DNA from: Chloroflexota bacterium
Lineage (GTDB): Bacteria > Chloroflexota > Limnocylindria > Limnocylindrales > CSP1-4
Direction of reading: 5' to 3'
Length of the DNA: 39,071 nt
Assembly (NCBI GenBank): GCA_025358525.1
Contig: JANYJI010000111.1
Location: 1 to 39,071, forward strand
The position numbers and the translations under genes are program-made. Numbering within the stretch: the first letter of the stretch is position 1; each line of letters begins with the position of its first letter. Below the pieces are notes generated by a model that had not been told where the DNA came from, searched no databases, and saw nothing but the letters and a program-made list of their open reading frames with translations. This document shows, piece by piece, positions 1-39,071 of the stretch.

Positions 1-1104
1 CACGGCATCCTGGAACCCGTGGCGATGGCCGGTCTCCTGCTCGCTCTCCGCCCGACGAGACGAGGACTGGCGCTAGTGGCCATCGTCCTGGGCATCTCCG
101 TAGCTCTGGGCGGTCTGCTGAACATGATCCAGACTATCCCGGCCATGCCGTCGCTGTCGGTGATACAGACCAACAGGCTCCTCTTTTCACGCCTCACCTA
201 TTTCAACGTCGGTCTCTTCGGCGAGATGCTGGCCATGGCGTTGCCCCTTCTTCTGGTGGCTCTGATGGCTCGCCGCCAACTCAACCTCCGCCGGGCCGTC
301 GTGGTCCTGCTTGTGGCCGCGCTGCTGGTCTCTCTCGCGAGTCTCTTCCTGACATTCTCCAAGAGCGCCTATCTGGCCGCGTTTGGCGGCTGTCTCGTCC
401 TGCTGCTGCTGGTTGTCCGAAGTTGGCGGCGGCGAGCTTCGATCGTTCTGACTTTGGGCCTGCTCTCCACGGCGATGATCCCGTGGCCGGCTTTCTTCCT
501 CCAGGTGAGTCCGCCTCTCCAGCAGGCCTACCAGGACACGATGGTTTCGCTCGTGGGGGAGAGTCGCTACGACTCCTGGGATCCATCGACTCTGTCCGGC
601 CGCGGCTCACTCCTGGAGCGCTGGTACGCGACGCGGGCCGCAATGCAAATGGCCCTCGATCATCCGATCCTTGGAGTCGGCCTCGACCAGTTCAAGGGGC
701 AGTACGTCGGCCACTACCGGCCGCCGGAGGCGAAGCTGGACCTCGACTGGGCGCATTCGATGTGGCCCGAAGTCGCCGCGGAGCTGGGCCTTCCGGCGCT
801 TGCGCTGGACCTGATCATCTACGCTGCGGCGATGCTCGCATTGTGGCGGGTGTACCGGGCGCCGCCTGACGCGTTGTCGCGGCTGCTCGCCTGCGCCCTG
901 TTGGCCGCCCTCGTGTCGTGGCTGCTGGTCGGCACCGCCTTCGCGGGCGACATGTATCGGCCGTGGCGGAACATGGCCTCGGACTACGTGATGATGACGG
1001 TCCTGGTGGCGAGCGCCTTCGCCCTTTATCGGCTGACCCGCGACCGAGCCATTGCCGCGGCCAGGACCACGGCCGGAGCCACTACCGGAGCCACTACCGG
1101 CTGA
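1..1104 (+). CDS. O-antigen ligase / polymerase family membrane protein, 5'-truncated by the window edge
   Basis: The frame is open from base 1 (HGILEPVAMAG...), so the true start lies upstream and the ATG at 19 is probably internal. The visible part has about seven or eight hydrophobic segments and the WaaL/Wzy_C-type periplasmic region. In that region R-W-x-A-T-R-A-A-M is followed by DHPILGVGLDQF, then a region ending in WAHSMWPEVAAELGLPAL, which is the usual H...E-x-G-L pattern of the family. Members move polymerised glycan onto an acceptor or polymerise repeat units at the membrane. The C-terminus ends in a Thr/Gly/Ala tail made by a 12 bp tandem repeat (1073-1100). The stop at 1102-1104 is only 8 bp from the stop of the convergent rdgB, with no visible terminator hairpin. 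It lies near a polysaccharide block, so a role in the same glycan is plausible. Ligase versus polymerase cannot be decided from sequence alone. Confidence 0.82.
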   Translation, partial: HGILEPVAMAGLLLALRPTRRGLALVAIVLGISVALGGLLNMIQTIPAMPSLSVIQTNRLLFSRLTYFNVGLFGEMLAMALPLLLVALMARRQLNLRRAVVVLLVAALLVSLASLFLTFSKSAYLAAFGGCLVLLLLVVRSWRRRASIVLTLGLLSTAMIPWPAFFLQVSPPLQQAYQDTMVSLVGESRYDSWDPSTLSGRGSLLERWYATRAAMQMALDHPILGVGLDQFKGQYVGHYRPPEAKLDLDWAHSMWPEVAAELGLPALALDLIIYAAAMLALWRVYRAPPDALSRLLACALLAALVSWLLVGTAFAGDMYRPWRNMASDYVMMTVLVASAFALYRLTRDRAIAAARTTAGATTGATTG

Positions 1105-1112
1105 CGGTCAGG

Positions 1113-1769
1113 CTAGAAGCCGAGTTCGGCCAGAATGCGGTGCATCCGTTGGGCTGCCTTGCCACGGTGCGAGATGCGGTTCTTGGCCTCAGTCGTCCAC
1201 TCGCCGAGAGTGCGGCCGCCGGGCTTCTCAGTGGCCGGCTCGAAGATTGGGTCGTAACCGAAGCCGCCGTTCCCCTTCGGCGCCGTCGCGATTCGGCCTG
1301 CCAGCGTACCGTGCGTCAGCCGGACTGGGACGCCGCCGCGAGGCCCTCGGGTCTCGGGCAGAGCCAGAGCCAGGACACAGCGATAGCGGGCCCCGCGCCG
1401 CGATGCCGCCAACCCATCCAGGGCACCGAGCAACTTGACGTTGTTGTCTTCGTCAGTGGCGTTCTCGCCGGCGTAGCGTTTCGTTCGAACGCCCGGCCCG
1501 CCGTTGAGGGCATCAACCTCCAGACCGGAGTCGTCCGCCAGGGTGGGCAACCCGCATAAGGCCGCAAAGAAGCGGGCCTTCTTGGACGCATTCGTCTCGA
1601 ACGTCTCGCCGTCCTCAACGACCTCATCGGGGACGTGGAGGTCGTCGAGATCGATTAGTTCGGCCCTCAGGCCCAGGAGCTCGCGCAGTTCGCGGAGCTT
1701 GTGGGTCGAACGAGTGGCAACCAAAAGGCGCGATCGATCGGACGCCAGCGCTGACAAGTGAGCCGTCAC
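1113..1769 (-). CDS. rdgB: RdgB/HAM1 non-canonical purine NTP pyrophosphatase (dITP/XTP)
   Basis: Hydrolyses dITP, ITP and XTP to the monophosphate and pyrophosphate, keeping deaminated purines out of DNA and RNA in the cytoplasm. Family marks are visible. An N-terminal LLVATRSTHKLREL matches the usual (S/T)-x-N-x-x-K phosphate-binding segment, but here T-R-S-T-H-K has Ser where Asn is typical. LADDSGLEVDALNGGPG with R-Y-A-G, GNGGFGYDPIF and a C-terminal SHRGKA complete the set. At 218 residues it is slightly longer than the usual 190-205, and the extra is at the N-terminus. The start is GTG at 1769, 15 bp after the rph stop. The rph-rdgB order is a common pairing. Last gene of the leftward operon, ending 8 bp from the convergent ligase. 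Confidence 0.95.
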   Translation of the reverse strand: MTAHLSALASDRSRLLVATRSTHKLRELRELLGLRAELIDLDDLHVPDEVVEDGETFETNASKKARFFAALCGLPTLADDSGLEVDALNGGPGVRTKRYAGENATDEDNNVKLLGALDGLAASRRGARYRCVLALALPETRGPRGGVPVRLTHGTLAGRIATAPKGNGGFGYDPIFEPATEKPGGRTLGEWTTEAKNRISHRGKAAQRMHRILAELGF

Positions 1770-1784
1770 GTGCGCTGAAGCCTG

Positions 1785-2519
1785 CTAGCGCTTGACCGAG
1801 GCGAACGCCTCAGCCTGCGCAGCGAAGAGCCGCTCGAGCCCGCCGGCTGCCAGATCGAGCATTCGGTCAACGTCCGAACGGTCGAACGGCTTGCCTTCGG
1901 CGGTACCCTGCAGCTCTACGTATTTGCCCGCGTCCGTGGCTACGACGTTAAAGTCCACCTCGGCCTTGGAATCCTCGGAATAGTCGAGGTCCAGGAGAGT
2001 GACGCCATCGAATATGCCGACACTCACTGCGGCTACGCGCCCGATCAGGCAGCGTTCCATGCCGTAGGTCCGCATCGCGGCCGCCATGGCCACCCAGCCG
2101 CCGGTGATCGAAGCGGTGCGGGTTCCGCCGTCGGCGTTGATTACGTCGCAGTCGACTGTGATCGTGCGCTCGCCCAACTTCGCCATGTCGACGACACCCC
2201 GCAGTGACCGACCGACCAGGCGCTGAATCTCGAACGTTCGGCCGCCGACCTTGCCTTTGGCGGCTTCGCGGATGGTCCGCTCGCTGGTGGCGCGGGGCAG
2301 CATGCTGTACTCGGCCGTGACCCAGCCGGAGCCCTTACCGCGCAGGTGGGGCGGAACCTTGTCTTCGATCGTGGCCGCGCACAGCACTTCCGTGCCGCCA
2401 ACCTTGATCAGGCACGAGCCCTCGGCCCACTTCTGCACGCCCAGAGTGAGGGTCAAGGGTCGCAGGTCGTTCGGGAGGCGGCCGTCGGTCCGCTGCAGCG
2501 ATCGAGCCCCGATGGTCAT
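1785..2519 (-). CDS. rph: Ribonuclease PH
   Basis: Phosphorolytic 3'-5' exoribonuclease that trims tRNA 3' ends using inorganic phosphate. The 244 residues match the usual length of about 240. Clear family segments are R-x-D-G-R-x-x-x-x-L-R-P at the N-terminus, AEGSCLIKVGGTEVLCAAT, GWVTAEYSMLPRAT, the R-x-I-Q-R-L-x-G-R-S-L-R segment and DCDVINADGGTRTASITG. The ATG (2519-2517) overlaps the mazG stop as ATGA, so translation of the two is probably coupled. It is followed by rdgB 15 bp downstream. No active-site residue appears missing. Confidence 0.97.
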   Translation of the reverse strand: MTIGARSLQRTDGRLPNDLRPLTLTLGVQKWAEGSCLIKVGGTEVLCAATIEDKVPPHLRGKGSGWVTAEYSMLPRATSERTIREAAKGKVGGRTFEIQRLVGRSLRGVVDMAKLGERTITVDCDVINADGGTRTASITGGWVAMAAAMRTYGMERCLIGRVAAVSVGIFDGVTLLDLDYSEDSKAEVDFNVVATDAGKYVELQGTAEGKPFDRSDVDRMLDLAAGGLERLFAAQAEAFASVKR

Positions 2520-3742
2520 TTGGTCGACTCCTCATTCGCCGCCGGCAGGTGGCCCCTGGCCTCGGCGCGCGCCTCGGCCTTTGCAGCATCCCACAACTCG
2601 TCGAGTTCGGCGAAACTCATGTCGCGTAGCTGAACACCACGCTCGCGGGCCATTCGCTCGACGCGGTGGAAGCGGCCCCGGAACTTGTCGGCCGCGGCCC
2701 GCAGAGCGCCCTCAGCCTCGACACCGTGGCGCCGGGCCAGGTTGGTCACGACCAGCAGAAGGTCGCCGACTTCCTCGCGCTTCTCCTCGTCCGTCTCGGC
2801 CGCGGCCAACTCGGCCATCTCCTCGTGGACCTTGTCGAGGATGCCGACGATTTCCGGCCAGTCGTAGCCCAGATGAGCTGCCCGCTCCTGCATCTCCTGG
2901 GCCGCGGCGAGCGCCGGCATGGATCGAGAGATGCCGTCGAGGGCGCCGCGAACTTCGGTTGCCTCGCCCGGTGAGCCGCTGGCGCCCTCAAGCCGCGCGC
3001 CGCGCGATGCTTCGTCTTCGCGCTCGACCCGCTTGATCTGCTCCCACTGCCGATTGACGTCGCTCGCCGTGGAGACGCGGGCATCGCCAAAGACGTGAGG
3101 GTGGCGGCGAACGATCTTGCGGCTGATCGCTTCCTCGACGTCCGTCATGTCGAAGACGCCGGCTTCGGCGGCGAGTTGGGCGTGGAGCACGATCTGGAGG
3201 TATAGGTCGCCCAGCTCGCCGGCCAGCTCGGGCGTAGCCCCACCGTCGAGAATGTCGTAGACCTCGTACGCTTCCTCGAGCAGGTGCTTCTTGAGCGATT
3301 GATGGGTCTGCTCACGGTCCCACGGGCAACCGTCCGGCTGGCGCAGTCGAGCCGCGATCCAGGGCAAAGACCAGGGGCTTGCGGTCGCGCGCTCAGGCGC
3401 CAACGGCGCCAGGTATAGAGGGCCGGCCAGAGCCGCAGTGTCCAGCTCGCCAACGGTAGTGGCGTCGGCCACGCCGATGCGCCCGACGACATGGTCGGCT
3501 GGGTAGAGGCGCCGCAGGATGGCCAGCGCGCCACCGTCGGCCGGCGCGTGTCGGCCCGGGAGTGGCGACGCCCCGGCCGAAGTCGGTTCAGGAACGTGGA
3601 GGGCTGTCAGCGGAACCAGGAGCAGCGGCCGCGAGGGCTCGATTGGCGTTTCTGCCAGCCGATCAGCCGTGGCAATCTGCAGCCCGGCCGCTGGGTCGAG
3701 CCCCCAGCGGATTCGAGCCTCTGCGACGAACGCGTCGAGCAC
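2516..3742 (-). CDS. mazG: MazG nucleoside triphosphate pyrophosphohydrolase with a YabN-like half methylase domain at the N-terminus
   Basis: Hydrolyses NTPs and dNTPs to NMP and pyrophosphate (house-cleaning, ppGpp-linked in some bacteria). Two MazG domains are visible. The first has PDGCPWDREQTHQSLKKHL, then LLEEAYEVYD and ELGDLYLQIVLHA, giving the E-E-x-x-E...E-x-x-D metal site. The second has VHEEMAELAAA and EEVGDLLLVVTNLARRHG. The first roughly 110 residues (DAFVAEARIRWGLDPAAGLQ, then RRLYPADHVVGRIGV, then PLYLAPL) resemble the C-terminal half of the tetrapyrrole-methylase domain of YabN-type proteins, but the SAM-binding N-terminal half is absent. The frame stays open to 3886, but that would overlap the PPIase gene by 131 bp. 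I therefore choose the GTG at 3742, 13 bp after the PPIase stop. The Shine-Dalgarno is weak, so the exact start is uncertain. The stop overlaps rph by 4 bp. Confidence 0.88.
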   Translation of the reverse strand: MLDAFVAEARIRWGLDPAAGLQIATADRLAETPIEPSRPLLLVPLTALHVPEPTSAGASPLPGRHAPADGGALAILRRLYPADHVVGRIGVADATTVGELDTAALAGPLYLAPLAPERATASPWSLPWIAARLRQPDGCPWDREQTHQSLKKHLLEEAYEVYDILDGGATPELAGELGDLYLQIVLHAQLAAEAGVFDMTDVEEAISRKIVRRHPHVFGDARVSTASDVNRQWEQIKRVEREDEASRGARLEGASGSPGEATEVRGALDGISRSMPALAAAQEMQERAAHLGYDWPEIVGILDKVHEEMAELAAAETDEEKREEVGDLLLVVTNLARRHGVEAEGALRAAADKFRGRFHRVERMARERGVQLRDMSFAELDELWDAAKAEARAEARGHLPAANEESTK

Positions 3743-3755
3743 CAGTCCCGCGCGG

Positions 3756-5546
3756 CTACGGAGTCGGCGAAGGCGGGGCCATGGCAGCCAGGCCAGGGGC
3801 GTCGGTCCAGACGAGGGCCGTGCCCTGGAGGTCCGCCAGCCAACGCTGGTAGACGAGCTTCTTGAGCCTTGCCTGGGTGTCCGCATCGGCGACCCGGGTC
3901 TGCTCGTCCAGGACCTTAAACACCCAGTAGCCGCTGTTGGAGACCATGCGGCTCACGCCGCCGATGGGCGTCTGCCAGATCGCAGCTTCCTGGTCGGTCG
4001 TGAGCATGTACTTCGTGACCCAACCCATATCGCCGCCCTTGGCTGCGTCGGCTGCGTCGCTGATCTGCTTGGCCTCCTCGACGAAGTCCACGCCCGAGTT
4101 GATCAGCAGCTGGGCGTTGGCGATTCGCTGCTCCGGCGCCGCGCGTCGGCTCTCGAACTGAACTACGACATATCCCTTGGACGGCTCCTGGATCGGGTCG
4201 AGGAGCGTGCCGGTCACAAGACCATCCTTGTAGAGCGCCGCGGCCACGTTGGTCATGCCAAGCCCTTGGCTACCGGATGCGGTTTGGGCAGCGAACCATG
4301 AGTTCGTGATCCAGGGCACCTCGCCGCTGCGGGTGTTGACCATCTGGTCGTCGTTCACCTTTGTATCGACGGCCATGCTCGCGAACTTGGTCGGGTCACT
4401 GCGGAGGGTGGCGACTGCCGCATCGGCGCGCTTCTTGGCATCGTCCCACGATGGGTCGGTCGTCGGGACCGTCGAAGCGTTCGCCTCGCTGTGGGCTGGG
4501 GAGAAGACGAGCAGCCGGAACTTGACCTCATCGCCATCGCCCGGCGGGCTGGCGCCAGGCGCGATCGCGATCTCGAGAACATGGCGCTGATTGGTCGCGC
4601 CGCTGACGTACTGGGCCTCGATCTTGTTCTGGACGGCCTTCGAAAGGGCCCCGGCCCGGGCATAAGCCCGATATGTGTCACCGTGGCCCACCGACTTTTC
4701 CCAATCTGCATCCACGAACTTGGGCACGATGCTCGTGACCGTGGCGAAGCGGAAGATGCCGTCTGAGCCCTTGATGACGGTGGTCATGTCGTTGACCTTG
4801 GCCAGGGCGAAGACGGCGTCGATCATCTCGGGGTCGAGGCTGAGCGAGTCTTTGCTAACCAGCCCCAGATCGCCGAGACTGCCGCCGTTGGCGACGGCGT
4901 CCTGGCCCGACTCGGTGGCGACGTCTGCCCACTTTTTGCCGCCCTTAACCTCGTCCAGGAGCGTCTGAGCCCTGGTCTGGGCAGCGAGCACGTCCGAAGG
5001 TGTGGGCGCAGTGGCAGGCGGCGTTGCATTAGGCTGAACGCCGATAACCATTACGTGGCGCAGGTCCGGGATCGTGGCCTCGACCTGGATCTGGTCGTTC
5101 ACCTGAGCGTCGGTTACAGAGATGTTGTTTTTCGCCGCGTACTGACGGAGCGTAGCCTCATGCTTCAGCTGAGTCAGGGCATCGTTTTGGATCGTCGTCG
5201 GATCCTGGGCTGTCATGGGCGCGTTGGCAAGGGACTGAAACTCGGCTGACGTGATCTTGCCCTGGTTCCTGAGTGCGGTCAGGTCGTCGACCTGGCGCTT
5301 GTAGAGAGACACGTTCATCGCCGCTCGATCCCGAACCGCGTCCTTGCCGATGACCTCGCCATTGACTGCCGCGATCGGGGCCCAGTGGTCCGTGTAGTAA
5401 CCGGCTACAAAGACGCCTCCCATAAGCGACAGCGCAGACGCGATGGCCAGCGAGAAGGTGAGCGTGATGTAGATCGATCGACGGCTGTCGTCGCGTCTGG
5501 CTCGGCGGCGTGTGGGCTGCGCGGCCGGTCGGGAACGGAAGGTCAT
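3756..5546 (-). CDS. Membrane-anchored SurA/PrsA-like parvulin (PpiC) peptidyl-prolyl isomerase
   Basis: Predicted extracytoplasmic foldase of 596 residues. A basic, Arg-rich N-terminus is followed by one membrane segment (about residues 24-50) with no lipobox Cys, so it is probably a signal anchor. A SurA_N-like helical region comes next (VNGEVIGKDAVRDRAAM onwards). Then come two clear parvulin-like units, around 200-290 (KWADVATESGQD, GGSLGDLG) and at the C-terminus around 500-570 (DFVEEAKQISD, KGGDMGWV, SNSGYWVFKVLDEQTR). A more diverged unit lies between them (KFASMAVDTKVND, SGEVPWI, GYVVVQFESR). First gene of the PPIase-mazG-rph-rdgB operon. The ATG at 5546 has AGGA 8-9 bp upstream, and a 142 bp gap separates it from the upstream glycosyltransferase gene, room enough for its own promoter. 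Which domains are catalytically active cannot be judged here. Confidence 0.85.
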   Translation of the reverse strand: MTFRSRPAAQPTRRRARRDDSRRSIYITLTFSLAIASALSLMGGVFVAGYYTDHWAPIAAVNGEVIGKDAVRDRAAMNVSLYKRQVDDLTALRNQGKITSAEFQSLANAPMTAQDPTTIQNDALTQLKHEATLRQYAAKNNISVTDAQVNDQIQVEATIPDLRHVMVIGVQPNATPPATAPTPSDVLAAQTRAQTLLDEVKGGKKWADVATESGQDAVANGGSLGDLGLVSKDSLSLDPEMIDAVFALAKVNDMTTVIKGSDGIFRFATVTSIVPKFVDADWEKSVGHGDTYRAYARAGALSKAVQNKIEAQYVSGATNQRHVLEIAIAPGASPPGDGDEVKFRLLVFSPAHSEANASTVPTTDPSWDDAKKRADAAVATLRSDPTKFASMAVDTKVNDDQMVNTRSGEVPWITNSWFAAQTASGSQGLGMTNVAAALYKDGLVTGTLLDPIQEPSKGYVVVQFESRRAAPEQRIANAQLLINSGVDFVEEAKQISDAADAAKGGDMGWVTKYMLTTDQEAAIWQTPIGGVSRMVSNSGYWVFKVLDEQTRVADADTQARLKKLVYQRWLADLQGTALVWTDAPGLAAMAPPSPTP

Positions 5547-5688
5547 CTGGGCGTCCTGGTTGCGAGCGTGGCCCGACGAGACACGCCGGGGTAACGGAGC
5601 CGTATGCTACCGCATTCTGCTTCCTGAAACGGCGGATCGCCGAGCCAGTGCGGCCGCGGAGGAGACTGTGTGCGGGCCGTTGCGTTGA

Positions 5689-6927
5689 CTACCGTGATGG
5701 CTTCCGCCTCGCTCCGGTTCGGCGCGAACGGGCCAGGAGCCGATCCACGACTGCCCGATACGCGGCCGCCTGGCGTGTCCAGCTCAACTCTTCCACGCGG
5801 CGGCTGGTCCGCTCGATACGCCCCTGGCGGTCGGCGGGGTCGTCGGCGAGGCCCATGATGGTCGCGGCCAGCGATTCGGGATCGCCTGGCTCGTAGACGG
5901 CCAGCGTGTCGGGCTCGAAGTAGCGCTCGACGGTGGGCAGGCGCGAGGCCACGACCGGCTTCTCCATGGCCGCATATTCGAGCAGCTTGGTTGAGAGGCT
6001 CATGCCCGTGAACGGATCCAGGCGGGTGGGGGCGATGCCGATGTCCGCTGCGGCGACAGCCCGGGGAACGGCCTCGATGGGGATGCGGCCGGGGAAGGTG
6101 ACCAGTTCGGCGATTCCGAGTTTGGCGGCCAGCGCTTCGAGGCTGGGCAGAGCGTCGCCACGACCGTAAAACGTGGCCTCTACCGGCAGGTCCGGCCGAA
6201 CACGAGCTATGGTGGCTACGGCCCGCAGGACTACATCTAGCTCGTACGTGGGCGTCAAGGCGCCTGTGTAGACGATGCGCAGGACTCCGTCGGCCATGAA
6301 CTCACGGCGGGGCTGCGCCGTCGGGTCGAAGAGGCCCAGGTCCGGGCTGTTGAGAACGACGGCCAGACGGTCGGGCTTGACGCCCAGGCCTCGAAGGCGT
6401 TCGGCCAGTGGCTCGTTCACCGTCAAGACCTCGTTGGCCAGCCAGATGGACAGCTTTTCCTGCAGGCGGAGCAGTCGGTAGCTGATTGGATTGGCGGCCC
6501 TGGGGAACCGACTTCGGAAGAATTCGGGCATCGCCTCGTGCAGGTCGAGCAGGACCGGCACTCCGGCCAGCTTCATTGGCAGGGCGGCGAAGACAAGGTA
6601 ATCCGGGAGCGAGTGCACCTCCACCAGGGCGTAGCGGCGGCGGCGGCAGGCACGAGTGGCGGCCCACATCGAGCGGAGCAGAAAGGCCCCGTATTCGGCG
6701 AGGTAGACCGGCAGACCCGCGCCCTGATGGCGACGGACTGGCAGGCGACGCACATTGACACCCGCCACGATCGTCCGATCGGCCTCGCCTGGCCGGCGCA
6801 GGCCGTAGACGTCGACATCCCAGCCGGCTGCCACGAGGGCCTCCGCCTCGCGCCTGACTCTGGGGTCTTCCTCGTAGTACGCATGGACGATCATGCAGAT
6901 CGGCCGCCGCGGGGTGTTTGTCGTCAC
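5689..6927 (-). CDS. GT4-family glycosyltransferase
   Basis: Cytoplasmic retaining (GT-B fold) transferase of 412 residues. The N-terminal Rossmann half reads CMIVHAYYEEDPRVRREAEA...AGWDVDVYGL, typical of GT4 enzymes that begin by finding an acceptor site after a D-P-R-V-x-R-E motif. The C-terminal donor half has RIVYTGAL, the VTFPGRIP segment, then ADIGIAP and STKLLEYAAMEKPVVAS, the family nucleotide-sugar binding segment with the expected Glu. GTG start at 6927, overlapping the stop of the 2-epimerase gene as GTGA. As the last gene of the diacetamido-uronate cassette it is the natural candidate to transfer that sugar, but the donor cannot be proved from sequence. Confidence 0.88.
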   Translation of the reverse strand: MTTNTPRRPICMIVHAYYEEDPRVRREAEALVAAGWDVDVYGLRRPGEADRTIVAGVNVRRLPVRRHQGAGLPVYLAEYGAFLLRSMWAATRACRRRRYALVEVHSLPDYLVFAALPMKLAGVPVLLDLHEAMPEFFRSRFPRAANPISYRLLRLQEKLSIWLANEVLTVNEPLAERLRGLGVKPDRLAVVLNSPDLGLFDPTAQPRREFMADGVLRIVYTGALTPTYELDVVLRAVATIARVRPDLPVEATFYGRGDALPSLEALAAKLGIAELVTFPGRIPIEAVPRAVAAADIGIAPTRLDPFTGMSLSTKLLEYAAMEKPVVASRLPTVERYFEPDTLAVYEPGDPESLAATIMGLADDPADRQGRIERTSRRVEELSWTRQAAAYRAVVDRLLARSRRTGARRKPSR

Positions 6928-8057
6928 GCTCGGGTTCCGGCGACGTCGCGGCTAACGGGGAATGCGCTCGCGATTCGCTCCGCAGCGCCCGAGCCCCCCA
7001 GCCGCAGTGTGGCCGCCCGCTCGGCGGCCGCTTCCTCGGACCGGGCGAGTGGCGCTCGTGCGGCCATCTCACGCACGGCCAGGCCACGGTCAAGGCCGAC
7101 CAGGACGGCCGAGCTGCCGGCCCCTCCGACGGTCTCGACCCATTCGGTCGTGGTCCGCAGGACCAGGCACGGAACTCCCAGCCAGGCCGACTCGCGCTGA
7201 ATGCCGCCCGAGTCGGTCAGGACGGCTGCGGCGTGCAGCTGGAGGGCCAGCGAGGTTCGATAGCTTTGCGGCTCAACGACGGCCACTACCTCTGGGAGGG
7301 TGACGCCGGCCGCGTCGAGGGCGGCCCGGGTTCCGGGATGGAGGGCCAGAACAACAGGTCGATCGCGTGATGCGACCGCGCCTAGCAGGGCCGACCATTC
7401 GGTCATCGCTTGGGGCGTCCGGTTTTCGGCCCGATGGACCGTCGCGAACAGAAAGTGGCCGGGCGTCAGTGGGATGCCCAAACGCTCAGCGATGGGGGCC
7501 AGGACGGCCGGATCGCGAACCTCTTCGGAGACTCGGGCTGCCAGATCGAGCATCAGGTCGCCGACTTCGGTGACGCCCCGTGTGATCCCTTCGGCCGCCA
7601 GGTTGGCCAGGGCCGCAGCGGTCGGGGCGAAGAGCCAGGTGGATAGATGGTCGGCCACGACTCGGTTCAGCTCTTCTGGCATGCGCCGGTCGAAGCTGCG
7701 CAGCCCGGCCTCTACGTGAGCCACGGGAATTCCCAGCTTGGCCGCCGCCAGGGCCCCGGCCAGCGTGGAGTTGGTATCGCCGTAGACGACAACCACGTCC
7801 GGCTTCTCGGCCGTGAGCAGCGGCTCCAGAGCCATCAGCATGCGGCCGGTCTGGTCGCCGTGGCCGCCTCCGCCCAGCCCCAGCGAGTAGCTCGGCTGGG
7901 CGAGCCCGAGCTCACCGAAGAAGCTGCCGGCCATCGCCTCGTCGTAGTGCTGGCCGGTGTCCACAAAGATGTCCTCGTGGAAGCGGCGAAGTACCGGCTG
8001 CAGCGCGGCCGCCTTGATCAACTGCGGTCGCGTGCCGACGACACTGACGATTCGCAC
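6924..8057 (-). CDS. UDP-HexNAc 2-epimerase, non-hydrolysing (WecB/WbpI family); probable UDP-GlcNAc(3NAc)A 2-epimerase
   Basis: Family members invert C2 of a UDP-2-acetamido sugar through a 2-acetamidoglucal intermediate. Visible marks are VVGTRPQLIKAAALQPVL at the N-terminus, DTGQHYDEAM, VYGDTNSTLAGALAA, HVEAGLRS and PEELNRVVADHLS. The C-terminal half has ATVHRAEN and LTDSGGIQRESAWLGVPCLVLR. The ORF reaches 8123, but the likely start is GTG at 8057 (V-R-I-V-S-V-V-G-T-R-P), 13 bp after the dehydrogenase stop, giving 377 residues, the normal size. The sequence alone fits WecB (UDP-GlcNAc) or WbpI (UDP-GlcNAc(3NAc)A). Neighbouring dehydrogenase, oxidoreductase, aminotransferase and acetyltransferase genes favour the WbpI role. 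The stop overlaps the glycosyltransferase start by 4 bp. Confidence 0.9.
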   Translation of the reverse strand: MRIVSVVGTRPQLIKAAALQPVLRRFHEDIFVDTGQHYDEAMAGSFFGELGLAQPSYSLGLGGGGHGDQTGRMLMALEPLLTAEKPDVVVVYGDTNSTLAGALAAAKLGIPVAHVEAGLRSFDRRMPEELNRVVADHLSTWLFAPTAAALANLAAEGITRGVTEVGDLMLDLAARVSEEVRDPAVLAPIAERLGIPLTPGHFLFATVHRAENRTPQAMTEWSALLGAVASRDRPVVLALHPGTRAALDAAGVTLPEVVAVVEPQSYRTSLALQLHAAAVLTDSGGIQRESAWLGVPCLVLRTTTEWVETVGGAGSSAVLVGLDRGLAVREMAARAPLARSEEAAAERAATLRLGGSGAAERIASAFPVSRDVAGTRA

Positions 8058-8070
8058 CGGCGGCCGCCGC

Positions 8071-9510
8071 CTACTTGCCGGCCGGAGCGTAGTCCGGGCG
8101 GCGTCGCGTAGCGGCCTGCACACCGATGCCCATGTAGCGGACGTTCGGCGGGAGATCGATTTCGCGCAGGCTGTTGCGCCCGTCCAGGATTACTTCGAGC
8201 TCGGGGAAGAGTGAGAAGTCGATCGACTCCCAAAGGTTGTCGGCCGTCTGGGTGACGATGGCGCGGAAGCGGGCGGGTTGGCCCCATTGATACGGGCCGG
8301 CGCAGCAGCGCTCGATCTCTGCGATGGAGAGGAGCGGGTCGTAGGCCGCCACCTCGGCGCCGTGGAACGACAGGCGTTCGATAAGGGGCAGGGCGCGCGA
8401 GTAGGCCAGCTCCTTGACCGTCTCGCGGTAGGTCAGTCCAAGGACGAGGATCGGCACATCGTCGAGACCGCCAAGCAGCCCTTCGAGGGCCTTGATGGCC
8501 ACTCCAACCTGGGCATCGTTGGTACGGCGGGCGACGGCGACGACCTCGAGATCCGGGGCGCGGCTCAGGAGAAGATGCGGGTACACGGGAATGCAGTGGC
8601 CGCCGACGCCGATGCCCGGCTGGTGAATGTGCGAGTAGGGTTGGCTGTTGGCGCCTTCGATGACTTCCTGAATGTCGACGCCTACGCGATCGGCATACCG
8701 GGCGAAGTCGTTGGCCAGGGCGATGTTGACGTCGCGGTAGGTCGTGTCGGCGATCTTGCTGAACTCGGCCGCTTCGGAACAGCTCATGGCGACTATCTCG
8801 GCGTCCAGCACGGAGTCGTAGAAGTTGGCTGCGCGCCGCCCCGACTCTGGACCAATACCGCCGACCAGCTTGGGATAGGTCGCCAGGTTGGCGAATACGG
8901 CGCCCGAGAAGAGGCGCTCCGGTGAGAAGGCCACGAAGAAATCCGTCTCCGCCTGCAGGCCGGTCGCCGCTTCCAGTCGCGGGGCGAAGCGGCCGCGAGT
9001 GTCGCCGACCGGGAGAGTGGTCTCGAAGATGATCGTGACGCCGGAGTGGACGCCGCCGGAGATCGAATCCACGGCCGAGTCCATGTAGCGGTAGTCCGGC
9101 TGCTGGGCGTCGTCGAGCATGACCGGCACGATCAGGACGACCACGTCTGCCTCGCGCGTGGCGGCCGCGGCGTCTGTGGTGGCGCTCAGCCGGCCTACGG
9201 CGTGGACCTCCGCCACTGCCTCGGCCAGCCCCGGCTCTTCGGCCACATGCGAGCGGCCCTCGTTGATCGAGGCCACGACGTTGGGATTTACGTCCACAGC
9301 CGTCACGGTCCAGCCGTGGCGGGCGAACTGAACAGCGAGGGGTAGGCCCATCTTGCCGGCACCCACGACGACGGCCCTGCCCGCCGTGCCCGGTTCGCCG
9401 GTCCACGGGTTGACCATTCGAGGTGTGCCGTGGGTGCATGGATTGACCGGCGGCGTAATGGAGCCACCGAGAAGGCTGACGACGCGGGATGGGCGGGTGA
9501 CGATGGTCAT
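8071..9510 (-). CDS. UDP-N-acetylhexosamine 6-dehydrogenase (WbpA/WecC-type nucleotide-sugar dehydrogenase)
   Basis: Oxidises C6 of a UDP-HexNAc twice with NAD+ to give the uronic acid. An NAD-binding Rossmann motif (VVVGAGKMGLPLAVQFAR) lies about 45 residues in. It is followed by FETTLPVGDTRG, VAFSPERLFSG, EAAEFSKIADTTYRDVNIA and GIGVGGHCIPVYPHLL, which carries the catalytic Cys in the G-G-H-C-I-P form typical of HexNAc dehydrogenases. The C-terminal domain has LGLTYRETVKELAYSRAL and the UDP-binding region. The ATG at 9510 forms an ATGA overlap with the upstream oxidoreductase stop and gives 479 residues. The frame continues to 9603 but would overlap that gene. An N-terminal extension of about 40 Pro/Thr-rich residues precedes the Rossmann fold. 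In this cluster it most likely makes UDP-GlcNAcA. Confidence 0.9.
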   Translation of the reverse strand: MTIVTRPSRVVSLLGGSITPPVNPCTHGTPRMVNPWTGEPGTAGRAVVVGAGKMGLPLAVQFARHGWTVTAVDVNPNVVASINEGRSHVAEEPGLAEAVAEVHAVGRLSATTDAAAATREADVVVLIVPVMLDDAQQPDYRYMDSAVDSISGGVHSGVTIIFETTLPVGDTRGRFAPRLEAATGLQAETDFFVAFSPERLFSGAVFANLATYPKLVGGIGPESGRRAANFYDSVLDAEIVAMSCSEAAEFSKIADTTYRDVNIALANDFARYADRVGVDIQEVIEGANSQPYSHIHQPGIGVGGHCIPVYPHLLLSRAPDLEVVAVARRTNDAQVGVAIKALEGLLGGLDDVPILVLGLTYRETVKELAYSRALPLIERLSFHGAEVAAYDPLLSIAEIERCCAGPYQWGQPARFRAIVTQTADNLWESIDFSLFPELEVILDGRNSLREIDLPPNVRYMGIGVQAATRRRPDYAPAGK

Positions 9511-10532
9511 TTGGCTGCGAGCCTCGAAGGTAGGTCCGAGAGGTCGATGGGCCGGCGCTCGGCAGCTGCGGTCAGGAGGCCGTTGGCGATCGCCACTGCC
9601 CACAGCCCGTCCTCGGCGTCGACATAGGGCCGGTCGCCCGTGCGCAGGACCCGTACGAACTCGTCCAGTTCGGCCCGCAGCGGTTCCACGTTCGTGATCG
9701 GGATCTCAGCCACGTCACCGCTGAAGGTGGTGGCGTAGCCACGAATCATCTGCGGCCGTTCCACGTTGGAGCGAGTGAAGGTCAGCTTCTGGGTCAGGTA
9801 GTCCAGCTCGAACATGCCCTCCTCGCCGACGGCGACCAGGCTGCGACGCTTGACGGGGGTCAGCCAGTCCACGTCCAGGAACCCGATCGCCCCGGACGGG
9901 AAGTGCATCAGGCCGAAGGTCAGGTCCTCGTGAGTGGCGTGCAGGCGCTGGGCCGTTTCGGCGTAGACGCGGACGGGTCGTTCGTCGGCTATCCAGCACA
10001 GCATGTCCACGTCGTGCGTGCCCAGATCCACGGTCACGCCCACGTCGCGGATCCGGGCCGGGAAGGGGCCGGCGCGCCGGCAGGTGATGGCGTAGATCGT
10101 GGACAGCCAGCCCTCGCGGAGCAGCCGCCCCATCTCGAGGACGGCCGGGTTGTAGCGCTCCACGTGACCGACCTGAACGCGCACGCCCTGCTTGCGAGCG
10201 GCATTGACGATCATCAGGCCGTCTTCGACGGTCGCCGCCAACGGCTTCTCGACCAGGACGGGCAGGCCGCGCTCGATGGCCGCGAGGGCCAGCGAAACGT
10301 GGGCCGTGGTCGGCGCTGCCAGAACGACACCGTCGAGGTTTGCCTCCTCGATCATGGCCAGTGGGTCGGCGAAGCCTCGGGCACCGGTCTGCGACAGCGC
10401 CGCTTCGAGAGCGGCGGCATCCGGGTCCGAGATGGCCGTCAGCTCGGTCTGGGGGTGGTTTGAGATCACCCGCAAGTGGTTTCGGCCCATAGAGCCCAGC
10501 CCGGCCAGGCCGAGGCGCAGGGGCATCGTCAT
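9507..10532 (-). CDS. Gfo/Idh/MocA oxidoreductase, probable UDP-GlcNAcA 3-dehydrogenase (WbpB/WlbA-like)
   Basis: NAD(P)-dependent oxidoreductase of 341 residues. The Rossmann motif LAGLGSMGRNHLR is at the very start. VLAAPTTAHVSLA, the family signature VLVEKPLAAT and GHVERYNPAV follow, then DLGTHDVDMLCW, which supplies the conserved Asp and His. Its position directly between an aminotransferase and a UDP-HexNAc dehydrogenase, with ATGA overlaps on both sides, matches the WbpA-WbpB-WbpE logic: oxidation of the C3 hydroxyl of UDP-GlcNAcA to the 3-keto sugar. The family is broad, so this substrate rests on the neighbourhood, not on the sequence alone. Confidence 0.88.
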   Translation of the reverse strand: MTMPLRLGLAGLGSMGRNHLRVISNHPQTELTAISDPDAAALEAALSQTGARGFADPLAMIEEANLDGVVLAAPTTAHVSLALAAIERGLPVLVEKPLAATVEDGLMIVNAARKQGVRVQVGHVERYNPAVLEMGRLLREGWLSTIYAITCRRAGPFPARIRDVGVTVDLGTHDVDMLCWIADERPVRVYAETAQRLHATHEDLTFGLMHFPSGAIGFLDVDWLTPVKRRSLVAVGEEGMFELDYLTQKLTFTRSNVERPQMIRGYATTFSGDVAEIPITNVEPLRAELDEFVRVLRTGDRPYVDAEDGLWAVAIANGLLTAAAERRPIDLSDLPSRLAAK

Positions 10533-11635
10533 GAGCGTTCGCCCACACCGACCGTGTTGCGTAGGATGGCCGTGCGCAGAGCCTCGATGACCTGCTGCTG
10601 CTCGGCCTCAGTCAGGCCGGGGTACATCGGCAGTGACATGCTCGCGGCCGCCGCGGCGTCGGTGACCGGCAGATCCGCGTCCAGGCCGAGTTCCATGACG
10701 TAGGCCTGGCGGTGGCACGGGATCGGGTAGTAGATCCCGCAGATCACTCCCGCATCCTTCATCTCGGCCACGATCTGGTCGCGCGCCTCGCCCACGCCCA
10801 GGGTGTACTGGTGGTAGACGTGAGTGCGGCCTTCGGGGCAGATCGGAAGCTGAACCGGAAGGTCGGCGAAGGCCGCGTCGTAGCGGCGAGCGATCGCCTG
10901 GCGGCGGGCCGTGTTGCGCTCGAGCTTGTCGAGCTGAACGAGCCCGATCGCCGCCGCGATGTCTGTCATTCGGAAGTTGTAGCCCAGGATCTCGTGGTGG
11001 TAGCGCTCTCGCATGCCCTGATTGCGGTACATCTTGATCCAGTCGGCCAGCCGATCGTCGTTAGTGTTGACGAAGCCGCCCTCGCCGGTGGTCATGTTCT
11101 TGGTGCCGTACAGGCTGAAGGCCGCGTGGCCGAAGCCGCCGGACCGCCGGCCGCGGTACATCGCGCCGTGAGCCTGGCAGGCATCCTCGACCACCGCCAG
11201 TCCGTGGCGGTCGGCGATGGCCCCGATGGCATCCATGTCGGCGATTACGCCGAAGAGGCTGACCGGGCAGATGGCTCTCGTACGGGGTGTGACCGCGGCC
11301 TCGATGCGGCCGGCGTCCATGAGGTACGTGTCCGGCTCGATGTCGACGAAGACCGGCGACGCGCCGGTAAACAAGATCGAACTGACCGTCGCATTGAAGG
11401 TGTGGGAGACGGTGATGACTTCGTCGCCGGGGCCGAGGCCCAGACCGGCGAAGATCGACATCAGCGCGACCGTGCCGTTGGACAGGGCGATGGCGTGCTT
11501 GGCACCGCAGAAGGCGGCCCAGCGCTCCTCGAACTCGGCGACCTTACGACCCTGAGCGATCATGCCGCTCTTTAGTACTTCGGTTACGGCGGCGATCTCC
11601 TCGGGGCCTAAATCGGGGCGAGCTGGCGGGATCAT
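10529..11635 (-). CDS. DegT/DnrJ/EryC1 PLP-dependent sugar aminotransferase (WbpE/WlbC-like)
   Basis: Transfers an amino group, usually from glutamate, to a keto sugar nucleotide. The family's N-terminal D-L-G-P-E-E...V-L-K-S-G is present. SHTFNATVSSILFTGASPVF, VEDACQAHGAMYRGRRSGGF and SLYGTKNMTTGEGGF follow; the Lys in the last is the PLP Schiff-base residue. LGYNFRMTDIAAAIG and YPIPCHRQ complete the set. The ATG at 11635 overlaps the acetyltransferase stop as ATGA and gives 368 residues, normal for the family. The frame is open to 12547, but that extension runs through the acetyltransferase gene and has no protein-like character. In this operon it most likely aminates C3 of the keto sugar made by the neighbouring oxidoreductase. 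Confidence 0.92.
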   Translation of the reverse strand: MIPPARPDLGPEEIAAVTEVLKSGMIAQGRKVAEFEERWAAFCGAKHAIALSNGTVALMSIFAGLGLGPGDEVITVSHTFNATVSSILFTGASPVFVDIEPDTYLMDAGRIEAAVTPRTRAICPVSLFGVIADMDAIGAIADRHGLAVVEDACQAHGAMYRGRRSGGFGHAAFSLYGTKNMTTGEGGFVNTNDDRLADWIKMYRNQGMRERYHHEILGYNFRMTDIAAAIGLVQLDKLERNTARRQAIARRYDAAFADLPVQLPICPEGRTHVYHQYTLGVGEARDQIVAEMKDAGVICGIYYPIPCHRQAYVMELGLDADLPVTDAAAAASMSLPMYPGLTEAEQQQVIEALRTAILRNTVGVGERS

Positions 11636-12294
11636 GCTGAGACTCCTGTGCTCGAGGCGGGTCGCTCCACCAGCGAACCGATTTGCAAACTGAACACGTA
11701 GACTCGGCCGCATCGCGGACAGGCGAGGGCTGCGTCGGACGTGGGACTTGGGGCGGCGTTGGCCCCACTGGAGTCGGCCAGCCGAGCTCCGCAGGCACAT
11801 ACCCAGCCGAGGCGCCGAGCCGGATTTCCGACAACGAGGGCGTAGTCGGGAACGTCGCGGGTCACAACTGAACCGGCTCCCACCGTGGCGAACCGGCCCA
11901 CCGTGACGCCAGCCACAACAACGGCTCCCGCGCCGATCGAGCAGCCTTCTCGAAGTTCGATGGGGCTGATCGTCCAATCGTCGCCACGGGCAAGCTCGCC
12001 GGTGGCGGTGACGGCACGCGGGTATCGATCGTTGGTTAGGATCGCGCCCGGGCCGATGAAGACGCCATTGCCGACGCTCACTCCGTGGTAGATGAGGGCT
12101 CCGTTCTGAACCTTGACGCGATCGCCGAGGCTGACCCCGGCATCGATGAAGGCATCCCGGCCGATGACGCACTCCGACCCCAGACTGACACCGCTGCGCA
12201 GCACAGCGCGATTCCATACGTCCGTGTGGGGCCCGACGCTGACGTCGGCTTCGAGCTCTGCCGACGCGTGAACCCGCGCCGTGGGGTCGATCAC
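11632..12294 (-). CDS. Left-handed beta-helix N-acetyltransferase with C-terminal zinc ribbon (WbpD/WlbB-like)
   Basis: Hexapeptide-repeat acyltransferase of 220 residues. Repeats such as IGRDAFIDAG, VKVQNGALIYHGV and IGAGAVVVAGVTVG fill roughly residues 1-150. N-D-R-Y-P-R and the terminal VVGNPARRLGW follow the WbpD pattern. After this comes C-A-C-G-A-R-L and, about 25 residues later, C-P-R-C-G, a complete four-Cys zinc ribbon. The GTG start at 12294 has AGGAG at 12305-12301, six bases upstream, an excellent Shine-Dalgarno. It probably acetylates the 3-amino group of UDP-GlcNAc3NA with acetyl-CoA. First gene of the five-gene sugar cassette, with a 177 bp gap upstream that could hold a promoter (TATACT at 12365-12360). 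It overlaps the aminotransferase by 4 bp. Confidence 0.9.
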   Translation of the reverse strand: MIDPTARVHASAELEADVSVGPHTDVWNRAVLRSGVSLGSECVIGRDAFIDAGVSLGDRVKVQNGALIYHGVSVGNGVFIGPGAILTNDRYPRAVTATGELARGDDWTISPIELREGCSIGAGAVVVAGVTVGRFATVGAGSVVTRDVPDYALVVGNPARRLGWVCACGARLADSSGANAAPSPTSDAALACPRCGRVYVFSLQIGSLVERPASSTGVSA

Positions 12295-12359
12295 GAGGCA
12301 CTCCTGTGGCGGAACGGAGGTGGCGGAGGGATCCTCGGACGCCGCTCAGCTGGCTCCAG

Positions 12360-12367
12360 AGTATACC
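12360..12367 (-). promoter_or_regulatory. Possible -10 element (GGTATACT) ahead of the diacetamido-uronate cassette
   Basis: The minus strand reads GGTATACT here, 66 bases upstream of the GTG of the acetyltransferase gene. TATACT is one base from the bacterial -10 consensus. No convincing -35 hexamer is visible 16-19 bases further up. The same octamer occurs upstream of mreB at 19103-19110. The 177 bp gap makes a separate promoter reasonable, but this is a weak call. Confidence 0.3.
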
Positions 12368-12471
12368 GGACACTCTTCCGACCGCCCTTGCGCGGAGCGC
12401 CGGGCAGGCCGACTGTCTGTTCGGTGAGGCCTGGCGGTCGGGCGGGACTCTGGGTCTGCAGACGCAGCCTC

Positions 12472-13230
12472 TCAGCTCCGGCGGCGAAGACGAAGCAGCC
12501 CGGCCGCAACGGCCATTCCGGCTCCGAGGGCGAGGGCTGCGCGCCAATCCAGCACGGTCCGAACGTTGCCCTCCACCTTACGGGCAATCAGCATGAACGT
12601 TCCCGCCGGACCCTCGAAGGTGACGTTGCCTGCGACGACCGCCTGCGCGCCACCCTGACGGATTCGCACATCTCGAGCAAGGACGGTCCGCGCGAACCCC
12701 TGGGTCAACGAGACTTCGTTGCCAACGACAAGACCGACCGCGCCGAGTTCCACTGAGATGCGGTCGCCCCGAGCGATACCGACGCCCCCCAGTCGGACGG
12801 CAATGTCGTCGGCTTGAGCCTGGCCGATGCCGCCCATTGACACGCTGATGTCCTCGGCCGATGCGGCGCCGATACCGCCCTGGGTGACGCTGATGGACTC
12901 GGCCTCGACCTCGCCAGCCCCACCCTGAGTAATTGTCACGCTGGTGGCCTCGACGCGGTGACCGCGTGGCTCAGGCGCCACGACCGTGTGGGGCGTGGCG
13001 GCGGGTCTCGATGCAGGGCCGATGGGCTGGGCCTCCGAGGCGAGGGCAGCCGCTTTGGCTGTGGCTTTGGCTGTGGCTTTGGCCGGGGCCTTGGCTGTGG
13101 CTTTGCCCGGGGCCGTTCGTCGCGCCCGCACCGGCTTCGGCATATCCGGCTCCGCGGCTTTGCTGGTGGTCCGCCTTACGGTTTCGCGGCCTGACTTCGC
13201 CGCGCTATCGTTGCCCGGCTCCTCGCTCAT
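12472..13230 (-). CDS. Unrecognised protein: basic Lys/Ala tail, eight 15-residue GG repeats (beta-solenoid-like), C-terminal membrane anchor
   Basis: I do not recognise this family. The ATG at 13230 has GGAG eight bases upstream and gives 252 residues. Residues about 40-62 form a histone-H1-like stretch of K-A-T-A-K units. Residues about 97-216 are eight consecutive 15-residue repeats without gaps, for example SISVTQGGIGAASAE, DISVSMGGIGQAQAD, DIAVRLGGVGIARGD and RISVELGAVGLVVGN. The last three are more degenerate. The pattern of alternating hydrophobics, a small-residue turn at positions 7-8 and an acidic residue or Asn at the end fits a beta-solenoid with one repeat per turn or half turn. 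Residues about 228-247 form a hydrophobic segment followed by R-L-R-R-R-S, so the bulk probably faces the cytoplasm. It lies between rfbC (132 bp gap) and the acetyltransferase (177 bp gap) in the glycan block. A bactofilin-like scaffold is one analogy, not an identification. Confidence 0.85.
   Translation of the reverse strand: MSEEPGNDSAAKSGRETVRRTTSKAAEPDMPKPVRARRTAPGKATAKAPAKATAKATAKAAALASEAQPIGPASRPAATPHTVVAPEPRGHRVEATSVTITQGGAGEVEAESISVTQGGIGAASAEDISVSMGGIGQAQADDIAVRLGGVGIARGDRISVELGAVGLVVGNEVSLTQGFARTVLARDVRIRQGGAQAVVAGNVTFEGPAGTFMLIARKVEGNVRTVLDWRAALALGAGMAVAAGLLRLRRRS
13052..13113. repeat. 12 bp tandem repeat coding for the K-A-T-A region
   Basis: About five copies of a 12 bp unit (GGCTTTGGCTGT on the plus strand, with substitutions in later copies) lie inside the 15-residue-repeat gene and encode the Lys/Ala/Thr-rich stretch. 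Copies are imperfect but in frame. Confidence 0.85.
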
Positions 13231-13362
13231 GTTCTCGTCTCCGCTATTGCGAGTCCGCCGACCCTGGCCGGCCGGCAACGACTGCTTGCGCCAGCCTACA
13301 GCGAGCGACCCCGCCAGCGTTAGTGGCCGACAATGTCGAGCTCGAGGTCCGGGCGCACCGAC

Positions 13363-13977
13363 TCAGCGTGGACGAAGGCTCTGGACAAGCTCCGCCAGGG
13401 TCGGGTTCGAGCGATCCCGGTCGGACAGAATCGGCCGGCCGTCGGGCGTCCCGTCGACACCCGGCCAGGGCACACCGACGGCTGGATCGTCCCAGGCGAA
13501 GCCGAGTTCGTCGGTTCCGTCGTACTCATTGGTAACGAGGTAGAGAAGCTGCAGCGGCTCCAGGGCAAGGAAGCCATGGGCGACGCCTGTGGGGATCGTG
13601 ACGCTTTCAGCCGCGCCTAGCTCACGCATCTCGATCACGGCATGAGCGGTTGAGTCGGCAAGAACCGGCCGTACATCAACGAGAGCCACGAGCGCCCGGC
13701 CACTCACGACGGTCCAGTAGTCGAGTTGGCGGCGATGGTAGTGCAGTCCGCGCAGGGCGCCTGGCGCGGACGTCGAGAGGTTGGCCTGGACGAAGCGCGC
13801 GTCGGGTTGGCCGGCCTCATCCTCAGTCAGCTGCCCAAGGGTCGAGGCTCGCCATATCTCAACGAAGGAGCCGCGTGAGTCAGCCAGCCGGTTGCGGCGT
13901 CGATAGCGCACCCCCCGGAGCCGCGAACCAACCTCGCCCGCAGGAACCTCGCCCGCAGGAACCTCGCCCTGACTCAT
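13363..13977 (-). CDS. rfbC: dTDP-4-dehydrorhamnose 3,5-epimerase family cupin (RmlC-like)
   Basis: Third step of dTDP-L-rhamnose synthesis: inversion at C3 and C5 of dTDP-4-keto-6-deoxyglucose. The cupin core is clear: RGSFVEIWR, FVQANLSTSAPGALRGLHYH, ALVALVDVRP, TIPTGVAHGFLAL, LLYLVTNEYDG, FAWDDPAVGVPWP. The His of R-G-L-H-Y and the later Tyr and His are present. The segment after R-G-L-H-Y reads H-R-R-Q-L-D-Y-W where canonical RmlC proteins have a Lys-Leu-Val pattern, so it belongs to a divergent branch. The ATG at 13977 overlaps the rfbD stop as ATGA and gives 204 residues. The N-terminus starts with G-E-V-P-A repeats (15 bp tandem unit, 13930-13970). The neighbours rfbA, rfbB and rfbD make the epimerase role likely. 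Confidence 0.85.
   Translation of the reverse strand: MSQGEVPAGEVPAGEVGSRLRGVRYRRRNRLADSRGSFVEIWRASTLGQLTEDEAGQPDARFVQANLSTSAPGALRGLHYHRRQLDYWTVVSGRALVALVDVRPVLADSTAHAVIEMRELGAAESVTIPTGVAHGFLALEPLQLLYLVTNEYDGTDELGFAWDDPAVGVPWPGVDGTPDGRPILSDRDRSNPTLAELVQSLRPR
13930..13970. repeat. 15 bp tandem repeat at the start of rfbC
   Basis: Two full copies and one partial copy of AACCTCGCCCGCAGG (plus strand) lie within the first codons of rfbC and encode G-E-V-P-A units. Rotated, the unit is CCCGCAGGAACCTCG, one base from a unit in the UPF0182 gene at 28036-28050. Confidence 0.9.
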
Positions 13978-14945
13978 CGTCCAGCCTCCGTTCTTCGGGT
14001 GATCAACTTCATGTATTCCGCGGCTGCATCCTGCCATGACCGCAGCAGCCCTCCTGGCAGCGGCGTCGGTTCGAGCACGCCCCACGGCGGCGGGTTCGAC
14101 GGTCGCGGCCACGAGCTCAGCGGCACGTCCTCGGTGGTGACGTAGATGCCGACCAGTCGCAGCACCTCGCGGGCCCACTCCGCGCGCGAGGCCCTTCCCG
14201 TGTTGACGATGTGGTGGATTCCGCCGAGGTTGCGGCCACCGGGCCGGCTCCACTCGACGATCAGGGCGACGATCGCGCCGGCCAGGTCGGGGGCGTAGGT
14301 CGGGCAGCCCACCTCGTCCGAGACGAGGCTCAGCGTTTGCCCGGCACCTCGAGCCTTTTCGGCCGCCGCGACGATCTTCTGCGGGAAGTCCAGGCCGGGC
14401 AGACCACACAGCCATGCGGTTCGGACTATGGCCAGAGCGGGCGCGGCCGATGCCACCAGGCCCGCGGTCTCGCCCGAACCGGCCGCCGCCGCGAAACCTT
14501 CCCAGGTCGCGCCGTAAGCTGCTCGGGCAGCCTCCTCGCCGGCAAGCTTGGCAGCGCCGTAAGGATTGCCCGGGTTGGGACAGTCAGTCGGGCGGTATGG
14601 CAGGCCGTCCGTTCGGCGCCCGTCGAACACTTCATTCGTGGACAGCATGACCATGGCCGCTCCGGCATCGACGCAGGCTTGAGCCATCTCGCCGGCGGCC
14701 GTTCCGTTGCGGCGCATGGCCAGCTCGGGGTCGCGAGCGCAGCCGTCGACGTCCGTCCAGGCCGCAGTGTGGATAACGACGTCAGGCCGATGGAGGGTGA
14801 CCAGCCGGCGCGAGGAAAGGGGGTCGTCGAGGTTGTGCACGGGTAGGTCCCAGGCCAGGACCTCGTGTACCGCCGTAGCCTCCGTGAGCTGCTTGACCAG
14901 GGAGGTGCCGAGCCGCCCGCCAGCTCCCGTGACGGCAACTCGCAT
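13974..14945 (-). CDS. rfbD: dTDP-4-dehydrorhamnose reductase
   Basis: Last step of dTDP-L-rhamnose synthesis, NAD(P)H-dependent reduction at C4. Short-chain dehydrogenase marks are AVTGAGGRLGTSLVKQL, HTAAWTDVDGCARDPE, LSTNEVFDG and the Y-G-A-A-K active-site motif with A-G-E-E-A-A. VRTAWLCG and the RmlD-type SDEVGCPTYAPDLA follow. An insertion of about 30 Ala/Gly-rich residues lies between the Y-x-x-x-K helix and the R-T-A-W strand, longer than usual. The ATG at 14945, 13 bp after the rfbB stop, gives 323 residues. The frame continues to 15182, but that part lies in the rfbB gene. GAGG is 11 bases upstream of the ATG. The stop overlaps rfbC by 4 bp. Confidence 0.92.
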   Translation of the reverse strand: MRVAVTGAGGRLGTSLVKQLTEATAVHEVLAWDLPVHNLDDPLSSRRLVTLHRPDVVIHTAAWTDVDGCARDPELAMRRNGTAAGEMAQACVDAGAAMVMLSTNEVFDGRRTDGLPYRPTDCPNPGNPYGAAKLAGEEAARAAYGATWEGFAAAAGSGETAGLVASAAPALAIVRTAWLCGLPGLDFPQKIVAAAEKARGAGQTLSLVSDEVGCPTYAPDLAGAIVALIVEWSRPGGRNLGGIHHIVNTGRASRAEWAREVLRLVGIYVTTEDVPLSSWPRPSNPPPWGVLEPTPLPGGLLRSWQDAAAEYMKLITRRTEAGR

Positions 14946-14958
14946 TAGTGCGACGACC

Positions 14959-16050
14959 TCATCTGGCCTCTCGGGAGCCGGCCAGCCGGGCTCCGTACTG
15001 GCGCTGGTAGTAGTCCTTCCACTCCCCGGACTTGATGCCCCGCCACCAATCCTGGTTCTGGATATACCAGTCCACGGTTGCGGCAAGACCCTGCGCGAAG
15101 GGCATCGTGTTAGTCCAGCCCAGGGCGGCGAGCCTGGAGCTGTCCATGGCGTAGCGGCGGTCGTGACCAGGCCGATCCGCAACCTGCCGGACGAGAGACC
15201 ACGGCTTACCCAGGTGTTCCAGGAGTGCCGTCACGATCTCGCGGTTGGTTCGCTCATTGTTCCCGGCGACGTTGTACGTCTCGCCGGAGACGCCGTGATC
15301 CAGGACGTGGCCGATGGCTCCGGCATGGTCGGCGACATAGAGCCAGTCACGGCGCTGGAGGCCGTCGCCGTAAAGCGGCAGCTGCTGGTCGTCGATCGCG
15401 TTCGTCACGAAGAGCGGGATCAGCTTCTCGGGGTGGTGGTACGGGCCGTAAGTGTTGGACCCGCGAGTGATAACCACATCGAGGCCGTAGGTAACGAAGT
15501 AGGAGCGGGCGAGCAGCTCGCCGCCCGCCTTGGCCGAAGAGTATGGGGAGCGCGGTTCGAGGCGGTCGTCCTCGCGGCTCTCGCCGGTTTCGACCGAGCC
15601 GTAAACCTCGTCGGTGGAGACTTGCAGGAAGCGCGGAGCGGCCGCGCGCGCCCCGACCCTGGCGCGTTCCTGCTCGGTTCGACAAGCCTCGAGCAGAATG
15701 TGAACCCCCAGGACGTCCGTCCGCAGGAATGCCTCGGGATCCAGGATGGACCGGTCCACGTGTGATTCGGCGGCGAAGTTGACGACGGCGTCGGCTTCGG
15801 CCGCGAACCGCGCCACGACTGTCTGGTCAGCGATGTCGCCTGCCACGAAGCGGAGTCTGGCGGACTGCTCGGGATCCGCATCGACCGGAGCCAGGTTGGC
15901 GCGATTGCCGGCGTAGGTCAGCTTGTCGATTACCGTGATGTTCGTTCCGTCCTTGCGGGCGAGGACGTCTCGTACGAAACACGAACCGATAAAGCCGGCT
16001 CCGCCGGTGACGAGCAGCCGGGGGAAGCGCGGAGTCCCGGTCTCGGTCAC
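14959..16050 (-). CDS. rfbB: dTDP-glucose 4,6-dehydratase
   Basis: Converts dTDP-glucose to dTDP-4-keto-6-deoxyglucose with bound NAD+. The 363 residues show LLVTGGAGFIGSCFVRDVL, VIDKLTYAGNRANL, the VVNFAAESHVDRSI segment, STDEVYGSVETGES (with the catalytic Thr-Asp-Glu) and Y-S-S-A-K for the Tyr/Lys pair. TRGSNTYGPYHHPEKLIPL and GDGLQRRDWLYVADHAGA, the family signature, follow. GTG start at 16050, overlapping the rfbA stop as GTGA. Second gene of the rhamnose set. Confidence 0.96.
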   Translation of the reverse strand: MTETGTPRFPRLLVTGGAGFIGSCFVRDVLARKDGTNITVIDKLTYAGNRANLAPVDADPEQSARLRFVAGDIADQTVVARFAAEADAVVNFAAESHVDRSILDPEAFLRTDVLGVHILLEACRTEQERARVGARAAAPRFLQVSTDEVYGSVETGESREDDRLEPRSPYSSAKAGGELLARSYFVTYGLDVVITRGSNTYGPYHHPEKLIPLFVTNAIDDQQLPLYGDGLQRRDWLYVADHAGAIGHVLDHGVSGETYNVAGNNERTNREIVTALLEHLGKPWSLVRQVADRPGHDRRYAMDSSRLAALGWTNTMPFAQGLAATVDWYIQNQDWWRGIKSGEWKDYYQRQYGARLAGSREAR

Positions 16051-16805
16051 GCTTTTGGCCTCGTCGGTGGGGCGGTCATCCGGCCTGCGCGCGACTCCTG
16101 TTCGGAAAGCTCGGCCGCCCGGATGAGCGAGGTTACGGTGCCCGCGTCGGTCCAGAGGCCTTCAAAGCGGCGGGCGAACAGGTTGCCGGGCAGGTAGTGG
16201 TTGAGGAGGTCGGTGATCTCGAGTTCGCCCCGGCCCGATGGCACGAGTTGATCCACGATCGCAAATGCGCTCGGGCGGAGGAAGTAGACACCGATCGGGA
16301 TCAGGTTGCTCTTGGGCTGGGCCGGCTTCTCCTCGAAGTTCACGACGTTGCCCGCGACGTCGAGTTCGGCGACACCGAATCGCTGCGGATCGGCGACCTC
16401 GTAGAGGAGCGTGCCCGCGCCGCATGGTCCGGCCTCGAACTCGCGGGCTGTCTCCGCCAGCGGCGGCCCGAGCAGGACGTTATCGCCGAGGACGCAACAG
16501 AAGGCGTCATCGCCAACGAAGTCGCGCGCCAGCCCGATGGCGTGGGCGATACCCATCGCCCCGCGCTGATAGCGGTACGTCAGGTCCAGCCCGAAATGCT
16601 CGCCGTCAGCCAGCAACTCAACCACATCGCCGACGCTCTTGCCGCCGACGATGACCATAACCTCCCGGATGCCCATGCTCGCGAGGGTGGCGATCGGGTA
16701 GTAGATCATCGGCCGGTCATAGATTGGCAGAAGGTGCTTGTTGGTAACGATTGTTAACGGGAAGAGGCGAGTGGCCGTGCCGCCCGCGAGAACGAGACCC
16801 TTCAC
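16047..16805 (-). CDS. rfbA: Glucose-1-phosphate thymidylyltransferase (short RmlA type)
   Basis: Makes dTDP-glucose from dTTP and glucose-1-phosphate, committing carbon to dTDP-rhamnose. LVLAGGTATRLFPLT is the nucleotide-binding loop, N-K-H-L-L-P-I-Y the Lys segment, GAMGIAHAIGLA and LGDNVLLGPPL the substrate and metal region, then EEKPAQPKSN and LWTDAGTVTSLIRAA. At 252 residues it belongs to the shorter branch (classical RmlA is about 290). GTG start at 16805 with GGAG five bases upstream. It lies 78 bp after mreC, so it may be read on from mreBC or from its own promoter. First gene of the glycan block. Confidence 0.93.
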   Translation of the reverse strand: MKGLVLAGGTATRLFPLTIVTNKHLLPIYDRPMIYYPIATLASMGIREVMVIVGGKSVGDVVELLADGEHFGLDLTYRYQRGAMGIAHAIGLARDFVGDDAFCCVLGDNVLLGPPLAETAREFEAGPCGAGTLLYEVADPQRFGVAELDVAGNVVNFEEKPAQPKSNLIPIGVYFLRPSAFAIVDQLVPSGRGELEITDLLNHYLPGNLFARRFEGLWTDAGTVTSLIRAAELSEQESRAGRMTAPPTRPKA

Positions 16806-16883
16806 TCGGCTCCAGTCAGTGCGTGAGAATCGAGAGTAGCAGTTTTGTCCCGGGTGTTGCCTGCCTCGCCCTACCGCCGGCGA

Positions 16884-17837
16884 TCAGCACTTGGGGGTTG
16901 GCGATGCCCCTGGCTTGGCGGTACCAGCAGGACGTGGCGACTCGGATGCGCCCGGGATGGCCGATGGGATCGGCGGACCGAAACCGCCGTGGTAGTCGAC
17001 GATTACCAATACGAATGTGGCATCAGTCAGATGGGCGGCGGGCTGGATCGTCGCGGTCTGAACGACGGCATTCGGGTCCTTTGACACGTCGGTAATTTCG
17101 CCGATGAGCAGCATCGGCGGATACGGCGATCTATCGTTGGTGCACGGGAGCGCCTCGCCTGCCGAAACAACGGCTTCGCCCTTGGTGAGCTTCACCAAGA
17201 CGTCCACGTAGGACATCTGGAGCTGGCCACTGCTGGAGCCGCGGATTGTGCCCGTGGCGCCGCTCTTGGCCTCCTTGCCCACGACCACGGCCGACGGGTC
17301 GCTCACGAGAAGGATTGTCGCAACGGTCGCGTCGACTTCCGAAAGCCGGCCGACCAACGCTCCGCCGGCATCTATCACTACCTGACCCGCCGTTAGCCCA
17401 TCGCTGCTGCCCTTGTTGATGACGAGGGTTCGGAGTCGAACGTCCGAAAGGTCGCGCACGATCACGCGGGCCGGGGTTGTCCGATATGGCACCGACTGTT
17501 GGGCTGCCGTGATCTTGGTCCAGTCATCGTTGATCTTGGAGACCGCCGGCATCCGGTCTAGCTGCGCCTTGAGAGTCTGGTTCTCCTGGCGCAAACGTTC
17601 ACTGTCCGTCCTGAGTTTGTCGATCTGGGTCAAGGCCGACCAGTAGGAACCGGCCGTGTCGGCCGCACTGCTCAGGGCCGTCTCGACCGGGTTGGCTGCC
17701 CAGTTGACGGCCGATTCGACGCCATGGGCCTGCGGGGTATCGGAGATGCCCATCAGGCCGACGCTAAGGATCAAGAGCGTGCCCCAGGTAGTCCATTCCC
17801 GTCGGATCGTTCGTCGGGTCGCTGTAATTGCGTTCAT
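16884..17837 (-). CDS. mreC: Rod-shape-determining protein MreC
   Basis: Part of the elongasome that links cytoplasmic MreB to extracytoplasmic wall synthesis. One N-terminal membrane segment (about residues 18-36) is followed by a coiled coil (about 72-97, IDKLRTDSERLRQENQTLKA) and the beta-rich MreC core. In the core, ARVIVRDLSDVRLRTLVINK, GSSDGLTAGQVVIDAGGALV, VGRLSEVDATVATILLVSDP and LIGEITDVSKDPN are recognisable. The C-terminal tail is Pro/Ser/Ala-rich and ends in Lys-Cys. The 317 residues are normal. It lies 28 bp downstream of mreB. The next gene is rfbA, so mreD and a class B PBP are not in their usual place. Confidence 0.93.
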   Translation of the reverse strand: MNAITATRRTIRREWTTWGTLLILSVGLMGISDTPQAHGVESAVNWAANPVETALSSAADTAGSYWSALTQIDKLRTDSERLRQENQTLKAQLDRMPAVSKINDDWTKITAAQQSVPYRTTPARVIVRDLSDVRLRTLVINKGSSDGLTAGQVVIDAGGALVGRLSEVDATVATILLVSDPSAVVVGKEAKSGATGTIRGSSSGQLQMSYVDVLVKLTKGEAVVSAGEALPCTNDRSPYPPMLLIGEITDVSKDPNAVVQTATIQPAAHLTDATFVLVIVDYHGGFGPPIPSAIPGASESPRPAGTAKPGASPTPKC

Positions 17838-17865
17838 TCGGCCCCCATGGCCAGGCGGCTCGGCG

Positions 17866-18924
17866 TCAGCGAGACGGGCGGGCGTACGTGTCCGACACCA
17901 GGACTTCTTCCATCAAGTCGAGTTCCTCGAGGACAACACCAGTCCCGCGAGCAACGCAGGTCAGCGGGTCGTTGGCCACGTGGACGGGCATCTGCGTCGC
18001 CTCGGCGATGCGGCGATCGAAACCCGCAAGCAGCGCGCCGCCGCCGGCGAGCACGAGGCCCTGGTCCATGATGTCGGCCACGAGCTCCGGCGGTGTCTCT
18101 TCGATCGTGTCCTTGATCGTGTCGACGATGAGTTGGAGCGAGGGCTCGATCGCCTCGCGAATCTGCTCCCCGCCGACTTCGACTGCGCGCGGTAGGCCGG
18201 TCAGGAGGTCGCGGCCGCGCAGCGTTACGCGCTGGATATCCCATTCGCCAGGGCTGGCCGAGCCGAGAGCGATCTTGACGTCTTCGGCCGTGCGCTCTCC
18301 GAGGAGGAGGTTGTACTCGCGGCGAGCGTAGGCAACGATATCAGCGTCCATCTCGTCGCCACCGATCCGGATGCTTCGGCTGACGACGATGCCGCCCAGG
18401 CTGATGACCGCGACTTCGGTGGTACCGCCGCCGATATCGATGATCAAGCTGCCGGTGGGCTCGTTGACCGGCAGGCCGGCTCCGATGGCGGCCGCCATGG
18501 GCTCCTCGATCAGGCCAGCCCAGCGGGCGCCGGCGTTCATGGCTGCGTCGCGGACGGCGCGCTTCTCGACTTCGGTCACGCCCGATGGGACGCCTAGTAA
18601 CATGCGCGGCCGCGGCACCATGCCAATCCGGTCGTGAACCTTGCGTACGAAGTACTCGATCATCTGCTGAGTCACGTCGAAGTCGCTGATGACTCCGTCC
18701 CGGAGCGGACGAATCGCGATGATGTTCGCCGGAGTCCGGCCCACCATGCGCTTCGCCTCGGCACCGACGGCCAGGACCCTCCTGGTCTTGGCGTCCATGG
18801 CGACCACGCTGGGTTCGCTGATGACGATGCCGCGGTCACGGACGTGGACAAGGGTATTCGCTGTGCCTAGGTCAATCCCGATGTCTCGCGAGAAGAGGCC
18901 GAGCAGAGCGTTCAGGCCAAACAT
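17866..18924 (-). CDS. mreB: Cell-shape actin homologue MreB
   Basis: Actin-fold ATPase that guides lateral wall synthesis at the membrane inner face. Visible motifs are DIGIDLGTANTLVHVRDRG (phosphate 1), VGRTPANIIAIRPLRDGVI, LLGVPSGVTEVEKRAV, IEEPMAAAIGAGLPV, IIDIGGGTTEVAVISLGG (phosphate 2) and LVLAGGGALLAGFD (adenosine). The 352 residues match the family. The ATG at 18924 has only a weak purine stretch upstream. First gene of mreBC. A TATACT -10-like site lies 179 bases upstream. Confidence 0.97.
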   Translation of the reverse strand: MFGLNALLGLFSRDIGIDLGTANTLVHVRDRGIVISEPSVVAMDAKTRRVLAVGAEAKRMVGRTPANIIAIRPLRDGVISDFDVTQQMIEYFVRKVHDRIGMVPRPRMLLGVPSGVTEVEKRAVRDAAMNAGARWAGLIEEPMAAAIGAGLPVNEPTGSLIIDIGGGTTEVAVISLGGIVVSRSIRIGGDEMDADIVAYARREYNLLLGERTAEDVKIALGSASPGEWDIQRVTLRGRDLLTGLPRAVEVGGEQIREAIEPSLQLIVDTIKDTIEETPPELVADIMDQGLVLAGGGALLAGFDRRIAEATQMPVHVANDPLTCVARGTGVVLEELDLMEEVLVSDTYARPSR

Positions 18925-19242
18925 GACTAGAGGCTGTTCTTTCTACGTGGCGCTGGCTTCCCCCGACGGGAGGGAGAGGGTCTACCAGCCTGAGTAGCCC
19001 GATTGGTCGAGTGGGTCGGAAGCCCTTGGATTGCGACGGCGTTTGTCCAATCCTATTTGCGGTTAGTCCAGTCGCCCCGCCTCGATCCTGGAAAGCGGTA
19101 GCAGTATACCTGCCCGTTCATGGCGGACCTCTTGGAGAGCCTTACCACGCTCGGCGGGCTGCGGCAGTCTACCGCTCCGGCGCAAGTCCTGGCCAATCGG
19201 CCGCGTCCTCGGCGAAATTCGGTCGCTGCTCGCGGCGCCTCG
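18925..19242. other. Intergenic region between radC and mreB
   Basis: About 318 bp without a convincing gene. It should hold the mreB promoter and the radC 3' end. I see a GGTATACT octamer on the minus strand (19110-19103) but no good -35, no clear terminator stem with a T-run, and no tRNA, SRP RNA or tmRNA signature. Short ORFs here have no protein-like features. Confidence 0.6.
19103..19110 (-). promoter_or_regulatory. Possible -10 element (GGTATACT) upstream of mreB
   Basis: The minus strand reads GGTATACT, with TATACT at 19108-19103, 179 bases ahead of the mreB ATG. The same octamer precedes the acetyltransferase gene at 12360-12367. No matching -35 is apparent, so this is tentative. Confidence 0.25.
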
Positions 19243-19926
19243 TTAGGACGGCCTGTCGAAGGCGATTCCTCGGTCCCGGAGGGAAACGAAGCCGTCCCCG
19301 GCGACGATCAGGTGGTCAAGCAACTGGATGTCCAGGAGGCGTCCGGCGGCGAGGGTTTCGGCCGTCAACCTCAGATCGTCCGGACTTGGCGTGGGGTCGC
19401 CGGACGGGTGGTTGTGGACGAGGATCAAGCCAGTGGCGTTGAGGCGCACGGCATCGCGGAACAACTCACCCACGCGCACCAGGCTGGACGACACGTTGCC
19501 CTGGTACACGGTCACGAGGCGGAGAACAGCGTTGCGAGTGTTCAGCAGGACGACTCGCAGCTCCTCGCGCTCCAGATAGCCCATCTGTGGCACAAGACGT
19601 TCGCCGACGTCGCGTGGCGAGTGGATGATCCAGCGGCCCTGGGGCCAATCTGCGACGACACGGCGGCCTAGCTCGAATGCAGCGCTCAACTGTGCCGCAC
19701 GCACCGGGCCGACGCCTGGGACCGTCTCCAGCTCCACGTCGGTGGCCCGAGCCAGGCCGACGAGCCCCTCGTGACGCCGCAGGGCATCGGCAGCCGCATC
19801 GGCGGCCGTCTTGCCGTGAGATCCGGATCCCCAGAGCACTCCGATCAGCTCGGCGGCACTCAGGGCTGCGGCGCCATGGGCCGCGAGGCGCTCCCGAGGC
19901 CGCTCGTTCTCCGGCAGGCGGCTCAT
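19243..19926 (-). CDS. radC: RadC family JAB/MPN-domain protein
   Basis: RadC proteins have an N-terminal helix-hairpin-helix-like (UPF0758) region and a C-terminal JAMM metalloprotease-like domain; the cellular role is unsettled. Here RLPENERPRERLAAHG and ALSAAELIGVLWGSG form the start, with VPGVGPVRAAQLSAAFELG as the HhH. VVLLNTRNAVLRLVTVYQGN and the JAMM motif LVHNHPSGDPTPSPDD with its His, His and Asp ligands follow, then LDHLIVAGDGFVSLRDRG. The ORF reaches 19998, but the ATG at 19926 (MSRLPENERPRERL) gives 227 residues, the normal length with the usual N-terminus. The Shine-Dalgarno (AGGG) is close to the ATG, so the start is not certain. It is a single-gene unit between mreB and the CPBP gene. 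Confidence 0.9.
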   Translation of the reverse strand: MSRLPENERPRERLAAHGAAALSAAELIGVLWGSGSHGKTAADAAADALRRHEGLVGLARATDVELETVPGVGPVRAAQLSAAFELGRRVVADWPQGRWIIHSPRDVGERLVPQMGYLEREELRVVLLNTRNAVLRLVTVYQGNVSSSLVRVGELFRDAVRLNATGLILVHNHPSGDPTPSPDDLRLTAETLAAGRLLDIQLLDHLIVAGDGFVSLRDRGIAFDRPS

Positions 19927-20107
19927 CGGCCCTGAGCGTCGTTCCGCGGCTCCCCTGGAGACTCGCCCCTGCCCTTCCTTAACGCAACTCTGACGCACCG
20001 ATTCGAGCCCCGCTATCTTCCGGCGAGCCTAGTACAGCACCTGCTCCCGGAGCCAGACGACGGAAGCCCGCCGATTCCCCCCGCCATCGGGCTCCGGGAA
20101 CGAGCGG

Positions 20108-20135
20108 AGATTACGCGTTGCCGCTTATCAGCCAA
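20108..20135 (-). promoter_or_regulatory. Weak promoter candidate upstream of radC
   Basis: On the minus strand TTGGCT (20135-20130) and TAATCT (20113-20108) are 16 bases apart, about 180 bases upstream of the chosen radC start. The -35 half overlaps one of two GCTTATCAGC repeats. Both hexamers are imperfect, so this is a suggestion only. Confidence 0.2.
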
Positions 20136-20154
20136 CCAACTCCGGCTTATCAGC
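20123..20154. repeat. Pair of direct repeats GCTTATCAGC, 22 bp apart
   Basis: GCTTATCAGC occurs at 20123-20132 and again at 20145-20154, followed by similar bases (CAACC and TGACC). The 22 bp period is about two helical turns, as in tandem regulator sites. It lies downstream of the CPBP gene and upstream of radC. Function unknown. Confidence 0.5.
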
Positions 20155-20201
20155 TGACCGTGGCCTGGTATCGGCCCACTGCGTACCCGCGGAAGCCTGG
20201 C

Positions 20202-21656
20202 TCAGTAGGACGCGAGGATTCCAAGGATCACGATGAGCGCGTTGTACGAGCCATGCAGCGTCGCCGAGGCGACGAGCGAGCGGCGCCGCATATAGATCCA
20301 CGTCAGAGCGATGGCTACCGGGATGCGGACCGCCATGTTGAAGACGGCGGCCCGAAAGGAGAGGCCGGCGTTTGTGCTCGTGACGTTGATCACGTGAACG
20401 GTGGCGAAGAAGAGGGCGCCGCGCAAGATCGTGGAATTGCGACTCAGCGATCGGCCCCAGGCGTTCGTGGCAAAGCCTCGGTAGAAGATCTCCTCACCCA
20501 GCGGGACAAGGATTGCCACGGCGAGCATCGTGATCCATCGCTCAAAGTCGGTGACTGTCGTGGTTACGGGGGAACTGATGTCGCTTTCGTGCAGCCCGAG
20601 AGCCACGGACAGCAGCGCCGACAGAAGGACCGAGACGAAGAACAGCGGCAGGAGCATGGCCAGTGCCAGGAGGATGTCGCCGGCGGCGCCCAAGGCGATT
20701 CTCGACCGCCAGCTTTGCACCCGCCGACCCAACGCGTCCACGAACTCCGGTTCCTGAGGCGCGGCCGCCCAGTCGTCCTGGCTGGGAGCCAGCCGCCGCG
20801 GCCTGACGATGTCCCGCCAGGTCAGAGCGCCGGTCTTCACGACAATGAAGTGGACAACACCGACGTAAGCCGTCAGGTACAGGAGGACGTGCAGCATCGT
20901 GGAGTCGGCTGTCCCCAAGCGGACTCCGGCCTGTGCGAGGCCGTACTCGAGAGGCAAGGAGAGGCCGGTGATTAGCGCCAAAAGCGCCCCTCCAACCAGA
21001 AGAGGCGCGGGCCCTGCGTAGTCATTCCAGCCGTCCGCCCTGCGCTGGCGTGCCTGGGCGAGCGAGGCACCGAACAAGCCGACGGCCGCCACGACGCTGA
21101 TCGCCTCGACCAGCAGCGAGGTTGGGATCGGCGCCCCTCGGAAACTGATGCCTGAGCGAGCCCCTATCTCTAGGAAGAGCAGGGCAGCCAAACCGGGCAC
21201 GCCCAGAATCAGACTCAACAGGTACAAGCGGGGGGACGCGCGACCTCGGAGGGATAGAAACGAGCGGCGCGACACCGGGTGGAAGTTGCCGGGTGACTCA
21301 AGGACGGGGGCAACGGGTGGCGCTGATGAGTAGCCCCACGGCACGAATCCGGGCGGCCAGGCAGCGGGTGCGGCTGCATATCGGTATGGCCACGCACTGG
21401 GCGGCTGCCACGCACTGGGCGGCCAGCCTGCGGCCGGCGTTGGGCCTGTAGATCGATCGTTGAAGGGCCGCGGCTCGAGGTCCGGGCCTGGATCAGCCGC
21501 GGGCTGGTCCGCTTTGCTGCAGGGCGGCCGTGCCCGATCGGCGAGCGTGGAGCTTGGCCCTCCGGCCCCAAATGGTTCGGGGTTAGGCGCACTTGCACCA
21601 CTGCCTCGGTCGAAGCTCTCGCCCTCCCCTTCGGGTGCCCGCCGATCATCGGCCAT
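20202..21656 (-). CDS. CPBP-family intramembrane metalloprotease (Abi/Rce1-like)
   Basis: Multi-span membrane protein of 484 residues. The first roughly 135 residues are a Pro/Ala/Trp-rich soluble region containing a short repeat (P-P-S-A-W twice, 18 bp unit at 21390-21425). About seven or eight hydrophobic segments follow. The CPBP motifs sit in the last third: LGEEIFYRGFATNAWG (motif 1, Glu-Glu and Arg), GALFFATVHV (motif 2, His) and TLHGSYNALIVIL (motif 3, His and Asn). These residues are complete, so protease activity is plausible; substrates are unknown. The ATG at 21656 lies 33 bp after the stop of the double zinc-ribbon gene, so the two are probably co-transcribed. Confidence 0.88.
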   Translation of the reverse strand: MADDRRAPEGEGESFDRGSGASAPNPEPFGAGGPSSTLADRARPPCSKADQPAADPGPDLEPRPFNDRSTGPTPAAGWPPSAWQPPSAWPYRYAAAPAAWPPGFVPWGYSSAPPVAPVLESPGNFHPVSRRSFLSLRGRASPRLYLLSLILGVPGLAALLFLEIGARSGISFRGAPIPTSLLVEAISVVAAVGLFGASLAQARQRRADGWNDYAGPAPLLVGGALLALITGLSLPLEYGLAQAGVRLGTADSTMLHVLLYLTAYVGVVHFIVVKTGALTWRDIVRPRRLAPSQDDWAAAPQEPEFVDALGRRVQSWRSRIALGAAGDILLALAMLLPLFFVSVLLSALLSVALGLHESDISSPVTTTVTDFERWITMLAVAILVPLGEEIFYRGFATNAWGRSLSRNSTILRGALFFATVHVINVTSTNAGLSFRAAVFNMAVRIPVAIALTWIYMRRRSLVASATLHGSYNALIVILGILASY

Positions 21657-21689
21657 GAGGCGCTATCGAACCTCCGGAGGAACGAAGCC

Positions 21690-22286
21690 TCAGCCGCCAG
21701 CGGCAGGCTTGGTGTTGGTGATCCTACCGCGCGCGCGATGGCCCGGTAATACCCGGTCGACACTGCCGGGCACTGCCGCACCCGCGCCTTCGGGGATGGC
21801 GACGGGGCGTTCGAAGTCCTTGCCGCACCAGGCGCAGAGGGTCCAGTCGAGGCCCACCAGGCGTTCGCAGTTCGGGCAAACGCGATTGAGGCGAGCCCGG
21901 CACCACGGACAGAGGATCCATTCCTCCTGGACGCGCCGATCACACCCGCGGCAAGTCTTGATTGCCTCCACTTCGGCCAGGAGAGCTTCTTCCGCAAGGT
22001 TCCGCTCGTAGACCTCGCCCAGCCGTTCGGCCGGCCGGATGACCCGGTATACGATCACTCCGAAAACGAAGAAGAACGGGGTGAAGACGATTATCAGACC
22101 GGAGGCCAGGTAGGGAAGGACCGGGTTCTCGGTCCTATCGTGCATGTCGCGGAAGGCCCAGTACGCCGCGGCAAGCCAGACGAGGAAGAGGTACAGGACA
22201 ATCGAGTACAGGACCAGCTGGACGACAGCGCTCCCGAAGAACGCGCCGAAGGCGTTCCCCACCTGGCCGGCTAGATCGGTTGGCAT
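21690..22286 (-). CDS. Membrane protein with cytoplasmic double zinc ribbon
   Basis: The 198 residues hold two membrane segments (about 22-44 and 60-82) and then a double zinc ribbon: C-R-G-C-D...C-P-W-C-R followed by C-P-N-C-E...C-A-W-C-G, eight Cys in the DZANK pattern. The linker (RLGEVYERNLAEEALLAEVE) is likely helical. The C-terminal tail is Pro/Gly-rich. The function of such membrane zinc-ribbon proteins is generally unknown; the ribbons may bind protein or RNA. ATG at 22286. It lies directly upstream of the CPBP gene and downstream, after a 207 bp gap, of another zinc-ribbon membrane gene. Confidence 0.8.
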   Translation of the reverse strand: MPTDLAGQVGNAFGAFFGSAVVQLVLYSIVLYLFLVWLAAAYWAFRDMHDRTENPVLPYLASGLIIVFTPFFFVFGVIVYRVIRPAERLGEVYERNLAEEALLAEVEAIKTCRGCDRRVQEEWILCPWCRARLNRVCPNCERLVGLDWTLCAWCGKDFERPVAIPEGAGAAVPGSVDRVLPGHRARGRITNTKPAAGG

Positions 22287-22493
22287 TGCGTCTGTTCTCT
22301 CTCGACTCGGCCCCAGGAGGCTTGTGCCGTCGCTCCGAAAGGCGTTGGGCAGTGTACCAGGCTGGCCTTCGAAGCCGGCCCGTTGATGCCTGGCTGTGAC
22401 GCGGTAGCTCGATCGGAGGTGACGGCCGGGCAGTCGTGCGAGCCTTCGGCCGCCCGGATCGAACCCGACTCTCCGACTGGGTAGGCGGGCTGT

Positions 22494-23762
22494 CTACTGG
22501 GGCTTAGGGGCTGGCTCGGACGGGACGATGAGGGCGACGACCGATCCGGCTACAAGGAGGACTGCGGCGACCAGCAGGATGACTATGCCCAAGCCGTATC
22601 CAAATGACGACGGCAAGGTCACGTATAGGAGCACGACACCCAGATAGAGGCCGCCAAGGATCATCGGCAGGACGAGGTCCGTGACTCTGGCGATGACCGA
22701 TGCGAGCTTCGGCAGTTCGAGCTGGACACGGTTGCTGCCGGCGATGCCGCCCAGCACGAGGGCCGTGATCAGGAGTAGTGGAATTCCGGCCGGCATGTCA
22801 AAGGCCCACTTGTTGGTGGTCACGTTCCCGCCGGCCAAGCTGGTCGTACCCACGCCTATGCCAGTCGCGCCTGTCCAGGGCAGGAAGAAGCTGGCGATCC
22901 CGAGAGCGGCCCCGGCCACGCTGAGCCCGAAGGCCACCAGCTCCTGCACCGACTCCTTGCGGTCTGACTTGACTTCAGGCTGAGCAGATGCTCCGGCAGG
23001 CGGCTGCTCGGTCTTTGCGGGTTCGACGGGGAATGCGCCAGGCCAGGTCGATGGGACCGATGGGGCCGACGGGTCAACCTGGGCAGGGTCCTTTCCAAAG
23101 GCAGGCGAGCGCATGTTTGACGCGGAAATCGGAACGGCTCCGACTGAGAGGCTTGGGCTCGAGCCCGGGCGGCGCGCCCCGAGGCCCGATGTACTCGACG
23201 GCTGCAGCGTCCAGGGCGAAGGTGGGGAACCGCCAGCCGGTGGTAGGTAGCCGCCGGGGATGCGGCCTGCCCCGTCGGCTCCGCGTTCAGCGATGGGTGC
23301 CTTGTCGCGCCCGGGCGTAGGCCCCGGCTCGAACGTGGAGCCTGGCGTGACGGGCCGGCCGAAGGGCGGCCTGGACGGTTCGGCGAGGCTTCCGGGCGGG
23401 GCGGGCGTGAGGTCCGGGGCCAGGCCCAGTGCCACGGGTGCCACGGGTGCCACGGGTGCCGGCCGGCTCAGTCCGAGAGCTGCCAGCCGAGGGTCGACGG
23501 CCTGGGGTGCGGGCCTTTTGGCAGCCGGTGCGCGCTCGACCGCCGATCCTGCACGGGCTGCGCCACGAGACGCGCCTTTGGACAGAGGTATCGAGGTGTG
23601 TTGGGCCAGGCCCTGCGGAGAGCCAACAGGGGCTCCTGCCTCAGGCGATGCCGGGTCTGCCGCGGCCCGGGCGCCCGTCAGCGATGCTCCGCAGTTGGGG
23701 CAGAATGCCTGGCCGGGCAGGACTGGAGATGTGCAACTCGGACAGCGCGTCGATTCGACCAC
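22494..23762 (-). CDS. Zinc-ribbon protein with long Pro-rich linker and four C-terminal membrane segments
   Basis: The start is chosen at GTG 23762, which has GGAGG six bases upstream; the frame also offers GTG at 23792. The 422-residue product begins with a zinc ribbon (ESTRCPSCTSPVLPGQAF, then C-P-N-C-G-A-S-L). About 240 low-complexity Pro/Ala/Ser/Gly residues follow, with an A-P-V repeat from a 9 bp tandem unit (23431-23460). Four hydrophobic segments at the end (about 280-410) include ALGIASFFLPWTGATGIGVG. The last residues are P-E-P-A-P-K-P-Q. I do not recognise a specific family. It fits the local theme of zinc-ribbon membrane proteins. Confidence 0.78.
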   Translation of the reverse strand: MVESTRCPSCTSPVLPGQAFCPNCGASLTGARAAADPASPEAGAPVGSPQGLAQHTSIPLSKGASRGAARAGSAVERAPAAKRPAPQAVDPRLAALGLSRPAPVAPVAPVALGLAPDLTPAPPGSLAEPSRPPFGRPVTPGSTFEPGPTPGRDKAPIAERGADGAGRIPGGYLPPAGGSPPSPWTLQPSSTSGLGARRPGSSPSLSVGAVPISASNMRSPAFGKDPAQVDPSAPSVPSTWPGAFPVEPAKTEQPPAGASAQPEVKSDRKESVQELVAFGLSVAGAALGIASFFLPWTGATGIGVGTTSLAGGNVTTNKWAFDMPAGIPLLLITALVLGGIAGSNRVQLELPKLASVIARVTDLVLPMILGGLYLGVVLLYVTLPSSFGYGLGIVILLVAAVLLVAGSVVALIVPSEPAPKPQ

Positions 23763-23836
23763 GCGGATCCTCCGCCTATACGTCCGCGGCACCCTCGGCC
23801 GCGCAATACCGAGGTTTCCCGCGGCGATCCTCTACG

Positions 23837-24916
23837 TCAATGGCCAGATGTCGCTGGCCCTATCTCCGATAGTCCCAATTGCGATTCTGACGGCTTGCCG
23901 ACCGGCCGTGAAGTGGCCTCTGCAACCTCGCCCGTAAGGGCCGCGCTTCTCCAGGCCGAGGCCATGCCTGCCAAAGTCGAGGCGGCAACCCAGGCGACGC
24001 CGACTGCGAGGGCGGCAAGCAAGAATACGGCGGTCCTGAAGTCACGTGTCGTGCTGAACTGGCCGATGGCCAGGCTCAAAGGGATTGGCTGTTGGGTCCT
24101 GGCCGCGACTCGGAACCAGTCGAAGGCGACGGCGGTCAGACCGAGGCCGGCCGCCATGGCCAGCGCGCTTGCGAGGTAGGAGAGGAGCACCGTCGCGGCC
24201 GACGTCACCGGTCGACGGACCAACTGGAGGACGGCACCCCCGATAGCTCGCCAGATTCCGCAGCCGGTCAGCACCAGCCGGCGAACAGCAATGGCGCCGA
24301 TCGTTTCCTCCAGCAGCCAGACCACCATGACGACGGCCACAGCGTCGGTCGCGGCCAATACCGTTCGCACAGGCAGAGGCACCGCCAGGTTGGACGGGAT
24401 CGTCAACTCGTTGTAGGCCGCGGTGTAGATCCTCGAGCCAGCCCAAGCCAGGGCTATGGCCAGCGGCACGAGGCAGATGGCTCGTATGCCTGCCAGGCCG
24501 AGGAGTTGCTCGAGGCGGGGAGGCGGGCGCGGACTCCGCAGCGATCGACCGTTCGGGTTGAGCGCGGTCTCGATCAGCCACACGTCGATCAGCGATCCGA
24601 CGACCATTGCCGCCAGAAGCCAGACCGCCGCCAAGACGGAGACGATGGCCACCAGCTCGAAGAAGGGCGGCATGGGCCGTCCGTCGATGCCAAAGGCGTT
24701 GACCCCCACCGCGCCGGCCAGGCCGATGACTGAGGGCAAGACCGCGCTCGGTACGGCGAGCACGACTATCCCGCCCCGGAGCATGAAGCCGGCCAATGCG
24801 ACCACGACCACGTCGCGGCCGGAGAGGCCGAAAGCCAGTGCGCGCCGCATCCGTCCGGGCCAGCCGAGGCGGGCCCGGACGGACATTGCTGCCTGAAGTT
24901 CCGACGCCTCAGCCAC
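23837..24916 (-). CDS. Unrecognised multi-span membrane protein
   Basis: The 359 residues carry about six or seven hydrophobic segments and no motif I can assign. A basic N-terminal part (RLGWPGRMRRALAFGLSGRD) precedes the first span, and a cytoplasmic loop has SLRSPRPPPRLEQLLGLAG. The GTG start at 24916 follows the stop of the UPF0182 gene after one base, so translation is very likely coupled to it. A small partner of the UPF0182 protein is possible but only inferred from position. Confidence 0.75.
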   Translation of the reverse strand: MAEASELQAAMSVRARLGWPGRMRRALAFGLSGRDVVVVALAGFMLRGGIVVLAVPSAVLPSVIGLAGAVGVNAFGIDGRPMPPFFELVAIVSVLAAVWLLAAMVVGSLIDVWLIETALNPNGRSLRSPRPPPRLEQLLGLAGIRAICLVPLAIALAWAGSRIYTAAYNELTIPSNLAVPLPVRTVLAATDAVAVVMVVWLLEETIGAIAVRRLVLTGCGIWRAIGGAVLQLVRRPVTSAATVLLSYLASALAMAAGLGLTAVAFDWFRVAARTQQPIPLSLAIGQFSTTRDFRTAVFLLAALAVGVAWVAASTLAGMASAWRSAALTGEVAEATSRPVGKPSESQLGLSEIGPATSGH

Positions 24917-24917
24917 G

Positions 24918-27900
24918 CTACTTCGTGGTTGGCGCCGGTGTGCCGAGCACCGTCTGGAGCTGCGTCAGCAGCTGCCCTACGGTGTCCATCTCGTGCGAGT
25001 AGGTCGGCAAATCGCCGTTGCGAAGTGCGGTCTGCGCCGCCTGGTAGTGCTGGCTGGCCTGGGCGATCAGTTGCTGAGCGCTTCCGCTGAGCGAGACGCT
25101 AGGCAGTGGAGTCGGCGACCCGGGCGCCGTCGACGTTGGGACCGCCTGGCTGGGAAGGGCGGACGCTCCGGGAACGGGCGAGCCGGTCGGAGCCGTGGCG
25201 CCCTGGCCGGCGTAAATCTGGCTGAGGGCCCCCTGCAGATTGTCAGCCCAGACGATCTGCGTGGGCGTGCCCACGATGACCTTCTGGAAGACAGGCAAGG
25301 GGTTGTTGGCGGCCTGCAGGTAGACAGGTTGGATGTATAGGAGCGAATCCTGGAGCGGGATCACCAGCAGGTTGCCCATGATGACGCTGCTGTTGACCTG
25401 GCCCCACAGCGTGATCTGCTGGCTTATGTCCCGGTTCTGGGCTATCAGCGACTCGATCTGCTCCGGTCCGAAAACGTTGGAGTTGCGGGGGAAGTCGAAG
25501 ACGCTGACCTGGCCGTATTTGGCCGGATCGTTGTGGGCGGCCACCCAGGCGATCATGTTCTGCCGCCCCTGGAGGGTCATCGGCTGCAGAAGCACGAACT
25601 CGGGGTTGGGTTCACCGGGAACGCGCATCTGAACGTAGTAGGCCTCGAGGCCGAGCTGTGTCTGGCCTTTGCCGGAGTCGGTATCGCCGGTTGGCGGTAG
25701 GCGCCAGACGTCGTTGCCCTGATAGAAGACGCTCGGCTCAGTGACGTGATAGCGGGTGTACTGCGCCGTCTGGGCGTTGAACATGTCTTCGGGGTAGCGG
25801 AGATGGCCGACGTTGGTCGCGTCGCCGCGGATGTCGGCCGGCATCTGGGAGATGGGCTTGAAGAGGTTGGGGAACACGCCCGACCAGGCTTTGATGATCG
25901 GGTCTGTGGAATCGGCGACGTAGAAACTCATCGTCCCGGCATAGGCGTCCATGACGACCTTGACGCTGTTTCGGACGTAGTTGAAGGGCTCGCCGGCCAG
26001 CCCGCTCTTGCTACCCGGGTCGTAGGTGTTCGCGTCGGGGAAGAAGCCGCTGGTTGTGAAGGCATCCTGGACGTAGGCCAGGCGGCCGCTCGAGGTCACG
26101 ACCATGTACGGGTCCTTGTCGTACCGGAGGAACGGTGCAATGGCCTTGGTTCGTTCCTGGATCGAGCGATTGAAGAGGAGCTGGCTGCTGCCCGTGACCT
26201 GGCTGCTGATAAGCATGTTCAGGTCACCGAAGCGAGCTGCGAAGAGCAGCTTGGCGAGCGGCGTGTCGAGCTTGACCCCGGACTTGCCGCTCCACGTCGT
26301 GAACTGGTCGCAGCCCTGGCAGGCGGCCGAGGGATAGTCGAATTCCTGGCTGGCGGCGTTGACGATCACGTAATTGCTCGACTGCGTGCCGAAGTAAATG
26401 CGGGGCTCTGTGATCTTCGGTGCGCCCGGGGCTGAGCTGGGCGGGAAGTCCTTGATAAGCAGAGCCGGCTGGCCTCCGGGCTGGACCTCGTTGACCGGGG
26501 TCATCACCAGGCCGTAGCCGTGGGTGTAGGTGATGTGCTGGTTGACCCAGGACTGGTCGCCCTTGGTGAGCTTGGCCAGCTGGTCGGCGTCCAGCTCGCG
26601 GCCCGCGATCATGACCTGTCGCACGCAGGGTGCCGCCGACGGAGCGCAACTCTTGGCGTCGGTGAAGACGTAGCGATCGGTGTCGACATCGAAGAATTTG
26701 TAGTACTGGCGGACGACCTGCAGACCGTCGAGCGTCTTGGCGAGCGGGCGGTAGTCCCATAGCCGGACGTTCTGGATGGTCGAGGACTCGCCTTCCACGG
26801 TGGCTTGAGTGACTGTTTGACCGGGCGTGTATGTAGTGCCGCCCCAGCCGCCCAGATTGAAGCCGAGCCTGGTCATATCGATGTTGTTCTGGATATACGG
26901 CGATTCCTGGGCCTGCTGGTTGGGAATGACAGACAATCGCTGTACGAGCTGCGGATAGCCATAGTCGACAATGGCGAAGGCGCCAATCCAGACGATGACC
27001 GTCAGGACGAGGGGGACTCGCCAGCGGGTGTAGGCGAAGCCGAGAATGAAGCAGCCTACGAATGCCGAGATGACGGTCATGACGTTGATGGCGAGCATCT
27101 GGGCGTTGGCGTCGGCGAAGCTGACGCCTTGGAAGAAGCCACTCGTGTTGCTGTAAACGAGTTCGTAGCGGTCGAGCTGCAGGCCTACGGCCCCCGACCA
27201 TAGGTAGAGCATCGCCAGGAGACCGAGGTGCACCCGGGTCGAGGTCGGCATCGATGCCCCCGAGATCACCGCAACCAGATACCTGATGCCCACAAGCGCG
27301 AGCGACGCGAGCAGCAGCCCGCTTACGTACGACTGGATCAGCCGGTAGAAGGGCCGCTCAAAGAGGAAAAAGGATATGTCGAGGTGGAAGGTGGGGTCGG
27401 TCTGGCCGAATGGTGTTCGGTGCAGGAAGAGCTGAATCGTGTCCCAGCCGCCGTTGGCCATTGCGCCCATGCCCAAGGCGATGAGAGTGGCGATGCCTAG
27501 CAGGGTCCAGAACACAGGGCGGCCCAGATCCGGGACCTGGACGGCGTTCGATGACCCGCCGACCGTGCGAGTCCGAGGGCGGCTGAATGGGCTGGAGCCA
27601 AACTCACTGCCCGTATAGCGCTCGAGGTTGAAGCGATCGAGGAAGTCGTCCAGCGAGAACCGGCGCAGCTGGCCCTTGGGAATGAAGTGTCCGGCCAACC
27701 TCAAGTTGACCCAGAAGAAGACAAAGGCGAGCAGCCCACCGACGACGAAGAAGAGGATCTGTGACCCGATCCGAGTCGAGAAGACATCGCCGTAGCCGAC
27801 GCTGTTGAACCACATCCCGTCGGTGATCAATCCGACCGTCAGGGTGAAGATCGAGGCCAGGACCAGGAGGCCGACCACGCCGACACCCAGCGCGATCCAG

Positions 27901-28268
27901 CCCTTGGTCAGGTGAAACTCGGGGAGGTCAGCCGACGGTCCACCCGGACCACGTCGGGAGCCCCGGCCGCCACGTTCAAAAATCGACCATGGACTGCGGT
28001 CATCGCCCGATGGACCCTCGCCCGATGGACCCTCGCCCGCAGGACCCTCGCCCGCCGGACTCTCGTGGCGATCGGCGTCGTCCGATCCGGAGCCGTTTGA
28101 CCTCACCGTGTCTTCCTCCCGTGGCCCTTCGCTGGATCTGGCAGTTTCGTGGCGATCGTCGGCGCCAGTGGCGTCGGTCGACCTGGCCTTGGGCTGCTTG
28201 TTGGCGTCGTCGCGCGCAGCCTGCCGGCGGCGCAGCTCCTCCATGAACTCTTCAAACATGTTCGGCAT
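24918..28268 (-). CDS. UPF0182 (COG1615) large membrane protein
   Basis: The 1116 residues are longer than most members (about 900-1000) because of an N-terminal hydrophilic extension of about 110 residues with G-E-G-P repeats. Seven hydrophobic segments follow (roughly 125-450). A large extracytoplasmic domain comes next, with family-typical stretches such as LVMTPVNEVQPGGQPALLIK, YFGTQSSNYVIVNA, FLRYDKDPYMVV and the signature VIPLQDSLLYIQPVYLQA. Near residue 1050 lies a Pro/Ser/Thr spacer, and at the C-terminus a helical region (AQQLIAQASQHYQAAQTALR). Function is unknown in all species I know of. ATG at 28268. It lies 1 bp upstream of a multi-span gene. Confidence 0.93.
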   Translation of the reverse strand: MPNMFEEFMEELRRRQAARDDANKQPKARSTDATGADDRHETARSSEGPREEDTVRSNGSGSDDADRHESPAGEGPAGEGPSGEGPSGDDRSPWSIFERGGRGSRRGPGGPSADLPEFHLTKGWIALGVGVVGLLVLASIFTLTVGLITDGMWFNSVGYGDVFSTRIGSQILFFVVGGLLAFVFFWVNLRLAGHFIPKGQLRRFSLDDFLDRFNLERYTGSEFGSSPFSRPRTRTVGGSSNAVQVPDLGRPVFWTLLGIATLIALGMGAMANGGWDTIQLFLHRTPFGQTDPTFHLDISFFLFERPFYRLIQSYVSGLLLASLALVGIRYLVAVISGASMPTSTRVHLGLLAMLYLWSGAVGLQLDRYELVYSNTSGFFQGVSFADANAQMLAINVMTVISAFVGCFILGFAYTRWRVPLVLTVIVWIGAFAIVDYGYPQLVQRLSVIPNQQAQESPYIQNNIDMTRLGFNLGGWGGTTYTPGQTVTQATVEGESSTIQNVRLWDYRPLAKTLDGLQVVRQYYKFFDVDTDRYVFTDAKSCAPSAAPCVRQVMIAGRELDADQLAKLTKGDQSWVNQHITYTHGYGLVMTPVNEVQPGGQPALLIKDFPPSSAPGAPKITEPRIYFGTQSSNYVIVNAASQEFDYPSAACQGCDQFTTWSGKSGVKLDTPLAKLLFAARFGDLNMLISSQVTGSSQLLFNRSIQERTKAIAPFLRYDKDPYMVVTSSGRLAYVQDAFTTSGFFPDANTYDPGSKSGLAGEPFNYVRNSVKVVMDAYAGTMSFYVADSTDPIIKAWSGVFPNLFKPISQMPADIRGDATNVGHLRYPEDMFNAQTAQYTRYHVTEPSVFYQGNDVWRLPPTGDTDSGKGQTQLGLEAYYVQMRVPGEPNPEFVLLQPMTLQGRQNMIAWVAAHNDPAKYGQVSVFDFPRNSNVFGPEQIESLIAQNRDISQQITLWGQVNSSVIMGNLLVIPLQDSLLYIQPVYLQAANNPLPVFQKVIVGTPTQIVWADNLQGALSQIYAGQGATAPTGSPVPGASALPSQAVPTSTAPGSPTPLPSVSLSGSAQQLIAQASQHYQAAQTALRNGDLPTYSHEMDTVGQLLTQLQTVLGTPAPTTK
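28006..28065. repeat. 15 bp tandem repeat in the UPF0182 N-terminal extension
   Basis: Four consecutive 15 bp units begin at 28006, 28021, 28036 and 28051. The first two are identical (CCCGATGGACCCTCG); the third is CCCGCAGGACCCTCG; the fourth has two further changes. They encode G-E-G-P-(A/S) units. The third copy differs by one base from the repeat unit in rfbC. Confidence 0.92.
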
Positions 28269-28369
28269 GAGGCGAGTCTAGCGACCGGCGCCCAATCGGG
28301 ATACGGGCGGCAGTTGCCCAGGTTGCCGCCAGGGACTGGCTCGGCCGATCTGCTCGCTCTTTGATCTCG

Positions 28370-28831
28370 CTAGTAGGAGAGTCGCAGCAGGGCGTCGCGG
28401 AATGCCCGCAATACCGTCTGGCCCAGCTCCGAGTCGCGCATGGCAAGTATCCGGGCCGGCTCGAAGCGAAACCCCGCGAGCACTACAAGAGGCGCTTGCC
28501 AGGGCACCTCTTCATCTTCGGGCGGCTGCCCGAGGCGCAGACGGAGCTGCTGTCGGCCGTTCTCCTCAAGTATGAGGCCGGAGAGTGTCCCCGAGAGGCC
28601 GGGCCCCAGCCGCAACATCGGCGAGCCCGGCGGGGTGCCGTAGTCCGGGGCCAGGTCGTTGAAGACGCTCAGTCGGCCGTCCTCTTCGCACCACAGAAGC
28701 GCCACCCACCAGCCGTCGGCCAGGACCTGGGGCTGGGAGATACCAACCTGTTTGGAGCCGCCTGGCCGAAGCTGTAACTGGCGCAGGTAGGATGGACCGG
28801 GTGAGGGGAGTCGCCGGTTGGTGTCGGGCAT
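28370..28831 (-). CDS. Hypothetical soluble protein
   Basis: I do not recognise this protein of 153 residues. It has no membrane segment, signal peptide or Cys cluster. The sequence is mixed alpha/beta in character (QVLADGWWVALLWCEEDGRL, then LILEENGRQQLRLRLGQ) with a likely C-terminal helix (MRDSELGQTVLRAFRDALLRL). Start ATG at 28831. It lies 101 bp upstream of the UPF0182 gene and 47 bp downstream of a zinc-ribbon membrane gene, on the same strand, so it may belong to the same transcript. Coding is supported by length, codon use and context. Confidence 0.65.
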   Translation of the reverse strand: MPDTNRRLPSPGPSYLRQLQLRPGGSKQVGISQPQVLADGWWVALLWCEEDGRLSVFNDLAPDYGTPPGSPMLRLGPGLSGTLSGLILEENGRQQLRLRLGQPPEDEEVPWQAPLVVLAGFRFEPARILAMRDSELGQTVLRAFRDALLRLSY

Positions 28832-28878
28832 GATTCGAGAATAGCGGCCAGCGGCGAGGGTCCCAGTCTGGCGAGTGC

Positions 28879-29952
28879 CTAGGTGCGCGGGTTGCGGCGG
28901 CGCGGTTCCGCCGACCCGGGAGTGGCTTCGGGAGTGGCTTCGGGAGGTCGTGCAGCTTCGTTCGAGGCAGGCTGGCGACCGGGGTCCACCTGCCCGGCGG
29001 CGATGTCAGCGTCCAGGCGGGCCATCTCGCCCCGCAGCTCACGGCTCGGCGGCCTCAGCGCGGCTGCGTCACTCGGCGGTGGCGCATCTGTTTCCGAGCT
29101 CACGGCTGTGTCGCTAAAGATCATTTTGAGCAGGCTCGATCGCCTCTTGCCGCCTCGGGACGCCTGGGCGTAGGCACGTAATTCGGGCTGGACCTGCGTC
29201 AGACCGGAGATAGCCATGGAGTCGGCTGCCGGAGCGTTGAGCGAGGCTTTGCAGGTGGGACAGGTCGTGGCTTCGACGGCCACGCTGGCCGAACACCATT
29301 GGCAGATTGTCCCGGCCGCCGCCTTCCTGATTTGCTTGCGTCTACCCGTCCGGGTCCCGGCCGATGGCGGGGGCTCAGGCGGCACGCCGGCCGATGCGAT
29401 CGAGGCCGTCGTCATCGGCTCCAGGACGGGCGTGGTCCAGGCCGTCGATTCTATGGCGGCCCCTGGTGCGGCGTTGGGATCTGAGGGATCGTCGCCAGCC
29501 GGCTCGGCCACGTCGAAGACCCAGGTTTGGAGTGGGCCAAAGCGCTGCCTGGTACCGCCCACACCCTCCGCAGCTTTCTCCAATTGCAGCAGCCGCCCGC
29601 CGACTGCCATGGCAACCGCGCCGACCAGAACCGGGAACCCGAAGGCGCGGCCAAGCTGATCGGGAGCCAGGAAGACGCCGACAGCTGCCATGCCGACCGC
29701 CGTTGCGTATAGATTGCGGTGCGCACTTACGGCGAACATGGCCATGGCCAGCGGAATCGCGGTGACGAGCGCGGCGGCCACGAAGACCCACACAAGGACG
29801 GCGGCCGAAATTCCGTAGACGGTCGTGGTCGGCACCGGCCCCTCGCCCTGGTTCAGGCCGAGGAACTGCGACGCCACCAGGCCTGCCATCGCCCCAACTG
29901 GAAGGGACGCCCAGCCGATAAAGATGGCGATCGCGGCCTGGACTCTGCGCAC
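28879..29952 (-). CDS. Membrane protein with four N-terminal spans and a central zinc ribbon
   Basis: The 357 residues begin with four hydrophobic segments in the first 130 (AAIAIFIGWASLPVGAMAGL, AAVLVWVFVAAALVTAIPLA, ATAVGMAAVGVFLA, FPVLVGAVAMAVGG). A linker follows, then C-Q-W-C-S...C-P-T-C-K, one complete zinc ribbon around residue 225, and a low-complexity acidic/Pro-rich tail with a P-E-A-T repeat (12 bp unit, 28917-28945). The GTG start at 29952 has GGGAG seven bases upstream. Third zinc-ribbon membrane protein of this region. I do not recognise a named family. Confidence 0.75.
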   Translation of the reverse strand: MRRVQAAIAIFIGWASLPVGAMAGLVASQFLGLNQGEGPVPTTTVYGISAAVLVWVFVAAALVTAIPLAMAMFAVSAHRNLYATAVGMAAVGVFLAPDQLGRAFGFPVLVGAVAMAVGGRLLQLEKAAEGVGGTRQRFGPLQTWVFDVAEPAGDDPSDPNAAPGAAIESTAWTTPVLEPMTTASIASAGVPPEPPPSAGTRTGRRKQIRKAAAGTICQWCSASVAVEATTCPTCKASLNAPAADSMAISGLTQVQPELRAYAQASRGGKRRSSLLKMIFSDTAVSSETDAPPPSDAAALRPPSRELRGEMARLDADIAAGQVDPGRQPASNEAARPPEATPEATPGSAEPRRRNPRT

Positions 29953-30060
29953 GCTTCTCTCCCGCTGCTTGGCTATCTGTCCAATCCGTCTGTCCGCACG
30001 GTCCGGCCGGCGCCGCCAAATCCCACGAGGTCCAGGCTCCTGCCCTGACCTAGCCGGTCG

Positions 30061-31662
30061 CTACTCCCACTCGATTGTGGCGGGCGGCTTCGAGCTTATG
30101 TCGTACACGACACGGTTCACACCGGGCACTTCGTTCACGATCCGAGCGCTGATCTTCCCAAGGACCTCATACGGGAGCTTGGCCCAGTCGGCGGTCATCG
30201 CGTCCTCTGAGGTGACCGCGCGGATGGCGACGAGGTTGCCGTAGGTTCGTCCGTCGCCCATGACTCCAACCGACCGAATGGGCGTCAGGATCGCAAACGA
30301 TTGCCAGACTTCGTGGTACAGCCCGGCCGCCTTGATCTCATCGAGGACGATCCAGTCTGCCTCGCGGAGGGTATCGAGCCGATCCGCCGTGATCTCGCCG
30401 ATGATTCGGATGGCCAGACCGGGGCCGGGGAAGGGCTGGCGCTGGACCATCGAGTCGGGCAGGCCTAGCTCCGTACCTACGGCCCGGACCTCATCCTTGA
30501 AGAGGTAGCGCAGTGGCTCGATCAGCTGGAAGGTCATGTCGTCCGGCAGGCCACCCACATTGTGGTGGGTCTTGATCTTGCTCGCCGACTTCTCCTTGTC
30601 GGATGTCGCCGATTCGATCACGTCGGGGTAGAGCGTGCCCTGGGTCAGGAAGGCGATTTCGCCGAGCTTTGCCGCCTCCTCCTCGAAGACCCGGATGAAC
30701 TCGTTGCCGATGGCGTGGCGCTTCTGCTCGGGGTCCGTGATGCCGGCCAGCTTGCGCAGGAACCGCTCTCGGGCGTTGACGACGATGACGCGCACGCCGA
30801 GCTGATCGAACGCCACCTGGAGCAGTTCCGTCTCGTTCTTTCGCATCATGCCGTTGTCGACGTGGACGCAGATCAGGCGGTCGCCCACGGCGCGGTGGAC
30901 GAGGGTCGCGGCAACGGCCGAGTCCACGCCGCCGGAGAGGGCGCACAGGACCTTGCCGTCCGTACCCGTGGCGCGGCTGTGGTCATCGACGCGACGGCGA
31001 ATCGCCTCCACGTTGGAGGCGATGAAGTTGGCGGGGGTCCAGGTTTGGCGGGCGCCGGCGATGTCCACAACAAAGTTGCGCAGGATGTCGCGGCCGCGTT
31101 TGGTGTGAACGACTTCGGGGTGGAACTGGATGCCATACATCTTGCGTTCCGTGTGGGCGACGGCGGCGTACGGGGTCGAATCGGTTCGGGCTGTCGGGCG
31201 GAAGCCGTCCGGCAGGCGTTCGATCGAATCGCCGTGGCTCATCCAGACCGACTGCTCGGGCTCGATGCCGGCGAAGAGGCCCTCCTGGTCGGTCACCGAG
31301 ACGACGGCCGGCCCGAACTCCTTGCGCTCGAACGAGACAACCTCGCCGCCGAGCGCCTCGGCCATGAGGTGCAGCCCGTAGCAAATGCCGAGGATCGGGA
31401 TGCCGCCGCTCCACAGCGCGGGATCGGGGTGGGGCGAGCCGTCTTCGTAGACGCTGGCGGGACCACCGGAGAGAATCACTGCCGCCGGCTTGCGGGCGGC
31501 GATCACGCTCCATGGGGTGTCGAACGGGAGCAGCTCGGAGTAGACGTTGAGTTCGCGGACGCGGCGGGCGATCAGCTGGCTGTACTGGCTGCCAAAGTCC
31601 AGGACCACGACCGAGGCCACGTCTGCGATGGCCTCGCCAGGAGGCTTCGTTCTATCCGCCAC
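30061..31662 (-). CDS. guaA: GMP synthase (glutamine-hydrolysing)
   Basis: Converts XMP, ATP and glutamine to GMP in the cytoplasm. The N-terminal class I glutamine amidotransferase has [32 protein letters not shown], the nucleophile in [15 protein letters not shown] (Cys about 94) and [10 protein letters not shown] with its His and Glu. The ATP-pyrophosphatase P-loop is [18 protein letters not shown]. The C-terminal dimerisation domain ends with the typical P-P-A-T-I-E-W-E. The frame opens at a TTG (31677), but the GTG at 31662 has GAGGG eight bases upstream and gives 533 residues, close to the usual 510-530. Single gene downstream of the HTH-nuclease gene, with 144 bp between them. Confidence 0.96.
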
Positions 31663-31698
31663 TTGCCCGTCCCTCAATCTCCGCCTCCGCTTCAGTTG

Positions 31699-31714
31699 CC
31701 GCTAAGTCTAGCGG
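31699..31714. promoter_or_regulatory. Perfect 6 bp-stem inverted repeat upstream of guaA
   Basis: CCGCTA, four bases, then TAGCGG, forming a perfect palindrome 37 bases ahead of the chosen guaA start. It could be a small hairpin in the leader or an operator for a dimeric regulator. There is no T-run, so it is not an obvious terminator. Confidence 0.3.
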
Positions 31715-31806
31715 TCGAAGGGGCGCTCATACCTCAACGAGAGGGGACCGGCGCGCCTGGCGAGGGTCAGCCTCGCGCCGCCTGCTCATCGACGCCCCGG
31801 GAAGCG

Positions 31807-32619
31807 CTAAGTGCCCTGGCTGGGGCCGCGGCTGGCGGCGGGCGCAGTCTGTGGTCCTCCCGGGATCGAGGCTGAGCGTGGCCGGGCGGATGGATCGCTA
31901 GCTGCGCGCGGTCTGACCCTCATGGAGCCGCCTGGACGTCGCTTAGCGCTTCCCCGGGCGTCATTGAGGAGGAACCAGATGCCGCGCATGTCCCGATCCG
32001 ACGTCTTGAGCCAGCCGAGAACATTGGCGGTCCGCTCGGGAAGCGCGGCCGTGAAGACCGAATCGAAGCGATCCACCGCGTTTCGCGCCCATGTTTCCGC
32101 CGGCACCACCAGTACGCTCCCGACCACTAGCGGCCTCCAGTCCTCCGCACGGGCGATGCTCGGTGCCAGGCGGCGCTTCTTGTCCATGGTCGCAAGTAGA
32201 TCCTGCAGGTCGGCCAGCTTGGTCTTGACCTCGACACAGAGGAGGGCACGGGTGGCGGGCTGCCAGGCGAGCACGTCTACGGAGCCGCGTTCCCCCCAGA
32301 CGTTGAATGTGTGCTCGGGAAAGGCTTGCCAGCCAAGGCCGGTCAGCCTCGTAACAACTGCCCGAACCAGTCGGGCGTGCCTCTCATCGAGGAGTGTTGC
32401 CGCCTCGGCTCCGCGCCACCGGGCCTCGAGTTCAAGCGTGATGCCAAGCGCGGTCGACACGCGCCGGACGAGGCGCATCGAGGTGTGTTCCAGCAGGCCG
32501 CGTTCGATGCTCGACACAACCGCCCGGCTGATGCCTGCCGCCTCCGCAACTTGCCTTTGGCTCATGCCGCGCCTGATTCGGACCGCTCGAAAGACCGACC
32601 CGACTTTCGCGTCATCCAT
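31807..32619 (-). CDS. XRE-type HTH protein fused to a PD-(D/E)XK-like nuclease domain
   Basis: The 270 residues have two parts. Residues about 10-60 are a Cro/C1-type helix-turn-helix (FRAVRIRRGMSQRQVAEAAG, then ISRAVVSSIERGLLEHTS). Residues about 80-200 look like a restriction-endonuclease fold. A helix with LTGLGWQAFPEHTFN precedes GERGSVDVLAW and, 14 residues after the Asp, V-E-V-K-T-K-L: the D-x14-E-x-K pattern of PD-(D/E)XK enzymes, with a Lys/Arg-rich helix after it (DLLATMDKKRRLA). The tail is Arg/Pro-rich. All expected acidic and Lys residues are present. No methylase or toxin/antitoxin partner lies next to it; neighbours are metH and guaA. ATG at 32619. A regulator that uses a dead nuclease fold for DNA binding is an alternative. 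Confidence 0.78.
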   Translation of the reverse strand: MDDAKVGSVFRAVRIRRGMSQRQVAEAAGISRAVVSSIERGLLEHTSMRLVRRVSTALGITLELEARWRGAEAATLLDERHARLVRAVVTRLTGLGWQAFPEHTFNVWGERGSVDVLAWQPATRALLCVEVKTKLADLQDLLATMDKKRRLAPSIARAEDWRPLVVGSVLVVPAETWARNAVDRFDSVFTAALPERTANVLGWLKTSDRDMRGIWFLLNDARGSAKRRPGGSMRVRPRAASDPSARPRSASIPGGPQTAPAASRGPSQGT

Positions 32620-32736
32620 GTCGCGACCTTACCGGCGGTCGCTCATCGCAGGCTTACTTTGCGATGAACGCCGATTGCATGGAGTGTCCCACGGTGAGGT
32701 TGCTGAGGTTCTGCGCGGAGCCCGATGACTGGGCCA

Positions 32737-35700
32737 CTAGTCGTCCAGGTTGGGGGCGAGCCAGCGCGCAGCTTCGTCCACGGACCAGCCCTTGCGCCGT
32801 GCGTAGTCCTCCAGTTGGTCGCGGCCGATGCGGCCGACGCCGAAGTAGTGCGCCTCGGGGCGCCAGAAGTAGAAACCGGAGACAGACGCCGACGGCAGCA
32901 TCGCGAACGAGTCGGTCAGGCTGATCCCGGTCCGCGCCTCGGCCTCGAGCAGCGCGAATAGGGTCGCCTTCTCGGAATGTTCCGGGCAGGCCGGGTAGCC
33001 GGGGGCAGGTCGAATGCCTTGATACTCCTCGTGGATCAGCGCGGCGTTGTCCAACGCCTCGTCCGGCGCGTAACCCCACAGCTCACGGCGGACCCGCTCG
33101 TGGAGTCGCTCGGCGAAGGCCTCGGCGAGGCGATCGGCCAGGGCCTTGACCATGATGGCGCTGTAGTCGTCGTTGGCGGCCTCGAACTGAGCGACCAGCT
33201 CGGCCGAGCCGGCGCCAGCGGTCACGGCGAAGCCGCCGAGATAGTCCGGTGTGCCGGCGACGCGCGGCGCCACGAAATCGGCCAGCGCCTCGTTGGGGCG
33301 GCCGGGCTGCTTCTCCATCTGCTGGCGAAGCGTGTGGACGACCGCGAGCGTGGCGGCACGGGCGTCTGGTTCCTGACCGGCTCCCGGCCCCCCGTCGGCA
33401 CGCGAGGCTCCCGGCTCCCCGTCGGCACGCGAGGCTCCCGGCCCCCCGTCGGCGTACAGCTCGATGTCGTCGCCGACCGAGTTTGCCCGCCAGAAGCCCA
33501 CGACGCCTCGCGCCCGCAAGAGCCGCTCCGAGACGATGCGGTCGAGCAACCGGCGGGCGTCCTTGTACAGCGGACGCGCCGACTGACCCAAGACGGGTGA
33601 ATCGAGGATTGCCGGATATGTGCCCTTCAGTTCCCAGGCGTTGAAGAATGGGGTCCAGTCGATCCGCCCCGCCAACTCCTCGAGGGGGTAGTCGTCGAAG
33701 GTCCGAACGCCCAGGAAGCTCGGCCGGGGAGCGGGCACCGACAGGTCCACCGGCGTCCGATTAGCCCGCGCGGCCTCGATGGAGACACGGGTGATGCGTT
33801 CCTGGCGTCCGGCGCGCTCAGTCCGAGTCTGCTCCTGGTCCGCTTGGACTCCAGCGGCATACGCCGCCGCGCCGTCACCGAGCAGCTTCGAAACAACGCC
33901 CACCGCCCGCGACGCATCTGCCACGTGCACGACCGGCGCGGAGTAGCGAGGCGCGATCTTGACCGCGGTGTGGGCACGTGACGTTGTGGCACCGCCGATC
34001 AGCAGCGGCAGGCGCAACCCCTCCCGTTCCATCTCTGCGGCGACGTGGGCCATCTCTTCGAGCGACGGCGTGATCAGGCCCGACAGCCCGACCACGTCCA
34101 CGTTTTGGGCGCGGGCTTCTTCCAGGATGCGGGCGGCCGGAACCATCACCCCCAGGTCGACGACTTCGTAGTTGTTGCACTGCAGGACCACACCCACGAT
34201 GTTCTTGCCGATGTCGTGGACGTCCCCCTTGACCGTGGCCATGAGGATCTTGCCGCGCGCCCGGGTGTCGCCGGCCGCCGCCTTCTCCGCCTCGAGATAC
34301 GGCACGAGGTGCGCGACCGCCTTCTTCATGACGCGGGCGCTCTTGACGACCTGCGGCAGGAACATCTTGCCGGCCGCGAACAGGTCTCCGACGGCGTTCA
34401 TGCCGGCCATCAGCGGGCCCTCGATGACATCGATTGTGCGGGCGGCCGCGAGGCGTGCCTCCTCGGTGTCCACGACCACCCAGCTATCGATGCCCTCTAC
34501 CAGGGCGTGCCGCAGGCGATCGATGACCGGCCATTCACGCCAGGCCAGGTCTGCTTCCGCTCGCGCTGAGCCCGAGCCGGCGTACTTCGGGGCGATCTCG
34601 AGGAGCCGATCGGTCGCGTCCGGGCGGCGGTTCAGGACGACATCCTCAACGCGTTCCAGCAGGTCGGCGGGGACCTCCGAGTACACGGCCAGCTGGCCGG
34701 GGTTGACGATGCCCATGTCCATGCCGGCGGCAACGGCGTAGTAGAGGAAGACGGCGTGCACCGCCTCGCGCAACGTGTCGTTACCGCGAAATGCGAAAGA
34801 GACATTCGAGACGCCGCCCGAGATTCGAACGCCGGGCAGCTCGGCCTTGATCCGCCTGACGGCCTCGATGTAGGCGACGGCGTAGCCAGCGTGCTCCTCG
34901 ATGCCGGTCCCAATGGCAAAGACGTTGGGGTCGAAGACGATCTCGTCCGACGGAAACCCGACCTGCTCGGTCAGCAGCCCGTAGGCGCGCCGGCAGATCT
35001 CGACCTTCCGTTCGACCGTGTCGGCCTGGCCCTTTTCGTCGAATGCCATGACGATGACCGCCGCGCCGTAGCGGCGAGCCAGCCGCGCCTGGCGCAGGAA
35101 CTGCTCCTCGCCCTCTTTGAGTGAGATCGAGTTCACGATCGGCTTGCCGCCGACGCAGCGCAGCCCGGCCTCGATCACGGACCACTTCGACGAGTCGACG
35201 ACGATGGGCACGCGGGAAATCGCCGGCTCTGAGGCGACGAGATTGAGGAAGCGCGTCATCGCGGCTTCCGAATCGAGCATGGCCTCGTCCATGTTGATGT
35301 CGATCGCCTGGGCGCCGCCGTCCACCTGGCGACGGGCAATGTCGAGGGCACTGTCATAGTCGCCATCGACGATGCGGCGGGCGAAGGCCCGCGACCCCGA
35401 CACGTTCGTCCGCTCGCCGATGTTGAGGAAGAGGCTCCCCTCGCCGACGTTCAGGGCCTCGAGGCCGGCAAGACGCAGGGCCGGCGGCCGTTCCGGCACG
35501 CTGCGCGGCGCCAGGCCGCGGGCCGCCTCAGCAAATGCGGCCACGTGCGCCGGGCCCGTTCCGCAGCAGCCGCCGACGATATTGACGATGCCGGCCTCGG
35601 CGAAGTCGCGAATAACCGCGGCCATAACCTCGGGCGATTCGTCGTATCCGCCGAACTCGTTGGGCAGGCCGGCGTTGGGGTGCGCGGCCACGAACGTGTC

Positions 35701-36462
35701 CGCCAGACCGGAGAGTTCCTCTACATGGCCGCGCAGCTGCCGTGCCCCCAGCGCGCAGTTGAGGCCCACGATTAGTGGCTGGGCGTGGCGGATGGCGTTC
35801 CAGAACGCCTCGACTGTGTGGCCCGAGAGCGTCCGACCGCTGGCGTCGGTAATCGTGCCGGAGATCCAGAGCGGGAGGCGGACGCCCAGCTCATCGAAGA
35901 CGCCCTCAATCCCGAAGATGGCTGCCTTGGCGTTCAGGACATCGAAGACGGTCTCGACCATGATCAGGTCCGCGCCGCCGGTGATCAGTCCGCGGGCGGC
36001 CTCCGCATACGCCTCTGCCAGCTCTACAAATGTTACCGAGCGGGTGGCCGGGTCGGCCACGTCCGGTGAGATGGAGGCGGTCTTGTTCGTCGGCCCAATC
36101 GAGCCGGCGACGAAGCGGGGCCGGCCTGGCTCGCGCGCCTCGGCGGCGTCCGCCGCTGCCCGAGCGATTCGGGCCGCCTCGACGTGGATCTCGTAGGCGA
36201 CGCCCTGCAGCCCGTAGTCGGCCTGGGCGATGCGCGTGGCCGTGAACGTGTCGGTCGAGATGATGTCGGCGCCGGCCGCCAGATACGCGTCGTGCACAGC
36301 CCGCACAACATCAGGCCGGGTCAGGCAGAGCAGGTCGTTGTCGCCCCGGAGATCGCGGGGGTGATCGCGGAACCGTGGGCCGCGGAAGTCGGCCTCGGAC
36401 AGGCCGTAACGCTGGATAAGCGTTCCGGTGGCGCCGTCGAGCACCAGGATTCGCTCGCGCAA
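32737..36462 (-). CDS. metH: Cobalamin-dependent methionine synthase
   Basis: Moves a methyl group from methyl-tetrahydrofolate through cob(I)alamin to homocysteine. All four modules are visible. The homocysteine domain has [19 protein letters not shown] and [10 protein letters not shown] with the zinc Cys. The folate domain has [16 protein letters not shown] and the [12 protein letters not shown] segment. The B12 domain has [18 protein letters not shown] with the cobalt-ligating His, then the [11 protein letters not shown] segment. The SAM-dependent reactivation domain has ALADFVAPR and [15 protein letters not shown]. An insertion encoded by a 27 bp tandem repeat (33391-33453) sits in the reactivation domain. 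The conventional start is the TTG at 36462 (1241 residues), but it has no Shine-Dalgarno and cuts into the usual N-terminal helix. The frame is open 52 codons further, to an ACG at 36618 behind AAGGAGG. No cobalamin or SAM riboswitch was recognised upstream. Confidence 0.95.
33391..33453. repeat. 27 bp tandem repeat inside metH
   Basis: Two nearly identical 27 bp units (33391-33417 and 33418-33444) plus the start of a third encode A-S-R-A-D-G-(E/G)-P-G repeats. They lie between the DDIELYADG strand and the H-T-L-R-Q-Q helix of the SAM-binding reactivation domain, where other MetH proteins have a short loop. Confidence 0.88.
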
Positions 36463-36615
36463 CAGCGGCCGGAGCAGGAGCAGGCGTTCCTCACGTGTTC
36501 TGGCGCCGGACGTCGCGCCGGCTACTGACGTCGAAGCGCCAGCGGGCGTCTGTGCGCCAACCGGCGGTTCAGTGGTATTGGTCGCCGGTGAGCGCGGGGA
36601 AACGTGAGTGTCGGT

Positions 36616-36629
36616 CGTCCTGCCTCCTT
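36616..36629 (-). promoter_or_regulatory. metH: Strong Shine-Dalgarno before an in-frame ACG codon, possible true metH start
   Basis: The minus strand reads AAGGAGG (36629-36623), four bases, then ACG (36618-36616), in frame with metH and 52 codons upstream of the TTG. No ATG, GTG or TTG lies in frame between them. The 52 residues would read like a natural flexible leader (T-D-T-H-V-S-P...) running into [20 protein letters not shown], which restores the helix that normally precedes the L-D-G-A motif. Confidence 0.45.
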
Positions 36630-36742
36630 CTGGGGTTCAGTTTAGCCGCCACATCGAACTGCGCCGAGAGATCCGCCCGGGCGCCGTCCTCAGGTCCCGA
36701 TTTGAGCGCCGCGCAGGCGGCTCACTGGGGCATCATTGTCCT

Positions 36743-37858
36743 ATGAGCGAATCAGGTCAGTCAGGCGCACTGAACAACTCGGGCCAGCCCGCTCCTCAAG
36801 CGGGTCCGTCCGACCAGCCGGACGGCGCCCCCGATCCGGTGTACGACTGCGCCATCGTCGGAGGCGGCCCGGCAGGACTTTCTGCGGCCGTCAACCTGGC
36901 GCGCATGCGCCGCTCCGTCCTCGTCATCGACGATCGCGACGGCCGCTCGCTCTGGAGCCAGATCAACCGCAACTACCTCGGCTTCCCGGATGGCATTCCG
37001 GCCACCGAGATAAGGCTCCTGGGCCGGCGTCAAGCGGCCACATACGGGGCCGGTTTCCTGCTCGGCCGGGTCACTGCCGCTACTAGCGATGGCGGCCTGT
37101 TTCGGCTCCTCGTGGAGGGGAACGTGGGCGGTGGCGCCGGGACCGACGCCAACGTGACGCGCGATGAAGAGCTGGGCCGATCCCTGGGGGAGCTCCAGGC
37201 CGGCTCCCCGCAGGCGGTCATCGCCCGCACCGTCATCCTGGCGACGGGAGTCCGCGACCCCTTCCCCGAGTTCCCAGGTCGAGACGAGTGCGTCGGCCGC
37301 AGCCTCTTCTGGTGCATCGCCTGCGACGGCTACGAGGCGATCGACTGCTCAGTCGGCGTGGTGGGGCACACCGAGGAGGCAGTGGAGATGGCCCTCGACA
37401 TGCTCCAGTTCACCGGCCAGGTCACCATTACGGCGGGTCGATCTGAGGGCTTCAGCGTCCCCGAATCGCGGCTGGCCGAGTTGGCCGCGAACGGCATCGC
37501 CGCCTATCGCTGGCCTGTTGCCTCGTACCCGAACGAAAACGGCCAGATCCAGGCACTCGTACTGGGCGATCCGAAAAGGACCAGGATCCCGGTCGAGATG
37601 GTCTTCACCGCCCACACCCCGACCGCACGAAATGAGATTGCCAGACAGCTTGGGGTGGCCTTGAACGCGCTGGGGCAGATCGTTGTGGACTCCGACCAGC
37701 ACACCGGCGTGCCCGGGGTTTACGCCGCCGGCGATGCCACCAGCGTCCACGATCATCAGGTCAGCGCCGCGGTCCATGAGGGCAACCAGGCCGCCTGCGC
37801 CGCCAACTACCGTCTCTATCGGCCCGTCCAGAGGGCGCCCGGCACGGAGGAGTGCTAG
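36743..37858 (+). CDS. Thioredoxin-reductase-like FAD/NAD(P)-dependent oxidoreductase
   Basis: The 371 residues follow the low-molecular-weight thioredoxin reductase plan. The FAD motif CAIVGGGPAGLSAAVNLARM is preceded by a 30-residue hydrophilic leader. VILATGVRDPFPEFPG follows, then the redox pair in FWCIACDGYEA (C-x-x-C intact), a second Rossmann-like VGVVGHTEEAVEMAL in place of the more usual G-G-G-N/D-S-A-x-E, and the closing VYAAGDATSVHDHQVSAAVHEG. A Gly/Ala-rich insertion of about 30 residues (GNVGGGAGTDANVTRDEELG) lies before the VILATG strand. The ATG at 36743 has only a weak G-run upstream. Divergent from metH. True TrxB versus another partner cannot be settled. Confidence 0.82.
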   Translation: MSESGQSGALNNSGQPAPQAGPSDQPDGAPDPVYDCAIVGGGPAGLSAAVNLARMRRSVLVIDDRDGRSLWSQINRNYLGFPDGIPATEIRLLGRRQAATYGAGFLLGRVTAATSDGGLFRLLVEGNVGGGAGTDANVTRDEELGRSLGELQAGSPQAVIARTVILATGVRDPFPEFPGRDECVGRSLFWCIACDGYEAIDCSVGVVGHTEEAVEMALDMLQFTGQVTITAGRSEGFSVPESRLAELAANGIAAYRWPVASYPNENGQIQALVLGDPKRTRIPVEMVFTAHTPTARNEIARQLGVALNALGQIVVDSDQHTGVPGVYAAGDATSVHDHQVSAAVHEGNQAACAANYRLYRPVQRAPGTEEC

Positions 37859-37925
37859 GTCGCCCTAGTCGGCGGTAGTCGATCGTGGTCAACCGGCGCG
37901 ATGCAAGTCAGCCGACCTGGGCCGA

Positions 37926-38660
37926 CTATCGGTCCCCCTTGCGTGCCAGGAGGAAGACCGACGGCCCAGGTGTGATCGAGCCGAGTGGCTCCTGAAGCAG
38001 GGCTTCGACTCGGGCCAGAACGGTCGGTGGCAGTCGCTGGCTCAGGCCGGGCACGCGGAAGAGCGATGCCGCCCGCATTCGATCGATCGAGAAGCCGGCT
38101 ATGCGTATGGCCCGACTAACACTGACGGGGGCATGGTCGAAATGGTGCGGCTTGTAGGCCACCGATCCCGGGGCGAACGGCGACCAACTCTGCCGGCGCA
38201 ACAGCCGCCGCCCGATCGATTTGAGGTTGCGCTTGTTGGCGAACTCGAGGATGAGGACGCCGCCTGGCCGCACGACTCGCCCCAATTCTGCGATGAGTGG
38301 CCCTGGATCGCCGAAGTGATGCAGGACCCGGACACAGACCGCGACGTCAAAGTGGCCATCAGGGAAGGGCAGCGCGAGGGCGTGGCCGAGCTGGACCTCG
38401 TACCGGGGATCGCCGCCGAGACTCTCGTTGGCGGCGGCTACGTGGACCTCTGACGAGTCGAGCAGGACAACCCTATCGAAGCCGGTGTACTCGCCGGCCA
38501 GTCGGCCGAAGCCGGCCCCAACCTCAATGAGCCGCCTGCCCCCGGACGGCAAGAAGGCGCGCAGGGCGATCCGGTCGCAAGCATCCTCGTACGTCCGGGC
38601 GGCCCAAAAGACGTCCCGATAGCCCAGGTCCTCATATGTAGCGAGGGGCCGCTGGCTCAT
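37926..38660 (-). CDS. SAM-dependent methyltransferase (class I, Methyltransf_11-like)
   Basis: The 244 residues contain the class I fold. Motif I is LIEVGAGFGRLAGEYTGF, motif II is VVLLDSSEVHVAAA, LPFPDGHFDVAVCVRVLHHF covers the motif IV region, and RVVRPGGVLILEFANKRN the motif VI strand. Such enzymes methylate quinones, lipids or small molecules; the substrate is not evident. The ATG at 38660 (M-S-Q-R-P-L) has AAGG about eight bases upstream; the frame is open to 38735, but that extension looks non-coding. Convergent with the thioredoxin-reductase-like gene, 67 bp apart, with GC-rich inverted G-C-C-G-A-C segments but no clear T-rich terminator. Confidence 0.82.
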   Translation of the reverse strand: MSQRPLATYEDLGYRDVFWAARTYEDACDRIALRAFLPSGGRRLIEVGAGFGRLAGEYTGFDRVVLLDSSEVHVAAANESLGGDPRYEVQLGHALALPFPDGHFDVAVCVRVLHHFGDPGPLIAELGRVVRPGGVLILEFANKRNLKSIGRRLLRRQSWSPFAPGSVAYKPHHFDHAPVSVSRAIRIAGFSIDRMRAASLFRVPGLSQRLPPTVLARVEALLQEPLGSITPGPSVFLLARKGDR

Positions 38661-38735
38661 GTACGGGACCTTACGGGGCCTTTGCGCGGAGGTTGCGTCA
38701 TGGGGCGCGGAGCAAGGACTCCACGTCTCGTCCAA

Positions 38736-38912
38736 TCAGGACGGGCTTGCGGCCCCGACTGCCCGACGATGGACAGCAAAGTCGTCGGCGTTACCTGACC
38801 AGCCGCAATCGCAGCGGACGATGTTGGTCCGCGCGTTGTACTCCTCGATCAGATGAGACTTCGGCGGCCGGAGAGGGTTTGGGGCGACTGCCGTGCGGAC
38901 GGGTCGAGCCAT
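38736..38912 (-). CDS. Small C-x-C protein of unknown function
   Basis: The product has 58 residues from the ATG at 38912, which is preceded by GGAGGAGGAACC, one of the strongest Shine-Dalgarno sequences in the window. The frame runs to 38996 but without another good start. The core reads SHLIEEYNARTNIVRCDCGW, then S-G-N-A-D-D-F-A-V-H-R-R. The C-D-C-G-W plus downstream His resembles short treble-clef or zinc-knuckle fragments that recognise a ligand with two Cys and one or two His. 75 bp upstream of the methyltransferase gene and on the same strand. Function unknown. Confidence 0.7.
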   Translation of the reverse strand: MARPVRTAVAPNPLRPPKSHLIEEYNARTNIVRCDCGWSGNADDFAVHRRAVGAASPS

Positions 38913-39023
38913 GGTTCCTCCTCCATCTCCCAGCCCTGGCATCAACAGCCTCAACGCGACCGTTACCGGACGCGTTCGTGGGCATTCGGTAACCACGACG
39001 CCATTCGGGGAGTGCCACTCATT

Positions 39024-39069
39024 CTAGCAGAGGAGCCGCCATCGCCCTAGCAGAGGAGCCGCCATCGCC
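39024..39069. repeat. 23 bp tandem repeat at the right edge
   Basis: Two perfect copies of a 23 bp unit (39024-39046 and 39047-39069) that begins CTAGCAGAGGAGCC; the next two bases run off the window, so the array may continue. It is upstream of the small C-x-C gene. The 23 bp period is not a multiple of three, so it is probably non-coding. Confidence 0.9.
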
Positions 39070-39071
39070 CC

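Follow-up and report, generated by a model that had tools for sequence, protein, structure and literature searches.

The window analysed here, by which we mean the whole 39,071-nucleotide stretch of Chloroflexota DNA, carries on a single strand, in this order, mreB, mreC, rmlA, rmlB, rmlD and rmlC, followed by the gene that is the subject of this report (Table 1). Downstream of it lie genes for a WbpD-like acetyltransferase, a WbpE-like aminotransferase and a WbpB-like Gfo/Idh oxidoreductase, and next for a UDP-sugar dehydrogenase (UGDH), a WbpI-like 2-epimerase and a glycosyltransferase. A first-pass annotation of the sequence had marked the same reading frame without giving its strand; the frame was confirmed here and assigned to the minus strand. 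That annotation had also set the gene between the rhamnose genes and the diacetamido-uronate genes, as is indeed the case in the window, and "just downstream of mreBC"; mreBC does lie upstream, but four rml genes intervene. The neighbouring WbpD-like acetyltransferase has a C-terminal extension bearing a zinc-ribbon-like motif (CxCG...CxxC), which is present in 42 of the 45 relatives checked; to our knowledge, canonical WbpD-type enzymes do not have such an extension.

Table 1. Features of the solenoid gene and of its downstream neighbour, in window positions.
Feature	Positions	Strand	Evidence or remark
Whole gene, encoding a 252-aa tail-anchored 15-residue beta-solenoid protein (tail anchor predicted)	12472..13230	-	ATG at 13230, stop 12474-12472; single copy, conserved in relatives
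Disordered Lys/Ala/Pro-rich N-terminal tail, residues 1-92	12955..13230	-	AlphaFold2 pLDDT mostly 49-66; composition; dN/dS 0.55
12-bp tandem DNA repeat, 4.5 copies, encoding the KATAKAPAKATAKATAKA stretch of the tail	13052..13105	.	Probably a slippage-prone linker
Predicted right-handed beta-solenoid, residues 93-220: eight regular 15-residue coils (94-213) and a closing coil	12571..12954	-	Period z 12.3; AlphaFold2 pLDDT 93-97; right-handed solenoids superpose at 2.1-2.7 Å
Membrane-junction motif VEGNVRTVLDWR, residues 219-230	12541..12576	-	G221, D228, W229 and R230 unchanged in all sampled sequences, Limnocylindrales to Nitrospirota
C-terminal Gly/Ala-rich hydrophobic helix, residues 229-251; probable tail anchor	12478..12546	-	Stop after RLRRRS; AlphaFold2 helix and hydrophobic segment; resembles ElaB/YqjD tail anchors (PMC5525287)
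WbpD-like hexapeptide N-acetyltransferase with C-terminal zinc-ribbon-like extension	11632..12294	-	Next gene downstream in most same-family relatives

Judged by comparison with its relatives, the solenoid gene is real, single-copy and conserved, and it is under purifying selection, since the median dN/dS across the window's genus is about 0.24 for the solenoid and helix. A whole-genome search of its own genome and 60 relatives recovered exactly one copy in each of 35 genomes, made up of 21 of the 21 in the window's genus and 14 of the 16 in other genera of its taxonomic family (hereafter the window's family), and, at the same sensitivity, no copy in relatives outside that family. The two family genomes that do not have the gene are 62% and 66% complete. 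No sigma-70-like promoter was found near the gene, a result that is uninformative for this organism.

The core of the protein consists of eight consecutive 15-residue units in strict register over about residues 94-213, in agreement with the eight unbroken repeats proposed in the first-pass annotation. In order, the units are EATSVTITQGGAGEV, EAESISVTQGGIGAA, SAEDISVSMGGIGQA, QADDIAVRLGGVGIA, RGDRISVELGAVGLV, VGNEVSLTQGFARTV, LARDVRIRQGGAQAV and VAGNVTFEGPAGTFM, and they follow the pattern x-A-x-x-(I/V)-x-(V/I)-x-(Q/M/L)-G-(G/A)-(I/V/A)-G-x-(A/V). Self-similarity of the window protein exceeds that of shuffled versions of its residues by 12.3 sd at a lag of 15 and by 7.0 sd at a lag of 30, while every other lag from 5 to 30 reaches at most 2.5 sd.

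AlphaFold2, run on a 33-sequence alignment, predicts strands over residues 93-220, with a pLDDT of 93-97 for most of the solenoid, which then runs straight into a helix at residues 229-251; the N-terminal tail is modelled with low confidence. A deeply diverged member of the family from Nitrospirota, modelled from a separate alignment of 23 sequences, has the same predicted architecture, with strands at 28-40, 43-55, 58-70 and 73-85, exactly 15 residues apart, and a helix at 138-159 after them. Both models thus bear out the earlier suggestion of a beta-solenoid that makes one turn per 15-residue unit. Neither model has a Foldseek match in the PDB at E <= 0.001 (the spruce budworm antifreeze protein, 1m8n, is among the weak matches), although a weak or missing match of this kind does not imply a new fold. 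VIA-align superposes the window model on the tapirin 6n2b over 127 residues at 2.1 Å, on HxuA (4i84) over 142 residues at 2.4 Å, and on 94 of the 103 residues of the bactofilin BacA (2n3d) at 2.2 Å (Z 10.1), and the Nitrospirota model on 94 residues of the same BacA structure at 2.4 Å (Z 10.2). We take the predicted solenoid to be right-handed, because right-handed solenoids superpose on it at about 2 Å and left-handed hexapeptide enzymes come no closer than about 10-11 Å. Since this right-handed fold is common to many of the proteins that superpose, including HxuA, tapirins, adhesins and pectate lyases, the fold alone is no pointer to a bactofilin function.

The most conserved stretch of the protein lies outside the repeats, at the junction ARxVEGxVRxLLDWRxALAxG, which is found in Limnocylindrales, in an Ardenticatenia record and in Nitrospirota. 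Within it, all 18 sequences of a sample share A216, G221, D228, W229 and R230. In the wider Chloroflexota the junction turns into VxGxV...(D)x(R/K), again with a hydrophobic helix after it and basic residues at the end. The sole hydrophobic segment of the window protein is C-terminal, at about residues 230-248 by hydrophobicity, and it coincides with the predicted helix, so that the single membrane segment that had been noted after the repeats is borne out. Every member with a complete C-terminus has an equivalent of this Gly-rich segment with its positive end, WRAALALGAGMAVAAGLLRLRRRS. Two loci from a large-genome lineage (L173 and L189; 4.7-5.8 Mb) have a solenoid followed by apparently two hydrophobic helices and not one. 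No residue of the solenoid is invariant in the broad alignment, and in particular no polar one, on which ground an enzyme reading was rejected. Taken together with the conserved membrane junction, the lack of invariant solenoid residues fits a structural role better than an enzymatic one, and we regard a structural role as probable by a good margin.

Members of the family were found far beyond the window's own relatives. A profile search places them in 116 of 400 Chloroflexota genomes, spread over many families, a count whose weak end includes some false matches, and a search with a Nitrospirota query in 60 of 246 Nitrospirota genomes. Carriers have one gene each, save for split matches and for a handful of Chloroflexota genomes in which two places match, and profile-profile comparison makes the Chloroflexota and Nitrospirota alignments homologous with 99.6% probability. 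Several of the carrier genomes searched are single contigs close to completeness, so carriers in culture or enrichment may exist. The window protein, 33 members and 24 diverse members drew only stray weak matches from Pfam, NCBIfam, PHROG and PDB sequences, in line with the remark in the first-pass annotation that no named family has this layout. Among these were LptD_N/LptA matches at E 0.003-0.035 in two of the 24 diverse members, which probably reflect chance resemblance between short beta repeats, and Lpt proteins are not among the structural matches listed. When weak matches of the family profile, among them some in sister families, were opened by hand, a distant homology to bactofilins was rejected as their explanation: those in families f3 and f4 (G545, G522) and in several distant families turned out to be a solenoid with a tail helix, except for those in G478 and G388, which were unrelated transporter-like ORFs. 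A phage origin was likewise rejected, as a profile scan of viral contigs found no relative. Our search of the open-access literature found no description of a beta-solenoid with a tail anchor, or of a 15-residue-repeat beta-helix of such a layout. The window protein has a tandem 15-residue solenoid directly before a junction of the family form VxGxV-(L/F)D-x-(R/K), and then a C-terminal hydrophobic helix with a basic end. On this sequence evidence it belongs to a large, unannotated family of predicted tail-anchored beta-solenoids that spans Chloroflexota and Nitrospirota.

The position of the gene in the window had led to the suggestion that its product scaffolds the enzymes of glycan assembly, and a dedicated adaptor of this kind would tether the WbpD, WbpE and WbpB (or the rhamnose) enzymes to the membrane by the glycosyltransferases. 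Within the window's family the survey of homologous neighbourhoods gives this idea some substance: of the 59 loci whose downstream sequence is long enough, 43 have WbpD immediately after the solenoid gene, two more have it one gene further on, and four have WbpE next. The order WbpD-WbpE-WbpB-UGDH-WbpI is retained down to about 35-45% solenoid identity, and WbpD is itself a solenoid enzyme. Against this, the rhamnose genes adjoin the solenoid gene in only 7 of the 59 loci, and 12 family genomes in which the solenoid gene has no WbpD neighbour keep it without a WbpD or WbpB ortholog anywhere. Their best matches are Gfo/Idh enzymes at about 30% and GlmU-type domains at about 35%, whereas WbpD in the positive control (G023) reaches 61%, and two of these assemblies (G014 and G036) have completeness values of 91% and 93%. 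Beyond the window's family the linkage is absent and the neighbours differ wholly: several Chloroflexota lineages have eno-larB-larC or larB-larC, others have the gene for ribosomal protein L25, and Nitrospirota have the order response regulator-valS-solenoid gene-nadC, continued in some genomes by purM, an M23 peptidase and a bactofilin. Because 12 family genomes keep the solenoid without the pathway and the neighbours change outside the family, the glycan setting is, as far as gene content and order can tell, a local arrangement and not the function of the solenoid. A general or dedicated role as a glycan scaffold is thus not supported, and we consider the adaptor unlikely. The Chloroflexota loci L165, L167-L170, L176 and L177 illustrate these settings, in which the solenoid gene adjoins or is near larB and/or larC, genes of the nickel-pincer cofactor, often after enolase, or in other lineages adjoins the L25 gene.

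Some of these same neighbours bear on a second alternative, in which the protein would be a monomeric tail-anchored platform that, like YqjD, tethers cytosolic complexes such as ribosomes or translation factors to the membrane. The E. coli tail-anchored proteins ElaB and YqjD have a glycine-rich C-terminal helix followed by a positive patch that ends in di-arginine (PMC5525287), which is the style of anchor predicted here, and translation genes adjoin the solenoid gene in Nitrospirota (valS) and in several Chloroflexota lineages (L25). Pfam, however, detects no similarity to DUF883, the ElaB/YqjD profile, in the window protein or the members searched. Moreover, the neighbours vary by lineage to include larBC, nadC and sugar genes, and the basic tail is not conserved, so a ribosome tether of this type appears improbable.

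The anchor also raises the matter of topology. In the window protein and its relatives no signal peptide-like or Tat-like N-terminus was seen, and the Nitrospirota forms begin with 5-20 polar residues and then pass directly into the solenoid. With a single C-terminal helix, this arrangement supports the proposal in the first-pass annotation that the solenoid sits at the inner face of the membrane, and a cytosolic solenoid on a C-terminal tail anchor is, we think, the probable topology by a good margin of confidence. An awkward point is that the terminal Arg patch would then be outside, which the positive-inside rule disfavours. An exported cell-surface solenoid, acting as an adhesin or a wall-linked spacer with the helix as a membrane stop, would place this patch inside in agreement with the rule, and right-handed solenoids of surface proteins (HxuA, tapirin and a DUF2807-type adhesin) superpose well on the model. 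Yet such a protein would have to export an N-terminal domain of about 220 residues without any signal, which would be unusual, and we therefore find an exported solenoid quite unlikely.

Least convincing is the proposal that a histone-like Lys/Ala tail contacts nucleic acid or phospholipid, which is very improbable as the basis of function: the window tail is indeed Lys/Ala-rich (net charge +9, 25% Ala, 18% Lys+Arg), but among 33 members, one of them with its N-terminus cut by a contig end, the tail ranges from 25 to 122 aa in length and from -26 to +13 in net charge, it is absent in Nitrospirota members, and its core in the window is encoded by the 12-bp tandem repeat. By sequence it reads as a flexible, hypervariable and fast-evolving linker, with a within-genus median dN/dS of 0.55, against 0.24 for the solenoid and helix. 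The most acidic tail, with EDDEDDEDD, belongs to L027 (G031:C47), where an in-frame TAG and an apparent frame change precede the anchor, possibly through an assembly error.

We compared the protein with bactofilins, one of the closest known systems. A right-handed beta-solenoid core is predicted in it, as in bactofilins. Bactofilins carry a short N-terminal membrane-targeting peptide, and a transmembrane helix at the N-terminus is present in only about 3.2% of them (PMC12448750); the window protein has no such N-terminal element, its hydrophobic segment being C-terminal. Neither it nor any of 24 diverse members matches PF04519, and hhalign gives a probability of 1.1% against the bactofilins of related genomes in two comparisons. 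As far as sequence goes, it is not a bactofilin.

No bactofilin was found in the window's own genome, and PF04519 is absent from 34 of the 35 solenoid carriers of its family. Counted by genomes, bactofilins occur in 1 of 37 in the window's family, in 0 of 19 in the order's small-genome sister family and in all five relatives from sister families of the class, although the contrast between the window's family and the sister families comes close to being a single phylogenetic contrast. In Nitrospirota the two genes occur together in 46 of the 60 carriers (counted by hand), so that mutual exclusion was rejected as a general rule. It is possible that the solenoid replaced bactofilins in the window's family, as a local event and not as a general rule. 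The stronger statement, that this is a second solenoid cytoskeletal family, unrelated in sequence to bactofilins and tail-anchored, which took over the bactofilin role in Limnocylindrales, seems doubtful to us. At least 8 of the 60 Nitrospirota carriers have a bactofilin gene within about 3.5 kb of the solenoid gene, with an M23 peptidase gene just upstream of it in the loci examined. In L120, L127 and L131 the intervening genes include nadC and purM, and the distance from the solenoid gene down to the bactofilin is about 3 kb.

The reading we prefer is that the protein is a tail-anchored cytosolic solenoid that acts as a bactofilin-like, self-assembling membrane scaffold, to which we assign a probability of roughly 0.45. 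What computation shows is the gene with its repeats and its conservation, together with a predicted fold and a predicted anchor helix; topology, self-assembly, scaffolding and clients we infer. The chain would fold into a stiff right-handed rod of about 8-9 fifteen-residue coils, the last of which would lead through the invariant VEGxVRxLLDWR junction into the Gly/Ala-rich C-terminal helix with its terminal Arg patch. This helix would enter the cytoplasmic membrane post-translationally and leave the rod on the cytosolic side, at the inner face, where rods could stack or pack laterally to form membrane-attached patches or filaments, and these in turn may locally organise envelope-associated machinery in the manner of bactofilins. 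Stacking or lateral packing would be the most likely mode of action because the solenoid has no conserved polar residues of the catalytic-site kind and no N-terminal cap is predicted on it. The lack of such a cap usually leaves the end of a solenoid sticky. Self-assembly, whether end-to-end or by lateral packing, stands at about even odds in our estimate, and the organisation of envelope machinery is a more tentative step.

Gene neighbourhoods speak on both sides of the scaffold reading. In its favour, envelope or cytoskeleton genes adjoin the solenoid gene in two separate lineages, that of the window, with mreBC-rml and sugar genes, and that of Nitrospirota, with the M23 peptidase and bactofilin. 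Against it, the genes beside it in lineages beyond the window's family are mostly housekeeping ones (valS, nadC, larBC and L25) without an envelope theme, and the complementarity with bactofilins is largely that of one clade and does not hold in Nitrospirota.

The main new point is the unnamed, two-phylum family of tail-anchored 15-residue solenoids itself. If the predicted architecture is right, such a family, carried by about a quarter of the Chloroflexota and Nitrospirota genomes sampled, can be treated as a defined entity whose mechanism is open to test, in bearers that are mostly uncultured and whose envelopes and shapes are poorly understood. Should the protein polymerise, it would be an independent way of building a membrane-bound solenoid scaffold that needs no nucleotide, with a bearing on envelope organisation in lineages without bactofilins. 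Even without polymerisation it would provide a clean case of a C-tail-anchored beta-solenoid, and the glycan-specific reading of the locus is corrected.

Set beside known systems, the protein shares single traits with several. The LbH acyltransferases and the 15-residue insect antifreeze solenoids are, like it, beta-solenoids of short repeats, but the LbH enzymes are left-handed and superpose at the far larger distance given above; consistent with the first-pass annotation's claim of no named family, pentapeptide-repeat and hexapeptide (LbH) profiles, like that of the bactofilins, do not match the protein, whose period is 15 and not 5 or 6. Adhesin-type solenoids (DUF2807/DUF4097, tapirin and HxuA) have the same handedness and superpose at 2.1-2.7 Å over 127-142 residues, yet they are exported, whereas the window protein has no signal peptide or Pfam match; as the DUF2807/DUF4097 profile does not match it either, the superposition on 3ljy is a resemblance of fold only. 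With ElaB and YqjD it shares the absence of a signal peptide and the Gly-rich C-terminal helix with a positive end, and it differs in that its soluble part is a beta-solenoid. Its likeness to the bactofilins (PF04519; BacA, CcmA and BacM) extends to a predicted right-handed rod of similar length with flexible ends, a probable cytosolic location and membrane association, and, in some genomes, M23 peptidase and morphology genes nearby; it is set apart from them by coils of 15 residues with a QGG(I/V)G signature and by an anchor that is a C-terminal helix in place of the short N-terminal peptide of bactofilins.
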